Assembly: GCF_000376445.1 (NCBI RefSeq)
Contig: NZ_AQXI01000001.1
Span: forward strand, 1,706,962 to 1,770,961
DNA length: 64,000 nucleotides
Direction of reading: 5' to 3'
DNA from: Haladaptatus paucihalophilus DX253
GTDB taxonomy: Archaea > Halobacteriota > Halobacteria > Halobacteriales > Haladaptataceae
The position numbers and the translations under genes are program-made. The notes below the pieces were generated by a model. It made no database searches. It saw nothing but the letters and a program-made list of their open reading frames with translations, and was not told the origin of the DNA. Shown piece after piece: positions 1 through 64,000 of this stretch (the stretch's first letter is position 1; every line of letters begins with the position of its first letter).

Positions 1-364
1 GAGCGTGGTCGAGGCTGTACTCGCCGGTCATGTTCGGTGCCATGTCCGAGAGAACGACGTCGGCGGACCCGGCGACGTCGATGACCTCCTCTTGGGTTTC
101 CTCCTCGGTCATGTCGCCGCGGATGGTTTCCACGCCGTCGATGTCCTTGATTCGCTGCAGGTCGACCCCGATGACGGTGCCGGTGTCGCCGACTTCCTCG
201 GCGGCGACTTGGAGCCAACCGCCGGGGGCCGCCCCGAGGTCCACGACCGTCTCGCCCTCGTGGAGGAGGTGTGCGGATTCGTCCAACTGCTTGAGTTTGT
301 AGGCCGCCCGCGAGCGGTAGCCTTGCTGCTTGGATTTGTTGTAGTAGTGGTCTTTACGGGCCAT
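1..364 (-). CDS. rlmE: 23S rRNA 2'-O-ribose methyltransferase RlmE/FtsJ family (N-terminal part, cut by window edge)
   Basis: The reading frame starts at an ATG at 364 and runs off the left edge, so only about 121 residues are visible. It begins MARKDHYYNKSKQQGYRSRA, the basic N-terminus with the first catalytic lysine region typical of FtsJ/RlmE enzymes. The SAM-binding motif I follows (VVDLGAAPGGW, around residues 40-50), and then VLSDMAPNMTG near residue 105, which holds the catalytic Asp of the K-D-K-E tetrad. The family methylates the 2'-O of a uridine in the 23S rRNA A-loop. Haloarchaeal members often carry a C-terminal TRAM domain, but that part lies outside the window. The family call is firm; the exact target nucleotide is inferred from the family. 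Confidence 0.93.
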   Translation of the reverse strand, partial: MARKDHYYNKSKQQGYRSRAAYKLKQLDESAHLLHEGETVVDLGAAPGGWLQVAAEEVGDTGTVIGVDLQRIKDIDGVETIRGDMTEEETQEEVIDVAGSADVVLSDMAPNMTGEYSLDHA

Positions 365-462
365 TCGTTGTGAGACGGTTGTCTACGCGGATGTTTACGC
401 CCTTCGTTCGTCGCCCCGCCGCTGGCCGTTACGACCAAAATGAATGATTCGCCGACGGGAAA

Positions 463-618
463 CTACCCGTCTCGATACTCACATTCGGCCTGATGCCGAA
501 TGAGATCCGATTTGTTCTTGCCACCGACGAAGACCTTCTTCTTACAGTAATTACAGACTCCCCATCGAGGGTCGTCTTCGTCGAGCGTGTATTCTTCCGG
601 CCGCCACTCCTGCGACAT
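463..618 (-). CDS. Small C2HC zinc-finger protein (51 aa)
   Basis: This short frame of 51 residues begins MSQEWRPEEYTLDEDD and contains one putative zinc site: CNYC around residues 22-25, followed by His42 and Cys46 (HQAEC). The spacing resembles a C2H2/C2HC finger. The stretch KKKVFVGGKNKSD between the knuckles is basic, which would suit nucleic-acid binding. Tiny single-finger proteins of this size are common in haloarchaea and mostly uncharacterised. It lies between rlmE and pcn and is divergent from pcn. AT-rich sequence immediately upstream (about 640-690) can supply its promoter. No specific function can be given. Confidence 0.8.
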   Translation of the reverse strand: MSQEWRPEEYTLDEDDPRWGVCNYCKKKVFVGGKNKSDLIRHQAECEYRDG

Positions 619-776
619 ATACGTTCAGAATACCTTCTAGCGTAAAACGTTTATCAAAAATCTTTATATTATCTACTGTAATAATAGGGAGACTGCGGTG
701 AGTTAAACTCTGGCCGCTCCCGGTTCCTATCCGATGTCCGTTGTTTCTGCACGGCACCTCGCGCGCGCGAACGGGT

Positions 777-787
777 GACTTTTTATG
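777..787 (+). promoter_or_regulatory. TATA box of pcn; AT-rich divergent promoter region 619-812
   Basis: A TTTTTATG stretch sits about 27-35 bases before the pcn ATG, the spacing expected for a haloarchaeal leaderless transcript. The rest of 619-812 is unusually AT-rich (TTTATATTATC near 664-673) and must also hold the promoter of the zinc-finger gene reading the other way. No gene lies in this gap. Confidence 0.55.
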
Positions 788-812
788 CCACCCTTTCATA
801 GGAATCACCAAC

Positions 813-1556
813 ATGTTCAAGGCTATCGTGAGCGCGGATACGCTCCGGACGACGATCGATTCCGTGGGCGTTCTGGTGGATGAATGCAAGATCCACCTCG
901 AGGAGGATGGCCTCACCATCAAGGCAGTGGACCCGGCCAACGTCGGAATGGTGGACCTCCAACTCGATTCCGAAGCATTCGAATCCTACGAGGCTGACGG
1001 GGGCGTCCTCGGCGTCAACCTCGACCGTCTCGAAAGCATCGCTGGCATGGCCAGCTCCGACCAACTCATCGAGATGGAGTTGGACGAAGAGACGCGCAAA
1101 CTCCACATCAAGATCGACGGACTCGAATACACCCTCGCGCTCATCGACCCCGATTCCATCCGCCAAGAACCCGACATCCCGGACCTCGACCTCTCGGCGA
1201 CCATCGTCGTCGAAGGGTCCGACATCGACCGCGCGGTCAAAGCCGCCGACATGGTTTCCGACCACATCGCCCTCGGCGTGAACGAGGACGACGAGATATT
1301 CTACGTCGAAGCCGAAGGCGACACCGACAACGTCGACCTGAAACTCGACCGCGACGACCTCATCGACCTCACGACCGGTCCCGCCCACTCCCTGTTCAGC
1401 CTCGACTATCTCAAAGACATGAACAAGGCGATCCCGAACGACGGCGAAGTGTCCATCGACCTCGGCGAGGAGTTCCCCGTCAAGCTTCACTTCGAAATCG
1501 CGGAAGGCATGGGTGACGTGACCTACATGCTCGCGCCGCGTATCCAGAGCGACTGA
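813..1556 (+). CDS. pcn: DNA polymerase sliding clamp (PCNA)
   Basis: Archaeal PCNA of 247 residues, the normal length for haloarchaea. It starts [20 protein letters not shown]; an upstream in-frame start is ignored because the TATA box lies between it and this ATG. The two-domain clamp fold is recognisable from conserved segments, including [13 protein letters not shown] near residue 40, the interdomain loop [15 protein letters not shown] around 112-126 and the C-terminal MLAPRIQSD. The protein forms a ring on DNA and tethers polymerases, FEN1, ligase and RFC. It is extremely acidic, a halophile adaptation. It is expressed alone here but sits one gene away from priL, so replication functions cluster. 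Confidence 0.97.
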
Positions 1557-1585
1557 GGAAAAACGACTCGATTCGATTTTCGCTT

Positions 1586-2173
1586 CTACAGGTTCCGGTC
1601 GATGACCGCCTTCGCCGACTGGGCCTTCTCTTTCCACCCGTACCCGGCCTCGTAGACGTGACGCTTGGTTTCGACCAGTTCCTCCGGCGTGGACTCCTCG
1701 AACCCGCCGCGTCCCCACGTTCCGCTCTTGTGGAGCCACTCGACGACGTTCTCGCGCGTCTCGGGCCACGACAGGCCGACCATCTCGTACCACGCGATCA
1801 TGGCGAAGACGGCGTTGTCGTGACAGCCCGGAACGCTTCCCTTCTCGTAAATCGTCCGCATCGGCTCGAAGCTCGGCTCCGAGACGGTCTCCCGGAACTC
1901 GTCGGCGGTGAGGAGGCGTAAGGTTCCGTCGCTCTCCACGACCCGCTTTTCGTGACGAAGGCGGTCGAGCGCCGCCACGTGCGTGGCGTTCCAACGGCCG
2001 TGAACCGCGTCGCGGAGTTCCTCCTCCGTCACCGAATCGGCCGAGAGCACCGCGATGATGTCGGTATACGCTTTCTCGATGTCCGTCCACGGCTCCCCGT
2101 CGAACCGGCAGTCCGGGCCGTGGAGGTTCGTCGTCGTTCGACAGTCGGGGCACGGATAGGCGAAGCGTGGCAC
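1586..2173 (-). CDS. Conserved haloarchaeal protein with N-terminal zinc knuckle
   Basis: A protein of 195 residues whose first 25 residues (MPRFAYPCPDCRTTTNLHGP and the following Asp-Cys) supply Cys8, Cys11, His18 and Cys22, a plausible zinc site. The remainder is acidic and mostly helical, with a Trp-rich central stretch (FAMIAWYEMVGLSWPE) and a C-terminal WKEKAQSAKAVIDRNL. There is no signal peptide and no membrane segment. The gene sits between pcn and priL, convergent with pcn and divergent from priL. That context hints at a nucleic-acid role but proves nothing. I do not recognise a characterised family. Confidence 0.8.
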   Translation of the reverse strand: MPRFAYPCPDCRTTTNLHGPDCRFDGEPWTDIEKAYTDIIAVLSADSVTEEELRDAVHGRWNATHVAALDRLRHEKRVVESDGTLRLLTADEFRETVSEPSFEPMRTIYEKGSVPGCHDNAVFAMIAWYEMVGLSWPETRENVVEWLHKSGTWGRGGFEESTPEELVETKRHVYEAGYGWKEKAQSAKAVIDRNL

Positions 2174-2228
2174 GAACCCCGCTTCTCACGCCCCGGTAAT
2201 AGGTGATTGGATTCGACCGAACCGGGGA

Positions 2229-2272
2229 AACGCGGGATTTCCGCGGGGGTCGAGTCGGGGAAATCTCGCGTT
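2229..2272. promoter_or_regulatory. 14-bp inverted repeat upstream of priL
   Basis: AACGCGGGATTTCC (2229-2242) and GGAAATCTCGCGTT (2259-2272) are inverted copies: 13 of 14 positions match and the fourteenth would be a G-T pair. The spacer is 16 bases. The right arm ends about 18 bases before a TTTATCGG box (2290-2297) that is correctly spaced for a leaderless priL start at 2320. It could be an operator for priL or for the divergent gene. Confidence 0.45.
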
Positions 2273-2319
2273 ACCGCGCGACCGTCGCGTTTATCGGGCA
2301 CCGCTCGAAAAGGCGATTA

Positions 2320-3384
2320 ATGAATTCGCTCCATGCCCGATACCCGTTTCTCGCGTCCGCTCGCGAGGCGGTTCGGGACGCGAACCTCGACCTCGCGGCA
2401 GTCATCGCGGGGGAGGGCGACCGCCACCCGGCAGTCGAGCGCGGCGTGGAGCGCGTGCGACGGGCGCTCCTCGACGGGACCGTGCGCGCGCCGGACGACG
2501 GGCGACGCTGGTCGACGTCGGCGGAGGTGCTTTCGTACCCCATCGCCCGGATGTTGGTGTCGCTCCTCGACGCGCCGGGAGCGGTCGAGAAGTACGCCAA
2601 CGCCGAGGCGACGACGGCCTACGAGCGGTTCACCGCCGACTTCGAGACGCCGGATGATGGACTGAAAAGCACGCGGGGCACGTCGCTCACGCTCGAAACG
2701 TTTCTCGCCGATTTCGACCTCGACGACGACGTAGTGACCCGTCGTGACGGGTTCGGCGTGGCCGTCTCGACCTACATCTCGCTCGCCCGGGAGTTCGGCG
2801 ACGAGTGGCGACTCGTTACGCGTCAACTCGACGATGGCGTCGTGGTCGTCTCGCAGGCGGAGCTACACGAACTGCTTCGGACGGCGGTCGAAATACGCAT
2901 CGCCGACGACCTTCCCCTTCCCGTCCCCGACGAAATCGGCGTGGCGCTCGCCGACGAACTGTCGGAACTGGAGTCGTCGTTCACCGACGCCGATTTCTCC
3001 CACGACATCGACACGCTCGCCCCGGAACTGTTCCCGCCGTGTATGTCGGCACTGCTCGCACGCGCTCGTGACGCGGAGTCGCTTCCCGCACACTCCGAGT
3101 TCACGCTCGTCTCGTTTCTCACGAGCATCGGACTCGACGCGGACGAAATCCTCTCGCTCTGTGAAGTTCGGTCGTCGGGACGCGCAGACCGGTTACGCGC
3201 CCGAATAGAACGGCTTCGGGACGAACGGACGACGCAGTTCGCGCCGCCGAGTTGCGCGACGCTCCAAGCGTACGGGGACTGTGTGAACAAGGACGAACGA
3301 TGTGAGACGGTGACGCATCCGCTCGTGTATTACGAGGATGCGCTGGACGAAAGCGGTACCGTGACCGATTGGCGCGACCGTTAG
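2320..3384 (+). CDS. priL: DNA primase large subunit PriL
   Basis: A protein of 354 residues, the usual length for archaeal PriL. The start MNSLHARYPFLASAREAVRD is chosen because a TATA-like box sits about 25 bases upstream; a longer in-frame extension is possible but not needed. Four cysteines that bind the [4Fe-4S] cluster are visible: one near residue 241 (FPPCMSALL) and three near 312, 320 and 327 (PPSCATLQAYGDC, DERC). The cluster domain ends with THPLVYY. PriL pairs with the catalytic PriS to make RNA/DNA primers at the replication fork. priS is not in this window. The gene ends by overlapping the next gene's stop codon on the opposite strand. Confidence 0.95.
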   Translation: MNSLHARYPFLASAREAVRDANLDLAAVIAGEGDRHPAVERGVERVRRALLDGTVRAPDDGRRWSTSAEVLSYPIARMLVSLLDAPGAVEKYANAEATTAYERFTADFETPDDGLKSTRGTSLTLETFLADFDLDDDVVTRRDGFGVAVSTYISLAREFGDEWRLVTRQLDDGVVVVSQAELHELLRTAVEIRIADDLPLPVPDEIGVALADELSELESSFTDADFSHDIDTLAPELFPPCMSALLARARDAESLPAHSEFTLVSFLTSIGLDADEILSLCEVRSSGRADRLRARIERLRDERTTQFAPPSCATLQAYGDCVNKDERCETVTHPLVYYEDALDESGTVTDWRDR

Positions 3385-3584
3385 TGTTGGTTGGCCAGCC
3401 AGAAACCGACGCCCGTCATGACGAGAACGAAGAGCGTGATGACGCCGACCATTTCGAGCGCACCCGCTCCCGTGATGCCGCCGGCCTCGAACTGCGAGCC
3501 GACGATAAACATCGCTACGATAAAGAAGCCAACTGACACGACGGAGACGACGATGTCGCGGAGCGTATCGCCCTCGATATCCAT
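3381..3584 (-). CDS. Small two-helix membrane protein
   Basis: This 67-residue protein has two predicted transmembrane segments, about residues 11-29 (VVSVVSVGFFIVAMFIVGS) and 40-62 (GALEMVGVITLFVLVMTGVG and following), with short acidic ends. It is convergent with priL and the two stop codons overlap. No family is recognised. Small membrane proteins of this kind are frequent next to haloarchaeal primase genes, but no function is known to me. Confidence 0.75.
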   Translation of the reverse strand: MDIEGDTLRDIVVSVVSVGFFIVAMFIVGSQFEAGGITGAGALEMVGVITLFVLVMTGVGFWLANQH

Positions 3585-3816
3585 GTTCTGGATTTCCGGG
3601 GGTTACATCAAAAGTTCTCCGTTTCGAAGTCGGTGTCGGGAATCGTCGTTATTTCGTGACACCACGCGGTGCGAACGGGAGAACGCGTTCGATACTTGCG
3701 CTGACAGGTGAAAGCCTTAGGGTCGTTCGGCACGTACGATAATACGTCGAAACCACCGCTGTGTGGTCGGAACGCGCCGATTTTCGTCGTCAGGTTTCAC
3801 GTCGGAGGAAGCACCC

Positions 3817-4500
3817 ATGATAGACACAGCCGCTTCCGGAAAAGTATCGCTGACGCCGCTGGCCGAGACCGAGGAGACCGATCCGCGGTCCCAACGCGCC
3901 AGAGCGGAGCGCATGTCCGTCACGCCGCTCGGTGGCGGACTGTACGAAGTCGAAAGCCAGAGCGACAACACGTACTTCGTGGACCTGCTCGGGAGTCGCT
4001 GCACCTGCCCCGACCACATGATGCGGGGCGTCCGGTGCAAACACATCCGCCGGGTCGCAATCGAGATCAACGAAGGTCGCGTCCCGCCGCCGGGAAAAGA
4101 GGCGGTCGAGTGCGCGAGATGCGAGTCGGTCGTCTTCGTGGACGAGAAGACGGCGGCCGCCGGGCCGCACTTCTGCGACCGCTGCCGACTGGAACCCGGG
4201 GAACCCGTAGTCGACCGCGCGACCGGCGACCTGTTGGTCGTCGTCGCCATGACCGACTACCGGGCCAACCAAGTCGAGGTTCCGGGCCGCGACTGCACCG
4301 TCGCGGAGTACCCGACGAACGAGGGCTACCCGGCGGACGACCCGGTGGTCGAAGTGCTCTACCCGATTCCGTCGGGGCTTCGCCCCGAACAGGTCGAGCC
4401 GCGTCACGTGCGGCGCTACTCGTTCCCGCGTTCGCGGCTCCAACGCCCCGGGCGTCCGGGAAACCAGTCGGAACTGTCCGACTTCCCGGAACCGAAGTAG
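3817..4500 (+). CDS. SWIM zinc-finger protein with second zinc ribbon
   Basis: The start at 3817 is supported by a Shine-Dalgarno GGAGGA eight bases upstream, giving 227 residues. A SWIM motif (CxC-x(n)-CxH) is clear at about residues 61-76: CTCPDHMMRGVRCKH. SWIM domains bind nucleic acid or protein and in archaea often accompany helicases or recombination factors. A second zinc ribbon follows: CARC near 100 and CDRC near 121. The C-terminus is rich in Arg and Pro. The convergent neighbour is hjc, the Holliday-junction resolvase, so a DNA-repair role is possible. That role is inference from motif and context only. Confidence 0.85.
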   Translation: MIDTAASGKVSLTPLAETEETDPRSQRARAERMSVTPLGGGLYEVESQSDNTYFVDLLGSRCTCPDHMMRGVRCKHIRRVAIEINEGRVPPPGKEAVECARCESVVFVDEKTAAAGPHFCDRCRLEPGEPVVDRATGDLLVVVAMTDYRANQVEVPGRDCTVAEYPTNEGYPADDPVVEVLYPIPSGLRPEQVEPRHVRRYSFPRSRLQRPGRPGNQSELSDFPEPK

Positions 4501-4545
4501 TTGAACCGGTTTTTCGGTTTTTCACCCCCGACCGCGGAGCGACGG

Positions 4546-5037
4546 CTACTCCAAAATCTCCGTCGCCTCGTCCACCGAGAGGACCCCCTGTTCGACCGCG
4601 TGGAGAACGTCCGAGACGCTGTGTTTCGACGCCTCGTCCTCGTCGTCTTTCCACAACTCGTCCATCGTTTCACCCTCGTCCAGCGCGGTCTCCTTCTTGA
4701 CCCGGTAGTTCCCGCCCTTCGTCTGGTGGACGTCCGCCGGGTGGAAGAAGTACCAGTCCTCCCGGTCGAAGCGGACGCCGATTTTCGGCTTTGCACCGAA
4801 GTTCTGTGAGAAGTACACCAGCGCTTCGACCTCCTCGCCCGTCAGATAGATGGGGTCGCCCGCGCTCGATTTCGCCTCGATGGCGTAGAACGCGTTCCCG
4901 TTTCCGGCCAGCACGTCCGGCAGTTCGCGCTGCGTTGCCCCCCCGCTCGCGGGAGCGCGCATGACCGCGAATCCCGTGTCGTCGAGCCTGTTGACGAGTT
5001 CGCGCTCCCGCCTGTCACCTTTCCGATTCGCACACAT
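4546..5037 (-). CDS. hjc: Holliday junction resolvase Hjc
   Basis: A protein of 163 residues. The archaeal Hjc core is complete: N-terminal [20 protein letters not shown] with the catalytic Glu, [14 protein letters not shown] with Asp41, and AIEAKSS with Glu54 and Lys56 of the PD-(D/E)XK nuclease site. Typical Hjc proteins are about 120-130 residues, so the last 40 residues (acidic, [18 protein letters not shown]) are an extension. The enzyme cuts four-way junctions symmetrically during recombination. It is convergent with the SWIM protein and RadA is also in this window (43-44 kb). Confidence 0.94.
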
Positions 5038-5208
5038 TCGGTCGATTGTCGGCGGTGGCGGGCAATAAAACGGCCGATAGCACGGTGAAGGAGAAATGTG
5101 GGTGGTCGTTTCCGTTGCCAGCCGCCCAGAAGTGTCGATTTGATAAGGATTATTTTCTGTAAGGTCAGTTCCCCACCGTGTGAGAACGGTGTAACTGCGA
5201 TACGTCCC

Positions 5209-6492
5209 CTACGTCCCGTGCTGCCAGCTACCCATGTACTCTTTCTGGTCGTCCGAGAGGGAGTCGAACTCCACGCCGTCCGCGTCGAGTTTGATTTCCG
5301 CAATCTCCTTGTCGAGTTCGTCGGGCACCTCGTGGACCCCGGCGTCGTATTTCTCACCGTTCTCGACCATCTCGCGGACGCAGACGGACTGCACGCCGAA
5401 GCTCTGGTCCATGACTTCGACCGGGTGGCCCAGCGCGATGGGCGCGGCGAGGTTGACGAGGCGACCCTCGGCGATGACGTTGAGTCGGCGGCCGTCCTCC
5501 ATCTCGTACTCGTGAACGCCGTCGCGGGCGTCGCGCTCGGCGACCGCGAGGTCCGCGAGGTCGTTCAGATTGACCTCCACGTCGAAGTGCCCCGCGTTGG
5601 CGAGGAGAACGCCGTCCTTCATGACCTCGAAGTGTTCTTTCGTGATGACGTCGCGGTTACCCGTCGTCGTGATGAACACGTCGCCGACTTCGGCGGCCTC
5701 GGCCATCGGCATCACGTCGTAGCCTTCCATGTGGGCTTCGAGCGCGCGGCGCGGTTCGACTTCCGTGACGATGACGTTCGCGTTCTGGCCCGCCGCCTTC
5801 TTCGCGACGCCCTTGCCACAGTAGCCGTAGCCGCCGACGACGACGTTCTTCCCGGCCCACGAGAGGTTGGTCGTCATGGCGATGGTCGCCAGCGACGACT
5901 CGCCGGTGCCGTGTACGTTGTCGAACAGGCGCTTCATCGGCGTGTCGTTGACGGCGAAGACGGGGTAGTCGAGCGCGCCGTCCTCGTCCATCGCGCGGAG
6001 TCGGTGCACGCCGGTCGTCGTCTCCTCACAGCCGCCGACGACGGTTTCGATGAGTTCGGGATGGTCCTCGTGGATGGCCGCCACCATGTCCATGCCGTCG
6101 TCCACCGTGATGGTGGGTTCGAGGTCGATGACGGACTCGATGGCCTCGTAGTAGCCCTCGTCGTCCACACCACGCTTCGCGTAGCTGGTGATGTTCGGGT
6201 GTTCGTCCAGCGCGGCGCTCACGTCGTCGTGCGTCGAGAGCGGGTTGCACCCGGTGACGGCGACTTCCGCGCCACCCTCCGCGAGCGTCTCGACGAGAAC
6301 TGCGGTCTTCGCCTCGACGTGCATCGCCATGCCGATTCGCTGGCCCTCCAGCGGTTTGTCGGCGACGAACTCCTCCTGAATCGTCGTCATTATCGGCATG
6401 TGCTGGCGCGCCCAGTCCATCTTGCGGTGCCCCTCGGCGCGAGCGGACTCAACGTCGTCCAACTGCTCGCTTATCGGCGGATAGGTTCCCAT
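5209..6492 (-). CDS. ahcY: S-adenosylhomocysteine hydrolase (adenosylhomocysteinase)
   Basis: The start MGTYPPISEQLDDVESARAE gives 427 residues, normal for the family; a longer in-frame extension (to 6540) lacks conserved sequence. Substrate-domain motifs (MPIMTTIQEEF near 33, ALDEHPNITSYAKRGVDDEG) and the NAD-binding loop VVGGYGYCGKGVA near 220 are present. The reaction is reversible cleavage of SAH to adenosine and homocysteine, which removes the product inhibitor of methyltransferases. Two genes downstream on the same strand order is an amidohydrolase (7431-8723) predicted to deaminate SAH or related nucleosides, so both routes of SAH disposal may be encoded together. Confidence 0.96.
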   Translation of the reverse strand: MGTYPPISEQLDDVESARAEGHRKMDWARQHMPIMTTIQEEFVADKPLEGQRIGMAMHVEAKTAVLVETLAEGGAEVAVTGCNPLSTHDDVSAALDEHPNITSYAKRGVDDEGYYEAIESVIDLEPTITVDDGMDMVAAIHEDHPELIETVVGGCEETTTGVHRLRAMDEDGALDYPVFAVNDTPMKRLFDNVHGTGESSLATIAMTTNLSWAGKNVVVGGYGYCGKGVAKKAAGQNANVIVTEVEPRRALEAHMEGYDVMPMAEAAEVGDVFITTTGNRDVITKEHFEVMKDGVLLANAGHFDVEVNLNDLADLAVAERDARDGVHEYEMEDGRRLNVIAEGRLVNLAAPIALGHPVEVMDQSFGVQSVCVREMVENGEKYDAGVHEVPDELDKEIAEIKLDADGVEFDSLSDDQKEYMGSWQHGT

Positions 6493-6543
6493 ACGTTCGA
6501 GATGGGCGAGCGCGTTCAAAACGGTACCGAAGGCGGTCAACGC

Positions 6544-7239
6544 CTATTCGTCGTCGGAGTCGTCACCGCGGTCGTCGTGGCCCTTCTTCCCCTTGTCGTG
6601 TCCCTGTTTGTGGCCGTTGTCACGGCCGTTTCCGGGGTGGTCGTCGTGGCCGTTACCGGGATGGTCACCGTCTGCTCCGTGTCCCTGTTCGTGTTCCGCA
6701 CCGTGACCGTTTCCGGGATGGTCGTCGGCGTCGTGGCTCGACTTCGCGTGGTCGGCTTTCTTCTGTGCACCGGGGTTGTGGGACGTCACCCACGTCGAGA
6801 TGACTCTCCCCGGGTGTTTCACGTCCTCGCCCGAGAGCAGTTTGTGGACGAACGAGGAGACACCGTGACCGAAGGAGTCGTCGGATTCGACGTCCTCGTT
6901 CGCGGGCGCGACCAGCGCGACGGTCGTCGAATCGGTCAGGTTCCCTTTCGTCGCCACGACGTGGATAGTGGTGTTGTTCGCAGGAGTCGGTAGTGCAATG
7001 GTTCCGCTTTCGTCGGTGGTGTAACTCCCGGCACCCGCGTAGGTGGAGTTGTTGAGCGCCTCGACGGAGACCGAGGCGTTCTCGGCCGCCGTTCCGTTCG
7101 TGGTCACAGTCACGACGACGCTCTCGTTTTGGGAGACACCGACCGTCAGTCCGTCAGTGCCAGTCGTTGCAAAGGCGGGCGCGGCGACGGAGAGCAGCAC
7201 CGCCGCCGCGAGCAGTATCGCAAATCGTTTTGCTGTCAT
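6544..7239 (-). CDS. Secreted protein with Ig-like domain and His/Asp/Gly-rich tail
   Basis: This 231-residue protein has a Sec-type signal peptide (MTAKRFAILLAAAVLLSVAA, cleavage near APAFA-T at 25). The next roughly 85 residues are Asn/Thr/Val-rich beta-type sequence with several N-glycosylation sequons (NES, NGT, NAS, NST, NTT). From about residue 160 the protein becomes a low-complexity tail of His, Asp, Gly, Asn and Lys with the unit DDHPGNGH or DHPGNGH repeated. Such tails can bind divalent metals. No C-terminal membrane anchor is present. It lies between ahcY and the deaminase on the same strand. The family is not recognised. Confidence 0.8.
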   Translation of the reverse strand: MTAKRFAILLAAAVLLSVAAPAFATTGTDGLTVGVSQNESVVVTVTTNGTAAENASVSVEALNNSTYAGAGSYTTDESGTIALPTPANNTTIHVVATKGNLTDSTTVALVAPANEDVESDDSFGHGVSSFVHKLLSGEDVKHPGRVISTWVTSHNPGAQKKADHAKSSHDADDHPGNGHGAEHEQGHGADGDHPGNGHDDHPGNGRDNGHKQGHDKGKKGHDDRGDDSDDE

Positions 7240-7430
7240 GCGATTTCTTCCACCGGGGATACCCCCATAAACCCCGATTCCCGTTTGGCATCGTTATATT
7301 TGTACATAAATAGTTCAGAGAACGCTAGAGAGTTTAAAAACCGATATAATCGTTCAATTTACCGTTGGTGACAACTACAGAGTATGTATTCTCAGGCGTG
7401 AAATACCCCTCGTAAGTGAGCCGCAGCTAT

Positions 7431-8723
7431 CTACTCGATAGCGCGTTCGACGAGTTCCTTCGCCCGCTTTTCTGCGTTCTCCATCACCGAATCTTCGTCC
7501 AACGTGAGTGGTTCTCTATCTGCCATTAGAACAGTCCCATCACAAATCGTATGCCTCACGTCGCTGCCGCGCGCGGCGTAGGCGAGGTGGCTCACGAGGT
7601 CGTGATGGGGAACGAGGTGGGCCGACGACAGGTCGATTACGGCGAGGTCGGCGTTCGCACCCTCCTCGATGCGGCCGCTGTCGAACCCGAGGGCGGTCGC
7701 GCTTCCGCGTGTCGCCATCTCCACGACCGACTCGGCGGCGACCGCGCTGGCGTCGTTCGCGGCGAGTTTCCCGAGCATGGCCGCGTCTCGCATCTCGCCG
7801 AACATGTCGAGGTCGTTGTTCGACGCCGCGCCGTCCGTCCCGAGTCCGACCGTGACGCCCGCGTCCAACATCGCCTGCACGGGGGCCATCCCGCTGGCGA
7901 GTTTCATGTTCGAGGCCGGACAGTGGATGACGCCCGTGCCCGTCTCCGCCAGCAGGTCGATTTCCGTCGTGTTGACGTGGACGCCGTGGGCGACGAAATC
8001 GGACTCGCCGGTCATACCCTTCTCGCGGGCGTATTCGAGCGGTCGTTTTCCCCGCTCCTCGACGATGGGGGCAACCTCGTCGCGGGTTTCGTTGGCGTGG
8101 TAGTGGAGCGGGACGCCGAGGTCACGCGTTCGGGAGATGTAGTCGTCCAGATACTCCTCGCCGACCGTCGTGAGGCTGTGTGGCATCACGGCCGTTTTGA
8201 TGCGGCCGTCCGCCGCGCCGTCGAACTCCTCGGCGATGGCGAGGCTCGTCTCGAAGTCCTCGCGGGCGACTTCCTCGTCCTTGCCGATGGTCACCACGCC
8301 GTGGCCGATTCGGGCGCGAAGCCCCGCCTCCTCGACGGCTTCGGCAACCTCGTCGACCTCGAAGTACATGTCCGCGAAGCCGGTCGTCCCGGATTTTATC
8401 ATCTCCAGCATGCCGAGTTCGGTTCCGGCACGCACGTCCTCCGGCGTCAGGGCGGCCTCGACCGGCCACACGTCCTCGCGGAGCCACGAATCGAGCGGTT
8501 TATCGTCCGCATACCCGCGAAGGAGCGTCATCGCGGCGTGACAGTGGGCGTTCACGAGGCCCGGAATCACGAGGCCGTCGCTGGCGTCGAGCGTCTCGTC
8601 GGCGTCCGCGACGTCGCCGACGGCGAGAATCGTCCCGTCGTCCTGGTCTATCAGTACGTCGGCTCGTTCGACGGTCATGTCCGGTCCCAGTACCTGCCCC
8701 CCGGCGATTCGGAGCGTCGTCAT
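7431..8723 (-). CDS. 5'-deoxyadenosine / S-adenosylhomocysteine / methylthioadenosine deaminase (amidohydrolase)
   Basis: An amidohydrolase-superfamily protein of 430 residues, starting MTTLRIAGGQVLGPDMTVER. Metal and substrate motifs in order are NAHCHAAMTLLRG near 60, FADMYFE near 112, HYHANETRDE near 200, HGVHVNTTE near 230 and LGTDGAASNNDLDM near 285. These match the MTA/SAH deaminase (MtaD) and archaeal DadD group, which converts SAH, MTA or 5'-deoxyadenosine to the inosine analogue. It is close to ahcY and divergent from hisG. Which nucleoside it prefers cannot be told from sequence. The upstream region carries a 25-base tandem repeat. Confidence 0.88.
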   Translation of the reverse strand: MTTLRIAGGQVLGPDMTVERADVLIDQDDGTILAVGDVADADETLDASDGLVIPGLVNAHCHAAMTLLRGYADDKPLDSWLREDVWPVEAALTPEDVRAGTELGMLEMIKSGTTGFADMYFEVDEVAEAVEEAGLRARIGHGVVTIGKDEEVAREDFETSLAIAEEFDGAADGRIKTAVMPHSLTTVGEEYLDDYISRTRDLGVPLHYHANETRDEVAPIVEERGKRPLEYAREKGMTGESDFVAHGVHVNTTEIDLLAETGTGVIHCPASNMKLASGMAPVQAMLDAGVTVGLGTDGAASNNDLDMFGEMRDAAMLGKLAANDASAVAAESVVEMATRGSATALGFDSGRIEEGANADLAVIDLSSAHLVPHHDLVSHLAYAARGSDVRHTICDGTVLMADREPLTLDEDSVMENAEKRAKELVERAIE

Positions 8724-8750
8724 GGCTCGGGGTTGTCGTCGCTCTCGCAT

Positions 8751-8803
8751 GACTCTGGTGGATTGGAGTCCGCGACACGACTCTGGTGGATTGGAGTCCG
8801 CGA
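8751..8803. repeat. Tandem 25-bp direct repeat (period 28) between the deaminase gene and hisG
   Basis: The 25-base unit beginning GACTCTGGTGGATTGGAG and ending TCCGCGA occurs at 8751-8775 and again, identical, at 8779-8803. It lies 28-80 bases upstream of the deaminase start and just before the TTTTATCA box likely to serve hisG. Spacing of 28 bases is about 2.7 helix turns. A regulator site or a recent small duplication are both possible. Confidence 0.7.
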
Positions 8804-8881
8804 TACGGTACGTTTTATCACGGTTTGCAGTTTGAACCGGGAAAGCAAGAGTAATCCGTCTGGCCGACCGAACCCGAGATA

Positions 8882-9730
8882 ATGCGAATCGCGGTCCCTA
8901 ACAAGGGCAGGTTGCACGACCCGTCGATGGAATTGCTCGAACACGCCGGGCTGCATGTCGTGGACGGTGCGGACCGCAAGCTGTACGCGAACACCGTCGA
9001 CCCGGACGTGACGCTGTTGTTCGCCCGAGCCGCCGACATCCCGGAGTACGTGAGCGACGGCGCCGCCGACATCGGCATCACCGGTCTCGACCAGATGCGG
9101 GAGGCGAACCCCGGCAACGTTTCGGACCTCCTCGATTTGGGCTACGGCCAGTGTCGGCTCGTGTTGGCAGCACCCGAGGAGGGAGACATTAACGAAGTCA
9201 CCGACCTCGCGGGTAAAACCGTCGCCACCGAGTTTCCAAACGTCGCGGAGCAGTACTTCGCCGAAACCGAAGTATCGCCCGAAATCGTGGAGGTCTCGGG
9301 TGCGACGGAGCTCACCCCGCACGTCGATATGGCCGATGCCATCATCGACATCACGAGCACCGGAACGACGCTCAAGGTAAACCGCCTCGGCATCATCGAC
9401 GAGGTGCTGTCGAGTTCGGTTCGGCTGTTCGCCCGCGAGGACGTGGTGGGCGACGATAAGGTCGAACAGGTGATGATGGCGCTCCAGTCGGTCATCTCCG
9501 CGGAGGGCAAACGCTACCTCATGATGAACGCACCCGAGGACAAACTCGACGAGATTCGGGACGTGATTCCCGGTCTCGGCGGGCCGACGGTCATGGACAT
9601 CGCCGGGAACGGCAAGGTCGCCGTCCATACCGTTGTCGACGAGCAGGACGTGTTCGAGACCATCAACGAGGTCAAGCAACTCGGTGCCAGCGGCATCCTC
9701 GTGACGGAAATCGAACGGCTCGTGGACTGA
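8882..9730 (+). CDS. hisG: ATP phosphoribosyltransferase, long form
   Basis: A 282-residue protein starting [20 protein letters not shown], the hallmark of HisG. Catalytic-domain motifs include [12 protein letters not shown] near residue 60 and the phosphoribosyl-binding loop [12 protein letters not shown] near 155. The last 75 residues ([16 protein letters not shown] to VTEIERLVD) are the PII-like regulatory domain of long-form enzymes that binds histidine, so no HisZ partner is needed. It performs the first step of histidine synthesis (ATP + PRPP). No other his gene is in the window, so the pathway is scattered, as is usual in haloarchaea. Confidence 0.96.
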
Positions 9731-9878
9731 CGACCGTTTCAGTTCGACGGCGATTTTGCCATCTTTCTCGCGTCCGCGAAACACGTAGTGAGGAGAACGA
9801 CTGGAAAGAAGCAGAGAGAACGACCGGAGGAAAGTGGAGAGAACGAACAGAGGAGAAGCGGACAGGACGACCCGATTT

Positions 9879-10928
9879 CTACGCGCCCAACTCGGCCAGT
9901 AGATGGGAAAGCTGTAACCGGTCGCTCGTTCCTCGCGCCAAGTCCATGTCGATTTCCGCCGCGAGGACGACCAGTTCGGCGAGTTCGTCGCCCGAATAGC
10001 GGTTTTGCCGGAACGCGTCCATGATGGCTTCGAGCACTTCCTCGCCGCTGTAGCCGTCGTCCACGAGCAGGTCGTCCAAGTCCTTGCGGGCGTCGTTGAA
10101 ATCGCCGCGCTCGGCCTTGTCGAGCATGTCGCCGATGCGCCCGCTGATACCGAACTCGCGGATGACTTCGTAGTCGTCGCTGTGAACCCGACCCTCCTGT
10201 TCGTACAGCAATTGCGCGTACAGGATGGCCTTCCGCACGTCGCCTTTCACGTAGGCGGAGATGAACTGAATCCCGTCTTCGTCGTACTCGACCCCTTCGT
10301 CGTCCAGAATCGACCGGAGGACGGTTTCGATTTCGCCACCGGTCGGTTTGCGCATCGAGACGGGGAAACAGCGAGATTTGATGGGCGGAATGAGTTTCGT
10401 CGGTTGGCGCGTGATGATGACGAACTGGGTCGTCTCGTGGTACTGCTCCATCACGCGGCGGAGCGCCTGTTGGAAGTCCTCGCGGATGGATTCGGCGTTG
10501 TCGAGGACGATGGTCTTGTACGAACCCGTCGATGGCGCGTAGCCCGCGTACTCCTTGAGGACGTGGTTTATCATCTCACGCTTCGACCAGTTGCGCTTGT
10601 ACTTCTTCTTGCCCGAGCCCTGCCGGTACTGTTTCGAGAACTCGGTTTGGCCCTGCAGGAAGTTGGAAAATCGGGGGTCCTCCCGAATCTCCTTTTTCGT
10701 CCGGTCGAAGAAGTCCGCGACGTTGATCTCCACGAGGTCGTTGTCCGGGTCGTCGTGTGCCTCGCGTGCCAATGCACGCACGGCGGCGGTCTTCCCGCTC
10801 CCTTCCGGGCCGTGAAGAACGAGGTTTATCGGCTCGTTCACCGCCCGCTCCAGATAGTCGCGTACCTCCGGTTGGGGCAGGTCGGCGAGGTCGGGCGCGT
10901 GCGTTTGGGTCCACAGCGGCGACTCCAT
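9879..10928 (-). CDS. Replication factor C small-subunit type AAA+ clamp loader
   Basis: The start MESPLWTQTHAPDLADLPQP gives 349 residues. AAA+ motifs are present: Walker A GPEGSGKT near 46, the sensor-1/Walker B region KTIVLDNAESI near 140, an arginine-finger segment IKSRCFPV near 185, and the C-terminal collar domain from about 250. The Walker B DEAD box is altered to LDNAES, which suggests a non-canonical subunit. Haloarchaea encode two small RFC subunits plus a large one, and this looks like the more divergent small subunit (rfcB/rfcC type). With PCNA it loads the clamp on DNA. A purine-rich non-coding stretch lies between it and hisG. Confidence 0.85.
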   Translation of the reverse strand: MESPLWTQTHAPDLADLPQPEVRDYLERAVNEPINLVLHGPEGSGKTAAVRALAREAHDDPDNDLVEINVADFFDRTKKEIREDPRFSNFLQGQTEFSKQYRQGSGKKKYKRNWSKREMINHVLKEYAGYAPSTGSYKTIVLDNAESIREDFQQALRRVMEQYHETTQFVIITRQPTKLIPPIKSRCFPVSMRKPTGGEIETVLRSILDDEGVEYDEDGIQFISAYVKGDVRKAILYAQLLYEQEGRVHSDDYEVIREFGISGRIGDMLDKAERGDFNDARKDLDDLLVDDGYSGEEVLEAIMDAFRQNRYSGDELAELVVLAAEIDMDLARGTSDRLQLSHLLAELGA

Positions 10929-11031
10929 TGGGAATCGGTAGGGAGTCGCCGGACAAGAATCGGTCGGTTGCGTCGCGCGGCGAAAAATAGCAGCCGATGA
11001 ACACGCTCGACGAAAGAAACAACCGAGGACG

Positions 11032-13299
11032 TTACAAGAGGTCCCCGAACGCGTCGAAGACCGACGCGAAGACGCTCGCGTTCGTCGTGTCGGTTCCCGC
11101 GCTAGTCGTCGTCCCTGCCTGCGTCGTCGTGGTTCCGGCACTGGTCGTTTCAGTCCCGGCCATCGTTTCGTTTCCTGCGCTGGTCGTCGTCGCGGCTTGC
11201 GCCGTCGTGGTCTCCTGTGCGGTCGTCGCCGGAGCGGCCGTCGTGGTCGGCTGTGCGGTCGCCGTACCAGTCTGCGTCGTCGTTTCCGCCGTCATCGTCT
11301 CTGTCGTCGTCGGCTGTTCCGTCGTCGTTGCCGCCGTCGTGGTCGTCTCGTTGCCAGCCGCTTCGAGCGTTATCGACGCGATTTCACCGAAGTTACGGGT
11401 GTACACGCCGTGAGTGAACGTTCCAGGGTTTGCACCGCTGGTATCTATCTCGAAGTTCACGTCCGTGCTCTGACCGGAGTCCAAGGTGACGTTCTTGCGC
11501 TGAACCACGTTACCCTCCAACCGAAAGTCCACGGGTTGCGTGAGTTGCTGGTCGGTCGGGTTGCTGATGGTCGCGCTCACGGAGATCGTCTCCCCGATGG
11601 TCGCGTTCGACGGCGCTTCGAGGTTGCTCACCTCGAACGACGGACCGAGGTCAGAGACGTTCTCCACGGAACCGCTTTCCGCTTGGGTCGTGGTGGTCGT
11701 CTCTGCCGTCGTGGTCGTCATTTCCGCCGTCGTTTCGGGCGTCGTGGTCGTCGTCTCTGCCGCCGTCGTGGTCGGCTGTTCCGTCGTCGTCTTCACACAC
11801 CCACATTCGCTCGTTCCGGTCGAGGTGGTGGTCGTTCCACCGGCCTGCGTCGTAGTCGTCGTAGTCGTCGGTTGTGCGGTCGTGGTCGCTGCCGCCGTCG
11901 TGGTCGCCGCACCCGTCGTCGTGGACGTGGTGGTCGGCGTTTCGGTGGCGGTCGCGGTCGTCGTTTCCGGCGTCGTGGTCGTCGTAGTCGTCGCACCGCC
12001 GCCGTTCTCGACGGTCACGTAGGCCGGGTCGACGACGATGTTGTTATCGACCACGTACGGCAGGTCCGCGCTGCCACCCGACGTCACGAAGTCGTACACC
12101 TGATTGTCGTTGGTGTCGAGATGCGCCATCGCGATGAGCGTCTGGCTCTCCGTCAACGGCTTATCGAGCGTCACGGTGACGTTCTCGTGCGTTCCCGGCT
12201 CGAGGTACTCCGAAGCGCCGACGACGCTGCCGACGACGTTCCCGTCGAGCAGGCTCGTGTCGTGAATGGCGACGAAGCCACCCTCCGACATGGTGACGGA
12301 ATCGACCGTGACGGTCTGCCCGTCACTGGTCTGGTTGTCGAACGTGACGTTCGCGTCCAGCGGTTGCTGGGTCGGCTGTTCCGGGACGCCGGGCTGGCCC
12401 GGCATCTGCGGAAGGGTCACGTTCTGCGGCGCATCCACGATGAGCGTCGTGTTCTGTATCGTGATGTCGCGGAGCACCACGCGGACGGTATCGAGGTCGC
12501 CCGTCGTCGCCGCCGCGTTGGCTTGCTCCGAGACCTTGTCCACGTCGCTCTGCGAGACGCTCGGTCCGCGCTGGACGACCTCCTCCGCCGAGCCGTTCTG
12601 GAGCAGCGCCGTCGTGTTGATGCGAACCGTCTCGTCCTTCAGGTCGACGCCGCTGATGACTTCGGTGCGGTCGGGCTGGGTGCTGTCACCCACCACGAAC
12701 GACCACTCGGCGATGGAAAGCGATTCGATGCGGAACACGAACTGCTGTCCCGTCTGATTCGTCTCGTTCCCCATCGTGGGGCCTTGCTGGCCCACCGAAA
12801 TTTGAGCGTCGTCGACGACGGCCTCGCCGTTCGCCGTGTACGGTCCGTCGACGGTGCCGTTACCGATAACGAAGTCGTACACTTGGTTCGAGTTCGTGTC
12901 CATGTGCGGCATCGCGATGAGCGTCTCCGTCTCGTTGATGGGTCGCGCGAGCGTCACGGTGACGTTCTCGTGCGTTCCCGGTTCGAGATACACGGAGTTG
13001 CCCAACACGCTGCCGACGACGTTCCCGTCGAGCAGGCTCTGGTCGTGGATGGCGACGAAGCCACCCTCTTGCATGGTCACGGACGAGATGACGATGGTCT
13101 CGCCGTCACTTTGTTGGTCGTTTATCGTTACGTTTGCCTGCGATGTGTTCATCTGTGTCACATCGTTCAGGTTCGTAACTTGCGTTTCCGATGCCGTACT
13201 TGACCCTCCCGAAGTCGCTAGCGATGTCGCAACACCGCCGGCGAAGACGACGAGAAGGGACACGAGTACAGCACTTACTGTTCTCGGGATTCGTGTCAT
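11032..13299 (-). CDS. Exported Thr-rich surface protein with two DUF7282-like domains
   Basis: A protein of 755 residues. A signal peptide is evident (MTRIPRTVSAVLVSLLVVFA). Two homologous beta-rich domains follow, about 56-170 and 335-455, each containing SVTMxEGGFVAIHD, LLDGNVVGSV and YLEPGTHENVTVTL; these resemble the haloarchaeal DUF7282 domain. Then comes a mucin-like Thr linker of about 120 residues, a CARDB-like Ig domain (about 582-690) and a second Thr/Ala-rich tail. The protein ends NASVFASVFDAFGDLL with no hydrophobic anchor or PGF-CTERM, and no frameshifted anchor is visible downstream. Thr repeats are likely O-glycosylated. The DUF number is from memory. Confidence 0.85.
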   Translation of the reverse strand: MTRIPRTVSAVLVSLLVVFAGGVATSLATSGGSSTASETQVTNLNDVTQMNTSQANVTINDQQSDGETIVISSVTMQEGGFVAIHDQSLLDGNVVGSVLGNSVYLEPGTHENVTVTLARPINETETLIAMPHMDTNSNQVYDFVIGNGTVDGPYTANGEAVVDDAQISVGQQGPTMGNETNQTGQQFVFRIESLSIAEWSFVVGDSTQPDRTEVISGVDLKDETVRINTTALLQNGSAEEVVQRGPSVSQSDVDKVSEQANAAATTGDLDTVRVVLRDITIQNTTLIVDAPQNVTLPQMPGQPGVPEQPTQQPLDANVTFDNQTSDGQTVTVDSVTMSEGGFVAIHDTSLLDGNVVGSVVGASEYLEPGTHENVTVTLDKPLTESQTLIAMAHLDTNDNQVYDFVTSGGSADLPYVVDNNIVVDPAYVTVENGGGATTTTTTTPETTTATATETPTTTSTTTGAATTTAAATTTAQPTTTTTTTQAGGTTTTSTGTSECGCVKTTTEQPTTTAAETTTTTPETTAEMTTTTAETTTTTQAESGSVENVSDLGPSFEVSNLEAPSNATIGETISVSATISNPTDQQLTQPVDFRLEGNVVQRKNVTLDSGQSTDVNFEIDTSGANPGTFTHGVYTRNFGEIASITLEAAGNETTTTAATTTEQPTTTETMTAETTTQTGTATAQPTTTAAPATTAQETTTAQAATTTSAGNETMAGTETTSAGTTTTQAGTTTSAGTDTTNASVFASVFDAFGDLL

Positions 13300-13505
13300 A
13301 TCTCTCCCATTCCGCGAACGATGCGACGACGAGGCGACCGATAAACGCCGTCCACCGTTCACAGGTTAAGACGCCGATTCGTCGGGTTAGGTCGCTCCTT
13401 CCCCGGACGGCGCGGACACGCGGCGGGACGAACAACCGACGATTTCCGACCGCCACAGCGACGCTTTCGAAGGCTGTTTAATCGTCGGCCATCGATTTGG
13501 GGTCA

Positions 13506-14432
13506 ATGTCGATGCGCGTTACCTTCCTCGGAACCAGCGGGGCAGTGCCGACGACGGACCGAAACCCGAGTTCTATCCTCGTCAACCGGGAAGGCGACCG
13601 CCTGCTCTTCGACGCCGGTGAGGGAACCCAGCGCCAGATGATGCGCTTTGGCACCGGCTTTACCGTCTCCGACCTCTTCATCACGCACCTCCACGGCGAC
13701 CACATCCTCGGAATCCCCGGACTGGTGCAAACGTGGGATTTCAACGACCGCGACGACCCGCTCATGATATACACGCCGCGCGGAACCGGCGACGACATCG
13801 ACGCGCTCGTTCGCACGGCGGGTCACCAACCGTCGTTTCCCATCCACATCACCGAAGTCGCGCCCGGCGAGGTCGCCATCCGACGCGACGAGTACGAGGT
13901 CCGCACCTTCCGCACCGACCACGACGCGAACTCGCTCGGCTACGCGTTGGTCGAGGACGAACGGAAGGGCCGCTTCGACCGCGAGCGGGCGGAGGAACTC
14001 GGCGTCCCCGTCGGTCCGAAGTTCCAGCAACTCCACGCCGGAAACCCCGTCGAACTCGACGACGGCACCGTCGTCCGCCCCGAGCAAGTCGTCGGCGAAC
14101 CGCGACCCGGTCGCCGGTTCGTCTACACCGGCGACACCCGTCCCACCGAGCAAGTCGTCTCCGAGGCGGAAAACGCCGACTTGCTCGTCCACGACGCGAC
14201 GTTCGCCGACGACCGGAAGGACCGCGCGAGGAAGACCGCCCACTCGACCGCGAGACAGGCCGGGAACGTCGCCCGGCGCGCCGATGCGGCTCGCCTCGCC
14301 ATCACGCACGTCTCCTCGCGCTACGCCGGAAACGTCTCCGAGCACCTGAAAGAGGCCCGCGAGGAGTTCGACGGCGAGGTCTTCGCCCCCGACGACGGCG
14401 ACCTCATCGACGTTCCCTTCCCGGACGAGTAG
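13506..14432 (+). CDS. rnz: Ribonuclease Z (tRNase Z)
   Basis: This metallo-beta-lactamase-fold nuclease has 308 residues and begins MSMRVTFLGTSGAVPTTDRN, the classic RNase Z N-terminus. The zinc motif HLHGDH lies near residue 62, with GIPGLVQTW after it. The exosite loop (about 155-180, GVPVGPKFQQLHAG), YTGDTRP near 205 and the late His motifs HSTARQAG and ITHVSSRY are all present. The enzyme cuts off the 3' trailer of pre-tRNA. The ATG at 13506 is preferred over an in-frame TTG nine bases earlier. Confidence 0.95.
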   Translation: MSMRVTFLGTSGAVPTTDRNPSSILVNREGDRLLFDAGEGTQRQMMRFGTGFTVSDLFITHLHGDHILGIPGLVQTWDFNDRDDPLMIYTPRGTGDDIDALVRTAGHQPSFPIHITEVAPGEVAIRRDEYEVRTFRTDHDANSLGYALVEDERKGRFDRERAEELGVPVGPKFQQLHAGNPVELDDGTVVRPEQVVGEPRPGRRFVYTGDTRPTEQVVSEAENADLLVHDATFADDRKDRARKTAHSTARQAGNVARRADAARLAITHVSSRYAGNVSEHLKEAREEFDGEVFAPDDGDLIDVPFPDE

Positions 14433-14930
14433 GACCATTCGAACGGACGCCGTTTTGGAGCTCTCATCGGTGGACGATTTCGCACGAGGGTCGCGTGAAG
14501 CCACACAAACGTCCCCGGCGCGCGCTGGCACAGCCCTGAGGACAGCGAGCGGCGCCGCCGCGAGCCATCGTCCGAAGGGGTGTGCTGATAGCGTTCGAGG
14601 TCTTGCGAACGGTGTCCTCGTGAGTGCAACGAACGAGGACACGAAAGACGCTCCGCGTCTTCCGGAGTGAACGAAGTCCCGAAAATCGAAGATTTTCTCG
14701 ATGTGCAAACGCGAAGCGTTCGCAAGCAGCTCATCAGAGCAACGCTCTGACGGTGCTACCGTCCGTCAATATCCCGCCACCGAGCGGATTTCACGGTCGA
14801 AAACGAATCCCCACGATGAAATACTATCTTCTACTGGATTTTACTAAAAGATACTAAATACCACTACTCAGGCTGAACACCAGCACCTCACTACTTCGAA
14901 AAAAGAAACCCGAATCTCGCTTTTTCAGCG
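14433..14930. other. Non-coding gap with a run of perfect short hairpins (14612-14750)
   Basis: No convincing gene is seen in these 498 bases. A 10-bp stem GTGTCCTCGT / ACGAGGACAC spans 14612-14642. Three perfect 7-bp stems with 3-base loops follow: AAGACGC-TCC-GCGTCTT (14645-14661), GAAAATC-GAA-GATTTTC (14681-14697) and TCAGAGC-AAC-GCTCTGA (14734-14750). Between the last two are overlapping 5-bp hairpins at 14708-14723. The final part (14815-14870) is AT-rich. The downstream genes converge here, so transcript ends are expected, but archaeal terminators do not normally need hairpins. Confidence 0.6.
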
Positions 14931-16100
14931 TTATCGCAACTGTTCGCGTGCGGCGGCCATTCCGGCCTCCAAGTCCACGTCCTCGCCGACGTCGAGGAAC
15001 GCCTCGCCGATGGTGCGAACGCCGCGCAGAATCTGCTCGGACGAGAGGTTGCCCATGTTGCTCACGCGGAATATTTCGCCGCCGAGGTGGGCCTGCCCGC
15101 CGCTGATGCTCGCGCCGCGCTCGGTCACGGCGTCGAAGAATTCGGTCGGAGTCTCGCGGACACTGGCGGGGAGCGAAACCGCCGTCAGGGTGTTCGAGTA
15201 CTCCGAGGCGTCGTTTCGCTCGGGGAACAGCGACAGCCCCATCGCGGTGAACGCCGACCGGAACGCGGCGGACTGACGGCGATGGCGGGCGATGCGCTCG
15301 GGCATACCCTCCTCTTCGATGTGGCCGACGGCGAGCGCGAGGCCGCGGAAGAGCGGCACGGCGCTCGTGAACGGCGTCTGGTGGGAGTCGGCCTTGCGAA
15401 GGTGCCAGTCCAAATCCTCGTAGAACGGTGCGCTCTCGCCGTCGAAAGCCTCCTGTGCGCGGGGCGTGGCGTACATGGCGCTCGTCCCCGGCGGGGCCGC
15501 GAGGGCCTTCTGGGCGTCCGTCACCGCGACGTCGACGTTCCACTCGTCAACGAGGAACTCGTCGCCGCCGAGGGAGGTCACGCCGTCCACGACGAAGTAG
15601 GCGTCGTGGTCCGCCGCAATTTCGCCGACTTCGGCGACGGGATTGAGGAGTCCCGTACTCGTCTCGTTGTGGACCATCGTCACGACTTTCGTCTCGTCCG
15701 TCACGGCCTCCGCGACCGCCTCGGGGTCGATGGACTGGCCCCAGTCGAACGCGACCGGCGTCACGTTCGCGTAGCGGTCGGCGATGCGCTTGAACCGCCG
15801 CCCGAACTTGCCGTTCACGACGGCGACCACTTCGTCGTCCTCACCGGCGAGGTTGGCGACGGCGGCCTCCATCGCCATCGTCGCCGTCCCGTTGAAGATG
15901 AGGCTGGTACCGCCGCTCGTCGTCGGCGTTCCGTCGAGCGAGGAGCGCTCGAAGATGTAATCGAGACCGTCCTGTGCGTTTTCGTACACCGACTCGAACT
16001 CCGCGGAGCGGTGCGATACCATCGGCTCGCTCATCGCCTGTCGAACGTCGCGCGCGAGGGGTACCGGACCCGGATTGAGTAGGAGAAAATCCTCTCGCAT
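14931..16100 (-). CDS. Class V aminotransferase (alanine-glyoxylate / serine-pyruvate type)
   Basis: This PLP enzyme of 389 residues starts MREDFLLLNPGPVPLARDVR. It has MSEPMVSHRSAEFE (substrate-binding N-terminus), SGGTSLIFNGTATMAMEAA near 60, MVHNETSTGLLNPV near 145, DGVTSLGGDEF near 175 and the PLP lysine in TDAQKALAAPPG near 200. The C-terminal domain ends FLDVGEDVDLEAGMAAAREQ. The group transfers amino groups between alanine or serine and glyoxylate or pyruvate. No partner pathway genes flank it, so the physiological substrate is unknown. The two bases upstream of the start allow another Met six bases earlier, which is less likely. Confidence 0.88.
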   Translation of the reverse strand: MREDFLLLNPGPVPLARDVRQAMSEPMVSHRSAEFESVYENAQDGLDYIFERSSLDGTPTTSGGTSLIFNGTATMAMEAAVANLAGEDDEVVAVVNGKFGRRFKRIADRYANVTPVAFDWGQSIDPEAVAEAVTDETKVVTMVHNETSTGLLNPVAEVGEIAADHDAYFVVDGVTSLGGDEFLVDEWNVDVAVTDAQKALAAPPGTSAMYATPRAQEAFDGESAPFYEDLDWHLRKADSHQTPFTSAVPLFRGLALAVGHIEEEGMPERIARHRRQSAAFRSAFTAMGLSLFPERNDASEYSNTLTAVSLPASVRETPTEFFDAVTERGASISGGQAHLGGEIFRVSNMGNLSSEQILRGVRTIGEAFLDVGEDVDLEAGMAAAREQLR

Positions 16101-16229
16101 ACACACCCGTTCTACCTCCCCCTAAATAAGCGTCGTGCGGGGCGCAAATTCCGCCTCTTGTCCGAAGGCATCATTCGATACCTAAGTAATCCGCGGGCGG
16201 TGTCGCCCCCACGCCGAACGATAACGAGC

Positions 16230-16877
16230 CTACTCGCCGTCCGGCAGATTCGGCGCAATCCACGAGAGAAGCGCGACCGGGCTTCGGGATTGCGTCCAAA
16301 TCGTCCCCGGGCCTTCGAGTTCGCAGACGAGGCCGCCCCGCCCGCCAGCATGTGAGTGAACGGTATCGACGCGCGTCACCTCGAAGTCCACGGACCCCTC
16401 GAACGCGACGACGTGGCCGGTGTCCAGAATGTATCGCTCGCCGGGGTCGAGGCTCACTATCGAGACGGCCCCGTAGCTCGAAAGAAACGCGAGACCCGAC
16501 CCGGAGAGTTCGAGAAGGAAGTCCCCCGCACACTCCACGAAGCTTCCTTTTTCCTCGAAATCGATACCCGACTCCGCCGCGAGGAACGCACAGGACTGGA
16601 CGTACAGCGTTTCGTCCCGGAGTTCGTAGTGAAAGATATCGCCCGGAAACGGCGGCGCGAGCCGAATGGTTCCGGGGTGGTCCGCGGCGAACGTCGTCGA
16701 AAACGGCGTCTCCTCACCGAGAACGGAGCGTTCGAGTAGTGCTTCCGAATCCGGTGGCACTTCGACTCCCGCCGAATGGCTGACCAGCGACCCCGCCTCG
16801 ACCCGAATCTCCTCGTCCGCGTCCAGCGTGAGGAGGAGTTCGGCGAACGCTGGCTGGTTCGTGATTTCGTACTCCAT
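16230..16877 (-). CDS. AIM24 family protein
   Basis: The 215-residue beta-rich protein begins MEYEITNQPAFAELLLTLDA and contains EIRVEAGSLVSHSAGVEV, FAADHPGTIRLAPPFPGDIF, VQSCAFLAAESGIDFE and the late HSHAGGRGGLVCELEGPG to WIAPNLPDGE. These blocks match the AIM24/TIGR00266 family, a tubby-like double-sandwich fold found in bacteria, archaea and mitochondria. Biochemical function is unknown. There is no signal peptide. It reads toward the aminotransferase gene and away from the tRNA locus. Confidence 0.85.
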   Translation of the reverse strand: MEYEITNQPAFAELLLTLDADEEIRVEAGSLVSHSAGVEVPPDSEALLERSVLGEETPFSTTFAADHPGTIRLAPPFPGDIFHYELRDETLYVQSCAFLAAESGIDFEEKGSFVECAGDFLLELSGSGLAFLSSYGAVSIVSLDPGERYILDTGHVVAFEGSVDFEVTRVDTVHSHAGGRGGLVCELEGPGTIWTQSRSPVALLSWIAPNLPDGE

Positions 16878-17155
16878 GCTCGACTAGCCCACGACGCCGC
16901 GACGGATAGCCCTCCCGGCCTCCTCCCCAGTTCGTGACCTGCTTTTTCGGTGATGGGCTCCCGGTTGAATGCCGGAGCGGAATTCACAAGCGATTCGTTG
17001 GCGGTTGCGGTGCGGTATGCCGTCCAGAAGTAGAACCGCGAGCGGTGTTCTCGTGAGCGACTGAAAGGAGCGAACGAGAGCAAGCAAGAGCGTTACTCTT
17101 GCGGAGCGAGGGTGACTACATCGTGCGAGCGAAACGAGCGGAAGCGAAGTCGAGC

Positions 17156-17176
17156 GAGCACGATGGGATTCGAACC
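17156..17176 (-). repeat. Duplicated 3' end of tRNA-Arg (21 bp) in the gap 16878-17280
   Basis: Bases 17156-17176 are identical to 17281-17301, the acceptor and T-arm end of the tRNA-Arg gene. The T-loop signature GGGATTCGAACC is included. The rest of the tRNA is absent. The 403-base gap holds no gene; it is rich in GAGCGAACGAG-type low-complexity sequence, and near 17229-17250 there is another TTCGAATC-containing stretch on the + strand. The pattern resembles the attachment-site scar left when an element integrates into a tRNA 3' end. Confidence 0.6.
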
Positions 17177-17280
17177 GAAGCAAGACGGTCCTGCTCACTC
17201 ACTCCGTTCGTTGCGCGGGCGTGCGACTTGCAGGCTTCGAATCCTGTGCTCGTCGCTCGTCACGTCCGTTCCTAACGAAC

Positions 17281-17354
17281 GAGCACGATGGGATTCGAAC
17301 CCACGGCCGTCGGATTAGAAGTCCGACGCTCTATCCAGACTGAGCTACGTGCCC
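17281..17354 (-). tRNA. tRNA-Arg (anticodon TCT)
   Basis: Read on the minus strand, the gene starts GGGCACGTAGCTCAGTCTGG. It has a D-arm (GCTC...GAGC), an anticodon stem GTCGG/CCGAC around loop ACTTCTAA with anticodon TCT, T-arm GTGGGTTCGAATCCCAT and acceptor end CGTGCTC. The acceptor helix forms 7 pairs with one G-U. No intron is present and CCA is not encoded. It decodes AGA (and AGG by wobble). Confidence 0.95.
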
Positions 17355-17447
17355 TCGGTACCGCATTATCGGTGCGCCTTCATAAGGGGTTGGGATTCTC
17401 CCCCGCAAACACAGCCCTTAAGCACGGTTCACGAGAAAACGAAGACG

Positions 17448-18029
17448 ATGCGAGTAATCGGAACCGTCGGCCTCCCGGGGAGCGGAAAAGGCGAGGCCGC
17501 CACCGTCGCCGAGGAGATGGGAATCCCCGTCGTCACGATGGGCGACGTCATCCGCGCGGCGTGCCGCGAACGGGGCCTCGACCCGGCGGAGCACCACGGC
17601 GAAATCGCCAAAGCACTCCGCGAGGAGAACGGCCCGGACGCCATCGCACAGGCGTCACTCCCACAAATCGACGCGGCGCTGACCACCTCGGAAACCGTCC
17701 TCGTAGATGGAATTCGCTCGGGCGTCGAGGTCGAACGGTTCGAGGACGCCTTCGGCGACGATTTCGTACTGGTGAGCATCGAAGCCCCGTTCGAGGTCCG
17801 CGCCGACCGGTTGAGCGAGCGGGGACGCGACCACTCGGACGCCGACGAAGCGCGCCTTCGAAAGCGCGACGAACGTGAACTCGGGTTCGGCCTCGACCGA
17901 GCGATGGCACGGGCCGATGCCGTCATCGACAACACCGGAACGCTCGACGGCTTCCGCCGCCGGATTCGCGCGCTCCTCGAAGACGGACTTTCGGGGTTGG
18001 AGAGCGTAGAGGCGGGTGAAAACCGATGA
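17448..18029 (+). CDS. UPF0200 P-loop kinase-like protein (nucleotide kinase family)
   Basis: A 193-residue protein starting MRVIGTVGLPGSGKGEAATV; the P-loop GLPGSGKG is at residues 8-15. It continues like an adenylate/dephospho-CoA kinase fold: VVTMGDVIRAACRERG, VLVDGIRSGVEVERF near 85, VSIEAPFEVRADRL near 105, and DNTGTLDGFRRRI near the end. It matches the archaeal UPF0200 group. The substrate is not known. It overlaps the following UPF0201 gene by 4 bases (ATGA), which implies translational coupling. Confidence 0.88.
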   Translation: MRVIGTVGLPGSGKGEAATVAEEMGIPVVTMGDVIRAACRERGLDPAEHHGEIAKALREENGPDAIAQASLPQIDAALTTSETVLVDGIRSGVEVERFEDAFGDDFVLVSIEAPFEVRADRLSERGRDHSDADEARLRKRDERELGFGLDRAMARADAVIDNTGTLDGFRRRIRALLEDGLSGLESVEAGENR

Positions 18030-18445
18030 TATACAGCGTCGATATCCGAATCACGGCACCCGTAAACGACACCGAAATCGAAGCGCGGGTCACGGACGCC
18101 ATCGAGAACGTCTTTCCCGGCGCGGAGACAGAATCGAAGGCGAGCGAAGTCGTCGCCGAAGCGCACAGCGTCGAGCACTTCTCCGAACTGCTCCACCGAC
18201 AGGAAATCCTCGACACGGCGCGCGGCGAGTTCTTCTCGGGACGGGACGGCGACACGCTCTCGTTCGACCTGAAAAAACAGGCCGCGTTTCAGGGCGTGGT
18301 CAACTTCGCCGTCGGCAACCCCGACGAACTTGGCGAACTCCACGTTCGCATGCGGGTCACCGACCCGACCGTCGAGGAGTTCGTCGATTACGTCGCACCG
18401 CCGACCGAGGACGGAAAACCCATTGACACCGACGAAGGGCAGTAG
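18026..18445 (+). CDS. UPF0201 RNA-binding-like protein
   Basis: A protein of 139 residues, MIYSVDIRITAPVNDTEIEA, of the archaeal UPF0201 (RPF1/L5-like) family. Conserved features include VTDAIENVFPGAE, the segment LHRQEILDTARGEFF around residue 60 and LKKQAAFQGVVNFAV near 80. It is translated with UPF0200 through a 4-base overlap, an arrangement suggesting a shared process. Structural homologues resemble ribosomal L5, hence a suspected RNA role; no activity is proven. Confidence 0.85.
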   Translation: MIYSVDIRITAPVNDTEIEARVTDAIENVFPGAETESKASEVVAEAHSVEHFSELLHRQEILDTARGEFFSGRDGDTLSFDLKKQAAFQGVVNFAVGNPDELGELHVRMRVTDPTVEEFVDYVAPPTEDGKPIDTDEGQ

Positions 18446-18457
18446 CGGCGCTCGTTT

Positions 18458-19015
18458 TTACACCAACAGTTGCACCACGACGAACAGCACGATGACGCCC
18501 AGCACGTCGCAGGCGTTCGTCACGACCGGAATCACCACGTCGTCGGGGTCGAGTTCGAACCGATAGGCGACGTACGTGGCGACGAGGGTCACGAGAATGG
18601 CGACGAACGCTAACACGATGCCGCTGACCAGCGAGACGAGGACGACGATGAAGAGGCCGAGTTGCGTCTCGCCGATGAGCCACGTCAGCGTCCACGCGCC
18701 GAACCCGACCACCGGGAAAATCGTGACCGCGAGGAGGACCGTGGCGACGGCGTTCCCCGCGAGCACCTCGTCCCCCCGACCGAACGAGAGCGTCCCGAGG
18801 TGAAACGCGGTCGAGAGTCTGGCGGCGAGGATGCTTCCGAGGTTACCCGCCGTGCCGATAGTTACCGGTACCAACGCGAGGAGCGTCGGATACTGTAGCA
18901 GGGTGCTCTCGAACGACCCGAGGACGAGGCCGCTTCCGATTTCGACCATCGTGAGGACGAGCAACACCGGGAGCATCGCTCGCATGATAGAGCGAACCGT
19001 CCAGCGCGTCGGCAT
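18458..19015 (-). CDS. MgtE/SLC41-type divalent cation transporter, second half
   Basis: A 185-residue membrane protein with about five hydrophobic segments. It carries the MgtE membrane-domain signatures LALVPVTIGTAGNLGSILAA near residue 45-65 and VVIPVVTNACDVLGVIVLF near the C-terminus (Pro, Thr, Asp and Gly line the pore). It starts directly after the stop codon of the neighbouring half gene. There are no CBS or N domains, unlike bacterial MgtE, so magnesium gating must differ. It probably pairs with the adjacent half as a heterodimer for Mg2+ or a similar ion. Confidence 0.86.
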   Translation of the reverse strand: MPTRWTVRSIMRAMLPVLLVLTMVEIGSGLVLGSFESTLLQYPTLLALVPVTIGTAGNLGSILAARLSTAFHLGTLSFGRGDEVLAGNAVATVLLAVTIFPVVGFGAWTLTWLIGETQLGLFIVVLVSLVSGIVLAFVAILVTLVATYVAYRFELDPDDVVIPVVTNACDVLGVIVLFVVVQLLV

Positions 19016-19594
19016 CTAGCCACCCCCGAGCGCGATGACGATTCGGACGGCGAGCAGGAGGAACGAGATGCCGAACACGTCGCCCGTCGTCGTCACGAGC
19101 GGACCGACCAGCGTGTCCGGGTTTTTCCCGCGGCGATACCCCGCGAAGACGACAAGGACGACGGCCACTGTCAAGGCGACACCCGAGAGCAATCCCGCGA
19201 TGAGCGCGATTGCGAGCAGAGTCGGAAGCGGCGCGACCGAATCCGAGAGCGCCTTCAGAACGACGAACGCGACCACCGACGCGAACAGGCTGGCGAGGAT
19301 GCCGTTCGCCAGCGAGGCGACGATGGCCGCCCACACCCGGTCGTCGTCCGGGACGAACGACGGTTCGACCAGTCCTTGGTGCAGTCCGGACGCGAGGCGC
19401 GCGCCGAGCGACCCGTAGACGTTCCCGCGGGTAGCGAGGAGGGCGGGGACGAGGACGAGCAACCCCGCCACCTGACGGAGTTCGGCGCGCATTCCGCTGA
19501 GGACGACGCCCGCGAACAGCCCACCGACCATGCTCGCGGCGAGGGCGGGGAGCGCTTCGCGGTACGCCTCGGCGGCGACTTCCCGGACGGTCAT
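19016..19594 (-). CDS. MgtE/SLC41-type divalent cation transporter, first half
   Basis: A 192-residue membrane protein that is homologous to its downstream neighbour: LLVLVPALLATRGNVYGSLG near residues 45-65 and VGPLVTTTGDVFGISFLLL near 165 correspond to the same two pore motifs. About five transmembrane segments. Its stop codon touches the next start codon, so the two are one operon. The pair looks like the MgtE membrane domain duplicated into two genes. The first gene reads from a promoter shared with the region before srp54. Confidence 0.86.
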   Translation of the reverse strand: MTVREVAAEAYREALPALAASMVGGLFAGVVLSGMRAELRQVAGLLVLVPALLATRGNVYGSLGARLASGLHQGLVEPSFVPDDDRVWAAIVASLANGILASLFASVVAFVVLKALSDSVAPLPTLLAIALIAGLLSGVALTVAVVLVVFAGYRRGKNPDTLVGPLVTTTGDVFGISFLLLAVRIVIALGGG

Positions 19595-19691
19595 CTACTG
19601 CTGTGGACACGGGCACGGGACAAAAAAGCGGTGTGTCGCGGTTCCGCTTGCGCCGATAGTTCTGGTCGGACGAAATCGAAGAGAGAGACGA

Positions 19692-21086
19692 CTATCCGAA
19701 CGGCCCCATGCCGCCCATACCGCCACCGCCGCCACCGCCGCCACCGCCCTGCATCTTCTTCATCATGCGCTCCATGTCGCCGCCCTGTCCCATCCCTTGG
19801 AACTGTTTGAGCGTCTGGGACATCATCTTGTGCTGCTGGAGGAGTTCGCGGATGCGTTCCTCGTCCTGCCCGCTCCCGCGAGCGATGCGGCGAATCTGGC
19901 TCGCGCCGATGGACCGCGGGTTTTCGAGTTCCTTGTCCGTCATCGAGTCCATGATGATCTCGAAACTCCGCATCCGGTCTTTCGTCACGTCCATCGCGTC
20001 GTCCGGGAGTTCGTCCATGATTCCGCCGCCGAAGCCGGGAATCATGTCCATGACCTGTTCGAGCGGCCCCATCTTGTTCATCGCGTTCATCTGATGGCGC
20101 ATGTCGTTCAGGGTGAACGACCCCTTCATCATGTCCTCGGGGTCCCAGTCCTCTTCCTCCTCCGTCTCGGACATGGCGCGCTCGACGCGCTCGGTGAGCT
20201 GTTTCAGGTCGCCCATGCCGAGCAGGCGCGAGATGAAGCCGTTCGGCTCGAAGCGCTCCACGTCTTGGACCGTCTCACCGGACCCGAGGAAGGCGATGGA
20301 CGAGTCCGTCTCGTTGACCGCCGTCAAGGCACCGCCACCCTTCGCGGTCCCGTCGAGTTTCGTGATGACGACGCCGTCGATGCCGATGGACTCGTCGAAC
20401 TGCTGGGCTTGGTCTTTCGCACCCTGTCCGATAGCCGCGTCGAGGACGAGCAGGTTCCGGTCGGGGTCAACGACGGACTCGATTTCCTCGATTTCGTCGA
20501 TGAGGTCGTCTTCGAGCGCGTGGCGGCCCGCCGTGTCCACGATGTGGATATCGGCGTCGGCCGTCTCTTCGAGTCCTTTCCGCGCGATGTCCACGGGGTC
20601 CTCGTTGTCCGGGTCACCGTAGAAATCGACTTCCGCGCGGGAGCACATCTCCTTCGCCTGGTCGTACGCGCCGGGTCGGAAGGTGTCCGTCTGGATGACG
20701 GCGGGGCGAAGCCCCTTCTTCGAGAACCACCACGCCATCTTGGCGGAGGTGGTCGTCTTCCCCGACCCCTGCAATCCGGCGAGGAGAATGGTCTGGTTTT
20801 CGAGCGGGATTTCCGTGCTCTCGCCGACGAGGCCGACGAGTTCCTCGTAAACGATACTCAGCACGTGGTCGCGGGCCGTCGTCCCGCCCGGCGGTTCCTC
20901 CTCCAGCGCGCGCTCCTTGATGGACGAGGAGAGGTCCATCACGAGACTCACGTCCACGTCGGCCTGCAGAAGGGAACGCTGGATTTCCTTTACAATTTCC
21001 TCGACGTCGTCTTCGCTGACGCGCGATTTCCCACTCAGCTTGTCGAGTGAGCCGCGAAGAGAACTGCCGAGATTGTCGAGCACCAT
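19692..21086 (-). CDS. srp54: Signal recognition particle protein Srp54 (Ffh)
   Basis: The start [20 protein letters not shown] gives 464 residues; a long in-frame extension is rejected as it overlaps the J-ferredoxin gene out of frame. The N domain is at 1-90. The GTPase G domain has G1 [15 protein letters not shown] near 105, [22 protein letters not shown] and [13 protein letters not shown]. The M domain (about 300-440) carries [15 protein letters not shown], which binds 7S RNA. The C-terminus is a Gly/Met-rich tail (nine Gly in a row). It recognises signal sequences on ribosomes. Its receptor ftsY is 3 kb away in this window. Confidence 0.97.
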
Positions 21087-21141
21087 CGTTGTGCTTCCTT
21101 GGGTTCGTAGTCGTTTAAAGGCTTTTTCTAGTCCGTCGGCG

Positions 21142-21825
21142 TCAGTCACCGGAGCGTGCCTGCCCGAACTGCTGGGGCGGCAGTCGGAGTTCGTCGAGAC
21201 CCGGCAGATGCTTGATGTTGTAGATGACCTGCATGTGGTCCGTAATGGGCGCGCTGATACAGGAGAGTCGGAACCCGCGGTCCAGCATCTCGGACGAGAG
21301 GACGTGATTCGATGGCATGTCCATCTCCCCGTCCACGACCGCAACCGCGCAGTTCGCACACGCCCCGCCGCGACAGGCGAACGGCCACTCGTACCCCCTG
21401 TTTTCCGCCGCTTCGAGAAGCGTTTCGTTGTTGAGAACGTAGAACTGCCCGTAATCCTCGGCGTCCAGCCCCATGGCGGCGGCCTTGTCGAACAGTCCGT
21501 CGTCGTCCACGTTCCAGTCGTAGTCGTCGATGACCTCGTAGTTGAGAAATTCGACCATCGGATGCTTCGGCGTTCGGTCCCGCTCCTCGACGCGTTCTTC
21601 GTCGGCGGCTTTCTCGTCTTTCTCGCCGCCGAGGTCTCCCGATTGAATCGCCTGATACGCCGCTCGGACCCGCTGGAATTCGCGGTGGGACCCACCGTGG
21701 TCCGGGTGGGCCTCCTTTATCCGTCGTCGATACGCCTCGACGACTTCCTCGTCATCCGCATCCGAATCGAGTCCGAGAACGCTGAACGGGGAGTCCACAT
21801 GTGAGTGGTAGGAAATGGAGCGCAT
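21142..21825 (-). CDS. J-domain fused to halophilic [2Fe-2S] ferredoxin
   Basis: The 227-residue protein joins two modules. Residues about 10-70 form a DnaJ J-domain ([20 protein letters not shown], then AHPDHGG with the HPD motif). Residues about 95-220 resemble halophilic plant-type ferredoxins, including the acidic N-terminal insert ([20 protein letters not shown]) and the cluster motif CRGGACANC with a fourth Cys in RLSCISAP; the spacing is C-x4-C-x2-C-xn-C. The ATG at 21825 is used; a GTG at 21798, just before the J domain, is an alternative. It lies upstream of srp54 in the same direction. A role linking a chaperone to Fe-S or redox chemistry is inferred. Confidence 0.9.
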
Positions 21826-21903
21826 AAATCCTCTTCCCCTGCGGTCGGGTCGAACCGGTCACCGGCGTCAACGTTCAAGCCCGCTGGCGACGAAGGGTCG
21901 CGT

Positions 21904-22461
21904 ATGCGACTGTTCGTGAGCATCGACCTGCCCGACGACCTCGCGGAAAGCGTGGACGGCGTTCAAGACAGGTTCCGCGACGCCGACGGGCTCTCGTTTA
22001 CGGATCCGAGACAGGCCCACGTCACGCTCTCGTTCCTCGGCGAGGTGGACGACGACCGCGTACCCGTCGTCGAAGACGCGCTCGAATCGGCCGTCGATGA
22101 CGACATCGACTTCGGACCGTTCGAGGCCGAGGTCTGCGGCTTGGGCGTCTTTCCGAGTTTGGAGTACATCAGGGTCGTGTGGGTCGGCGCCGGGGACGGC
22201 GCGGAGGAGATGGTCCTGCTCAACGATGCCGTCGAGTCGCGGTTGTACGACCTCGGCTTCGCGCCGGACGACGACGAGTTCGTCCCGCACATCACCATCG
22301 CCAGAATGAAGCACGCGGGGGGAAAGGAGCTCGTTCAGCGGAACGTCCGCGAACTCGACCCGACGGTCGGTCGGATGGACGTTTCGGAGGTCAGGCTGAC
22401 GAAGAGCGAACTGGGCGCGAACGGGCCGAGCTATTCGACCGTCGCGGCGTTCCCCCTGTGA
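21904..22461 (+). CDS. thpR: RNA 2',3'-cyclic phosphodiesterase (2H family)
   Basis: A protein of 185 residues, [20 protein letters not shown]. The two catalytic HxT motifs of 2H phosphoesterases are visible: H39-V-T41 ([10 protein letters not shown]) and H129-I-T131 ([10 protein letters not shown]). Length and order match LigT/ThpR, which opens 2',3'-cyclic phosphate ends of RNA and can join tRNA halves in vitro. It stands at the head of the ribosomal/protein-targeting block, divergent from the J-ferredoxin gene. Confidence 0.94.
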
Positions 22462-22514
22462 GGCCGCTTGAAAGGAACAAGATTTTATGCGACGGCGGAA
22501 AAGTGGCAACCACT

Positions 22515-22667
22515 ATGGGCAAGAAGTCGAAGGCCAAGAAGAAGCGACTGGCCAAGCTGGAACGGCAGAACAGCCGCATCCCGGCGTGGGTCATCATGAA
22601 GACGGACCGCGACGTAATGCGAAACCCGAAGCGCCGCAGCTGGCGGCGTAGCGACACTGACGAATAA
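22515..22667 (+). CDS. rpl39e: 50S ribosomal protein L39e
   Basis: A basic protein of 50 residues ([20 protein letters not shown], then [21 protein letters not shown]). It is the complete L39e sequence and lines the ribosome exit tunnel. Its stop codon overlaps the start of rpl31e by one base (TAATG), so the two are cotranslated. It is rare in this window for being basic rather than acidic. Confidence 0.97.
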
Positions 22668-22945
22668 TGAGCGCAAGTGATTTCGAGGAGCGAGTCGTGA
22701 CGGTTCCGCTCCGAGACGTGAAAGCAGAGGCAAAGCACAAGCGAGCGAACAAGGCGATGAAACTGGTGCGCGGGCACCTCGCCCAGCACTTCAAGGTGGA
22801 CGAGGACGACGTGCGTCTCGACCCCTCCATCAACGAGGCGATCTGGTCGCGCGGTCGAAAGAACCCGCCGCGAAAGCTCCGCGTTCACGCCGCCCGCTTC
22901 GAAGAAGAGGGCGAGTCCGTCGTCGAGGCGGAGTACGAAGAGTAG
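22667..22945 (+). CDS. rpl31e: 50S ribosomal protein L31e
   Basis: The 92-residue protein [20 protein letters not shown] has the L31e core: [20 protein letters not shown], then [20 protein letters not shown] and [14 protein letters not shown]. It sits at the tunnel exit rim where SRP binds. It overlaps rpl39e by one base and is followed by aif6 after four bases. Confidence 0.97.
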
Positions 22946-22949
22946 AGCG

Positions 22950-23615
22950 GTGCTTCGTACCGCGTTCAACGGCTCGGCGTACATCGGCGTCTTCGCACGT
23001 GCGACTGACGAGTATCTGCTCGTCCGCCCGGATTTGGACGACGAACTCCTCGACTCCCTCCGCAAGGAGCTGGAAGTCGATGTCGTCGGAACCACGCTTG
23101 GTGGCTCGTCCACCGTCGGCGCGCTGGTGGCGGGCAACGAGAACGGTTTGCTCGTCAGCGGTCGCATCACCGACCACGAGCGCGAGCGAATCGAGGCCGT
23201 CGTGGACGTTCCGCTCACGAAGTTCCCGGGGCGTATCAACGCCGCCGGAAACGTCGTGCTCGCGAACGACACCGGGGCCTACGTCCACCCGGACCTCCCT
23301 CGGGAGGCCGTGCAAGCGGTTTCGGACGGGCTCGACGTTCCGGTCGAACGCGGCACCATCGCTGGCGTTCAAACGGTCGGAACGGCCGGAGTGGCGACGA
23401 ACAGAGGTGTTCTCTGCCACCCGAAAGCCACCGACTCGGAACTCGACGCTATCGAGGAAATCCTCGGCGTCCCGGCCGACATCGGCACCATCAACTACGG
23501 TGGGCCGCTGGTCGGGTCCGGACTCCTCGCCAACGCCCACGGCTACGTGGTCGGAGAGGAGACGACCGGTCCCGAACTCGGCCGTATCGAGGACGCGCTG
23601 GGCTATATCGACTGA
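22950..23615 (+). CDS. eif6: Translation initiation factor aIF6
   Basis: A protein of 221 residues starting at a GTG: the translated product reads [20 protein letters not shown]. The fivefold pseudo-repeat of aIF6 is evident ([80 protein letters not shown]). It binds the large subunit and blocks joining of the small subunit. The GTG lies four bases after the rpl31e stop, consistent with operon translation. Confidence 0.97.
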
Positions 23616-23721
23616 TTTTCGGCTCGTTACGTTTTCGGTCCGAGTTAGCAACATTCTTCCCGCTTGCTCACGCACGTGTGGACATGAGCACGATTACTCG
23701 CGGAACGGAGTGTGAAGCACG

Positions 23722-24183
23722 ATGATGGGCGGCGGCAATCAACAGATGCAGCAGATGCAACAGCAGCTCCAGCAGTTGGAAGCTGAGAAGGAAGAACTGA
23801 ACGGCGAAGTCGAAGACCTGCGCAACGAGAAAGGTGAAGTCGACGAGGCCATCGAGGCAATCGAATCGCTCGACACCGGCTCTGTCGTCCAGGTTCCGCT
23901 CGGCGGCGGCGCGTACATCCGCACGAACGTCGAGGACATCGACGAAATCGTCGTCGAACTCGGCGGCGGCTACGCCGCGGAGCGCGACCAGGAGGGCGCA
24001 ATCGCGTCGCTGAAGAGCCGCAAGGACCTTCTCGACGACCAGATCGCCGACCTACAGGAAGAAATCGGCGAGGTCGAAGCCGAGAGCGACCAGCTCGAGC
24101 AGAAAGCACAGCAGATGCAACAGCAGCAGATGCAACAGCAGATGCAGCAGATGCAACAGCAGCAGGAAGACGAGGACGAATAA
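23722..24183 (+). CDS. pfdA: Prefoldin alpha subunit
   Basis: A 153-residue chaperone subunit with two long coiled-coil helices flanking a beta-hairpin domain. The hairpin region is TGSVVQVPLGGGAYIRTNVE near residues 50-70. Both ends are Gln/Met-rich (repeats of QQMQQM), mirrored in the DNA as CAGCAGATGCAACAG tracts. It forms hexamers with prefoldin beta to hold unfolded proteins. In many haloarchaea a small ribosomal protein LX gene precedes pfdA, but the 106 bases before this gene encode no such protein. Confidence 0.94.
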   Translation: MMGGGNQQMQQMQQQLQQLEAEKEELNGEVEDLRNEKGEVDEAIEAIESLDTGSVVQVPLGGGAYIRTNVEDIDEIVVELGGGYAAERDQEGAIASLKSRKDLLDDQIADLQEEIGEVEAESDQLEQKAQQMQQQQMQQQMQQMQQQQEDEDE

Positions 24184-24189
24184 CCGGCG

Positions 24190-25308
24190 ATGTTCGACAG
24201 TCTGAAGGATAAGCTGAGCGGGTTCCGTAAGGACGTCGAGGAGACGACCGAGGAGAAGGCCGAGGAGGCCGACGAAGCGGACGCCGACGCGGACGCTGAA
24301 GCGGTCGAGGAAACGGTCGAAACGGAACCCGCGGAGACGGAGACGACACCCGAGCCGGAATCGACGGACGACTCCGACTCGAAGGACGAAGAGTCCGGCA
24401 ACGGGCGCGGCGGTTTCGCCCAGAAGGCCAAATCGTTCGCTCGCGGTGAAATCGTCATCGAGGAGCAGGACGTCGAGGACCCGCTCTGGGAACTCGAAAT
24501 GGCGCTGCTCGAAAGCGACGTCGAGATGAGCGTCGCACAGGAGATGCTCGACGGCATCCGCAACGACCTGGTCGGCGCGACCCGCAAGTTCAGCGCCGAA
24601 ACGGGTGATGTCGTCGAGGACGCCCTACGCGATTCCCTGCTGTCGGTCATCAGCGTCGGGCAGTTCGACTTCGACCAGCGCGTCGCCGAGGCGGACAAAC
24701 CGCTCGTCATCATCTTCACCGGCGTCAACGGCGTCGGGAAGACGACGAGCATCGCCAAGCTATCGCGGTACTTCGAGGAGCGCGGCTACTCCTCGGTGAT
24801 GGCGAACGGCGACACCTACCGCGCCGGTGCGAACCAGCAGATTCGGGAGCACGCGGACGCGCTCGACACGAAACTCATCGCCCACGAGCAGGGAGGCGAC
24901 CCCGCCGCCGTCATCTACGACGCGGTGGAGTACGCCGACGCCCACGACATCGACATCGTGCTGGGCGACACTGCAGGTCGCCTGCACACCAGCGAAGGCC
25001 TGATGGACCAGTTGGAGAAAATCGGCCGCGTCGTGGACCCCGACATGACCATCTTCGTGGACGAGGCCGTGGCCGGGCAGGACGCCGTGCAGCGCGCGAA
25101 GGAGTTCGACGAGGCCGCCGAAATCGACGGCTCGATTCTGACGAAGGCCGACGCCGACTCGAAGGGCGGTGCCGCCATCTCCATCTCGCACGTCACGGGC
25201 AAGCCCATCCTGTTCCTCGGAACCGGACAGGGCTACGACGACATCGAGCAGTTCGACCCCGAACGGATGGTCGAACGACTGCTCGGCGACGAGGAAGAAG
25301 AGGAGTAA
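24190..25308 (+). CDS. ftsY: Signal recognition particle receptor FtsY
   Basis: The 372-residue protein starts MFDSLKDKLSGFRKDVEETT and has an acidic N-terminal extension (about 1-90, Glu/Thr/Asp-rich) in place of a membrane anchor. The NG domain follows: GTPase G1 TGVNGVGKTTSIAKL near 175, DTYRAGANQQI, DTAGRLHTSEGLM, TKADADSKGGAAISI and a GTGQGYDD late motif. It docks ribosome-bound Srp54 at the translocon. It is the last gene of the aif6-pfdA-ftsY block and ends just before the structured element at 25340. Confidence 0.97.
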   Translation: MFDSLKDKLSGFRKDVEETTEEKAEEADEADADADAEAVEETVETEPAETETTPEPESTDDSDSKDEESGNGRGGFAQKAKSFARGEIVIEEQDVEDPLWELEMALLESDVEMSVAQEMLDGIRNDLVGATRKFSAETGDVVEDALRDSLLSVISVGQFDFDQRVAEADKPLVIIFTGVNGVGKTTSIAKLSRYFEERGYSSVMANGDTYRAGANQQIREHADALDTKLIAHEQGGDPAAVIYDAVEYADAHDIDIVLGDTAGRLHTSEGLMDQLEKIGRVVDPDMTIFVDEAVAGQDAVQRAKEFDEAAEIDGSILTKADADSKGGAAISISHVTGKPILFLGTGQGYDDIEQFDPERMVERLLGDEEEEE

Positions 25309-25339
25309 TCGACTCCGGATTTTTTCGACAGCAGTGTTC

Positions 25340-25503
25340 GAGAGTGGCGACACAACCGCTTTCGGGACGCGCGATGGCGAACGATTCGCGCCAATCGCGC
25401 GAATCGTTCCCGTGCCCGGGGAGGTAAGGGGACGCCGAGGGCGGGTGGCCGTGCGGTTCCGGCCACCCGTCCGCATGCGGTTGCGGTCGTTCATTGTGCC
25501 TAG
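25340..25503 (+). ncRNA. Candidate structured RNA, copy A (unrecognised family)
   Basis: This intergenic element shares with 36536-36689 the blocks CCGCTTTC, GGACGCGCGA, a 31-base core at 25412-25442 (GTGCCCGGGGAGGT, one variable base, AGGGGACGCCGAGGGCG) and CGTCCGCATGCGGT. Outer helix CAACCGC/GCGGTTG (25353-25359 with 25477-25483); second helix GGACG/CGTCC (25365-25369 with 25468-25472). Hairpin 1 is a perfect 12-bp stem GAACGATTCGCG/CGCGAATCGTTC with a 7-base loop (25379-25409). Hairpin 2 is CGGGTGGCC/GGCCACCCG (25442-25469). The stems differ from copy B but stay paired. The strand is inferred from a T-rich stretch about 25 bases upstream. It fills most of the gap between ftsY and trmG10. 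Confidence 0.7.
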
Positions 25504-25660
25504 TCGCTGCGGTCTAGATCGCCAAATCGAACGGCGCTGGAGTAGTGACGGAACCACCACCAAACCCCGAACGAGCACTTCCTCGTCCCCGTCGTGATTC
25601 GCAATCCCCAAGACGACGGCCCCACTCCCCTCGAACGAAACCGGACGACGGAGAAATATC

Positions 25661-26629
25661 GTGTACGTACTGGAACTCGGCGGACAAGACGACGAATTCG
25701 CGGCGTGCGAAGCGGCGAGCGCGGCGAGCGGGGTGGAACTCGTCGCGCCCGGCCTCGCGCGCGCGGCGACGATTACGGAGCGCGTTTCCAGCCTCGCGTA
25801 CACCCACCGCGCGAGCGAGTTGGTCGGAACGACAGACGCCGACGTGGCGAGCGCCCGAACGTTGCTCTCCGCCGCGCCGATAGAGCGCGAGGGGACGGTT
25901 GCGGTGCGTGCGCGCGCGGTCCGCGAGACGGCCGACGTCAGCACCCAGCAGGCCGAACGCGAGTTGGGGCAGGTGCTCGTGGACCGCGGCTTCGCCGTGG
26001 ACTTGGACGACCCCGACCACGAACTCCGAGCGACGTTCTCCGGGGACCTGTGTGCGCTGGGGTGGCTGGAAACCGAGAGCGTGCGCGACTACGGCACGCG
26101 CAAACCGACCGACCGGCCGTTTTTCCAGCCCGGAAGTATGGACCCGTTGCTCGCACGCGCGTTGGTGAACATCGCCGGAGCAAGAGCGGGAACGACGCTC
26201 CTCGACCCGATGTGCGGGACGGGCGGCGTGCTCATCGAGGCCGCGCTGGTCGGTGCGCGGCCGCTCGGTGCCGACGCACAGGAGAAGATGGTCCGCGGGG
26301 CAGCCGAAAACCTCGACCACTACGCACCGGACGCCGCCGCGGCCACGGTTCGCGGCGACGCGACGCACCTGCCGTTCCCCGACGACGCCATCGACGGCGT
26401 GGTGTTCGACGCGCCCTACGGCAGGCAGTCGAAGATAGCGAACCTCGACCTCGACGACCTCGTTGCCGGTGCGCTCGCGGAGGCGCGACGAGTCGCCTCC
26501 CGCGCCGTCGTCGTCGGCGACCGCTCGTGGGCGAACGAAGCGACCGACGCGGGGTGGAACGTCGAAAACCAGTTCGAGCGGCGAGTGCATCGGTCGCTGA
26601 CGCGGTACGTCGTGGTGCTCTCGCGCTGA
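25661..26629 (+). CDS. tRNA (guanine10-N2)-dimethyltransferase TrmG10 family
   Basis: A 322-residue enzyme read from a GTG start (product begins MYVLELGGQDDEF). The N-terminal THUMP region (about 50-160) binds tRNA. The Rossmann methyltransferase half has motif I LLDPMCGTGGVLIEAALVGA near 180 and the N2-methylation catalytic motif VVFDAPYGRQSKI near 245 (DAPYG in place of D/N-PPY). The family dimethylates G10 of tRNA in archaea. The start lacks a clear Shine-Dalgarno and the region immediately before is GAGAAATATC, so leaderless or very short leader translation is possible. Confidence 0.9.
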   Translation: MYVLELGGQDDEFAACEAASAASGVELVAPGLARAATITERVSSLAYTHRASELVGTTDADVASARTLLSAAPIEREGTVAVRARAVRETADVSTQQAERELGQVLVDRGFAVDLDDPDHELRATFSGDLCALGWLETESVRDYGTRKPTDRPFFQPGSMDPLLARALVNIAGARAGTTLLDPMCGTGGVLIEAALVGARPLGADAQEKMVRGAAENLDHYAPDAAAATVRGDATHLPFPDDAIDGVVFDAPYGRQSKIANLDLDDLVAGALAEARRVASRAVVVGDRSWANEATDAGWNVENQFERRVHRSLTRYVVVLSR

Positions 26630-26642
26630 GAAGGCGTCGAGT

Positions 26643-27137
26643 TCAGCTCATTTTGCCCGTCGCCGACAGCAGCGGCGGGACGAGAAGACCGAGGACGGCA
26701 CCGTAGACGAGGTGGGCCAACAATCCCGACGGATGGAGATTCGGCACGAGCGGTGCCGCCGGAACGTCGGAAATCATCAATCCGAGCGGGAGGACGATTC
26801 CCGCGCCGACGACCCAGAGCACGAGGCTGTATGCCATGCCGGAGGCGACGCTCCGGGAAACACCGCCGACTTTCGTCCCGAGCGGGGATTTCGTGACGAG
26901 GAACGCGAACAGCACGCCGAAAACGGTTCCGTGAACGAGGTGGACGACCCACCCCATGAGCGACCCCTGAAGGTTGTAGAGCGCCGCGGCCGCGTTCGTG
27001 ACGATGAACGGGCGGAAGTATATCCAAACGGGAGCCATCACGGCGGCGGCGACGAGTCCGGCGATGCCCCCGCTGAGCAGTATCCCGATGCCGGTGTCGG
27101 TTCGTCCCTCGACGCGAAGTGACGTTTGCGTTGACAT
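26643..27137 (-). CDS. Four-helix membrane protein of unknown function
   Basis: The start MSTQTSLRVEGRTDTGIGIL gives 164 residues. Four hydrophobic segments are seen: GILLSGGIAGLVAAAVMAPV, LVHGTVFGVLFAFLV, GMAYSLVLWVVGAGIVLPLG and LLAHLVYGAVLGLLVPPLL. The second and fourth share the pattern HLV(H/Y)G-x-V-(F/L)G, so it may be an internal duplication. It is convergent with trmG10 and divergent from the APC permease. No family is recognised. Confidence 0.75.
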   Translation of the reverse strand: MSTQTSLRVEGRTDTGIGILLSGGIAGLVAAAVMAPVWIYFRPFIVTNAAAALYNLQGSLMGWVVHLVHGTVFGVLFAFLVTKSPLGTKVGGVSRSVASGMAYSLVLWVVGAGIVLPLGLMISDVPAAPLVPNLHPSGLLAHLVYGAVLGLLVPPLLSATGKMS

Positions 27138-27301
27138 GGACACGATAGCTTCGCCGAAGGACGTGTTAGTCTCCCTGCTTGCCATGGCATGCTTTCGTTC
27201 CGGGGGAACGGCGGTGATATCGAGCGCGTCGTGGCGGGGATTTGATGGTTGCTGTAGCAAGCAATGGATGTTTGCTGAAAGTCGGCTTACGGGGAAACAG
27301 C

Positions 27302-28777
27302 ATGGGAAAGCTCGGTCTCAAAGAGGCAGTAGCGATGGCTGTCGGCGGGATGATCGGAGGTGGTATCTACTCCGCCTTCGGCCTCGTCGTCTCCATCTCG
27401 GGACGCTTATCGTGGATCGCGTTCCTGCTCGCCGGAATCGTGGCACTCAGCGCGGGGTACAGTTACATCAAGATGAACCAGTACGTCGGCGACCGCGGCG
27501 GCGCGCCGACCTATTTTCACGACCTGTTCGGCGACACGATGCTGACGGGGATGGTGGGGTGGACGCTCCTGTTCGGATACATCGTCTCGATGGCGCTGTA
27601 CGCCTACGCGTTCTCGTCGTTCTTCACGAAGCTGTTCGGTCGGCTCGCGTTCAATCAGATACCCATCGCAAATCTGATTTCCATCCTCGTCATCGGGGCG
27701 TTCGTCGGACTCAACCTGATGGGAGCCGGTTCGACCGGCAAAGCCGAGGACTTCCTCACGTTCTTCAAAGTCGCCGTCATCGGCGGCTTCGGAATCTGGG
27801 GCGTTTACTTCGCCGTCACGGGCAACATCTTCCAGCCGGGATTCTACGAGTTCATGCTCAACCCGACCATCGGCATCGCGGACCCGTTCCTCGGCGCGGC
27901 GATGTCGTTCGTGGCGTTTCAGGGCTGGCAGTTGTTGCTGTACGACCAAGATAAGTTCAGCAACCCGGAAGAGACGATTCGGAAAGCCATCTACATCGCC
28001 ATCCCGGTGGCGACCCTGCTGTACGTCCTCGTCGCGTTCACGACGACGAGCATCCTCGAACTGCCCGTCATCATGGTCAGCCCGGAAACGTCGCTGCTGT
28101 ACGCCGCGCTGCCGTTCGCGGGACAGCTCGGAGCGCTCCTCATCGGGTTCTCCGCGCTGTTTTCGACCGCGAGCGCGGTCAACGCGACGCTATTCAGCAG
28201 CGCGCAGTTCTCCCGGGAACTCATCGAAATCGGCGTCCTCCCGGACCTGACCGGCGTGGAAAGCGACGGCGGAGACGGGAGCAGTAGCGAGAGCGGAAGT
28301 GACGGCAGTGACGGGAGCGATAGCAGTGACAGCGACGGCAGCAACAGCGATAGCAGTAATGACAGCAGCAACAGCAACAGTAACAGCGACGACGGAAACA
28401 GCGACGAAAGCAGCGACAGCGACGGGAATCAGATTCCCTCGGGAATCGTCATCGGTCTCGGCGTGCTGTCGATGGCGTTCGCGGTGTACGGGAGCCTGAT
28501 GAGCATCACGACGTTCGCGTCGCTCGCGTTCATCGCCGTCTTCGGCGGCGTGAGCTACGTCGCATACCGGGAACGTGACAACCTCGACATCCATCCGACG
28601 ATACCCGTCGTGGGCACCGTCGGTTGTACGCTCTTCTTCCCGGTGTTGCTGTACGACCTGTACGTGCACAGTTCGTCCACGTTCTGGCTGGTCGTCGTCA
28701 TCGGCCTGCTCGTGGTCGGCTCCGAACTGGTGTACTTCAAATTCGCCGGTGCGCAGACCGGAGGTGCGCAATCATGA
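27302..28777 (+). CDS. APC-superfamily permease with Ser/Asp/Gly insert
   Basis: A 491-residue permease beginning MGKLGLKEAVAMAVGGMIGG; the motif GGMIGGGIYSAFG in helix 1 is typical of APC amino-acid transporters. About 12 transmembrane helices. Between helices near 318 and 377 lies a 57-residue hydrophilic insert made only of Ser, Asp, Gly, Asn and a few Glu. It is coded by repeats of AGCGACGGC/AGCAGTGAC type at about 28258-28431. After the insert the helices resume with QIPSGIVIGLGVLSMAFAVY. The gene overlaps the following substrate-binding protein by 4 bases (ATGA). Substrate is unknown; peptide or amino acid is inferred. Confidence 0.88.
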   Translation: MGKLGLKEAVAMAVGGMIGGGIYSAFGLVVSISGRLSWIAFLLAGIVALSAGYSYIKMNQYVGDRGGAPTYFHDLFGDTMLTGMVGWTLLFGYIVSMALYAYAFSSFFTKLFGRLAFNQIPIANLISILVIGAFVGLNLMGAGSTGKAEDFLTFFKVAVIGGFGIWGVYFAVTGNIFQPGFYEFMLNPTIGIADPFLGAAMSFVAFQGWQLLLYDQDKFSNPEETIRKAIYIAIPVATLLYVLVAFTTTSILELPVIMVSPETSLLYAALPFAGQLGALLIGFSALFSTASAVNATLFSSAQFSRELIEIGVLPDLTGVESDGGDGSSSESGSDGSDGSDSSDSDGSNSDSSNDSSNSNSNSDDGNSDESSDSDGNQIPSGIVIGLGVLSMAFAVYGSLMSITTFASLAFIAVFGGVSYVAYRERDNLDIHPTIPVVGTVGCTLFFPVLLYDLYVHSSSTFWLVVVIGLLVVGSELVYFKFAGAQTGGAQS

Positions 28778-30402
28778 CGAAACACGAGGAAAACGGACTG
28801 ACGCGACGGAAACTGCTTGCATCGCTCGGAATTGCGGGCGCGGGCGCCCTGTCGGGCTGTTCGGCCATCGAACGGGTGTCCGGCGGAAACGGCTCGCAAC
28901 TCCGAATCGCCCAACCGCTCACGGCCACGGTCCTCGACCCCGTGGTCATCGAAAGCGTGCCGTCGGCGCAGGTAGCCACGCAGGTGTTCGAAGGCCTGTA
29001 CACCTACGGCGAGGGGACGACGTTGGAACCCGAACTCGCCGACGGCGAACCGAAGGTGAGCCACGGCGGGACGCGGTACGAGGTGTCGCTGAAGTCGGAA
29101 CCGCGGTTCCAAAACGGAAACCCAGTCACGGCGGAGGACGTGAAATACTCGTTCGAAGCGCCGAGCCACCGGGACGGGAACACGTCGTGGCGGCGGGGGA
29201 CGCCGAACAAGTGGGAGGTGGACATGATAGACACCATCGAGACGCCCGACGACCACACGGTGCGGTTCGAACTGTCGTACCCGTACGACGCCTTCCACGA
29301 GGTGCTCACCCGGGCCGTCGTCCCCAAATCGGCCCGCGACCCCGACCCCGAGACGTTCGCCAAAAACCCGGTCGGCTCCGGGCCGTTTCAGGTGGACCGG
29401 TTCGTGCCCCAGAAGTACGCGATTCTGACGCGCTGGGACGACTACTGGGACTCGCCGAAGGCCGCAATCGACCGGTTGAAGTTCGTCTCGGAGTACTCGG
29501 GGCTGTCGCGGACGATGAGCCTGAAGACGGGGCAAAACCAGCTAGTCGAGGAGGTAGAGCCCCACCTCTGGAAGGCGACGAACGACCAACCGAACGCGAC
29601 CGTGAAATCCAGCGAGAGCTACGATTACACGTTCCTCGGCTTCAACTGCAACGGCGGGCCGACCTCGGAGGAGAAAGTCCGGAAGGCGGTCGATTACTGC
29701 GTCAACTTCGACGAGATGGTGGAGAACATCCTCCGTCCGGCGGGCGAGCGCACGTACAGCCCGCTTCCACACCAGTTGGCCGAGGAGTGGGACATGCCCG
29801 TCAACGAGTGGAAGCGGATACCCAACGAGCGGAACATCGAGAAAGCGCGAACGCTGTTCCGCGACGCGGGCGTCGAGGCGTGGGCACCGAAGATAGCCGT
29901 TCCGGCGTCGAAGAGTTCCGGCGACGAGCTGCTGATGATGATGGCGAACGCCGTAAAGCAGGGGCTGACGCTCGCCGGGTTCCAGCAGGCCAGCGTCGAG
30001 AAGTACTCGTGGTCGGTGTTCCACGACAAAATCGTCTCGGGGTCGCCGAGCGACTACCACATGTTCGTCACGGAGTGGTCGGCGTTTCCCGACCCGGACG
30101 CCTACGTCTATCCCCTGTTCCACCAGCGGGCGGAGGGCGAGACGAACGGCGTGTTCTACAAGAACGACGACGTGATGGAGAAGATACTGAACGCGCGGAA
30201 ATCGGACGTGCACGCGAAGCGGAGGAAACTCTACGAGGAGACCATCACGACCCTGCTGGAGGACCGCGTGCACCTGCCGATATACCAGCCGAAGAACGCC
30301 TTCGGGGTGAAAAAGGACCTCGACGACTTCCAGCTGTCCCCGATGTCGGAGGAGAACCCGCGGTTCGTCGGTTCGGAGTATCGGGTCACGGTCGGCGAGT
30401 AA
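28774..30402 (+). CDS. Oligopeptide-type substrate-binding lipoprotein
   Basis: A protein of 542 residues with a Tat-type lipoprotein signal: TRRKLLASLGIAGAGALSGC, lipobox Cys near residue 29. The mature part matches family 5 extracellular solute-binding proteins, including QPLTATVLDPVVIESVPSAQ, VFEGLYTYGEGTTLEPELAD and KYSFEAPSHRDGN; these usually serve ABC peptide transporters. No ABC ATPase or ABC permease is near. Instead it is translationally coupled (ATGA) to the APC permease upstream. It would be held outside the membrane by its lipid. Confidence 0.9.
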   Translation: MTKHEENGLTRRKLLASLGIAGAGALSGCSAIERVSGGNGSQLRIAQPLTATVLDPVVIESVPSAQVATQVFEGLYTYGEGTTLEPELADGEPKVSHGGTRYEVSLKSEPRFQNGNPVTAEDVKYSFEAPSHRDGNTSWRRGTPNKWEVDMIDTIETPDDHTVRFELSYPYDAFHEVLTRAVVPKSARDPDPETFAKNPVGSGPFQVDRFVPQKYAILTRWDDYWDSPKAAIDRLKFVSEYSGLSRTMSLKTGQNQLVEEVEPHLWKATNDQPNATVKSSESYDYTFLGFNCNGGPTSEEKVRKAVDYCVNFDEMVENILRPAGERTYSPLPHQLAEEWDMPVNEWKRIPNERNIEKARTLFRDAGVEAWAPKIAVPASKSSGDELLMMMANAVKQGLTLAGFQQASVEKYSWSVFHDKIVSGSPSDYHMFVTEWSAFPDPDAYVYPLFHQRAEGETNGVFYKNDDVMEKILNARKSDVHAKRRKLYEETITTLLEDRVHLPIYQPKNAFGVKKDLDDFQLSPMSEENPRFVGSEYRVTVGE

Positions 30403-30484
30403 GGTGACAGGGGAGTCAGAGAAGTAGCGGTGAGACGGGTCGGGCATCAATATCTTTTCAAACTCGTAGGGGGGACACCCACCC

Positions 30485-31477
30485 ATGAAGCAGTACCTCG
30501 GACTCGTCGAGGACGTCCTCCGGGACGGGACGTACAAGCCCAATCGAACCGGCGTGGACACGATTTCGACCTTCAGCCAGCACTACGAGGTGGACCTGCG
30601 CGAGGGGTACCCCTTGCTGACCACGAAGAAGATGGACGGGTTCCGCTGGGACTCGATGCTCCACGAACTCCTCTGGTATCTCTCCGGCGAGGAGCACATC
30701 CGGAACCTCCGCGAGAAGACCGGCATCTGGAACGAGTGGGCCGACGAGGACGGCACCCTCGACACGGCCTACGGCCGATTTTGGCGACGGTTCCCGGTCC
30801 CCGAGGAGGGACTGCCGGGCGAATCGTGGCCCGAGGCGGACCACCGCTGGATGAACGAGGACGGAACGTTCGACCAGATTCAGTACCTCATCGACGGCCT
30901 CGACGAGAATCCGAACTCCCGTCGCTTCGTCGTCTCCGCGTGGCATCCCGCGAACGCGGCCGTCTCGACGCTCCCGCCGTGTCACTACACCTTCGTCGTC
31001 AACGTGCAGGGCGACACACTGAACCTCCACCTCACCCAGCGCTCGGGCGACGTGGCGCTCGGCATCCCGTTCAACGTCGCGGCCTACGCCCTGCTGGCGA
31101 CGGTGCTCGCCCGCCAGACCGGCTTCGAGGTCGGGAAGTTCGCCCACACCATCGTGGACGCGCACGTCTACTGCGGCGAAGGCGACCGCGGGGAGTGGTA
31201 CCGCGACAACCTCGAAGACCTCCAGACGCGTCTCGCCGACGTTACCCAAAAATCCGAGTACGAGGAGGTCCGTGAGTGGCTCGAATCCGAAGCCCCCGAG
31301 GAGGAGACGGAGGCGATGGACCACGTGCCGGGGCTGCTGACCCAACTCTCGCGCACCCCGAAATCTCGGCCCGAAATCGAGGTGGCGGCGGATTCCATCG
31401 ACGAGTTGACCTACGACGACATCGTGCTCCGGGAGTACGACGCCCACCCCGGCATCAAATTCAGCGTGGCCGAATGA
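30485..31477 (+). CDS. thyA: Thymidylate synthase ThyA
   Basis: The 330-residue enzyme starts MKQYLGLVEDVLRDGTYKPN. Conserved blocks are NRTGVDTISTFSQHYEVDLR, the catalytic Cys near residue 166 in STLPPCHYTFVVNV, LHLTQRSGDVALGIPFN and FAHTIVDAHVYCGEG. It is about 65 residues longer than the E. coli enzyme; extra sequence lies at about 100-135 and 240-290. It makes dTMP from dUMP and methylene-THF. The next gene, dihydrofolate reductase, overlaps by 4 bases and regenerates THF, so the two enzymes form a cycle. Confidence 0.96.
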   Translation: MKQYLGLVEDVLRDGTYKPNRTGVDTISTFSQHYEVDLREGYPLLTTKKMDGFRWDSMLHELLWYLSGEEHIRNLREKTGIWNEWADEDGTLDTAYGRFWRRFPVPEEGLPGESWPEADHRWMNEDGTFDQIQYLIDGLDENPNSRRFVVSAWHPANAAVSTLPPCHYTFVVNVQGDTLNLHLTQRSGDVALGIPFNVAAYALLATVLARQTGFEVGKFAHTIVDAHVYCGEGDRGEWYRDNLEDLQTRLADVTQKSEYEEVREWLESEAPEEETEAMDHVPGLLTQLSRTPKSRPEIEVAADSIDELTYDDIVLREYDAHPGIKFSVAE

Positions 31478-31953
31478 CCCGTCTCGTCTGCATCGCCGCG
31501 GTCGCCGAAAACGGCGTCATCGGACGCGACGGCGACATGCCGTGGCACTACTCGGCCGACTTGCGCCACTTCAAGGAGACCACGATGGGCCATCCGGTCG
31601 TCATGGGGCGGACGACCTACGAGAGCATCGCGGGGCAACTCGACGGCCCGCTTCCGGGTCGAACCAACGTCGTCCTGAGTCGGTCGAATCCCGACCTGCC
31701 CGAGGAAGTCGTCCTCGTCCACAGCGTCGAGGAGGCGATAGAGACGGTCGAAGAACTGGACGACACAGCCTTCGTCATCGGCGGTGCGACGGTGTACGAG
31801 CAGTTCCTCCCGCACGCGGACGAACTGATTCTGACCGAGATTCACGACGAGTACGAGGGTGATACCCACTTCCCGGAGTGGGACCCGAAAGAGTGGACGG
31901 AAGTCGAGCGCGACGAGCGCGAGGAATTGGATTTCGTTCGCTACGAGCGGTGA
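31474..31953 (+). CDS. folA: Dihydrofolate reductase
   Basis: A 159-residue enzyme, MTRLVCIAAVAENGVIGRDG. The DHFR pattern is intact: DMPWHYSADLRHFKETTMGH with the substrate Asp/Glu helix, VVMGRTTYESI, GRTNVVLSRSNPD, VIGGATVYEQFLP and LTEIHDEYEGDTHFPEWDP. It reduces dihydrofolate with NADPH. Translation is coupled to thyA by ATGA overlap. Its end overlaps by 13 bases the end of the next gene on the opposite strand. Confidence 0.96.
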   Translation: MTRLVCIAAVAENGVIGRDGDMPWHYSADLRHFKETTMGHPVVMGRTTYESIAGQLDGPLPGRTNVVLSRSNPDLPEEVVLVHSVEEAIETVEELDDTAFVIGGATVYEQFLPHADELILTEIHDEYEGDTHFPEWDPKEWTEVERDEREELDFVRYER

Positions 31954-32309
31954 GGAATCGCCGCACGGAGTTTTTTGTCGATTCGAAACCGCACGACGGC
32001 GGCCGCGAACAGCATGGCGACGACCCACTTTGCGAGCGTCGGAACGGGCGCTCGAACGCCGTCGGTGCCGGTGACGATGCCGAGAACCGCCGTTCCGACG
32101 ATGGTCAGCAAGCCGAACAGCGCGATCCGTTTCGGTTTTTCGGGGCGGTAGGACAGACACAGCCACGTCATCAAAAGTGTCGCGCCGAATCCGAGAAAGA
32201 ACAGCGTATCGTAGTACGGACTATCGATTCCGACGACACCGAAGGTCGGAACCGTGAGAGCCCACCCGGTTCCGCTGTAGTACCAAAAAGGGTCGGTGAG
32301 CGTGCCCAT
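31941..32309 (-). CDS. Membrane protein of unknown function (122 aa)
   Basis: A hydrophobic protein of 122 residues with three or four membrane segments (YDTLFFLGFGATLLMTWLCL, IALFGLLTIVGTAVLGIV, VPTLAKWVVAMLFAAAVV). It begins MGTLTDPFWYYSGTGWALTV. The start lies directly after the stop codon of the 32310-32684 gene, so the two are an operon. It converges on folA with overlapping ends. No known family is recognised. Confidence 0.72.
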   Translation of the reverse strand: MGTLTDPFWYYSGTGWALTVPTFGVVGIDSPYYDTLFFLGFGATLLMTWLCLSYRPEKPKRIALFGLLTIVGTAVLGIVTGTDGVRAPVPTLAKWVVAMLFAAAVVRFRIDKKLRAAIPHRS

Positions 32310-32684
32310 CTACGCCTCGCTTCCGCGCCACCGGAGTTTCGGTTTCGCCCACGCGACGACCGCGCCGACGAGAAGGGCGAGGACCCACGTGCCGAGTAGC
32401 GTCGGTTGATTTTTCGCAACGTCTGCGGCCCCGAGAACCCACCAGAGGGAGAAGGTTGCCAACCAACTGGCGATTCCGAACAGCCACACCTGTCCGTACG
32501 AAACCGGAAGCATCCGGAGAGCGACGAGCACGCCGACGATGAGGCCCGGAACGTACACGAGAAGGTTGTCCACCAAACCGGGGCCACTGAGGAAGACGGC
32601 CCAGAGAACGGAAAACGGAAGCGTGAGCATCAGCACGCTGCCGACGACGATGCCGACCTGTTCGAGGCGGCGAGGGAGGGACAT
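32310..32684 (-). CDS. Membrane protein of unknown function (124 aa)
   Basis: A 124-residue protein with about four hydrophobic helices: VGIVVGSVLMLTLPFSVLWA, LVYVPGLIVGVLVALRML, FGIASWLATFSLWWVLGA and TWVLALLVGAVVAWAKP. The start is MSLPRRLEQVGIVVGSVLML. It forms an operon with the next gene downstream, which may act with it. Function is unknown. Confidence 0.72.
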   Translation of the reverse strand: MSLPRRLEQVGIVVGSVLMLTLPFSVLWAVFLSGPGLVDNLLVYVPGLIVGVLVALRMLPVSYGQVWLFGIASWLATFSLWWVLGAADVAKNQPTLLGTWVLALLVGAVVAWAKPKLRWRGSEA

Positions 32685-32727
32685 ACCGTATGGTTGTCAG
32701 TCTGAGAATAAATGCTTTCTTCCCCGC

Positions 32728-33087
32728 TCACTGGGGCGACGGTGGCCCGATGGAGATGAGGTAGGCGAGTCCGCCGATGACGATACCGCCGAGCATGGTG
32801 ACGACGACGTGAATGAAGGTGACGAACCCGGCCGTGCGCCACTTCAGGCGGAAGACGATGTGGAACAGAGAGACGTCCAGCGCGAGCGCGATGAGGACCA
32901 CGAGCGGCGGGAAGTACTGTTGGAGGAGAAACGGCAGGGCGGCTATCGGCGGGCCGACGACGAGCGCGCGCCTGAACGGGATGCTCCCGAGGACGTTTCG
33001 CGCGGCGATGAACCCCGTCAACGAGAGGAACCCCGCCAACAGGAGGTACGTTCCGACGAGCGGCGTCAAGTCACCCAGCAGTGCCAT
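32728..33087 (-). CDS. Membrane protein of unknown function (119 aa)
   Basis: A 119-residue, four-segment membrane protein (TYLLLAGFLSLTGFIAARNV, VVGPPIAALPFLLQQYFPPL, VLIALALDVSLFHIVF, TFIHVVVTMLGGIVIGGLAY). The organisation resembles small haloarchaeal transporters or membrane sensors. It stands 43 bases from its neighbour, so it may belong to the same minus-strand group. No family recognised. Confidence 0.7.
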   Translation of the reverse strand: MALLGDLTPLVGTYLLLAGFLSLTGFIAARNVLGSIPFRRALVVGPPIAALPFLLQQYFPPLVVLIALALDVSLFHIVFRLKWRTAGFVTFIHVVVTMLGGIVIGGLAYLISIGPPSPQ

Positions 33088-33170
33088 ACCCGTGGTTCCG
33101 GACCGAATCGGCTTGTGTATGGCGATGTCACTCCGGAACGATGGACCGCGAAAGGAAAGGAGATGAGACG

Positions 33171-33731
33171 TTATTCCAGCAGACCGAGTTCTTCGAGACG
33201 GGAGACGATTTTATCGACTGCCTGTTCGGCGTCCTCGGGCTTCTTGCCGCCGGTGATGACGAGTTTGCCGGAGCCGAACAGCAGAGCGACGACTTCGGGT
33301 TCGTCGAGACGGTAGACGAGGCCGGGGAACTGCTCGGGTTCGTACTCGATGTTCTCCAAGCCGAGACCGATGGCGATGGCGTTGAGGTTCAGGTTGCGTC
33401 CGAGGTCCGCGCTCGTGACGATGTTCTGGACGACGATTTCGGGGTCGTCGTTGACCTGAATGTTGAGTTCACGAAGCTTGTCGAAGACGATTTCGAGACT
33501 CTCGTGGACGTCGGCCGTGCTCTTCGCGCCGGTACAGACGATTTTGCCGGAGCGGAAGATGAGTGCGGCCGATTTGGGGTTCTGGGTACGGTAGACGAGA
33601 CCGGGGAACTGCTCGGGGTCGTAATCCGCGCCCTCCAAGTCCATAGCGACGCTTTGGAGGTCGAGTTCCTGCCCGATGCCCGTCGAGGCGACCACGTTTT
33701 CAATGTTGATGGTTTCCTTGGGGTCGGTCAT
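33171..33731 (-). CDS. tbp: TATA-box-binding protein
   Basis: The 186-residue protein MTDPKETINIENVVASTGIG is archaeal TBP. Two saddle repeats (about 8-97 and 98-186) each have EQFPGLVYR followed by (L/V)IFRSGK or ALLFGSGK-type sequence. The C-terminus ends EELGLLE with the usual acidic bias. It recognises TATA boxes together with TFB to recruit RNA polymerase. Haloarchaea have several TBPs; this one has the form of the general copy. Its own promoter has strong TATA-like and palindromic elements. Confidence 0.97.
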   Translation of the reverse strand: MTDPKETINIENVVASTGIGQELDLQSVAMDLEGADYDPEQFPGLVYRTQNPKSAALIFRSGKIVCTGAKSTADVHESLEIVFDKLRELNIQVNDDPEIVVQNIVTSADLGRNLNLNAIAIGLGLENIEYEPEQFPGLVYRLDEPEVVALLFGSGKLVITGGKKPEDAEQAVDKIVSRLEELGLLE

Positions 33732-33738
33732 AGCGCGA

Positions 33739-33767
33739 CTTAAATGACGTATTTAAGGTTTATAAAG
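33739..33767 (-). promoter_or_regulatory. tbp promoter: TATA box plus perfect inverted repeat
   Basis: On the coding strand of tbp the TATA box CCTTTATAAA (33759-33768) lies about 28-37 bases before the ATG, as for a leaderless mRNA. Between it and the start is a perfect inverted repeat CTTAAAT-GACGT-ATTTAAG (33739-33757, 7-bp arms, 5-base spacer) that itself looks TATA-like. A factor bound there would cover the transcription start. TBP or a repressor could act here. Confidence 0.6.
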
Positions 33768-33931
33768 GTTGGTAGTCCAGACTGACACGACGAAATCGGC
33801 CTTTATGAGCGACCGACGAACGAAATCCTGATGTAGGAGGTTTATTAGTCGGGTTTTCCGTATTTCGAATCGAATCCCGTCGATATTCCATGGCGCAGAC
33901 CTTAACAGTGCGCCGCCCCAATCGGCGGGTA

Positions 33932-34663
33932 ATGAGCGACGAGCGAAGTCATAAATTCTCGGAGGGGACAGGCTTTGACGACCCGTACGAAGGGTTCGAT
34001 TTGGACCCGCCGGAACTCGAAGTGAACCCGGAAGAGGTGGACCCGGTTGACTCCCGCGTCGTCACCGACCTCCTCGACCAGCAGTCGATTCCGCGCGACA
34101 AGGTGTCAGTGGGCGACCTCATCGAGGTCGGTCTGAGCTACACGCGGATAAATCGCTTCGAAGAGGCGACGGAAACGTTCGAGCGCGCGGCGCGTTTCGC
34201 CGACGATGGGTCGCGCGAGGAACAGGAGGCGTGGACGAACAAGGGCGTCGCGCACGCCGAACTCGAAGAGTGGGACGAAGCCATCAGCGCGTACCGCGAA
34301 TCCATCCACATCGACGACGACAGCGAACACGCCGCGACGGCGGAGACCAACCTCGCGTACGCACTTTGGGAGTCGGGACGAACCGAGCAGGCGCTCGAAC
34401 ACTCGGAGCGCGCGGTCGAAATCGACCAGCGCTTCCCGCAGGCGTGGTTCAACCGCGGGTTCTTCCTGCTCGAACGCGGCCTCGTGGAGGACGCGGTGAA
34501 CTGCTTCGACAACGCGATTCGACTCGGCTTCCGGAACGCGCACGTCATCGAGGAGAAGGCGCGCGCGCTGGAGGAACTAGGCGAGGACGAGGAAGCAGAG
34601 CGACTCGCCGAGGAGGCGAAAGAAATGCGCAAGGAGGCGGAGGAAGAGCTGGTCCAGGAATGA
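33932..34663 (+). CDS. Tetratricopeptide repeat protein
   Basis: The start MSDERSHKFSEGTGFDDPYE is preferred (243 residues) over an in-frame ATG 42 bases earlier. From about residue 60, helical pairs repeat with TPR spacing: YTRINRFEEATETFERAARF, AELEEWDEAISAYRESIHID, ALWESGRTEQALEHSERAVE and LLERGLVEDAVNCFDNAIRL. The C-terminus is a charged coiled coil (EDEEAERLAEEAKEMRKEAE). TPRs mediate protein contacts; no enzyme domain is present. It overlaps the DUF424 gene by 4 bases. Interaction partner unknown. Confidence 0.88.
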   Translation: MSDERSHKFSEGTGFDDPYEGFDLDPPELEVNPEEVDPVDSRVVTDLLDQQSIPRDKVSVGDLIEVGLSYTRINRFEEATETFERAARFADDGSREEQEAWTNKGVAHAELEEWDEAISAYRESIHIDDDSEHAATAETNLAYALWESGRTEQALEHSERAVEIDQRFPQAWFNRGFFLLERGLVEDAVNCFDNAIRLGFRNAHVIEEKARALEELGEDEEAERLAEEAKEMRKEAEEELVQE

Positions 34664-34950
34664 TACTCAAGGAGCGCGAGACCGGAGAGGGACTGTTGGT
34701 CGCGGTCTGCGACGACGACGTGCTCGGCGAGACGTTCGAGACGGGCGAGATGTCGTTTACCGTGACGGAGGAGTTCTACGGCGGCGACGAGGCCGACGAG
34801 GACGAAGTTGTCCACAGCCTCAACCGCGCCGACGTGGCGAACATCGTCGGCACCGACGCCGTGGCGCTCGCGGTCGAAGCCGGGTTCGTGAACGAGGCGA
34901 ACGTCCTCGAACTGGATTCGACCCGGCACGCGCAGTTCTTGCGGATGTAG
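34660..34950 (+). CDS. DUF424 family protein
   Basis: A small acidic protein of 96 residues, MILKERETGEGLLVAVCDDD. It matches archaeal DUF424, with DVLGETFETGEMSFTVTEEF, ANIVGTDAVALAVEAGFV and LDSTRHAQFLRM as conserved blocks. DUF424 often neighbours translation genes and may bind RNA; this is family-level speculation. It is translationally coupled to the TPR protein by ATGA. Confidence 0.85.
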   Translation: MILKERETGEGLLVAVCDDDVLGETFETGEMSFTVTEEFYGGDEADEDEVVHSLNRADVANIVGTDAVALAVEAGFVNEANVLELDSTRHAQFLRM

Positions 34951-35130
34951 TCAATCGAGGTACGCCGGGACGTTCACCGCGACCAGACAGAGCAGGGACC
35001 CGACGACCGTTCCGACCGCGACCGACAGCAGTCCGGTATGAAACGCGATGGCGGCGAACGCGTGGAACACGCCGACGAACGTGAGGCCGAGAAATATCAT
35101 GCTCGCGCCGAGCCGTCGTTTCGAAACCAT
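34951..35130 (-). CDS. Small two-helix membrane protein (59 aa)
   Basis: The likely start MVSKRRLGASMIFLGLTFVG gives 59 residues with two membrane segments (SMIFLGLTFVGVFHAFAAIA and VAVGTVVGSLLCLVAVNVP). A longer in-frame form would add 36 residues of non-conserved appearance. The stop codon touches that of DUF424. No function can be assigned. Confidence 0.65.
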   Translation of the reverse strand: MVSKRRLGASMIFLGLTFVGVFHAFAAIAFHTGLLSVAVGTVVGSLLCLVAVNVPAYLD

Positions 35131-35248
35131 GCCGAAACGGTGGGGTCGAAGCGACTTAATCCACACCATCGTTCTCGTAACCAAATACGGTTTCGACGGC
35201 CTGTGAAGACCGAAGAAGTGTTCCCACTCGAAACCCAATTCCTACGCA

Positions 35249-36493
35249 ATGGAATCACAGCAATCCGACGCGCTGGATGTGGAACGCATCCGTGAGGATT
35301 TCCCGATTCTTCAGCGGGAGTTCAACGGCAATCAGGTGGTGTACCTCGACAACGCGGCGACCACCCAGACGCCCGAACCCGTCATCGAGAGCATCAGCGA
35401 CTACTACCGGAACTACAACGCGAACGTCCACCGCGGCATCCACCAGTTGAGCCAGGAGGCCTCCATCGCCTACGAGGAGGCCCACGACAAACTCGCCGAG
35501 TTCATCGGCGCGAACGGCCGCGAGGAGATGGTGTTCACGAAGAACACGACCGAATCCGAAAACCTCGTCGCCTACGCGTGGGGACTCAACGAACTCGGTC
35601 CGGGCGATGAGGTCGTCCTGAGCGAGATGGAACACCACGCGTCGCTCGTGACGTGGCAACAGCTCGGCAAGAAGACCGGGGCGGACGTGAAGTACATCCC
35701 CGTGACCGACGAGGGCTACCTCGACATGGAGGCCGCGGAGAAGCTCATCACGGACGATACCAAGATGGTCAGCGTCGTCCACGTCTCGAACACGCTCGGG
35801 ACGACGAACCCGGTGGGCGAACTCGCGGACATCGCGCACGACCACGATTCCTACATCTTCGTGGACGGCGCACAGGCGGTGCCGAACCGTCCCGTGGACG
35901 TGCAGGCCATCGACGCCGACTTCTACGCCTTCTCGGGCCACAAGATGGTCGGGCCGACCGGCATCGGCGGCCTGTACGGCAAGGAACACGTTCTGGAGGA
36001 GATGGAGCCGTACCTCTACGGCGGCGACATGATTCGCAAGGTGACCTACGACGATTCGACGTGGGAGGACCTGCCGTGGAAGTTCGAGGCCGGAACGCCG
36101 AACATCGCACAGGGCATCGCGCTCGCGGCCGCCGTGGACTATCTGGAGGACATCGGCATGGAGCGCGTCCAGCGCCACGAGGAGCAACTCGCCGAATACG
36201 CCTACGACCGCCTGACCGAGGAGGGCGACGTGGAGATTTACGGACCCCCGGCCGACGACCGCGGCGGCCTCGTCTCGTTCAACGTCGATGGCGTCCACGC
36301 CCACGACCTCTCCAGCATCCTCAACGACCACGCCGTCGCAATCCGTGCGGGCGACCACTGTACGCAACCGCTCCACGACAAACTCGGCATCGCGGCCTCC
36401 GCGCGGGCTTCCTTCTACATCTACAACACCCGCGAGGAAATCGACAAACTGGTCGATGCCGTGGACGACGCCCGGCAGTTGTTCGCTCAGTAA
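35249..36493 (+). CDS. sufS: Cysteine desulfurase SufS
   Basis: The enzyme has 414 residues. PLP-binding motifs are HASLVTWQQLGKKTGADVKY near 130, FVDGAQAVPNRPVDVQ near 205 and the lysine in FYAFSGHKMVGPTGIGG near 230. The active-site Cys near residue 371 lies in RAGDHCTQPLHDK. It removes sulfur from cysteine for Fe-S cluster assembly. The usual partner SufU is encoded 3.5 kb downstream (39962-40381). It starts MESQQSDALDVERIREDFPI, with no obvious long 5' leader. Confidence 0.95.
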   Translation: MESQQSDALDVERIREDFPILQREFNGNQVVYLDNAATTQTPEPVIESISDYYRNYNANVHRGIHQLSQEASIAYEEAHDKLAEFIGANGREEMVFTKNTTESENLVAYAWGLNELGPGDEVVLSEMEHHASLVTWQQLGKKTGADVKYIPVTDEGYLDMEAAEKLITDDTKMVSVVHVSNTLGTTNPVGELADIAHDHDSYIFVDGAQAVPNRPVDVQAIDADFYAFSGHKMVGPTGIGGLYGKEHVLEEMEPYLYGGDMIRKVTYDDSTWEDLPWKFEAGTPNIAQGIALAAAVDYLEDIGMERVQRHEEQLAEYAYDRLTEEGDVEIYGPPADDRGGLVSFNVDGVHAHDLSSILNDHAVAIRAGDHCTQPLHDKLGIAASARASFYIYNTREEIDKLVDAVDDARQLFAQ

Positions 36494-36535
36494 GCGGCGT
36501 CATTTCGTCTTTCGAGGTTTTCAACGCACATCCCG

Positions 36536-36689
36536 GAGAGCGACGGCGACGCACCCGCTTTCTGGACGCGCGACGCGGACACCTGCGCCAGCGGTCGGCG
36601 CAGGTGTCCGCGTGCCCGGGGAGGTCAGGGGACGCCGAGGGCGGTTCGCGCAACTCGCGCGAACCGTCCGCATGCGGTATGGACCCTAG
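36536..36689 (+). ncRNA. Candidate structured RNA, copy B (unrecognised family)
   Basis: The second copy of the element at 25340-25503. The core at 36612-36642 differs from copy A at one base. Outer helix CCGC/GCGG (36555-36558 with 36674-36677) and second helix GGACG/CGTCC (36564-36568 with 36665-36669). Hairpin 1 is a perfect 15-bp stem GCGGACACCTGCGCC / GGCGCAGGTGTCCGC with a 7-base loop (36575-36611). Hairpin 2 is CGGTTCGCG / CGCGAACCG with a 7-base loop (36642-36666). Both hairpins share no sequence with copy A. Both copies end a few bases before CCTAG. It occupies the gap between sufS and the HD hydrolase; no gene overlaps it. Confidence 0.7.
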
Positions 36690-36816
36690 CAGTCGAAATC
36701 ACGAACTCCGCGAGGAATGACGCACCGAAACGAAGGAAACGAATCCGGCCGTTTCACCCTCGAAGTCGTCCTTCACATCGTTTTTATCGACGCCATCGAA
36801 ACACTTCGGAAACGAC

Positions 36817-37458
36817 ATGTCACCGCGAACCCTCCCGGACGAGATTCGACCGCACGCCGAGGAGTACTTCGAAAACGTCGCACCCGCACACGACTGGCAC
36901 CACGTCCAGCGGGTCGCCGCCCTCGCCGAAACGCTCGCCGCCGAGTACGACCCCGACGAGCGAATCCTCTTTTCCGCGGTGTGGTTGCACGACATCGGCC
37001 GGGGGCGCGAGGACCGCGGCGAAATCGACGACCACGCCGAGTGGGGTGCCGAAGAGGCGGGCGAACTCCTCGGCGGATTCGACGTGACGGATTCGGAAAT
37101 CGAGGCCGTCCAGCACTGCATTCGGGCACACCGCTTCTCGAACGACGTGGACGCCGAGACGTTGGAGGCGAAACTGCTGTCCGATGCCGACAACCTCGAC
37201 GCTCTCGGTGCCGTCGGAATCGGGCGCGTCTTCTGCTACGGCGCGGAACACGACCAACCCATGCACGACCCCGACGTGCCCGTCGAGGCCGACAAGACAC
37301 GTTCGGGTGCGACGTCGGTGAACCACTTCCACAAGAAAATCCTCCGACTCCCGGAGCGGATGTACACCGACGCAGGCAAACGCATGGCCGAAGAGCGCCG
37401 GACGTTCGTGGAGGCGTTCGTCGAGCGGTTCGAAGCGGAAGCCGCGGGCGAGCGCTGA
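36817..37458 (+). CDS. HD-domain phosphohydrolase
   Basis: A protein of 213 residues, MSPRTLPDEIRPHAEEYFEN. The HD metal motif is complete: HDWHHVQRV near 28, FSAVWLHDIGRGRED near 58 with the HD pair, HCIRAHRFSNDV near 105, and DADNLDALGAVGIGR near 127 with the last Asp. The family hydrolyses nucleotides or related phosphate esters; YedJ/RdgB-like HD proteins are closest in form. Substrate unknown. It follows the structured RNA copy B by 127 bases. Confidence 0.87.
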   Translation: MSPRTLPDEIRPHAEEYFENVAPAHDWHHVQRVAALAETLAAEYDPDERILFSAVWLHDIGRGREDRGEIDDHAEWGAEEAGELLGGFDVTDSEIEAVQHCIRAHRFSNDVDAETLEAKLLSDADNLDALGAVGIGRVFCYGAEHDQPMHDPDVPVEADKTRSGATSVNHFHKKILRLPERMYTDAGKRMAEERRTFVEAFVERFEAEAAGER

Positions 37459-37476
37459 GACGTCAGTCTTCGGGAC

Positions 37477-37575
37477 CGAAAGCGGACGGAAGCGGATAGA
37501 GACGGGAGCGGATACAGGAGAACGGAAGCGGACAGAGGCGAACGGAAGCGGACGGAAACAGAAGCGGAGAAAGGG
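37477..37575. repeat. Degenerate purine-rich tandem repeat (GAACGGAAGCGGACAG-like)
   Basis: Between the HD gene and the regulator gene, units such as GGAAGCGGATAGA, GAACGGAAGCGGACAG and GAACGGAAGCGGACGG recur about five to six times, 15-17 bases apart. It is strongly strand-biased for purines. It is non-coding and probably slippage-derived. Confidence 0.6.
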
Positions 37576-37642
37576 GATGAAAACCGAACGAAAATCGAAC
37601 ACGTGCTGAAAGCTATTTCACACGTCCCTCCCATCACCGGGC

Positions 37643-38491
37643 ATGGACGCGGATGAACGGGACGTGTCCCCCGAGAAAGCCTTCTCTCTGCTCGGGAACG
37701 ACACACGAATCGAGATCATTCAAGCCCTCTGGGACGCTGACGACCCGCTGTCGTTCTCGGAACTGCACGACCGAGTGGGAATTCGAGACAGCGGACAGTT
37801 CAACTACCATCTGAACAAACTCGTCGGCCTGTTCGTCCGGCAGACGGACGAGAAGTACGAACTCACCTACGCTGGGTTTCGAATCATGGGTGCGATTCTC
37901 TCGGGAACCTACACCCAGCGCGCCGAAGCCGAGACGTTCGCGCTCGATACGTACTGTCCCGACTGCGGAACGGAACTCATCGCGGAGTACGAGGAGGAGA
38001 CGGTTCGGGTCCGCTGTGAGACGTGCGAGCGGAACCGCTCGACGTTCGGGTTGCCGCCGGGGGCGTTCGAGGGGAGAAACGAGACGGAGTTGCGGCAGAC
38101 GTTCGAGCGCTGGCTCCTCAACGTGTTCTCGCTCATGGCCGACGGCATGTGTCTGAACTGCTCCGGGAAGACGGTCGGGTCGCTCGTCACCGAGTCCGAG
38201 TACTTCGCCGACGAGCAGGAAGCGGGCATCGAATTCCGCTGTGAGCGCTGTGGGGACTACGCCGTCGGCAACCTCGGAACGTACCTCTTGGAGCATCCGG
38301 CGGTCGTCGCGTTCCACTACGACCACGGTATCGACCTCACGGACTACCCCGTGTGGGAACTCGAATGGCCACGTCCCGAGAACGCCCGAATCATCTCCGA
38401 AGACCCGTTGCTGGTCGAATGCGTCATCGAACTCGACGGCGACGAACTCAGGCTGAGCGTCGATGAGGAGTTGGCCGTCAGCGTCGAATAG
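37643..38491 (+). CDS. ArsR-like winged-helix regulator with zinc ribbons
   Basis: The 282-residue protein has an N-terminal winged-helix domain: AFSLLGNDTRIEIIQALWDA near 12, then FSELHDRVGIRDSGQFNYHL as recognition region and LVGLFVRQTDEKYELTYAG as wing. Downstream are CPDCGTEL with CETCERN (about 115-135) and CLNCSGK plus CERCGDY (about 170-210), so two zinc ribbons are likely. Such halophilic regulators are common. It is followed after 93 bases by an MFS exporter, which it may control. Confidence 0.87.
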   Translation: MDADERDVSPEKAFSLLGNDTRIEIIQALWDADDPLSFSELHDRVGIRDSGQFNYHLNKLVGLFVRQTDEKYELTYAGFRIMGAILSGTYTQRAEAETFALDTYCPDCGTELIAEYEEETVRVRCETCERNRSTFGLPPGAFEGRNETELRQTFERWLLNVFSLMADGMCLNCSGKTVGSLVTESEYFADEQEAGIEFRCERCGDYAVGNLGTYLLEHPAVVAFHYDHGIDLTDYPVWELEWPRPENARIISEDPLLVECVIELDGDELRLSVDEELAVSVE

Positions 38492-38584
38492 ACCACATTC
38501 CCAACAGAACCTGTTTTCGGTCGTTTCGGCAACAGAAATGTAATTCTGAAATCATATATCCGTCCGCCGCTCCTGTCTCGGTTC

Positions 38585-39934
38585 ATGCGTTCCCTATTCA
38601 GAAATCGGACCTTCACTCGGCTGTTCGTCGGTCGGTTGATAACGAACGCGGGGGACAGCGCGTACGCCGTCGCGGCGATGTGGCTCGCCTTCCAACTCGG
38701 CGGGTCGTCGTTTTACACCGGACTGGCCGGGTTTCTCACCATGCTGCCACAGACGCTCCAGTTCCTCGCCGGACCGCTGGTCGACCGGTGGCGAATCCGC
38801 CGGATTCTGGTCGCCACGCAAGTCGCGGAGGGCATCCTCGTTCTCTGTGTCCCCGTCGCGTACGTGATGGGGTGGCTCTCGGTCTGGGTCGTCCTCGTCG
38901 TGATGCCCGTCGTCTCGCTCATCAACCAGTTCGTCTACCCGGCACAGCAGGCCGCCCTCCCGCGCGTCGTCGAGAAGGAGGACCTCGTGGAAGCCAACTC
39001 GGCGTTCTCGTTCGCCTACCAGGGCGTCGATTTCGCCTTCACCGCGCTCGGCGGCATCGTCGTCGCGCTGGTCGGCGCGATCGCGCTCTACGTCCTCGAC
39101 TCCGTGACCTTCCTCGCCGCGACGCTCGTCTTCCTCGGCGTTCGAATCCCGCCCGCGGAAACCGATTCCGAACCGGAGACAGACGCGGATTCGGATGGGG
39201 AGACGAAGACGGGCGCAAATTCGGCTGGAGATACGAATCCCACTCGATCCGAGGGTATCACCGCCGCCGTCGCGGCGTACCGAAGCCAACTCCTCGACGG
39301 CATCCAGTACGTTCGCGGGTCGGTGCTCGTCTGGATACTCGCCGGGAGCCTCGTCGTCAACGCGACCATCGGCAGCACCCTCGCAGTGCTGCCCGCCTAC
39401 GCGCAGGCCAACGGCGGGTCGGACGCGTACGGCTTCCTCCTCGCCACGGTGGTCGGCGGGATGCTCGTCGGGTCGCTCGCCGCGACGCCGCTCAAGCGGT
39501 TTTCGCTCGCCAAACTGAGCATCGGCGGGTTCATCTTCAGCGGAATCACGTGGCTCGCCGCGGTCCTCATCGGCTGGTTTCCGGCGACGATGGCCCTGTT
39601 CTTCCTCGCGTGGATTCCGGTCGGCGCGACGAACGTCATCTTCGCGGCGATGATACAGTCCGTCGTCCCCGAGGAACTCATGGGCCGCGTGTCGTCGGTC
39701 CTGTCGAGCGCATCCGTCGGCGCGATGCCGCTCGGGTCCCTCCTCGGCGGCGTCGGCGGTGACGTTCTCGGGACCGCACCGGTCATGACGACTGCCGGGT
39801 TCGGGTTCCTGTGCATCGCGTTCTGTTGGGTGGCACACCCGCTGCTCCGAGACATCGCAAAGGCCGACGAGTTGGACGCCGAGAAGTACGGCCTCACGAC
39901 CGCAACAGGGGCCGAATCGTCGGAATCCTTTTAG
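38585..39934 (+). CDS. MFS transporter (EntS/MFS_3-like exporter)
   Basis: A 449-residue, 12-helix transporter starting MRSLFRNRTFTRLFVGRLIT. Characteristic features include NAGDSAYAVAAMWLAFQLGG in helix 1, PLVDRWRIRRILVATQ for the loop 2-3 motif, and FPATMALFFLAWIPVGATNV. The central loop (about 200-225) is acidic low-complexity (ETDSEPETDADSDGETKTG), a halophile feature. It is similar to the second exporter at 52378-53676. The substrate cannot be told. It lies next to the regulator gene, suggesting drug or metabolite export. Confidence 0.87.
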   Translation: MRSLFRNRTFTRLFVGRLITNAGDSAYAVAAMWLAFQLGGSSFYTGLAGFLTMLPQTLQFLAGPLVDRWRIRRILVATQVAEGILVLCVPVAYVMGWLSVWVVLVVMPVVSLINQFVYPAQQAALPRVVEKEDLVEANSAFSFAYQGVDFAFTALGGIVVALVGAIALYVLDSVTFLAATLVFLGVRIPPAETDSEPETDADSDGETKTGANSAGDTNPTRSEGITAAVAAYRSQLLDGIQYVRGSVLVWILAGSLVVNATIGSTLAVLPAYAQANGGSDAYGFLLATVVGGMLVGSLAATPLKRFSLAKLSIGGFIFSGITWLAAVLIGWFPATMALFFLAWIPVGATNVIFAAMIQSVVPEELMGRVSSVLSSASVGAMPLGSLLGGVGGDVLGTAPVMTTAGFGFLCIAFCWVAHPLLRDIAKADELDAEKYGLTTATGAESSESF

Positions 39935-39961
39935 GTGACTCTCTCTTACCCAGATTCAACT

Positions 39962-40381
39962 ATGAGCATGGGTTCGGACATGTACCGGCAGCAGATTCTC
40001 GACCATTATCGGAACCCGCGAAACTACGGGGAGTTGGCCGACGCCCAGTTCAGCCACGAGGGGGTCAATCCGTCCTGTGGCGACGAACTGGAGTTCGACG
40101 TTTCCCTCGAAGACGACGGCGAAACCATCGAACGCGTCGCGTTCCGCGGCGACGGTTGTGCCATCAGCCAAGCCAGCGCCAGCATGCTCTCCCAGAAGCT
40201 CCCCGGAATGAGTCTGGACGAAGTGGCGGCGATGGACCGTGACGACGTTATCGACATGCTGGGCGTCGAAATCAGCCCGATGCGCGTGAAATGCGCCGTT
40301 TTGGCCGAGAAAGTCGTCCAAGACGGAGCGGAGATTTACGAAGGCGAAAAGGACGAAGAGCGCACGACGACCGAAGACTAA
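39962..40381 (+). CDS. sufU: Fe-S cluster assembly scaffold SufU/IscU-like
   Basis: A 139-residue protein, MSMGSDMYRQQILDHYRNPR. Three conserved cysteines appear in NPSCGDELEF near 38, GDGCAISQASASML near 64 and MRVKCAVLAEK near 106, as in SufU scaffolds or sulfur acceptors. It most likely takes sulfur from SufS (35249-36493). The gene stands between the exporter and the sulfur-relay operon; their ends converge. Confidence 0.92.
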   Translation: MSMGSDMYRQQILDHYRNPRNYGELADAQFSHEGVNPSCGDELEFDVSLEDDGETIERVAFRGDGCAISQASASMLSQKLPGMSLDEVAAMDRDDVIDMLGVEISPMRVKCAVLAEKVVQDGAEIYEGEKDEERTTTED

Positions 40382-40424
40382 CTGGTTTTCTACCCAGAAT
40401 CGGGTCGATGGTGTGACCCATCGA

Positions 40425-41066
40425 CTACTTTCTCGCCGGTTCCCGGCGCGTCTCCCGGCCGAGAGCTTTTGCGATGGCGAGCACGAAGCCTAAGCCCGCC
40501 TGCACCTCCGGGTCGCGGGTCGCACGAAGCAGGCCGACAACGCCGACGCGCTCCGGCGGCGATTCGGCGTCGCTGGCGTCGCCGACCGCCTGCAACACCG
40601 TCTCCATGCCCCGAACCGTGTCGGGGTCGGACGCCGTATCCGCGACCTCGCCCAGCGAACTCCCGGCATCGACGAGCGTGGATATCATCTCGTCGTCCAG
40701 AGCGCCCGACGCCAACGGAAGGAGGTCGGCGAGCGCGGCGAGTTCGTCCAACGTACCGCTCTTTTGTAGTCGTACCAGCGTCTCCAGCGCCTCTGTGAGT
40801 TCCGCCCCGTTCGCGCCGACCGATTCGGACAGCTCCACGGTTTCCTTCGTTGCGAGACCGTCCGCGGCCTCGGCGAGGGTTTCACCCGTCCCGGCCAGTT
40901 CCGCGACCATCCGGTCGTCGAGGGCGGACGTCCCGACCTCGACCGCATCGAGGACGCCGTTTACCAGCCCGAGTCGTTCCATCAGGCGGGCGACTTCCTC
41001 CGGGTTCTCATCTATCGCCGTTTCGAGGGCGTCCCGGGCATCGTCCTGCGTTGTCTGTTCTACCAT
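40425..41066 (-). CDS. DUF1641 protein (sulfide:quinone oxidoreductase partner)
   Basis: The start MVEQTTQDDARDALETAIDE (213 residues) is preceded by a GAGGTGA Shine-Dalgarno; an in-frame GTG nine bases earlier is less likely. The sequence is helical and acidic (ELAGTGETLAEAADGLATKE, LQKSGTLDELAALADLLPLA) and matches DUF1641, which is found with sulfide:quinone or other flavin oxidoreductases. It is the last gene of the operon starting with the DsrE gene. Molecular role unproven. Confidence 0.86.
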   Translation of the reverse strand: MVEQTTQDDARDALETAIDENPEEVARLMERLGLVNGVLDAVEVGTSALDDRMVAELAGTGETLAEAADGLATKETVELSESVGANGAELTEALETLVRLQKSGTLDELAALADLLPLASGALDDEMISTLVDAGSSLGEVADTASDPDTVRGMETVLQAVGDASDAESPPERVGVVGLLRATRDPEVQAGLGFVLAIAKALGRETRREPARK

Positions 41067-41076
41067 CTCGGTCACC

Positions 41077-42219
41077 TCACAGGAGTCCCCGTGCGGTCAG
41101 CCAGTAGGACTCGTTGTACGAGAGCTTCGCCCAGTGGACGAACTTCGACGGGTCGCGGACCGTCGGCTGTCGGCCGTACTCGAACTCCACGAACGTCGCC
41201 TCGTCCATGCCCGATTCGATGAAACAGACCGTCTTGCCGTCGAATATGGCCGTCGGGGTGTGGCCGCGGACCCGACTGGCGAGGCGGTCGGCGACGACGC
41301 CCGCCTCGTAGTGGGCGACGCTACCCGCCTTGCTCGTCGGCACGTCGGCGGTGTCGCCGATGGCGTAGACGTCCGCCGCAGCGTCCGCTTCGAGCGTCTC
41401 CTTATCGACCGGCACCCAGCCGTCGTCGCCGAGACCGGACTCCTTGATAAGGTCGTCGCCGCTGTGGGGCGGAATGGCGACCAAGAGGTCGTAATCCATC
41501 TCCGTGCCCTCCATCGTCCGGATGACCTTCTCCTCCGGGTCGACCTCATCCGCGTTGAAGAACGTCTCGACGTTGATGTCCCGCTTTTCGAGTTCCGGCG
41601 TCGCCCACTCGGCGATGGATTCGAGTCCGTGGGCGCGTCCGATGGGGTACGTGTACGTGATTTCGACGTCATCGCGCCGTCCCCGTTCGCGGAGCCAGTC
41701 GTCGGCCATGAAGACGAACTCCAGCGGCGCGGCCGGGCACATGTGCGGGACGCCGATGACCGAGAGCACGAGGTGCCCGCCGGTGAACTCGGCCAAGTCG
41801 TCGCGCAACGCCTCGGCCCCGTCGGGACCGTAGAAGTGGTGTCCGCCCTCCTTCAGGCCGGGGACATCCTCCGGCGTGAGTTTCGCGCCGGTCGAAAGGA
41901 CGAGGTAGTCGTAGTCGAGCGTCGTCCCCCCGTCCTGACACGAGAGCCGTTTCTCGTCGGTGTCTATGGAGACGACCCGATTGATTCGGAGTTCGACGCG
42001 GCTGTCGAGGAGTTCCGAAATCGGTCGCCGGGCTTCCTGAGCCTCTCGTTCACCGAAGGCCACGTAGAGGTAGAGCGGCTTGTACACGTGGTCCGGGTCG
42101 TCGGTGACGAGCGTGACCTCGACGTCGCCCGCGTCTATCTCCGGCGCGAGTTCGTCGGCGAGTCGATTGGCGAGGACCGTCCCGCCGGTCCCGCCACCGA
42201 CGATTGCGATTCGTTTCAT
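41077..42219 (-). CDS. sqr: Sulfide:quinone oxidoreductase-like flavoprotein
   Basis: A 380-residue FAD protein, MKRIAIVGGGTGGTVLANRL. FAD-binding GGGTGGT is at 8-14 and ATG-like STGAKL near 109; YAIGDTADVPTSKAGS near 285 is the second FAD motif. Candidate redox Cys residues are Cys161 (HMCPAAP) and Cys332 (TVCFIESG), plus Cys94. Sulfide:quinone oxidoreductases oxidise sulfide and reduce quinone at the membrane surface; the pattern fits a type with two active Cys. It overlaps tusA by 4 bases and is followed by DUF1641. Confidence 0.87.
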   Translation of the reverse strand: MKRIAIVGGGTGGTVLANRLADELAPEIDAGDVEVTLVTDDPDHVYKPLYLYVAFGEREAQEARRPISELLDSRVELRINRVVSIDTDEKRLSCQDGGTTLDYDYLVLSTGAKLTPEDVPGLKEGGHHFYGPDGAEALRDDLAEFTGGHLVLSVIGVPHMCPAAPLEFVFMADDWLRERGRRDDVEITYTYPIGRAHGLESIAEWATPELEKRDINVETFFNADEVDPEEKVIRTMEGTEMDYDLLVAIPPHSGDDLIKESGLGDDGWVPVDKETLEADAAADVYAIGDTADVPTSKAGSVAHYEAGVVADRLASRVRGHTPTAIFDGKTVCFIESGMDEATFVEFEYGRQPTVRDPSKFVHWAKLSYNESYWLTARGLL

Positions 42220-42458
42220 GCTTTCTTCACGTAGAGGCTCCAGTAGTCGTCGTGGTCGACGGTATCGAGGTGTTCGTGTCCGGCCTTGTCCACCCACTCC
42301 GGGACGTCCTTTTTCGAGCCGCTGTCTTCCGTTTGCAGTTCGACGACGGTGCCCGAGTCCACGCTCTTTATCTTCCCGATGAGGTCCATCAGGGGGCCGG
42401 GGCAGGTCGCACCGCGCGCGTCGATCGTTACGTCGGGTTCGATTTCTGTTTCGCTCAT
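42216..42458 (-). CDS. tusA: TusA-family sulfur carrier
   Basis: An 80-residue protein, MSETEIEPDVTIDARGATCP. The TusA active Cys lies in ARGATCPGPLMDL (Cys-Pro-x-Pro). It ends SLYVKKA and overlaps the oxidoreductase gene by 4 bases. TusA proteins carry persulfide sulfur between enzymes. The GTG nine bases earlier is an alternative start, but GGTGAT upstream of the ATG suits ribosome binding. Confidence 0.88.
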   Translation of the reverse strand: MSETEIEPDVTIDARGATCPGPLMDLIGKIKSVDSGTVVELQTEDSGSKKDVPEWVDKAGHEHLDTVDHDDYWSLYVKKA

Positions 42459-42471
42459 TGTAATCACCAGT

Positions 42472-42870
42472 TTAGACGAATATGACGTTCTTGTCCTGTG
42501 CTCGTTCGAGGAATCCGGCGACGCCGAGTTCGTCGTCGAAGACGTCCACGTAGTCGTCGAGCGTGTTTCCGAGCAGGTCCATCGCCATCGTGCAGGCGTA
42601 CACCGTCATCGGGCCGAGGTCCTTCGCCTGTTCGAGTTGGTCGGTGAACAGGGGAACCTGAACGTCCGAAGCGCTCATCATCGCCTCGGCGACGCGGCCG
42701 CCTTTGAAGTCGTTCCGTTCGACGGTCTCCGTTTCGAACGCGTTGAGCGCGTTCATCGTTACGAAAACCTCGACCGGAATGTCGGACGCCGCGGCGATGG
42801 ACCCGATCATGCTCGCCGCCTGAATTTTTTCGATGTCCTCGGACGCGAGGACGATTGCATAGCCGTTCAT
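42472..42870 (-). CDS. DsrE-family sulfur-relay protein
   Basis: The start MNGYAIVLASEDIEKIQAAS gives 132 residues. DsrE/DsrF fold features include ASMIGSIAAASDIPVEVFVT and the conserved Cys in VYACTMAMDLLG near residue 90. It ends ERAQDKNVIFV. It is the first gene of the operon followed by tusA, sqr and DUF1641. DsrE proteins pass sulfur as persulfide; this is inferred from family and operon. Confidence 0.86.
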   Translation of the reverse strand: MNGYAIVLASEDIEKIQAASMIGSIAAASDIPVEVFVTMNALNAFETETVERNDFKGGRVAEAMMSASDVQVPLFTDQLEQAKDLGPMTVYACTMAMDLLGNTLDDYVDVFDDELGVAGFLERAQDKNVIFV

Positions 42871-42904
42871 GTGCTCATCACACCTGAAGAGACGCGACGC
42901 ACAG

Positions 42905-42921
42905 GCATAATATTGTGATGC
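42905..42921 (-). promoter_or_regulatory. AT-rich promoter box of the sulfur-relay operon
   Basis: GCATAATATTGTGATGC lies 35-51 bases before the dsrE start. It contains a TATA-like ATATTATG on the minus strand and is flanked by GCAT...ATGC ends. No symmetric operator can be claimed with confidence. Confidence 0.35.
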
Positions 42922-43112
42922 TATTCCAAGAGCATGAGAACTAGATTCGAAGACATGTTCACGAACAATATGAGGACGGAATGGAATAAACCAGAGAGAA
43001 ACGGTGAAGACGGGTGAACTCGGGGCAGTCGATATCATCGAACTGCGCTCGGATGATTTCAGCCGCTCACTCGATATTCGATATTGCGAGAAAAACTCAA
43101 AATAGTCGGCGA

Positions 43113-44144
43113 TTATTCCGGCTTCAGACCGCCGTCCTGCACGCGCATGACGGCCTCACCGTCGGCGAGGTTCGGCGCGTCCACGAGTCGGACGATACGC
43201 TTGTCGCCCTTCGATTTTCGGAGGTACATCCGGAACGTCGATTTGTGGCCGAGGATGTTGCCACCGATGGGCTGGGTCGGGTCGCCGAAGAACGAGTCGG
43301 GGTTGGACGAAACCTGATTCGTCACGACGACGGCCGTGTTGTACAGGTTACCCACCTTGTCGATGTCGTGGAGGTGTTTGTTGAGTTTCTGCTGACGGGT
43401 GGCGAGCTGTCCACGACCGACGTATTCGGCGCGGAAGTGGGCGGTGAGGCTGTCGATACAGACCAGTCGGACGGGCCAGTCGCTGTCCTCGTGTTCGCCC
43501 GCGAGTTCCTGTGCCTTCTCCGCGAGGAGCATCTGGTGGTTGGAGTTGAACGCCTTTGCGACGTGAATCTTGTCGAGGATGTCGGCGACGAGTTCCTCCA
43601 TCGCTTCCTCGTCGTCCGGGGAACCGTCGATTTCGCGGTCGTCCATCGTGGCCTGAATGGCCTCGTCCGGCAGGCCGCGAACCATGTCGTCGATACGTTC
43701 GGGGCGGAACGTGTCTTCGGAGTCGATGAAGATGACGCTGCCGTGGAGACCGCCCTGTTCGGGCGGCAGTTGGACGTTCACCGAAAGCTGGTGGGTGATC
43801 TGGGATTTCCCCGCACCGAACTCGCCGTACACTTCGGTGATGGATTGGGTCTCGACGCCGCCGCCGAGCAACTCGTCCACTTCGTCTATCTGCCAGCTGA
43901 GCTTGCCGATTCGCTCGCGTCGTTCGAGAACCTGCGAACCGGTCTCGAACCCGCCGATGTCGGCCTCCTTTCGGGCGGCCTGAATGATGTCGGCGGACGT
44001 GCTCTCGCCGACGTCGGCGGTGTTGCTGAGTTCGCCGGGACTCGCAACCGCGAGGCTCTGATAGGAATCGAATCCCGCGTCACGGAGTTTTTCTGCTGTC
44101 GCTGGACCAACGCCGGGGAGTGCTTCGAGGTCTACGTCTGCCAT
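43113..44144 (-). CDS. radA: DNA repair and recombination protein RadA
   Basis: The RecA/Rad51 homologue has 343 residues. The N-terminal helix-hairpin-helix domain is at about 1-60 ([20 protein letters not shown]). Walker A is [11 protein letters not shown] near 110 and Walker [13 protein letters not shown] near 228. The strand-exchange L1/L2 loops are present around [16 protein letters not shown] and ISS-like sequence [18 protein letters not shown]. It forms filaments on ssDNA. An intein is absent. Confidence 0.97.
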
Positions 44145-44277
44145 TGTACTCTTGCCTTGTTCCCGTCATCATATAAACCTCCGTTAACAGCGGAGTGAAA
44201 GTGAAACTGGCGGGCGGTGTCGGGATATCAGAATAGGAAGGGAAGCCTTTAGATACGAAAAGGAAATCGCGTGGAAG

Positions 44278-44883
44278 TTATTCCCACGGATGTTTGCTCG
44301 TGTGGTCCGGCCAGAGCGGATACCAGTACTGTTCGTCGGACTCGATTTCGAGTTCGCCGTCCATGTTGCTCCGGAGTTTGAACTCGGCCGCCGAGTCGCG
44401 CTCGTGGCCGCGCTTCGGCGCGAAGGGATAGTAGGCCCCGCGGCGGAAGGAGTACACCCAGTAGACGTAGTTGCCGTCCCGCTGGAAGCCGAAAATAGCG
44501 GCGAGGAGACGCGACCCGTAGCCCTCCTCGACGAACGTGTCCGCCGCGAAGTGGAGGCTCGTCACGAGGTCTTCGGGGTCGTCGTCTTCGAGGACGAACC
44601 ACGAGTAGCCGTGATTGTCCACGTGCGCGGTCGCTTCGGTGCCGGTCTCCTCCTTTCCGGCTTCGAGGATGGCGTGCACTTCGTCCACCGCGTCCTGAAA
44701 GTCGGTGCTATCGACCTCCGAAAAACAGAGCGCCGCCTGCCCGACCGATTCGTAGCCGAGGTCGGCTTCCATCGTGACGTAGGCCGTGCTCATCCCGAAG
44801 AGGTCTTCGGGGTCGGCCTCGCGTCCCGCGTCCGTCTCGGCGCGGATGCCGAGCACCTCACGGATGCCGTCGAATAATCCCAT
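44278..44883 (-). CDS. pspAB: PspA-associated protein PspAB
   Basis: A 201-residue protein, MGLFDGIREVLGIRAETDAG. Blocks DPEDLFGMSTAYVTMEADLG, GYSWFVLEDDDPEDLVTSLH and YVYWVYSFRRGAYYPFAPK match the haloarchaeal PspAB family. It is associated with HtpX and PspA in membrane stress genes; htpX is only 0.6 kb away on the same strand. A DsrE lipoprotein gene on the other strand sits between them. Exact function unknown. Confidence 0.87.
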   Translation of the reverse strand: MGLFDGIREVLGIRAETDAGREADPEDLFGMSTAYVTMEADLGYESVGQAALCFSEVDSTDFQDAVDEVHAILEAGKEETGTEATAHVDNHGYSWFVLEDDDPEDLVTSLHFAADTFVEEGYGSRLLAAIFGFQRDGNYVYWVYSFRRGAYYPFAPKRGHERDSAAEFKLRSNMDGELEIESDEQYWYPLWPDHTSKHPWE

Positions 44884-44970
44884 ACCGAGGTGTACGAAGT
44901 CGGTGCGGAAAAAGGGAGGCGATACTTATGTGGCAGTTAATAAAGGGTATCGAGCCCGTCCGTAAAACCG

Positions 44971-45498
44971 ATGGGAACGCATTCCCGACGCCGGTTTCTC
45001 GAACTGGCAGGTGCTGGCACCGCCGTCGCGCTCGCGGGGTGTTCGAGCGGCCCGAGCGACGCCGAAGGTGCCGACACCTCCACGACGGAAACCGAGACGA
45101 CGGAGACGACCGAGACTGACGAGGAAACCACGGAAGACGCTTCCAACGACATCACAATGAGTTCAGTATTCCACTTCAGCGAGGGGGACGACCACCAGAA
45201 ACACGCGGTGGCGAACGTCGCCAACCTGTTGAACGACGACTCGACCGACACGGAGACCATCGCGCTCGTCGCCAACGGCGTGGGCGTCAAACTCCTCTCG
45301 ACCGACTCCACCCAAGCCGAGACAGTGAAATCGCTCGCAAAGAAGGGCGTGAAGTTAAAGGCGTGTCACAACAGCATGAACAAGCTCAACTACACGAAAG
45401 AGGACCTCCTCGAAGGAGTCGAAGTCGTCCCCGCGGGCGTCGGTGAACTCACGAAACTACAGGCCAAAGAGGGATACGCCTACATCAAGACGCCGTAG
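44971..45498 (+). CDS. Tat-exported lipoprotein with DsrE-like domain
   Basis: A protein of 175 residues. The signal is MGTHSRRRFLELAGAGTAVA with twin arginines and lipobox LAGC at about residue 23. A Thr/Glu/Asp linker (about 30-60) follows. The rest is a DsrE/DsrF-like domain: FHFSEGDDHQKHAVANVANL, TIALVANGVGVKLLSTDS, and KACHNSMNKLNYTKEDLLEG with one Cys near 130. It would act on the outer face of the membrane, perhaps in sulfur handling. It lies between pspAB and htpX, which are on the opposite strand. Confidence 0.85.
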   Translation: MGTHSRRRFLELAGAGTAVALAGCSSGPSDAEGADTSTTETETTETTETDEETTEDASNDITMSSVFHFSEGDDHQKHAVANVANLLNDDSTDTETIALVANGVGVKLLSTDSTQAETVKSLAKKGVKLKACHNSMNKLNYTKEDLLEGVEVVPAGVGELTKLQAKEGYAYIKTP

Positions 45499-45500
45499 CG

Positions 45501-46385
45501 TCAGTAGGACTCCATCTCGCGTTCCATATCGCGGAGTCGCTCGACCCGCGCCTCGGTGCTGGGGTGCGTGCTGAACAGCTTGCTGATGAAGCCTGCTTTT
45601 GCGGGGATGATGAAGAACGCGTTCATCTCCGACGTCTCGCGCAGGTCCTCCTGTGGCACCCGGTCCATCCCGCCGTCGATGGTCAGCAGGGCGGACGCGA
45701 GCGCGGACGGCTTGCCCGTAATCGTCGCCCCGCCGCGGTCCGCGGCGAACTCGCGGTAGCGCGAGAGCGCGCGGATGAGGAAGTAACTGATAATCCACAC
45801 CACGAGCGACGCGAGGATGGCGACGAAGACGGGAACCTGATTCCCGTCCCGGCTGTCGCGCCCGCCGCTGAACAGCCAGCCCCAGCGAACGATCATGAAC
45901 GCGATGGTCGAGAGGAACGACGCGATGGTCATGACCATCACGTCGCGATTCTTGACGTGGGCGAGTTCGTGAGCGAGCACGCCCTCCAACTCCTCCTGAT
46001 TCAGCGTCTGGAGGAGTCCCGTCGTCACGCAGACGGCGGAGTTCTTCTGGGAGCGCCCGGTCGCAAACGCGTTCGGGACGCGAGTTTGCGCGACGGCGAC
46101 TTTCGGCTTCGGCAGGTCGGCCTGCTGGGAGAGTCGGCTGATGGTCGCGTGGAGGTCGGGATACTCGTCCTCGCTGACCTCGTGTGCGCCCATGCTCCAC
46201 AGCGCGAGTTTGTCGCTGAAGAAGAGCTGGCTGAATGCGACCGCACCCATAACTAAGAAGACCAACTGGCTTGCATAACCGAGTGACTCGGTTAATATCA
46301 CGGCGAATACGAGGTACAGGGCGAACAGGAGGAACATCGTAAAGCCCATCCTGGCTCGAAGTCCCCAATCTGCCTTCCATTTCAT
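45501..46385 (-). CDS. htpX: Zinc metalloprotease HtpX
   Basis: The 294-residue M48 protease starts MKWKADWGLRARMGFTMFLL. It has two N-terminal membrane helices, the zinc motif HELAHVKNRD near 139, two more helices (about 155-200) and a Glu ligand in FAADRGGATITG near 223. HtpX degrades misfolded membrane proteins. A TATA-like TTTAAA (46410-46415) lies 25-30 bases before the start, so the mRNA is probably leaderless. It reads toward pspAB across the lipoprotein gene. Confidence 0.94.
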   Translation of the reverse strand: MKWKADWGLRARMGFTMFLLFALYLVFAVILTESLGYASQLVFLVMGAVAFSQLFFSDKLALWSMGAHEVSEDEYPDLHATISRLSQQADLPKPKVAVAQTRVPNAFATGRSQKNSAVCVTTGLLQTLNQEELEGVLAHELAHVKNRDVMVMTIASFLSTIAFMIVRWGWLFSGGRDSRDGNQVPVFVAILASLVVWIISYFLIRALSRYREFAADRGGATITGKPSALASALLTIDGGMDRVPQEDLRETSEMNAFFIIPAKAGFISKLFSTHPSTEARVERLRDMEREMESY

Positions 46386-46485
46386 GCTTCAGTCTAGGGA
46401 TTCCGACCGTTTAAAGATTCGTCGTCGTGTGCGGATAAGTAGCAAGCGGGAAGGGGGAGTTTTCTCCGACCGGTGAGAAACATAA

Positions 46486-46508
46486 CGAAAATTGAAATTT
46501 CAGTTTCG
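46486..46508. promoter_or_regulatory. Near-perfect palindrome between htpX and the epimerase gene
   Basis: CGAAA (46486-46490), then the perfect 10-bp palindrome TGAAATTTCA (46493-46502), then TTTCG (46504-46508). The outer pentamers are also inverted copies, though their spacers differ by one base. The site lies about 100 bases upstream of htpX and 76 upstream of the epimerase start, suitable for a dimeric regulator. Confidence 0.55.
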
Positions 46509-46583
46509 CTGAGGCCGGAACGCTTACCCCCGGAGGCGGAATAAGGGGCGTATGTTCTCGTTTGAACCGGCGAGGGTATCTCG

Positions 46584-47465
46584 ATGACCGGTACGGTCGT
46601 CTTAGCCGGTAGTCTCAACCGTTCTGGCCGATGGCTCGCCAAACACCTCGCCGAACGAGGGTGGGACGTCACTTGTCTCGGTCTTTCTCGGTCGAACTGG
46701 GAACTCGGGGGATATCGGGGGCTCTCGTTTCGTGCGGCGGATTTGACTGATCAGGTCGAAACCGCGGAGGCGATTTCGACGGAGAATCCCGATGCGGTCG
46801 TTCACTGGGCGACGCTGCCGTCGCCGGAGCGCCACGCGGGGATGCGCATCTTCGAAAACAACGTCGTCGGGGCCTACAACGTGTTCACCGCGGCGGGGCG
46901 AACGAACGCCCGAATCGCGTGGGCGTCGAACGAGAGCGCCTACGGCTTCCAACTCGCGGGCGAACCGACCCTCCCCGAGTACTTGCCGCTGGACGAAGAA
47001 CACCCGCTTCGACCCGAAGACCCGTACGGGACCTCGAAAGTCGTCGGCGAACAAATCGGGGGCATGGTCGCCCGTCGATACGACGTTCCGGTCGCGTCGA
47101 TGCGCGGGTCGTGGGTGCAGTTTCCCGACGAGTACGACTGTCTCGACGCGCGGACCAACCTCGCAACGGGCGCGGGGAACTTCTGGTCCTACGTGGACGT
47201 TCGGGACGTCGTGACGGCCATCGAACGCGCCATCACGGCGGACTTCGATGGTCACGAACCCTTCATCGTCTCGGCGGCCGACAACTACCTCGACGAACCC
47301 ATCGAAGACGCCCTCGTCGAGTTCTTCGGTGGAGTCCCGGAGCGGTGTGATATCGCCGGGACCGACTCGGCCTTCTCGACCGCGAAAGCCGAGTCGATGC
47401 TCGGCTGGGAACCGACCCACTCGTGGCGCGATGCCGTGGACGATGACGAGTTCGTCCTGCCGTGA
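46584..47465 (+). CDS. NAD(P)-dependent epimerase/dehydratase
   Basis: An extended SDR-type protein of 293 residues. The first strand reads TVVLAGSLNRSGRWLAKHLA; the usual GxxGxxG is changed (GSLNRSG), so cofactor binding may differ. Catalytic-like features are SNESAYGFQ near 114 and YGTSKVVGEQIGG near 150 with the Tyr-x3-Lys pair. The C-terminal substrate region is DNYLDEPIEDALVEFFGG. Sugar or nucleotide-sugar substrates are typical. It is divergent from htpX and shares a palindrome-bearing promoter region. Confidence 0.87.
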   Translation: MTGTVVLAGSLNRSGRWLAKHLAERGWDVTCLGLSRSNWELGGYRGLSFRAADLTDQVETAEAISTENPDAVVHWATLPSPERHAGMRIFENNVVGAYNVFTAAGRTNARIAWASNESAYGFQLAGEPTLPEYLPLDEEHPLRPEDPYGTSKVVGEQIGGMVARRYDVPVASMRGSWVQFPDEYDCLDARTNLATGAGNFWSYVDVRDVVTAIERAITADFDGHEPFIVSAADNYLDEPIEDALVEFFGGVPERCDIAGTDSAFSTAKAESMLGWEPTHSWRDAVDDDEFVLP

Positions 47466-47507
47466 GCCTTCTACAGGCTTAAAAGCGCGAACGACATAGA
47501 ACCGTCA

Positions 47508-48617
47508 ATGACCGATTCTGGCGAATTCTGCCCGAACTGTGGCGACCCCATCGAGGTCGATATCACGGAACGGGACTATCCGACCTCCGCCTCTCCACGC
47601 GAGCGAAAGCTCTGTGACGCGTGTTATTTCGACCGATTCGACCTCGTGGACGCCCCGGAGCGAATCGAAGTCCGAGTGTGTGCACAGTGCGGTGCCGTCT
47701 ACCGCGGCCGACGCTGGGTGGACGTGGGCGCGCGGGACTACACCGACATCGCCATCGAGGAAGTGAGCGAAGCGCTCGCGGTCCACGTCGATGCCCGCGA
47801 CGTGTCGTGGCAGGTGGAACCCGAACAGATAGACCCGAACACGATTCGGATGCACTGTTACTTCTCCGGCGTCGTCCGCGACACGCTGGTCGAGGAGGAG
47901 ATCATGGTCCCCGTGATGATCGCCCGCCAGACGTGTACCCGCTGTGGGCGAATCGCGGGCGACTACTACGCGAGCATCGTGCAAGTACGCGGCGTGGACC
48001 GGACGCCGACGCCGGAAGAGGAGAAGCGCGCCCGCGAAATCGCCAACGAAATCGTCGCGGACATGGAGGCGACGGGCGACAGAAACGCCTTCGTCACCGA
48101 CATGGACGCGACGCCCGACGGCCTGAACATCAAGGTCTCGACCAACAACATCGGCAAGAAGATTTCGAACAAACTGGTCGAGGAGTTCGGCGGGAGCTTC
48201 ACCGACTCGGAAACCCTCGTCACGGAGGACGAGGACGGCAACGAGGTGTATCGCGTCACCTACTCCGTCCGCCTGCCGCCGTTCACGCCCGGCGACATCA
48301 TCAGCCCGGACGACGACGGGCCGGTGCTCGTTCGGAGCGTGCGCGGAAACCTGAAAGGCAAGCGAATCACGACCGGCGACGAGTACGAGGCGCAGTTCGG
48401 AGACGAGGACGCCTCGGACGCGCGCAAGTTGGGCACCATCGACGACGCCGAGGAGACGACGCTCGTCGCGGTGACCGACGAGCGCGCGGTGCAGGTGCTC
48501 GACCCGGAAACCTACCAGACGAAGACGATTTCCAAGCCGTCGTACATGGACGAGGACGCGGAGACGGTCCCCGTGTTCAAGAGTCGAAACGGGCTGTACG
48601 TGGTTCCGGATGCGTAA
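47508..48617 (+). CDS. nmd3: NMD3 family ribosome-associated zinc protein
   Basis: The 369-residue protein starts MTDSGEFCPNCGDPIEVDIT. Zinc knuckles are CPNCG, CDACY, CAQCG and CTRCG (about residues 8-150), as in archaeal NMD3. The rest has the NMD3 mid-domain (MEATGDRNAFVTDMDATPDG, NIGKKISNKLVEEFGGSF) and an SH3/OB-like part (PPFTPGDIISPDDDGPVLVR). Eukaryotic NMD3 exports 60S subunits; the archaeal role is not established. It overlaps the next gene by 8 bases. Confidence 0.92.
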   Translation: MTDSGEFCPNCGDPIEVDITERDYPTSASPRERKLCDACYFDRFDLVDAPERIEVRVCAQCGAVYRGRRWVDVGARDYTDIAIEEVSEALAVHVDARDVSWQVEPEQIDPNTIRMHCYFSGVVRDTLVEEEIMVPVMIARQTCTRCGRIAGDYYASIVQVRGVDRTPTPEEEKRAREIANEIVADMEATGDRNAFVTDMDATPDGLNIKVSTNNIGKKISNKLVEEFGGSFTDSETLVTEDEDGNEVYRVTYSVRLPPFTPGDIISPDDDGPVLVRSVRGNLKGKRITTGDEYEAQFGDEDASDARKLGTIDDAEETTLVAVTDERAVQVLDPETYQTKTISKPSYMDEDAETVPVFKSRNGLYVVPDA

Positions 48618-49611
48618 CCTCGCCGTCCTCGTGGCGAAACCGCGGGCCGAAGCGACCATCGCGGAACTGGAGGCGGAAGGCGTTTACGACGACGCCAGAA
48701 AAGTCAGCGAACACGACGACGAACTGGTCGAACTGCCCGTGACCGCGCGGCCGACCGAAACGCGGTTCGAGGAAATCGTCGAACAGTCTGACCCCGAGAT
48801 TCGACACACGGACCTCGACTCCCTGCTTCGGGAGCGCGGGTGGTCGGACGACGACATCGACCGCGCACCGAAGTCGTGGGCCGTCGTCGGAAGCGTGATT
48901 CTCGTCCAGTTCGACGACTGTCCGCGACCCGAGGAGGTCGGCGAGGAACTGCTCGCCCTCCACGGCGAAGCCGAAACCGTCCTTTCCCGCGGCGGAATCT
49001 CCGGCGAGCACCGGGAACCCGACGTGAGCGTCGTCGCGGGGTCTGGCGATACCGAGACCGTCCACACGGAGCACGGGACGAAGTACGCCCTCGACCTCCG
49101 AGAGGTGATGTTCGCCCCCGGAAACCAACGCGAGCGCTCCCGGATGGGCGACGTCGTTTCGCCGGACGAACGCGTCTTCGACATGTTCGCCGGAATCGGC
49201 TACTTCACGCTCCCGATGGCCCGCGCCGGGGCGAACGTGACCGCGGTTGAGCGCAACCCGGCGTCGTTCAAGTTCCTCGTGGAGAACGCGATGCTGAACG
49301 ACGTCCCCGACCGCATCGACGCCTACCGCGCCGACTGCCGGGAGATGGCGGACGTGCGCGTCGAACGCGTCGTCATGGGTTACTACGACGCACACGAGTA
49401 CCTCGACACGGCACTGGCCGCCCTCGAACCCGGCGGCGTCGTCCACATGCACGAGACGACGCCCGAAAATCGGCTGTGGGAGCGCCCGGTTTCGCGGCTT
49501 GAATCGGCGGCCCACGAGCACGGACGGGACGTGGAGATTCTGGATACGCGCCGCGTCAAGAGCCACAGCGAGGGCGTGTGGCACGTCGTGGTTGACGCTC
49601 GGGTGGAGTGA
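48610..49611 (+). CDS. taw2: Trm5/Taw2-type tRNA-modifying SAM enzyme (wyosine pathway)
   Basis: A class I SAM protein of 333 residues, MRNLAVLVAKPRAEATIAEL. The SAM-binding motif is FDMFAGIGYFTLPMARAGAN near 190. Later VVMGYYDAHEYLDTALAAL near 255 has MGYY in place of the NLP of Trm5 methylase, as in Taw2/Tyw2, which transfers an aminocarboxypropyl group to tRNA-Phe G37. That substitution is why Taw2 is favoured over Trm5; a Trm5 function is not excluded. It is cotranslated with nmd3. Confidence 0.78.
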   Translation: MRNLAVLVAKPRAEATIAELEAEGVYDDARKVSEHDDELVELPVTARPTETRFEEIVEQSDPEIRHTDLDSLLRERGWSDDDIDRAPKSWAVVGSVILVQFDDCPRPEEVGEELLALHGEAETVLSRGGISGEHREPDVSVVAGSGDTETVHTEHGTKYALDLREVMFAPGNQRERSRMGDVVSPDERVFDMFAGIGYFTLPMARAGANVTAVERNPASFKFLVENAMLNDVPDRIDAYRADCREMADVRVERVVMGYYDAHEYLDTALAALEPGGVVHMHETTPENRLWERPVSRLESAAHEHGRDVEILDTRRVKSHSEGVWHVVVDARVE

Positions 49612-49664
49612 CGAAACATCGGTCGTGGAAAATACTTATCACCCGAGAACTGTTCGCTTTTCGC

Positions 49665-49748
49665 ATGGATAGACAGAAACTCATCTCGCTGTTTTTCGTG
49701 CTCCTGATGTTGAGTTCGGCGGTGGCCTACACCGTCACGTTCATCTGA
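49665..49748 (+). CDS. Putative 27-residue membrane microprotein
   Basis: An ATG-led frame encodes MDRQKLISLFFVLLMLSSAV followed by AYTVTFI. It is a single hydrophobic helix with a polar N-terminus. The sequence AATACTTATC about 25-34 bases upstream can serve as TATA box. Very small one-helix proteins are known in haloarchaea. It lies between the Taw2 and helicase genes. Existence is plausible but unproven. Confidence 0.5.
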   Translation: MDRQKLISLFFVLLMLSSAVAYTVTFI

Positions 49749-49769
49749 CGGACTCGACAAGAATCGCGG

Positions 49770-51599
49770 CTACTCCGTGTCCCACACGTCCGCCATGGGA
49801 CTCTTCTTCCGGGAGCGCCGCGAACGTGAATTCCGGCGCGAGTTCGAACCGGAATCGGTGCCTCCCGACTCGTTTCCGTCGGACGAATCGTTGCGTCCGC
49901 TGTTGCCACTGGTGTTACCATCGAACTGCCGGGTATCGCCGTAGCCGATGCTGCCGCCAGAACCGCCCGCCGAACGCGGGTCGAACTCCGGCAGGTCGGG
50001 GTGCGCCATGCGGTCCACCTGCTCTGCGAACCAGTCGGGCATGTCGGTGCGAGCGCGGTCGAACAGTTGCAGGAGGCTGGAATCCGCGAGATACGTCGCG
50101 CCGTAATCGTCCGGCGCGCGAATCACCCGCCCGCAGGCCTGAATGACGGTTCGGAGCGCGGCGCGGTAGTACCACGCCCACTGCCCGTGTTCGAGTCGGT
50201 GGGCGACCCGCGAGTCGCTCGTGTTCAAGAAGGGAGCCTTACAGAGCACCTGCCAGCGCGCGAGGTCGCCCTTCAAGTCGAGCGCCTCCTCCATCTTCAC
50301 CGAGAGGAACACGTCCGGGTCGTCGGTCGCTTTCCACGAATCGAGGTCGGCGTCGCGCGAATCGCGGCCGTGGGCGCGCACCCGCCCGCCGACGCCGAAC
50401 GCCTCCAACTGCTCCGCGAGCTTTTTCTGGATGTGGTAGGAGTGGGCGTGGACGATACCCTTCTCGTCCGGGTGTTCCTGCATGATTCTGACGACCGTCC
50501 GCGCGATTTTCGGCAGGGTTTCCTCGCGGTGCTCGTAGGTCATCTTCCCCTGCGTCACGTCGTACAGCGGCCGGTTTTCGACCGGGAAGGTGTGGCCGAC
50601 GTCCACGAGGGCGACGCGTTCGGGGTCGAGGCCGACCTGCCGACAGAACGCCTCCTTGTTCAAAATCGTCGCCGAGAGGAGCGCGAATTTGTTCCCGCGT
50701 TCCCAGACGGTGTGGGCGAGGTAGCGCTCGGGGTTCATCGGCTTGATGGTTATCGGCCCGCCCGCGCCGTCCGGTTGGTCCACCACCCACTCCGTCGCGC
50801 TGTCCGGGTCGCGGTAGTCGTCCACGAACCAGTCCAACTCGGAGATGAGTTCCTGAAACCGGTCCCGTCGGGCGACCTCGGCGGCCGTGAGTTCGGGCTG
50901 CGCGATGAGGTCGTCCTTCCGTCGCTTGCAGGTGCCGACGAGTCGGTCCGCGTAGTCGACCGCCCTGTCGAGTCCGGTTATCTCGGGAATCTTCAGGTCG
51001 TCCCAGATGGGCACCGTGCGCGGATTCAGGTCGATGGCCGCGTACATCTCGGCCCACTCGGCGAGTCCGTGGGCCTCGTCGATGACCACCGCGTCCCGCT
51101 TGCGGAACACCTCCGACCCGGCGGTTCGCATGAAGTACGCCAAGGTCATCGCCGCGATTTCGCGGTTGCTGGCGATGGCGCGGTCGGAGAAGTACGGACA
51201 CCGGTGTCTGACCGAGCAGTCGTAGCCCTTCTCGCGGGCACAAGGTGCTCGGTTCACGGGGGTGTCGTGCTCGCCCGGCAGGATGCAGGAGTAGTTTCGC
51301 TTCCCTCGGATTATCTTGAGGTCGTCCAGCAGGGCGTCCTCGGCCACGTCGTCCAACTGGGATACCTGCGGCGTGGTGTAGTACGCCCCCGTCGAATCGG
51401 TCGGGGCGGCCTCGTCCACCCGACGGGCACACCCCGCAATCGCCCGAGCGAGCAGGGACTTACCGCTCCCCGTCGGTGCGCGAACCAACACCACGTCGTT
51501 GTCCCCCTCGAACGCTTCCCGAATGTCCGATAGCGCCTCCCGCTGGTTGCCACGGAAGGAAGGTGCGGGGAACTCGTCGAAAATCCGCTCGGGATTCAC
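49770..51599 (-). CDS. XPD/DinG-like DNA helicase with Fe-S cluster
   Basis: The start is a GTG at 51599, giving 609 residues beginning MNPERIFDEFPAPSFRGNQR. Motif I is VRAPTGSGKSLLARAIAG near 45 and motif II VVIDEAHGLAEW (DEAH) near 165. Four Cys between them (NYSCILPGEH, APCAREKGYDC, RHRCPYFSD, about 95-125) match the XPD [4Fe-4S] domain. Motif VI is ACGRVIRAPDDYG near 495. The last 60 residues are a Ser/Gly/Asn/Asp-rich tail, SGRNDSSDGNESGGTDSGSN then RRNSRSRRSRKKS. It probably unwinds DNA 5' to 3' in repair. Confidence 0.9.
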   Translation of the reverse strand: MNPERIFDEFPAPSFRGNQREALSDIREAFEGDNDVVLVRAPTGSGKSLLARAIAGCARRVDEAAPTDSTGAYYTTPQVSQLDDVAEDALLDDLKIIRGKRNYSCILPGEHDTPVNRAPCAREKGYDCSVRHRCPYFSDRAIASNREIAAMTLAYFMRTAGSEVFRKRDAVVIDEAHGLAEWAEMYAAIDLNPRTVPIWDDLKIPEITGLDRAVDYADRLVGTCKRRKDDLIAQPELTAAEVARRDRFQELISELDWFVDDYRDPDSATEWVVDQPDGAGGPITIKPMNPERYLAHTVWERGNKFALLSATILNKEAFCRQVGLDPERVALVDVGHTFPVENRPLYDVTQGKMTYEHREETLPKIARTVVRIMQEHPDEKGIVHAHSYHIQKKLAEQLEAFGVGGRVRAHGRDSRDADLDSWKATDDPDVFLSVKMEEALDLKGDLARWQVLCKAPFLNTSDSRVAHRLEHGQWAWYYRAALRTVIQACGRVIRAPDDYGATYLADSSLLQLFDRARTDMPDWFAEQVDRMAHPDLPEFDPRSAGGSGGSIGYGDTRQFDGNTSGNSGRNDSSDGNESGGTDSGSNSRRNSRSRRSRKKSPMADVWDTE

Positions 51600-51718
51600 T
51601 ATCCGTGATAACGACGGCGAACGCGTAAAACCTGTGGGTTCTTCGGCGGATGGTACAGCGAACGACGGCGGTACGATTAACGTCGAAACGTCCGAACCGG
51701 CGGGAACGAGCGACTCGA

Positions 51719-51928
51719 CTACTCGCTCCGTTCGAGCGCCGCCACGTCCGCGGCCGACGGATGGTCCGGTAACTGCTCGATGCAGGCATAGCAGAGGAAA
51801 TGCTCGCTCCCGTCCTCGAACTCTAGCGTCATTCCGCCCGTCGTTTGCGGGTTCGAACTCCAGAGGTTGGCGATACCGCCCGCGATGGGTACGTCCGCCC
51901 CACAACCGTCGCACTTCTCGGTGCTCAT
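51719..51928 (-). CDS. Small zinc-binding protein (69 aa)
   Basis: The start MSTEKCDGCGADVPIAGGIA gives 69 residues. Two Cys pairs, CDGC (residues 6-9) and CYAC (46-49), likely form one zinc ribbon. The middle reads LWSSNPQTTGGMTLEFEDGS. It ends SAADVAALERSE. It is read opposite the exporter beyond it and follows the helicase gene in the same direction. It resembles haloarchaeal DUF7561-like small zinc proteins, but I cannot fix a family. Confidence 0.72.
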   Translation of the reverse strand: MSTEKCDGCGADVPIAGGIANLWSSNPQTTGGMTLEFEDGSEHFLCYACIEQLPDHPSAADVAALERSE

Positions 51929-52377
51929 CGGTGGGAGTTGGTGGGTCACGGACAAAGAACGTTCGGCGCGTTCGCGGGAGCGGACGGTCGAGGAGGAGTC
52001 CCACCGGACGGGCGGCTAGCGGTTTGCGATCCCGTGGCATAGCACCATCAAATCTATATATCATACGACACACGTTCCGTACGAACCGTTCTATGACCCG
52101 CCGGCACGCGTATCGTCCGGTGTTCGAACCCCTCGCGCTCACGCCCAGGAGCGGGGCCCGATAGCCGCAGCACTCGGGTTTCGTTCCGCTACGTTCCGTA
52201 GCCGCACTTTCTCGACCGAACACACACGCATATGCCGATATCCGCCGAGTCGCGGGCACACAGCCGCGACTCACCAGTGAACGCATCGCTTTTCGAACGA
52301 CAGACGCATCGCTCGCGGCCGTGGCGACCGCTCGAACTACGGCCGACGACCGCCGAAACCGCCGGAGGTGGTCGTGA
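51929..52377. other. Gap of 449 bases without a confident gene
   Basis: The gap holds the divergent promoters of the zinc protein and the exporter. A TATA-like ATCTATATATC lies at 52052-52062. It is 31-41 bases before an ATG at 52093 that opens a 23-residue frame ending at 52164 (MTRRHAYRPVFEPLALTPRS and three more residues), so a small peptide or RNA is conceivable. The rest shows no repeat or tRNA. The exporter start is preceded by GGAGGTGG, a good ribosome site. Confidence 0.5.
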
Positions 52378-53676
52378 ATGACCACGGCCGACGCGGACGG
52401 GACCGCGCCATCGCTGTGGCGAAACCGCGACTTCCGGCGGTTCTTCGCCGGGGAGTTCGTGACGAACGCCGGGGACAGCCTCTACACCGTCGCCGTCCTG
52501 TGGCTCGTCTTCGACCTCAGCGGCTCGACGGTCCTCACGGGAATCGCCAACTCGCTGTTGTTGCTCCCGTGGCTCTTACAGATACTCGCCGGACCGGTCG
52601 TGGACAGACTCCCGCTCAAACCGGTGCTCGTGGGGGCACAAGTCCTCCAAGGCGTCGTCGTTCTCGCACTCCCGCTCGCCGCGGCGACGGGGTGGATGAG
52701 CGTCGGCGTCCTGCTCGCCGTGGTCCCGATACTGACGCTGGCGACGCTGCTGATGGCACCGATGCAGACGACGCTCGTCCCTCGCATCGTGTCCGATTCG
52801 CGGCTTTCGCGGGCGAACTCCGCGCTCGCAACCGTCACGCTCGGACTCGACATGGTGTTCGACGCGCTCGGAGGCGCGTTCATCGCCGTCTTCGGCGCGA
52901 CGACGCTGTTCCTGTTCGACTCGGCCACGTTCGCCGTCGCGGGACTGTTGTTCGCCGGTATCGCCGTCCCGAAGGTCGGCGAGAGAGGCGACAAAGCGGA
53001 GCGGACCGACGAGTCGATACTCGACTCGTACGTCGGCGACCTACGGGACGGAGCGGACGTGCTCCGCGGGAGCGTCTTCGTCGAACTGGTACTCACCACG
53101 GCGGTGGCCAACTTGGCGACCGGGGTGACGCTCGCGATTCTCCCGGCCTTCGGCGACGCGCTCGGCGGCCCCGCCGTCTACGGCCTGCTGCTCGGTGCGC
53201 TCGGCATCGGCCGACTGGTCGGCTCGCTCCTCGCGCCTTATCTCGAACGCGTTTCGTACGGACGGCTGCTCATGGTCGGCCACTCGGTGGCCGCGTGCTG
53301 CTGGCTCGCAGCGGTGTACGCGCCGAAGACGACGCTCACCGTCGTTCTCTTCGGACTCGCGTGGGTGCCAGCGGGCATCAGCGGCGTGCTCACGGCGACG
53401 CTGAACCAGACCGTGTTTCCGGCCGACCGCCTCGCCCGCGTGTCGTCCATCAAGGGAACCGCCTCGGGAGCTACGCTGCCGCTCGGTTCGCTCGTCGGCG
53501 GCGTCGTCGCCGAGGTGCTGGGAACGACGACGACGATGGGACTCGCCGCGTTCGGCTTCGGGTTCACGGGACTGTACGTACTTCTACGACCGCGGCTCCG
53601 AAATCTCCCCGCCGTCGCGGACGCCGACCCGGCGGCGTTCGACGTGACGGTCGCGTCTGACCGTCACGGGGAGTGA
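52378..53676 (+). CDS. MFS transporter (EntS/MFS_3-like exporter), second copy
   Basis: The transporter has 432 residues with about 12 helices. The N-terminus LWRNRDFRRFFAGEFVTNAG matches the exporter at 38585-39934 closely (LFRNRTFTRLFVGRLITNAG). Further features are GPVVDRLPLKPVLVGAQ and LAWVPAGISGVLTATLNQTV. A short charged loop (about 200-222) separates the halves. A Shine-Dalgarno GGAGGTGG precedes the ATG. The substrate is unknown. Confidence 0.87.
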   Translation: MTTADADGTAPSLWRNRDFRRFFAGEFVTNAGDSLYTVAVLWLVFDLSGSTVLTGIANSLLLLPWLLQILAGPVVDRLPLKPVLVGAQVLQGVVVLALPLAAATGWMSVGVLLAVVPILTLATLLMAPMQTTLVPRIVSDSRLSRANSALATVTLGLDMVFDALGGAFIAVFGATTLFLFDSATFAVAGLLFAGIAVPKVGERGDKAERTDESILDSYVGDLRDGADVLRGSVFVELVLTTAVANLATGVTLAILPAFGDALGGPAVYGLLLGALGIGRLVGSLLAPYLERVSYGRLLMVGHSVAACCWLAAVYAPKTTLTVVLFGLAWVPAGISGVLTATLNQTVFPADRLARVSSIKGTASGATLPLGSLVGGVVAEVLGTTTTMGLAAFGFGFTGLYVLLRPRLRNLPAVADADPAAFDVTVASDRHGE

Positions 53677-53882
53677 CACGGGTCTCGACCCGGACGCCGT
53701 TTCGAAGCGGTATCGACAATCGAACGAGGTGGATCATTTCGTATAGCACTATCCGATACATCCCTGGATTCGGACCGCACACAGATATCCGTCCGTAGAC
53801 GGCCGTTCCATCCGAAATCGGTGCAATCGCTCGGGAACGGTGCAAGTCAAAAAAGCCGCAAAAGTCGTTCGCGTCGTCCGTT

Positions 53883-56303
53883 TCAGTACGACTCGCTCGT
53901 GTAGAGCGCGCCGCTGTCGTCGTAGACGGACACCGTGTCGCCGCCGTTATTCCAGATCGCGGTACCGGTGTTGCCCCAGTAGAGGTCGGAACTCGTGTCC
54001 GAACCGGTTCCGGTGTGAAGCGTCACCTGCGCGCCCGCGTCGAGCGTGAAGCCGCTCGGGAAGGCGTAGGTGTGGGCGGCTTCGTCCTCGACGGTCCACC
54101 CCGAGAGGTCGATGGAACCAGTTCCGGGATTCTCGAAGACGACGTACTCGTCGTTGAGGTTGTTGTTGTCGTTGCCCGCCGCGTCCTCGTGGATTTGAGC
54201 GATGGAGAGGTCGCCGCTGCCGCTACCGCCGTCGCCGCCGCCGGTCGAGCCGTCGTAGGCGTCGAACAGCGGGAAAGAGGTGTCGAAGACCGTCGTCGTC
54301 GGGATGCCCGAATCGCCGTTGACGTTGTTCGTGCCGTCGGTCACGTGGTCGCCGTTGATTCGGAGGTCGGTTCCGAGCGCGGACGCGAGGTCGTTCAGGT
54401 TGGTGCGTGCACCCGACGGTGCCGTGCCAGCGCCGACGAGGACCACCGCGCCGCCGTCCGCGACGAACGAGGTGAGCGCGTCGATTTCGGCGCTGGTGAA
54501 CGCGTCGGCGGGCGTGGTGACGACGATGGCCTGCCAGCGCGAGAGGTCGAAGGTGTCGAGGTCGTTCGCCTGGTCGAACGAGAGGTCCACGCCTTCGAGG
54601 TAGCGCTGGTAGTACGCCGCGTCGTCGTTGGAGACGGCGTAGCTCGCGTCGAACTGACCGTGGCCACCGTCGATGAGGATGTCCCCGCTTCGGTCGCTCA
54701 CGTAGTCGATGAGGTTCGTGAGGAAGACGAAGTTCTCGTAGTCCGACGTATCGACGGCGAAACCTTCGGAGCTCTCGTAGCTCTCGTCGATGAGCGGACT
54801 ACCGACCACGGCCACGTTGGCGGCGTCGTCCACCGCCGCGAGCGGGATGTCGCCGCTATAGGTGTAGCCGCCGGACTGGGTAGCGGTGCTCTCCGCGTAA
54901 ATCGGGACGCGGGAATCGCTCACGCCGCCGGAGGGGGTCTTGACGCTGGCGGCTTGCGGGAGGAAGAGGTCGTTCACCGCCCGGTTTCGGATTTCCGAGG
55001 AGGCGTCGGGGTCGCTCTGTCCCCAGACGCCCGTGCCGTTCGACTGCGCGGTGTCTTCCGCGCGCCAAATGTCGTCGTGGTACGAGGAACCGGAACCGTA
55101 CACGCGGGCGTTACCGGTTTCGACGGCGCGGAGGTTGTAGAAGTCGTCGCGGGTGCCGTCGCCCGTGGCGTCGTAGTGGATGTAACCGAGCACGCGGCCG
55201 TAGGTGTCGCGGAGCGGTTCGTTCTGGTCGAACGAGAGTTCGACGGTCGCGCCGCCCAGTTCGCTCTTGCCGAAGTCGGTGGCGTTCGATCCCCACGTCT
55301 GGAGGTAGGTCATCGATTCGATGCCTTCCCACTCCTGAATCCGCTCGGCGGAGCTGTTCGACGCCTTCTCCGGCGTGTCGATGCCGAGGATTCGGATGCT
55401 CTCGGTCGAACCGTCCGCGAACTGCACCGTCACCGTGTCGCCGTCCGAGACTTTGGTGACGTCGACGGTGTAGGTCTTGCTCTTGTCCAGTCCCAACCCG
55501 TCGCGGTCGGTGAAGTAGTCGAACGCGGTGTTGAACTGGCTGGTGAGCGGTTTGTAATCCGCGCCGCCGTTGTTCGAGGTGTCGAGCACCTCGTCGTCGT
55601 TGAATCGGAAGGAAAGACCCAGATAGCTGGCGAAGTCGTTCAGGTTGGCCGTGGTATCGTTGTCGTTGTAGTCGGATTGGTCGTGGACGAACAGCGTACC
55701 GCCGCCCGCGACGAAGGTGGCGAGGTCGTCGAGTTCCGAACTGGAGAACGCGGTGCTCGGCGACGTGATGACCGCCGCGTCGGCGCTCCCGAGTTCGGCC
55801 GAGAGGTTCGAGGTGGCCGTGACCGTGTAGCCGTTGTTCTCGGCGTAGCTCTCGAACTTGGAGAACGACGCGAGGTCGTAGTACTGGCCGTGACCTTCGT
55901 CGAAGAGGACGGTACCTGACCCGCCGAGTTCGGCGTCCCACGCGTTGAGGACGAACTCCTCGTTGCCCTGTTGCCAGTTCGTGCCGTCCTCGACCAGCAT
56001 CGACCCGAACGCGACGACGTTCGAGTCGGAGACGACCAGCGGGATGGGCGTTCCGCTGCTGTAGAGTGTCGCGTCGCCGTTCGAGTCGGCGTCGTGATTC
56101 GTGGCGGTGTCCTCCGCCCACACCGCGATAATGGAACTGTCGGTCAACTCGCCGCCGCTGGCGTCGAGGAAACTCGACGTCGAGTGACAGACGAGGGGTG
56201 GAATATCGCCCGAAGCGGCGCGTACTTCGGAGCTGAGGGTTGTGGTGATCGGTCCCGTTGCGGTTGCCGCCGCGAGCGCTGACATGAACGTTCGTCTTCG
56301 CAT
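53883..56303 (-). CDS. Secreted multidomain protein: thermonuclease, two GATase-like (DUF4350) domains, lamin-tail domain
   Basis: An 806-residue exported protein. The Tat signal is MRRRTFMSALAAATATGPIT. A DUF4350-like domain (about 130-270) has FDEGHGQYYDLASF and VAGGGTLFVHDQSD. A staphylococcal-nuclease domain (about 276-435) has its catalytic features: VSDGDTVTVQFADG, RILGIDTPE and RDTYGRVLGYI. A second DUF4350-like domain (about 495-680) has IDGGHGQFDASYAV and FVADGGAVVLVGAG. After a Gly/Ser/Asp linker comes a lamin-tail domain (about 700-806): DEYVVFENPGTGSIDLSGWT. A secreted nuclease for DNA breakdown is the most likely role. Confidence 0.88.
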   Translation of the reverse strand: MRRRTFMSALAAATATGPITTTLSSEVRAASGDIPPLVCHSTSSFLDASGGELTDSSIIAVWAEDTATNHDADSNGDATLYSSGTPIPLVVSDSNVVAFGSMLVEDGTNWQQGNEEFVLNAWDAELGGSGTVLFDEGHGQYYDLASFSKFESYAENNGYTVTATSNLSAELGSADAAVITSPSTAFSSSELDDLATFVAGGGTLFVHDQSDYNDNDTTANLNDFASYLGLSFRFNDDEVLDTSNNGGADYKPLTSQFNTAFDYFTDRDGLGLDKSKTYTVDVTKVSDGDTVTVQFADGSTESIRILGIDTPEKASNSSAERIQEWEGIESMTYLQTWGSNATDFGKSELGGATVELSFDQNEPLRDTYGRVLGYIHYDATGDGTRDDFYNLRAVETGNARVYGSGSSYHDDIWRAEDTAQSNGTGVWGQSDPDASSEIRNRAVNDLFLPQAASVKTPSGGVSDSRVPIYAESTATQSGGYTYSGDIPLAAVDDAANVAVVGSPLIDESYESSEGFAVDTSDYENFVFLTNLIDYVSDRSGDILIDGGHGQFDASYAVSNDDAAYYQRYLEGVDLSFDQANDLDTFDLSRWQAIVVTTPADAFTSAEIDALTSFVADGGAVVLVGAGTAPSGARTNLNDLASALGTDLRINGDHVTDGTNNVNGDSGIPTTTVFDTSFPLFDAYDGSTGGGDGGSGSGDLSIAQIHEDAAGNDNNNLNDEYVVFENPGTGSIDLSGWTVEDEAAHTYAFPSGFTLDAGAQVTLHTGTGSDTSSDLYWGNTGTAIWNNGGDTVSVYDDSGALYTSESY

Positions 56304-56420
56304 CGCTTCGAAAATACAGCTAGTAAGATATAAATTATTCTGTTTTATCTTAGTATTTAATCTTCTACGCCCTCATATATTTAGATATTTGTAGAAAATA
56401 TCCGTCCGTAGCACAATAGT

Positions 56421-56702
56421 TCACACGGACTCCGCGGGGTCGTATTCGTCCGCCATACGTTCGGCTTCAGTCGCGTATCGCTCGCGCGTCTCCGGGTCAT
56501 CGACCGCCCCGAGTTGGTTCGGCGACACGTCGAGTGCGGCGGTCGTTTCCCGCGCGGCACCGGTAAAACTCGTGAGTGCACGCTCCTTCCGGAAGTAGCG
56601 CGACCCGTCGGGGGTCGCGTAGACGAGGATGATGAGGTTCTGTTCGTCGTCCGAATACGTCCGTTCGACCAACCAGACGCGCACGTCGGTATCGTCGTCC
56701 AT
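56421..56702 (-). CDS. Conserved small protein (93 aa)
   Basis: The ATG start MDDDTDVRVWLVERTYSDDE gives 93 residues; a GTG 18 bases earlier is possible. It is mixed alpha/beta, rich in Asp and Glu (LIILVYATPDGSRYFRKERA, DVSPNQLGAVDDPETRERYA). No signal or membrane segment. It is divergent from the YkgJ-type gene and next to the secreted nuclease gene. Family not recognised. Confidence 0.72.
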   Translation of the reverse strand: MDDDTDVRVWLVERTYSDDEQNLIILVYATPDGSRYFRKERALTSFTGAARETTAALDVSPNQLGAVDDPETRERYATEAERMADEYDPAESV

Positions 56703-56775
56703 ACGCACGATTGGTTCCACAACGGGATAGTTCCACCCGACCGTTTATGCGAACGACTACCGTACTTCGGTCGGT

Positions 56776-57633
56776 ATGGAGGTGAACTGTGAGGGATGTG
56801 CGGGTTGTTGTATCGATTGGCGCGACATCGCACCCGAAATCCCGGACCACGAACGACGCGGCGCACGAAAGCCGTTGGACGACGCCCACAATTTCGTCCC
56901 GCTCATGCGCGAGGAAGTGGTGGCGTTCGTCGAAGCGGGACTCGCCGACGCATTGACGCCGCGGCTCTGGCAGGACGATTCGGGGACGGACGTCGGCGGC
57001 GTGAAACTGGCCGCCATCGAGGGAAAGCCCGCGTTCTTTCTCGGCCTTCGCAAACCGCTCAAGCCGGTCGAGCCGTTCGACAGCGAGGAACCGAGATGGC
57101 TCCCGACCTGTGCGTTTCTCGACCCGAAAACGCTCCAGTGCCGGATTCACGACGACGACCTGTATCCGCTGGAGTGTTCGGAGTACCCCGGTCACAACCT
57201 GAAGTTGGGACAAGAGACGGAGTGTGAACGAGTCGAGGCGGCGTTCGACGGAGACCGACTGGTGGACGACGAACCGCCGGACGCGCTCTCGGGACTCCTG
57301 CTCGGACCGCAAGCCGTCGGCGAAAAAGTTTTCGTCCATCCCGAACCCGACGAACTGGCGGGAGTCGTCGAGCGCATGCGTGCGGGCGAGCTAACCGACG
57401 AGGACCGCGCACGGTTCGTCGCCACTGCCGCGGCTAATCGACCTGGGACGACGAGCATCAACCGTGAAACGTACGAAACGGTGTTAGCGACGGTACGCGA
57501 GACCGACTCGTGGGTCGGTCGGTCGATTCGTGCGTGGGAAGCGATGTCGCAAACAAAAACCGGAGTTCCGGACCCGTCGGTCGCGGAGCGAATCGAACCG
57601 GGAGCCGGTGCACCATCGCCTCCCGGTTGGTGA
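56776..57633 (+). CDS. YkgJ family cysteine cluster protein
   Basis: A 285-residue protein whose N-terminus is MEVNCEGCAGCCIDWRDIAP: Cys5, Cys8, Cys11 and Cys12 form the typical YkgJ cluster (CxxCxxCC). Further cysteines are in PTCAFLDPKTLQC near 120 and LECSEYPGH near 138. The family probably binds zinc or an Fe-S cluster; no activity is established. The C-terminus is helical with LANRPG-like loops. It is convergent with the 57657-57827 gene. Confidence 0.85.
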   Translation: MEVNCEGCAGCCIDWRDIAPEIPDHERRGARKPLDDAHNFVPLMREEVVAFVEAGLADALTPRLWQDDSGTDVGGVKLAAIEGKPAFFLGLRKPLKPVEPFDSEEPRWLPTCAFLDPKTLQCRIHDDDLYPLECSEYPGHNLKLGQETECERVEAAFDGDRLVDDEPPDALSGLLLGPQAVGEKVFVHPEPDELAGVVERMRAGELTDEDRARFVATAAANRPGTTSINRETYETVLATVRETDSWVGRSIRAWEAMSQTKTGVPDPSVAERIEPGAGAPSPPGW

Positions 57634-57656
57634 ACGAAGCGCGAAGAAGGAACGTG

Positions 57657-57827
57657 CTACTCGGACTTCATCTTCTCGAACTGCTTGAGAAGGTCTTCGG
57701 CCGAATCGCCGGAGTCGTACTCGACAGTCCCGTGATACTGCGACCGTTCGTCGTCGAAAGCCGCATCGACGGTACTGTTCTTCCGCTCACGACGTTCGTG
57801 TTCTTCTTCGTCATAGGCACCCATTGA
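57657..57827 (-). CDS. Small acidic haloarchaeal protein (DUF5786-like)
   Basis: A 56-residue protein, MSMGAYDEEEHERRERKNST, then FDDERSQYHGTVEYDSGDSA and LLKQFEKMKSE. It fits a widely conserved haloarchaeal small protein (DUF5786 from memory). The ATG six codons earlier is an alternative. It is entirely soluble and disordered-looking. Function unknown. Confidence 0.78.
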   Translation of the reverse strand, partial: SMGAYDEEEHERRERKNSTVDAAFDDERSQYHGTVEYDSGDSAEDLLKQFEKMKSE

Positions 57828-58035
57828 CATGACAACCACACTCATACTTGGCGAGGGTCAGTTATTAATGTAACGGATAATCACATTATACCTTCACGAT
57901 GGAACATCGTCAGACGGAAGGGGGAATCAGGAAAAATGGACCGAACGGGACGACGGCGAAAACGACGGAAAAGGGAGGCGGGAGAATCCCACGAGGTGCA
58001 CAACACGTAAACATTCTCGGTTACTAGGTGTCAAC

Positions 58036-59046
58036 GTGGCAAGCCCGCTCCGCTTTCGCCGCTCTACGGAGCGGTGGGACGACGACCGCATAACGACGGA
58101 GTTGTATTCGCACCTCGACTCGAACCTCGGGGCGCGTTCGACGACGCCCCACTACGTCGAACCGAACGGCTTCGAGGCGCGACGCTTCGAGATGGACAAC
58201 GGCGACGTGGCGCTGTTCGTCTGGAACGACGACCTCGCCTATTGGCTCGGGAACACCGAGACGCCGCCCGCGCTGTGGCGAACGAACAAGCACACCTTCG
58301 ACGAGGTTCCGTACCCCATCGCGCGATGGAGTCAACGCGAACTCCTCGCAGATTTGGCCGTCGAATCGCCGTGGCTGGCCGAGTACGATTACCTCTCGTG
58401 GTTCTTCCTTCCCGTCTTCTTCTCGAAGGACGGGCGGGAAACCTCGCGGGCGTTCTTCCGCAAGTACGCGGCGGGATTCCCCGACGCGACGCGCGACGAG
58501 GCGCTCTCGTTTTACGAACGGTTCCTCAGCACCGGCGCGTTGGACGACTATCGGTACACGATGGCCTCGAAACTCGGGACGAGCGAGTACTTCGACGAGA
58601 ACCGAATGAGTTCCACGATGAGCGAGTTCACCGTGGCGAAGGTGTTGACCGACGCCGGATACGACGTGGAGCCCGAAATCGAAGTGACGACCGGCCACTC
58701 GCTCGACTTTCGCGCCGACCCGCGGGACGGCGACCAGTCCTCGTTGGTCGAAGTGACCCGTCCGCGTCCACCCACGCGGCGGGCCGCCGATACACCCGTC
58801 GCGGCGGTGCGCGAGACGGCCGAAACGAAGACGAACGGGCAGTTGAGCGAACACGGCGGCGGTGCTGTGTTGTTCGTCGATTGCACCGGTTTCCGGGACG
58901 ACGAGTGGGCCGCCGTCGTCGGCGAACAACCCGGTGTTCGCCACCGACCGGCAGTCGTCTTCCGCGCTCGACCGTCCGGGCACATCGAGGCCTACGAAAA
59001 AGGGTCGGTTCCGCTCTCACTGAATCGGGCCCTCGAATGGGTCTGA
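58036..59046 (+). CDS. Conserved haloarchaeal protein (DUF5784-like), possible PD-(D/E)xK fold
   Basis: It has 336 residues and uses a GTG start; the product begins MASPLRFRRSTERWDDDRIT. The middle (about 210-260) has FTVAKVLTDAGYDVEPEIEV, then HSLDFRADPRDGDQSSLVEV with TRPRPP: an Asp near 233 and a Glu-x-Thr near 245, the layout of restriction-like nucleases (D...ExT/K). The remainder is a conserved haloarchaeal domain (YDYLSWFFLPVFFSKDGRET). The family name is recalled, not tested. Nuclease activity is inference. Confidence 0.75.
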   Translation: MASPLRFRRSTERWDDDRITTELYSHLDSNLGARSTTPHYVEPNGFEARRFEMDNGDVALFVWNDDLAYWLGNTETPPALWRTNKHTFDEVPYPIARWSQRELLADLAVESPWLAEYDYLSWFFLPVFFSKDGRETSRAFFRKYAAGFPDATRDEALSFYERFLSTGALDDYRYTMASKLGTSEYFDENRMSSTMSEFTVAKVLTDAGYDVEPEIEVTTGHSLDFRADPRDGDQSSLVEVTRPRPPTRRAADTPVAAVRETAETKTNGQLSEHGGGAVLFVDCTGFRDDEWAAVVGEQPGVRHRPAVVFRARPSGHIEAYEKGSVPLSLNRALEWV

Positions 59047-59050
59047 CAGG

Positions 59051-59335
59051 TTAGAAGGAGATCTGGTCGGGCCCGAACGTCCCCATCGTCGTGGGGTCGC
59101 GGTCGCTGTAGTGGCGGCGGCCAATCGCTTTGCTACTCAGACCGTTGTACATCGCTTCTTGTGCCTGCTGTGACGATTCGTACGTCTCGTTCCCGACGCG
59201 GTTGAACACCTCTTCGAGCGTTTCGGTGCCGTTGGGGAGGTCGATAGTGTAGTCGCCGTGGGACGCGATCAACCGCTCCGTGTCGGTCGGATACTGGTGT
59301 GAGTCGAGCAGTTGGCTTGCCTGTTTCAGCGTCAT
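59051..59335 (-). CDS. Conserved small haloarchaeal protein (DUF5789-like)
   Basis: A 94-residue protein, MTLKQASQLLDSHQYPTDTE. It has IDLPNGTETLEEVFNRVGNE and a conserved C-terminus IGRRHYSDRDPTTMGTFGPD, typical of the haloarchaeal DUF5789 family (from memory). Helical and soluble. It converges on the DUF5784-like gene, with five bases between stops. Confidence 0.8.
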   Translation of the reverse strand: MTLKQASQLLDSHQYPTDTERLIASHGDYTIDLPNGTETLEEVFNRVGNETYESSQQAQEAMYNGLSSKAIGRRHYSDRDPTTMGTFGPDQISF

Positions 59336-59514
59336 TACGAGAGGTCATACAGTAAAGTTCATTATAAACTTTGTCGGCAAGGGTCATAGGAGAATATAAG
59401 GATGTACAATCAGTATAAACTCGGGGGCGTCTCGGGTTTTTATCATGGAAGACGGTGGGTTAAAGACGGTGACCGAACCACAAACACCTTCGTCGGAGCC
59501 GCCCGACAGGGAGT

Positions 59515-60303
59515 ATGAGCGTTTTCGCGGACCTTCACGTCCACACGACCAACTCCGACGGCGCGATGGAATTATCCGAGGTTCCGTCGGCCGCCCGGTC
59601 GGCGGGCGTCTCGGTCGTCGCAATCACCGACCACGATAGACTTCACCCCGACCTGCCGACGCCGGTCTCCGTCGTGGACGGCATCACGGTCGTCCACGGC
59701 ATCGAACTCCGGGTCGAAGCACCGGACGGACAGCACCTCGACCTGCTCGGCTACGGCGTCTATCCGACGCCGGAACTCGCCGACGAGTTGGAGCGTCTGC
59801 AGACCGACCGAAAACAGCGCGGCCAAGCCATCATCGATTGCGTCGAGGACCGTCTCGGGATTTCCCTCGACCTCGAATCGCGCGAGGGGTTGGGACGGCC
59901 GCACATCGCCCGAGCCATCGCCGCGCATCCGGAGACGAAGTACGGTTTCTCCGACGCATTCGAGGAACTAATCGGAACCGATAGGCCGTGTTACGTCGCC
60001 CGAGACGTGTCGAGTTTCGAGCGCGGCGTCGAACTCCTCTCGGAAGCGAGCGGCCTCGTCGGACTGGCCCACCCGTACCGGTACGACGACCCGCGGTCGG
60101 CGCTCGACCTGACGAGCGAGTTGGACGCCGTGGAGCGATACTATCCCTACGGACGCGAGGTGGACACGCGACCGATAGAACGCGCCATCGCCGACAACAA
60201 CCTCGTACCGACTGGCGGAAGCGACGCTCACGAGGACGTGCTCGGGAAAGCGGGACTTTCGAAGGAAGAGTATCGTCATTTCAGAAGCGCAGTGACGCTC
60301 TGA
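59515..60303 (+). CDS. PHP-domain metal-dependent phosphoesterase
   Basis: This 262-residue protein is a PHP domain: MSVFADLHVHTTNSDGAMEL with HxH metal motif, ITDHDRLHPD near 40, GIELRVEAPDGQHLDLLGYG near 68, LVGLAHPYRYDD near 180 and GGSDAHEDVLGKAG near 235. The family cleaves phosphodiesters or nucleoside 3',5'-bisphosphates. It stands alone between small proteins. The ATG is at 59515, with no strong ribosome site. Confidence 0.9.
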   Translation: MSVFADLHVHTTNSDGAMELSEVPSAARSAGVSVVAITDHDRLHPDLPTPVSVVDGITVVHGIELRVEAPDGQHLDLLGYGVYPTPELADELERLQTDRKQRGQAIIDCVEDRLGISLDLESREGLGRPHIARAIAAHPETKYGFSDAFEELIGTDRPCYVARDVSSFERGVELLSEASGLVGLAHPYRYDDPRSALDLTSELDAVERYYPYGREVDTRPIERAIADNNLVPTGGSDAHEDVLGKAGLSKEEYRHFRSAVTL

Positions 60304-60361
60304 CGTCGGTTCGGCGTCCCGGAGCGGTGGGTTCAATTTCGTGGAACCCATAGCCAGTCCC

Positions 60362-60568
60362 ATGCGGTGTCACTACTGTGATCGGGAAGCGACGTTCGAA
60401 CCCGAGATGGACGGCGTGGTGGTCGGCCTCTGCGACGACCACTTTCGAGAGCAGTTCGAATCGCTCTCGGAGTCGGACGTGATGGAAAACTTGCAGCGAG
60501 AACTCGGCGTAGACGGAGTAGACGGAATTGACGGAGTAGACGGGTCGGACGGCGCGGACGAACGTTAG
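60362..60568 (+). CDS. Small zinc-finger protein with (V/I)DG repeat tail (DUF6757-like)
   Basis: The 68-residue protein starts MRCHYCDREATFEPEMDGVV. Zinc ligands CHYC (3-6) and CDDHF (29-33) are visible. The last 20 residues are a repeat of VDG, IDG and SDG units, coded by GTAGACGGA-type DNA repeats (60510-60560). Its stop codon overlaps that of the next gene by 4 bases. The family name is recalled, not tested. Confidence 0.78.
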   Translation: MRCHYCDREATFEPEMDGVVVGLCDDHFREQFESLSESDVMENLQRELGVDGVDGIDGVDGSDGADER

Positions 60569-60951
60569 TTTTCGACGCTCGCGGTAAACGAGAGTTCGTC
60601 GTATCGATACGAGGAAGCGGTGCCGAGCGACGAGAGCGCGTCGGTAGCCGATTCAGGGGGGATTCGGACGCGAACCGTTCGAATACCGTCCCGAAAGAGA
60701 TAGGAAAGTCCCGTTCTGAGCGGTGCCGTCAGGTCCGTATCGGCCACCGGCGTCGAACGCGTTCGGGAGGGTTCTTCGACGGACAGAACGAGCGATGCGC
60801 CGCCGCCGGTGACGGTGTAGACGGTGAGCGTGTCGTCCTCGTGTTCCGTGCCGAGGACGTCAACGGGTTCGAACGGAACCTCAACGTCGTCGAGGTCGAG
60901 GTCGAGAACGTCGTCTTCCTCTCTTCCGATAGTCGGACCCACGGCTACCAC
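60565..60951 (-). CDS. Conserved hypothetical protein (128 aa)
   Basis: The longest frame starts at a GTG (60951); a second GTG three codons later is also possible. The 128-residue product is mixed alpha/beta: DVLDLDLDDVEVPFEPVDVL, then YTVTGGGASLVLSVEE and VRIPPESATDALSSLGTA. Acidic N-terminus, no signal peptide. It ends inside the tail of the 60362-60568 gene. No family recognised. Confidence 0.65.
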   Translation of the reverse strand: MVAVGPTIGREEDDVLDLDLDDVEVPFEPVDVLGTEHEDDTLTVYTVTGGGASLVLSVEEPSRTRSTPVADTDLTAPLRTGLSYLFRDGIRTVRVRIPPESATDALSSLGTASSYRYDELSFTASVEN

Positions 60952-61051
60952 CGCCCCACGGAGGTTGGAGGGCTTCGAAGATTCATACAGCTAGTTGTGA
61001 GCCGATATATAAATAACCGCGGATAACACAAAAGAGGATTTTCGCTTCCGC

Positions 61052-62583
<1,532 letters not shown>

Positions 62584-62655
62584 GGGCGGTTGCGTGACCA
62601 TCGTGACGGCCATCACGATTATCGACTCGGGGGTCGTTACTCGGTCCGAACTCCC

Positions 62656-63246
62656 ATGAGTCACGAAGACATCCCCGGCTACACCTACGGTGAGGAGTCC
62701 GTTCCCGACTCACCCATCGACCGCGAGGATTTCGACCTGCTCAAGGAGACCGTGATGTTCACCGAGGAGGACGAAGAGCACCTTCGACTGGCGGGCGAGG
62801 TCCTCGACGGACAAATCGACGACGTACTCGACACGTGGTACGGGTTCGTCGCCGACCACCCCCATCTGATGCAGTATTTCAGCACTCCCGGCGGCGAACC
62901 CATCGAGGAGTATCTGGAGCGGGTGCGGGCCCGGTTCGGCCAGTGGATACGGGACACCTGCAACCCGCCCTACGACGACGATTGGCTCCGGTACCAACAG
63001 GAGATAGGCCTGCGTCACACCCGCCGAAAGAAGAACCAAACCGACGACGTGAATTCGGTCAACCACATTCCCTTCCGCTACATGTCGGCGTTCATCTACC
63101 CCATCACCGCGACGATGCGGCCGTTCCTCGAAAACGGCGACCACGACGAGGAAACCGTCGAAAAGATGCACGACGCGTGGTTCAAGGCGGTCGTCCTGCA
63201 GGTGACGCTGTGGAGCAACCCGTACGTCATCGCCGGGGACTACTGA
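62656..63246 (+). CDS. Protoglobin-domain protein
   Basis: A 196-residue single-domain globin-like protein, MSHEDIPGYTYGEESVPDSP. The proximal-His region is EIGLRHTRRKKNQTDDV around 120-135, with a preceding helix (YLERVRARFGQWIRDTCNPP) and IPFRYMSAFIYPITATMRPF. Protoglobins bind haem with O2, CO or NO. No signalling domain is fused. It lies immediately before the origin-like region. A longer in-frame extension of 22 residues is ignored. Confidence 0.87.
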   Translation: MSHEDIPGYTYGEESVPDSPIDREDFDLLKETVMFTEEDEEHLRLAGEVLDGQIDDVLDTWYGFVADHPHLMQYFSTPGGEPIEEYLERVRARFGQWIRDTCNPPYDDDWLRYQQEIGLRHTRRKKNQTDDVNSVNHIPFRYMSAFIYPITATMRPFLENGDHDEETVEKMHDAWFKAVVLQVTLWSNPYVIAGDY

Positions 63247-63308
63247 GCGACCACGGACCACCACGCCCGGGAACGGACCGCCCGAACGACCGCACCTACC
63301 GTCTCGAA

Positions 63309-63556
63309 GTTCCACAGGAAACGATGGCCACCGGCCGCTGACGCGCGTTTCCGCGCGAGACACAACCCCCTCGAAACCCCGGCATAACTTTTCCACCGGA
63401 AACGGAGGGGTTAGAGAAGGATTCACAAACCGCATCCAGGTGGTCGAACGCCGACCATCGAAAGGGGAACGTTCGGGATAGGGTGCCGAGCGACAGACAC
63501 ACGTCAGACGTGCGGGTTGGTGGCACATCGAGGACCCCACCGTTTCCAGTGGAAGC
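63309..63556. other. Candidate replication origin: three ORB-like motifs in the gap 63247-63711
   Basis: Three copies of the archaeal origin recognition box (TTCCAC-n-GGAAAC-n-G-rich tail) occur in a 465-base gene-free region. Copy 1 (63309-63328, forward) is TTCCACAGGAAACGATGG. Copy 2 (63389-63412, forward) is TTTTCCACCGGAAACGGAGG, then GGTT. Copy 3 (63533-63556, reverse) reads on the minus strand CTTCCACTGGAAACGG then TGGGGT. Copies 2 and 3 have G-tails facing each other over 120 bases. A partial reverse copy may sit at 63364-63383. No clear AT-rich unwinding stretch is seen. A GAAA-loop hairpin GCCGC/GCGGC lies at 63605-63618. No cdc6/orc1 is visible inside the window. Confidence 0.6.
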
Positions 63557-63711
63557 GTGGCGAGTTCGGGACGAAAGTCGGCGCGAAGAAAGTCGATATG
63601 ACCGGCCGCGAAAGCGGCGGGTGTGACGGTAACAACCCATCGCCGCCGCTCGAACGGGCCACCGCTTCCGCGATACGGACCTTTTTCGCCATCGCGTCCG
63701 TCCTCGACGCC

Positions 63712-64000
63712 ATGACGGAGATTCCATCGCCCGGCTTGGGAACGTCCGGCAACAAAGACCCCGAACAGTGTGCCGAGACGGTTCGGACCGCGCTCTCGCT
63801 CGGCTATCGACACATCGACACCGCGCAGATGTACGACAACGAATCGGGGGTGGGCGACGGAATCGCCGCCGCGGACGTTCCCCGCGAGGAGGTGTTCCTC
63901 GCCACGAAGGTCCTCCCGGACAACCTCGCACACGACGACGTGCTGGAGAGCACGGCGGAAAGCCTCGACAGACTCGGTACCGACTACATCGACCTGCTCT
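63712..64000 (+). CDS. Aldo/keto reductase (N-terminal part, cut by window edge)
   Basis: The frame starts at an ATG at 63712 and leaves the window after about 96 residues. It begins MTEIPSPGLGTSGNKDPEQC and has the AKR motifs GYRHIDTAQMYDNESGVGDG (the Asp and Tyr of the active site) and VFLATKVLPDN with the catalytic Lys. The family reduces aldehydes or ketones with NADPH. It follows the origin-like region, which is a suitable place for its promoter. Confidence 0.92.
   Translation, partial: MTEIPSPGLGTSGNKDPEQCAETVRTALSLGYRHIDTAQMYDNESGVGDGIAAADVPREEVFLATKVLPDNLAHDDVLESTAESLDRLGTDYIDLL

Follow-up and report, generated by a model that had tools for sequence, protein, structure and literature searches.

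The two elements in a 64,000-nt stretch of Haladaptatus paucihalophilus DX253 (contig NZ_AQXI01000001.1; the window, to whose positions all coordinates refer) belong to a multi-copy family that conserves its fold, with hairpin apices inverted between species and palindromic modules recurring at several loci. We give a probability of about one half to the reading that both are an old, dispersed, non-coding structured repeat of the Haladaptatus chromosome which acts as folded DNA, and we hold this mode of action to be likelier than that of a kink-turn RNA family.

A repeat family of Haladaptatus

The coordinates of the two elements in the original prediction were right, and their common blocks occur in identical order and spacing (Table 1). 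As claimed, both avoid genes, lying between likely genes that are housekeeping in kind (from a home-made ORF choice), and a CTAG is found a little 3' of each, where an end near CCTAG had been noted. The domain scan of flanking proteins covered 37 of 44 proteins and its tally rests on 25 of 85 matched families, the matches to UPF0020 (an RMKL-like methyltransferase family) and Aminotran_5 being tallied without assignment to single flanking proteins. In copy 2, the final two bases of hairpin 1 overlap the possible P1 strand.

Table 1. Features of the two window copies and their flanking genes
Feature	Position	Strand	Basis
Copy 1, covariance-model span	25362..25487	+	match of 116 bits
Copy 1, 5' scaffold GGACGC, P1 5' strand	25365..25370	+	putative partner: part of GTGCCC
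Copy 1, hairpin 1, module B type (TTCGCGC...GCGCGAA)	25379..25409	+	stem and module comparison
Copy 1, P1 3' strand GTGCCC and G-rich linker GGGGAGGTAAGGGGACGCCGA	25412..25438	+	many invariant alignment columns
Copy 1, hairpin 2, module C type (GCCGTGCGGTTCCGGC)	25439..25472	+	stems, covariation, modules
Copy 1, 3' scaffold GCATGCGGTTGCGGT and tail, CTAG end at 25500-25503	25473..25503	+	sequence
Copy 2, covariance-model span	36561..36680	+	match of 105.7 bits
Copy 2, 5' scaffold GGACGC, P1 5' strand	36564..36569	+	sequence
Copy 2, hairpin 1, module A type, apex GCCAGCGGTCGGC	36573..36613	+	stem and module comparison
Copy 2, P1 3' strand GTGCCC and G-rich linker GGGGAGGTCAGGGGACGCCGA	36612..36638	+	sequence, alignment
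Copy 2, hairpin 2, module B type	36639..36669	+	stems, covariation, modules
Copy 2, 3' scaffold GCATGCGGT and tail, CTAG end at 36686-36689	36670..36689	+	sequence
ftsY (SRP receptor GTPase), flanking	24190..25308	+	ORF; Pfam SRP54 on L039 ortholog; genus orthologs
Methyltransferase gene, presumably tRNA G10 methyltransferase, flanking	25661..26629	+	ORF; UPF0020 among families matched by 37 flanking proteins
Flanking gene, product taken to be a sufS-like cysteine desulfurase	35249..36493	+	ORF; Aminotran_5 among families matched by 37 flanking proteins
HD-domain phosphohydrolase gene, flanking	36817..37458	+	HDIG above its cut-off; PRK10119 below its

The elements had been described as a pair, but the genome of the window has 6 covariance-model matches. 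The training set of the model includes both window copies, which are well separated from the next-best match in the window (15.6 bits). At E ≤ 0.1 the model finds 48 copies in 8 of the 9 Haladaptatus genomes, three of them with E > 0.004 and two further partial matches being left out of all 48-copy counts; at E ≤ 0.001 there are 45 matches in 8 of the 392 genomes of the order, all eight Haladaptatus, and none among the 383 non-Haladaptatus genomes. One genome of another genus of the same family (G025) has a match of 29.8 bits (E 0.011), missing at the stricter threshold. Genomes with the element carry 2–11 matches each, and the element, about 125 bp long, has a model span of 80–178 nt that varies with hairpin length and is too short for transposase coding. 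Six of the eight matches of a contig-wide pattern search are likewise in Haladaptatus, the other two (Streptomyces and a Clostridia MAG) being set aside as chance. No matches resulted from comparing copy 1 with plasmids and copy 2 with phages, or from searching viral contigs with one exact element pattern. The repeat is known so far only in Haladaptatus.

The predicted lack of an Rfam family held against Rfam 15, the sole match of the window at gathering score being a tRNA-Arg; at E up to 5, three element loci gave two weak, chance-like matches far below gathering scores. No description of the repeat was recognised in the open-access literature at the level of titles and the beginnings of abstracts.

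Fold and covariation

A typical copy has a scaffold of about 50–60 nt (GGACGCGC / GYGCCCGGGGAGG-N3-GGGGAC / GCAYGCGGT) around two near-perfect palindromes, which it holds and which are largely exchangeable in sequence. None of 200 dinucleotide shuffles folds as well as either window copy (z of −3.59 and −5.41). In the alignment of 28 copies (A4; 22 of the 50 matches left out, and L003 absent from the first alignments), 93.1% of stem cells are paired and 16 of 22 pairs show a double change, equalled by none of 500 shuffles. The covariance-model check that had been proposed thus returned many copies with double changes, dispersed in Haladaptatus. What stands of the original prediction is a structure-conserving family absent from Rfam with two strongly covarying hairpins; an RNA product is putative.

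Of the two outer helices that had been drawn, one did not survive. GGACG/CGTCC has a double change in none of its 5 pairs, and 320 of 500 shuffles pair equally well; it was rejected, being fully paired in 12 of the 28 aligned copies against 23 for the rival hairpin-2 base GGGCG/CGYCC. Twelve of 48 copies have the other one, with CCGC immediately upstream and GCGG at the 3' end. Stem lengths had been underestimated, hairpin 1 having 13 and 17 bp and each hairpin 2 having 13 pairs including one G.T. In P1, a predicted helix for which two registers were compared, column pair 7-56 is C-G in 15, U-A in 5 and unpaired in 6 of the 28 copies. The linker is conserved, one-stranded and G-rich, with many invariant columns.

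Hairpin modules and apex inversion

The hairpins of the two copies had been called unrelated; in fact, TTCGCGC-N5-GCGCGAA is found in hairpin 1 of the first copy as well as in hairpin 2 of the second. The majority of hairpins in the family are built from three palindromic modules, A, B and C, which are rare elsewhere: 43, 12 and 8 matches lie inside the elements ±100 nt, as opposed to 2, 2 and 0 in the remaining 174,599 nt, and this favours the DNA reading. With up to two mismatches allowed, apex A occurs in the window at chance level (8 observed, 6.45 expected). The copies of one genome carry differing hairpins. In addition, and again in favour of DNA, the apex is reverse-complemented between species at six orthologous hairpins, namely hairpin 2 at PDCD5, RpoL, Gdh and HemC and hairpin 1 at ftsY and HemC.

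Template switching is described in PMC8794818 and PMC8604942 as homogenising palindrome arms to perfection and inverting spacers between relatives. Since such switching on DNA can produce perfect, flipping palindromes, covariation alone is no proof of RNA, and apex inversion together with modules common to several loci fits DNA template switching plus exchange among copies. Hairpins that differ between copies and yet pair perfectly, taken originally as the signature of selection on RNA structure, are for these reasons insufficient by themselves. In the folded-DNA reading, a replication template switch inside a palindrome would keep the stems perfect and flip the apices, and recombination running through the conserved scaffold would carry modules from one copy to another. 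The scaffold may be kept by a host factor recognising the folded strand, probably as a G-rich single strand held between two hairpins; recognition would occur at the DNA level, on extruded hairpins or a cruciform, and the element would serve the chromosome as a structural site or a site of recombination, and not act as a transcript.

Strand, promoter and kink-turn signals

A possible but less probable explanation is a multi-copy structured non-coding RNA with P1, a kink-turn at the hairpin 1 junction, the G-rich linker and hairpin 2, bound by L7Ae (the usual archaeal kink-turn binder), whose copies would be in concerted evolution through gene conversion. It gains from the strong covariation, from the C-G or U-A pairing in P1 noted above and from the conserved one-strand linker. 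A strict kink-turn-like pattern (GNY bulge, GA...GA) is present in 15 of 48 copies, a count made with no chance control, and these junctions point, at the level of sequence, towards RNA; the pattern is absent from both window copies, and many copies have ordinary base pairs in its place. A short T-run 3' of the element also speaks for RNA and against DNA, as does the raw fold energy, which for 24 of 28 copies is lower on sense than on antisense, by a mean of 5.4 kcal/mol. Relative to dinucleotide shuffles, however, the sense strand has no extra structure over its complement (mean z −3.35 for sense and −4.03 for antisense, sense being lower in 10 of 28), in favour of DNA. As the shuffle-corrected antisense is slightly lower and the sense and antisense energies of individual hairpins are equal, we take the raw advantage of sense to reflect base composition.

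G.T mismatches slightly exceed A.C ones, another feature on the RNA side, with 26:14 in 73 distinct stems (p 0.08) and 19:11 in helices aligned over 28 copies (p 0.20). Control RNAs were scored by a nearly identical method that allowed longer loops, and at minimum scores of 5, 6 and 8 (8 being that used for the elements) the ratios were 5:12, 5:11 and 3:6 for SRP RNA and 20:8, 18:7 and 10:3 for RNase P RNA. Because known RNAs diverge to this extent, mismatch type was dropped as a discriminator between RNA and DNA.

Against an RNA family stands the lack of a promoter signal, in a test of low power: a TATA-like hexamer was found in none of 41 of the 48 upstream regions (7 copies dropped), and matches at 5 of 6 positions occur in 26% of 47 control genes versus 2–12% of element windows, with full matches in neither. 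Six of the 48 copies form three head-to-head pairs with a spacing of 41–52 bp, which leaves scant space for two promoters; the apex inversions suggest that loop sequence is unimportant, and Rfam has no such family. A narrower version, which we find rather doubtful, is a genus-confined, multi-copy kink-turn RNA with a constant scaffold, whose two hairpin cassettes would be exchanged from locus to locus and inverted where they stand with the fold kept; if true, it would be a modular RNA with exchangeable arms.

Genomic placement

The genes flanking the 48 copies are oriented (+,+) in 20 cases, (−,+) in 15, (−,−) in 8 and (+,−) in 5, as called with a home-made ORF score that leaves some neighbours doubtful, and this distribution favours the DNA reading. 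Independent RNA genes would likewise show mixed orientation, which counts against the DNA reading. A riboswitch, leader or 3' UTR structure would suit the window copies, located 54 and 68 nt after a same-strand gene. Such a cis-acting mRNA element is nevertheless very improbable, and largely refuted by the mixed orientation, the left gene having the same direction in 25 copies and the opposite one in 23. The suggestion that copies might sit by related genes also failed, given that position, orientation and kind vary and that neighbour functions are unrelated.

Common sites adjoin housekeeping genes in several species, with the element in either orientation. Six of the 9 genomes have it downstream of ftsY (a seventh has a weak, decayed match of 20.1 bits, E 0.16), and 7 have it within 0.6 kb downstream of a prenyl synthase gene. 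Over six cross-clade pairs the scaffold identity is 76–86%, and the flanks on the downstream side show little alignment (z −0.4 to 3.9), in favour of DNA; the upstream flank of ftsY is alignable across clades because it includes coding sequence, a point on the other side. Since core identity is similar for cross-clade orthologs (0.76–0.86) and for different loci (0.76–0.84), vertical descent rests on common position, a point against the DNA reading. All 22 copies of genomes G000, G001, G003 and G005 are on contig C1, which makes up 39–68% of those genomes and is a named chromosome in G003 and G005. This placement, the size and range of the family and its common sites count for the DNA reading.

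A further candidate is a PATE-like non-autonomous element, consisting of fused IS605-type transposon ends, served in trans by a transposase and now mostly immobile. Elements of this class have palindromes near both ends that are similar to those of IS605-type transposons, and have neither terminal inverted repeats nor a target duplication. Indeed, most copies have two palindromes (the comparisons gave neither exact element ends nor a clean empty site) and all are short, other repeats are inserted within some, 16 of 48 have CTAG no more than 15 nt past the model end, and at one locus the presence of the element varies among species. Haloarchaeal PATEs of like layout are described in PMC3119063. 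On the other hand, neither apex motifs nor model matches at E ≤ 1 occur in the 30 TnpB loci examined (95,865 nt; of 152 TnpB matches), where a core pattern loosened to two mismatches is found twice and CCCTAGC once. Element number and TnpB number are uncorrelated (rho −0.06, p 0.88), many TnpB matches lie on contigs other than C1, the location of all copies in the four genomes tallied, and the unlike hairpins within one genome are contrary to recent copying. We thus keep the repeat out of the PATE class in spite of the resemblance, those 30 loci having neither a model match nor a common palindrome, and regard a PATE-like origin as improbable.

The repeat offers a one-genus example of turnover in perfect hairpins, whose modules are exchanged and apices inverted while the scaffold stays constant, and a natural test case of RNA covariation versus DNA template switching, which matters for covariation-based discovery of non-coding RNAs. 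If expressed, it would represent a new archaeal RNA class; if unexpressed, a chromosomal structured repeat with the rare CTAG marking a third of its copies.

Comparison with known systems

Archaeal kink-turn RNAs, with a 3-nt bulge plus tandem G.A pairs between two helices, include RNase P and the H/ACA and C/D guides, the latter two marked by guide boxes and rRNA/tRNA complementarity. By a strict sequence pattern, 15 of 48 copies of the repeat resemble them in having a 3-nt bulge and then GA...GA at a helix junction. The repeat differs from them in that the junction is often made of ordinary pairs and matches no Rfam family. REP, BIME and REPIN sequences are short intergenic hairpin repeats of bacteria, some arranged as inverted pairs, and REP/REPIN are mobilised by a RAYT transposase. 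Short intergenic hairpins are shared with these, and head-to-head pairs (6 of 48 copies) may be, whereas a length of about 125 bp, two hairpins with a G-rich linker, 2–11 matches per genome and an archaeal host are not.

The PATEs of Haloquadratum walsbyi are haloarchaeal, non-coding, palindrome-associated transposable elements, and palindromes, heterogeneous copies, small inserted repeats and a short recurrent terminal oligonucleotide are likenesses to them (PMC3119063). Unlike PATEs, the Haladaptatus repeat has swapped stem modules and a conserved scaffold, has neither a model match nor a common palindrome at the 30 TnpB loci examined, and occupies sites common to several species; its copies in the four tallied genomes are on contig C1. 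Perfect arms and inverted spacers are likenesses to template-switch palindromes (PMC8794818, PMC8604942); the yeast cases are inverted repeats within single genes, whereas in Haladaptatus a multi-copy family is built on a conserved scaffold.

Range and fold of the element

As the original prediction held, the two elements in the window have a common scaffold and a different pair of hairpins each. None of the Rfam matches is convincing. A covariance model built from seven copies and searched in 28 genomes of the family returned 49 matches at E <= 0.1, 48 of them in Haladaptatus, where eight of nine genomes (labelled G000, that of the window, to G008) carry the element: G000 six, G001 five, G002 11, G003 five, G004 seven, G005 six, G007 two and G008 six, with none in G006 at this threshold. 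The one match outside the genus is weak and lies in another genus. A second model from 28 copies, with stricter filters which weak relatives could escape, was run on 392 genomes of the order; its 45 matches at E <= 0.001 fall in eight genomes, every one of the window's genus. An exact pattern is present in H. pallidirubidus, H. litoreus, H. halobius and Haladaptatus sp. DYF46.

The proposal of a structure-conserving family with covarying hairpins is borne out by 28 aligned copies, in which 93.1% of the stem cells are paired, double changes occur in 16 of 22 stem pairs and none of 500 shuffles matches the observed pairing, which drops to 29-53% when partners are slid by 1-3 columns. Covariation is concentrated mainly in hairpins 1 and 2, being weaker in P1 (the proposed helix of the 5' scaffold GGACGC with part of GTGCCC), for which more than one register is possible. 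The outer helix initially proposed, GGACG/CGTCC, did not survive, as it has zero covariation and rivals the base of hairpin 2 for pairing. At the junction beneath hairpin 1 a kink-turn-like pattern, GNY-GA...GA, is seen in 15 of 48 copies, and several others, including both window copies, are paired through.

Features located in the window
Feature	Position	Strand	Remark
tRNA-Arg	17280-17354	-	anticodon TCT
Element copy 1	25362-25487		hairpins B then C
CTAG after copy 1	25500-25503
Element copy 2	36561-36680		hairpins A then B
CTAG after copy 2	36686-36689

Hairpin modules and strand preference

For the most part the hairpins are modules that can be exchanged. At their apices three types are found repeatedly, namely A (GCCAGCGGTCGGC), B (TTCGCGC-N-GCGCGAA) and C (GCCGTGCGGTTCCGGC), with 43, 12 and 8 matches in the elements plus 100 nt on either side (45 loci) and 2, 2 and 0 in the remaining 174,599 nt of these loci. 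A fuzzy classifier assigns hairpin 1 to one of these classes in 34 of 48 copies and hairpin 2 in 32, and finds A and B each at both positions. With orthology assigned from flanking genes, six hairpins have an apex reverse-complemented between orthologs: both hairpins at the HemC locus, hairpin 2 also at PDCD5, RpoL and Gdh, and hairpin 1 also at ftsY. Products reported for DNA template switching include arm homogenisation and spacer inversion (PMC8604942), and single events are described as able to yield perfect stems and multi-base compensatory changes (PMC8794818); because of this, covariation would not by itself prove an RNA. The perfect hairpins had been taken as a signature of selection on RNA structure: the pairing and covariation are indeed strong, but template switching can produce both, and the six inversions weaken that argument.

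We favour, with a probability of about 0.5, a DNA-level structured repeat. The apex flips, the head-to-head pairs 41-52 bp apart, the lack of sense-strand preference once fold energy is compared with shuffles and, as a weak test, the absence of a visible promoter signal upstream count for this reading and against an RNA family. The latter, which we regard as possible but doubtful, would account for the kink-turn-like junctions, the conserved one-strand linker (G-rich, before hairpin 2), a T-run, a raw fold energy that is lower for the sense strand than for its complement and a mild excess of G.T mismatches, although the mismatch counts are not decisive since G.T:A.C ranges from 3:6 to 10:3 in known RNAs by a nearly identical method.

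Genomic context

The element lies downstream of ftsY in six of nine genus genomes, with a weak, decayed match in a seventh (20.1 bits, E 0.16), and within 0.6 kb downstream of a prenyl synthase gene in seven of nine; at sufS it occurs in the window's genome only. Scaffold identity across clades is 76-86%, with poorly aligning downstream flanks, and is about equal to that between different loci (76-84%), so that the family is kept near a single consensus. A position upstream of related genes is not seen, the flanking genes being of many kinds, mostly housekeeping, in mixed orientation. All 22 copies of G000, G001, G003 and G005, the genomes covered by contig placement (the other four being drafts), are on contig C1, which is a named chromosome in G003 and G005. 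All six G000 matches fall within 460 kb (1.41-1.87 Mb) of its 2.95-Mb C1, and several copies on C1 of G002 and G005 are spaced by ~100-112 kb (G005: 805, 906, 1018 and 1120 kb), which may be chance. Upstream of the RpoL gene of G003 (locus L130), CCGTCCGCATGCG...CCCAGCAATTGCCGTCG resembles by eye a leftover 3' end of the element, with no second-model match at E <= 1.

CTAG, described as rare in haloarchaea and a likely orphan methylase target (PMC6471742), occurs 19 times in the window, where base composition predicts 217 and a second-order model 52. Yet in 16 of 48 copies a CTAG lies no more than 15 nt after the model end, in eight of these exactly at +9, and in six copies one precedes the element by 51-58 nt.

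At some loci the element is preceded by a different structured repeat, CCTTTTRC..CGGTC-(variable hairpin)-CCTGKMAAAAGCTSGACCAAAAGC, which in many cases continues with GCTAGCCC and then the element (loci L064, L068, L073, L078, L079 and L080 by pattern, L049 and L061 by eye). In six loci scanned nothing reached an Rfam gathering score, and the repeat has no match within the 64-kb window. An insert of ~55 nt, ...TACGAGGCAAGCGGTCTGCCTCGATTGCGAGCG..., is common to the linkers of L059, L060, L062, L064, L067, L069, L073 and L078, with a variant in L074, and a further palindromic repeat, GCGAACGGTGAAA...CCGTGAGC, sits inside an element arm in L065 (G000) and L066 (G002).

Comparison with PATEs

We have not filed the element under PATEs because a tie to IS605-type transposons was absent at the 30 of 152 TnpB matches tested; the resemblance to PATEs, as these are described (PMC3119063), lies in layout and habitat.

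Follow-up and report, generated by a model that had tools for sequence, protein, structure and literature searches.

Transporters of the LeuT fold and the APC superfamily work by alternating access of the rocking-bundle or gated-pore type. To our knowledge, the TRAP and TTT systems were, before 2025, the sole secondary transporters that used a soluble binding protein. In 2025, Jaques et al. described TAXI-GltS of Bordetella pertussis (BP0403-GltS), a binding-protein-dependent secondary transporter that was inferred mainly from gene linkage, i.e., from translational coupling plus fusions (PMC12344293). TRAP, TTT, and TAXI-GltS all appear to be elevators, and the same study asks whether an elevator is required, a question that further classes would test (PMC12344293). 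According to a survey of haloarchaeal genomes, APC permeases commonly have UspA proteins as partners; binding proteins are not mentioned with them there (PMC3102087). Our full-text search of the open-access literature, in which absence is not proof, returned no paper describing an APC permease paired with a binding protein.

Here, we analyse two adjacent genes that encode an APC-family permease and a family-5 solute-binding lipoprotein. They lie in a 64-kb stretch of DNA, called the window below whenever the whole stretch is meant. We think it fairly probable that the two genes specify a single two-component importer, in which the lipoprotein feeds an ion-driven APC permease. The pair stands outside TRAP, TTT, and TAXI-GltS, and its working mode may, by analogy, be similar to theirs. 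Profile searches gave no match to the families of TRAP (DctP/TAXI with DctQ/DctM), of TTT, or of TAXI-GltS, the only matches being to AA_permease, Spore_permease, and SBP_bac_5. What the pair shares with TAXI-GltS is a binding protein that comes from another transporter class and is encoded, and translationally coupled, with an otherwise solitary secondary transporter. The proteins themselves differ: TAXI-GltS joins a TAXI protein to GltS, a proposed elevator for which fusions are known, whereas here a family-5 protein accompanies, unfused, a LeuT-fold APC permease. ATP-independent, binding-protein-dependent uptake as in TRAP and TTT is also the mode that we propose for the pair by analogy, although the binding and membrane proteins of those systems are unrelated to those of the pair and TRAP is an elevator. 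The original prediction had taken TRAP as the known precedent; it is one, but not the sole one, since TTT and, since 2025, TAXI-GltS also exist (PMC12344293).

The gene pair and its surroundings

Both open reading frames, and the four-base overlap through which they had been predicted to be coupled, were confirmed at the following coordinates of the window:

27302..28777, forward strand: APC-family permease, ApcT-like, with about 12 transmembrane (TM) segments (491 aa, PF13520)
28774..30402, forward strand: family-5 extracellular solute-binding lipoprotein (542 aa, PF00496, Tat signal and lipobox)
28774..28777, forward strand: ATGA overlap of the permease stop and the lipoprotein start (4 bases)

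The permease matches the Pfam profile AA_permease_2 (PF13520, E 4e-23) and the lipoprotein matches SBP_bac_5 (PF00496, E 7e-68); the N-terminus of the latter consists of a twin-arginine motif and a lipobox (RRKLLASLGIAGAGALSGC). The neighbouring genes are unrelated to the pair: upstream, on the opposite strand, lies a membrane gene with weak similarity to DUF1440/DUF6789, and downstream lie the genes of thymidylate synthase and dihydrofolate reductase. A whole-genome scan found 98 ABC_tran matches, of which none falls in the 64-kb window and the nearest are about 44 kb upstream and about 45 kb downstream of the pair. The earlier statement that no ABC genes are nearby thus holds, with the closest ABC ATPase some 44 kb off.

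Conservation of the pairing among haloarchaea

We searched each protein separately in the genus, the family, and the order (392 Halobacteriales genomes) and then tested adjacency; outside the Halobacteriales, a pattern-based scan covered the best 80 loci. All 32 members of the permease clade, from 31 genomes and six family-level groups, adjoin a binding protein. Binding protein and permease are thus encoded as a conserved unit (32/32), a feature of the functional class of binding-protein-dependent secondary transporters. Among the carriers are Haladaptatus halobius, Halegenticoccus soli, Haloterrigena salina, Natrialba aegyptia, and Candidatus Halobonum tyrrellensis. The pairs come in two gene orders. 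Those of the window type, with the permease first, adjoin in 9/9 cases (eight genomes, two family-level groups), and their permeases are 63–71% identical to that of the window over the main matched segment. The reverse order, with the binding protein first, accounts for 16 pairs among the best binding-protein matches; when a reverse-order permease is used as the query, that clade grows to 23 genomes, and a binding protein adjoins in 23/23. The next permeases, both haloarchaeal and bacterial, have identities of 53% or lower; the flanks of about 90 were examined, and no homologous binding protein adjoins any of these. The original prediction had proposed to look in other haloarchaea for a pairing that persists in the absence of ABC genes and had named loss of the pairing in relatives as its refutation. 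The pairing persists in 32/32 clade members, 0/25 of the paired binding proteins belong to an ABC operon, and no loss of pairing was seen within the clade; in the genus, the pair is patchy as a unit, being present in 4 of 9 genomes.

The two genes are tightly spaced in both orders. The 16 reverse-order pairs that were measured all overlap by exactly four bases (ATGA or GTGA) if the permease is taken to start at the codon within the overlap; several of these permeases begin with a variable acidic stretch, and homology sets in behind it, some codons downstream. In the window type, the genes overlap by 4 bases at one extreme and are separated by 18 at the other, with 2 or 3 bases at most junctions. 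The existence of two gene orders implies that adjacency either survived a rearrangement or arose twice, and either way a neutral explanation is unlikely. No fusion protein of permease and binding protein was found; open frames of 991 and 998 aa in one genome (G055) were considered as a fusion and rejected, being two different frames in which the genes overlap by GTGA, unfused. When 25 neighbourhoods were compared all against all (permease shadow frames aside), no third gene was conserved in more than 6 of the 25 loci, and the most widespread extra gene family, in at most 6, is limited to close relatives. Since the pairing is kept in 32/32 while no other gene family exceeds 6/25 loci, chance is excluded as its cause.

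A regulator of the bacterio-opsin activator type (BAT/HTH_10) lies near four pairs drawn from both subclades (L079 6216-6941, L081 10184-10858, L141 about 4.0-5.4 kb, L143 9341-10039) and is a candidate regulator.

The trees of the two proteins agree. Paired permeases group together (88/97), the permease and binding-protein trees contain the same two subclades (100/100 each in the permease tree), and the nine window-type pairs show identical branching in both. Pairwise distances of the paired proteins are closely correlated (r = 0.92 overall, 0.88 and 0.93 within the subclades), and 0 of 5000 permutations reach the observed correlation. H. halobius (G003) carries two divergent pairs, whose binding proteins are 51% and whose permeases are 63% identical; in both trees, one copy joins the window pair and the other joins the pairs of L080 and L081. 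Species history as well as co-evolution enters into the agreement of the trees, and only this two-copy genome partly controls for it.

The binding protein and its ABC-linked relatives

The family-5 domain (PF00496) is present in 18/18 paired binding proteins that were checked. A Foldseek search with the AlphaFold model of the lipoprotein returned the family-5 binding-protein fold, with matches to DppA, OppA, NikA, and others, at TM scores that are low because model confidence is moderate (mean pLDDT 66 for the models of both proteins). The lipoprotein had been described as peptide-binding. Its membership of family 5 stands; the ligand need not be a peptide, since nickel, heme, opines, sialic acid, and glutathione are among the ligands of solved relatives in this family. 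Two possible clues to the ligand were set aside: NikA-like and other NCBIfam equivalog models score far under their cut-offs, and the LFH motif occurs in some non-paired relatives as well. The usual substrate classes of the two families (peptides versus amino acids) do not match, which counts against a common importer unless the binding protein takes amino-acid-like ligands.

We classified 73 homologs of the binding protein by their neighbours: 36 are in DppBCDF-type operons, 25 are permease-linked, and 12 are orphans; none is both ABC- and permease-linked. In the maximum-likelihood tree, the 25 permease-linked proteins form a single clade (support 100/100), which has a stem of 0.47 changes per site and is nested among ABC-linked relatives. 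The lipoprotein is 38–45% identical to the latter. It thus groups with the relatives of haloarchaeal DppABCDF/OppABCDF systems, but unlike them the pair has no DppBCDF genes of its own and has lost residues conserved in ABC-linked proteins. P63, D116, T135, P262, R410, G414, and L433 are invariant or nearly so in 28 ABC-linked binding proteins and lost in 23 paired ones, and about 40 positions conserved in the former are lost in the latter. The 23 paired proteins have, in turn, invariant residues peculiar to them, such as W147, H450, M468, and P529. The losses fit a change of partner, although part of them merely reflects the length of the stem.

Two side observations concern other members of the family. 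In the binding protein of Ca. Halobonum tyrrellensis (L125 7691-9247), which belongs to the pair clade, Tyr replaces the lipobox Cys, so that this protein is probably not lipid-anchored; its pairing is nonetheless kept. The orphan lipoproteins (L145, L165-L167, L169, L174, L176, L183-L186, and L190) have neither APC nor ABC genes adjoining at their 12 loci and are conserved mostly in one genus of Halobacteriales.

The most serious rival to a two-component importer is that the lipoprotein serves an ABC importer encoded elsewhere, the permease being co-expressed for amino acids from the imported peptides. We regard this as possible but rather unlikely. ABC importers are the normal partners of family-5 proteins, and MppA, which works with OppBCDF, is a precedent for a binding protein used in trans. 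Partners would also be available in the window's genome: its DppD/F-type ATPases are numerous (30 oligo_HPY matches), and one DppBCDF set (G000:C1:2106-2111 kb; L306 4557-9424) lacks a binding protein of its own. Two congeners without the pair (G002 and G004) have orthologs of that set (74% identical), and none was found in the three other congeners that carry the pair. This failure to track the pair speaks against a dedicated relation and leaves room for a promiscuous one. Also against this rival, 0/25 members of the single clade of paired binding proteins are in an ABC operon of their own, and they have lost the residues that ABC-linked proteins conserve. Near two of the paired loci lies a Dpp-type gene set, which comes with its own binding protein. 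Furthermore, the permease is always accompanied by the lipoprotein, a constancy that co-regulation alone would not demand. As to the DppBCDF set without a binding protein, it is divergent, with DppB on the strand opposite DppCDF, and 35 other genomes encode homologs of its DppC at E <= 1e-90.

The permease and the proposed mechanism

The PF13520 profile and the match of its model to ApcT place the permease in the APC family, with a predicted LeuT-type fold. Its closest solved structure by sequence is ApcT (3gi9, E 1.8e-40), which is also the top PDB match of its model in Foldseek (3gia, TM 0.84 by target length), and PF13520 is present in 18/18 paired permeases checked. ApcT of Methanocaldococcus (MJ0609) is a proton-coupled amino-acid transporter in which a lysine of TM5 takes the place of a sodium ion. 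This residue (Lys158) aligns with Lys156 of the permease, which is invariant in 9/9 window-type permeases and found in stand-alone permeases too, whereas the position is Gln in 16/16 reverse-order permeases; ion coupling may thus differ between the subtypes. The permease therefore resembles ApcT and the stand-alone haloarchaeal APC permeases in fold, in the TM1 (GGGI) and TM6 (aromatic) motifs, which are the same as in stand-alone relatives, and, for the window type, in the TM5 lysine. It differs from the stand-alone permeases in that no binding protein adjoins these.

The permease of the window also has a low-complexity insert of about 60 residues, rich in Ser, Asp, Asn, and Gly, between TM8 and TM9 (residues ~318-376, window 28254-28431), in a loop expected to be on the cytoplasmic side. 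This insert is found in none of the other window-type permeases, and its DNA is a degenerate array of 6- to 15-base units. The L125 permease has an acidic insert at the equivalent position. Elsewhere in the window's genome, permease relatives at G000:C2:325105-326379 and G000:C3:241041-241367 contain an in-frame stop and are possibly decayed copies. A candidate docking surface, made of paired-specific residues at the outer end of TM1 and in EL4 (LLYxxL versus ALAxxxR in stand-alone permeases), was dropped: their enrichment on the outer side was weak and not significant (12/20, Fisher p = 0.10), and a control clade showed no less (p = 0.018).

These features bear on two further rivals. The first is a nutrient sensor or gated receptor, in which the lipoprotein would sense a ligand and modulate the APC-fold protein, somewhat as in spore germinant receptors; we consider it improbable. 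Germinant receptors do join an APC-superfamily GerB to an A subunit that carries a binding-protein fold in its N-terminal domain (PMC13170314), and the permease of the window barely reaches the cut-off of the Pfam profile Spore_permease (E 2.4e-5), a profile that 3 of 18 paired permeases match. Yet the 25 loci share no constant third gene, and neither a GerA-like channel subunit nor a GerC subunit is encoded with the permease. In addition, window-type permeases have the GGGI motif in TM1, the aromatics in TM6, and the TM5 lysine of their stand-alone relatives, which argues for a working transporter. The second, a stabilising ectodomain like 4F2hc or rBAT without ligand hand-over, is about as improbable: the structures that come closest to the permease model do include APC-fold SLC7 transporters in complex with 4F2hc or rBAT, but the paired lipoproteins keep the full family-5 domain (18/18) and invariant residues of their own, which a scaffold would not need, and the stand-alone relatives of the permease manage without a partner. 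Germinant receptors and SLC7-4F2hc resemble the pair in that an APC-fold subunit goes with an additional non-transporter part; they differ in being gated channels or scaffolded transporters that have no family-5 lipoprotein.

The genome evidence supports a functional unit that left the ABC system. Of the binding-protein-dependent APC transporter that had been predicted, the conserved non-ABC unit was thus found, and ligand hand-over is its best explanation; we infer the contact between the two proteins, this hand-over, and the direction, substrate, and ion coupling of transport. In the two-component importer that we favour, the family-5 lipoprotein, anchored to the membrane at the cell surface, would capture a scarce amino acid or a small amino-acid derivative and deliver it to the outward-open APC permease. 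An ion gradient, not ATP, would then power import by the alternating access usual for the LeuT fold; in the window type, the driving ion would probably be the proton, as in ApcT. The binding protein would derive from a DppA-type ABC binding protein that swapped its partner, most simply once and in haloarchaea, after which the pair would have become more widespread and diverse, its gene order changing a single time.

We lean, with some reserve, towards the more specific reading that an ABC-derived family-5 lipoprotein serves a secondary transporter of the LeuT/APC fold, in which case an elevator is not needed for binding-protein-dependent transport. The pair is a direct candidate for testing the elevator requirement raised by Jaques et al. 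(PMC12344293). If the two proteins do work together, they would make up a binding-protein-dependent transporter of a new kind, whose fold is not known to employ a binding protein. This would also mean that binding proteins can pass from ATP-driven to ion-driven transporters, and the annotation of 'orphan' ABC binding proteins in archaeal genomes would change.
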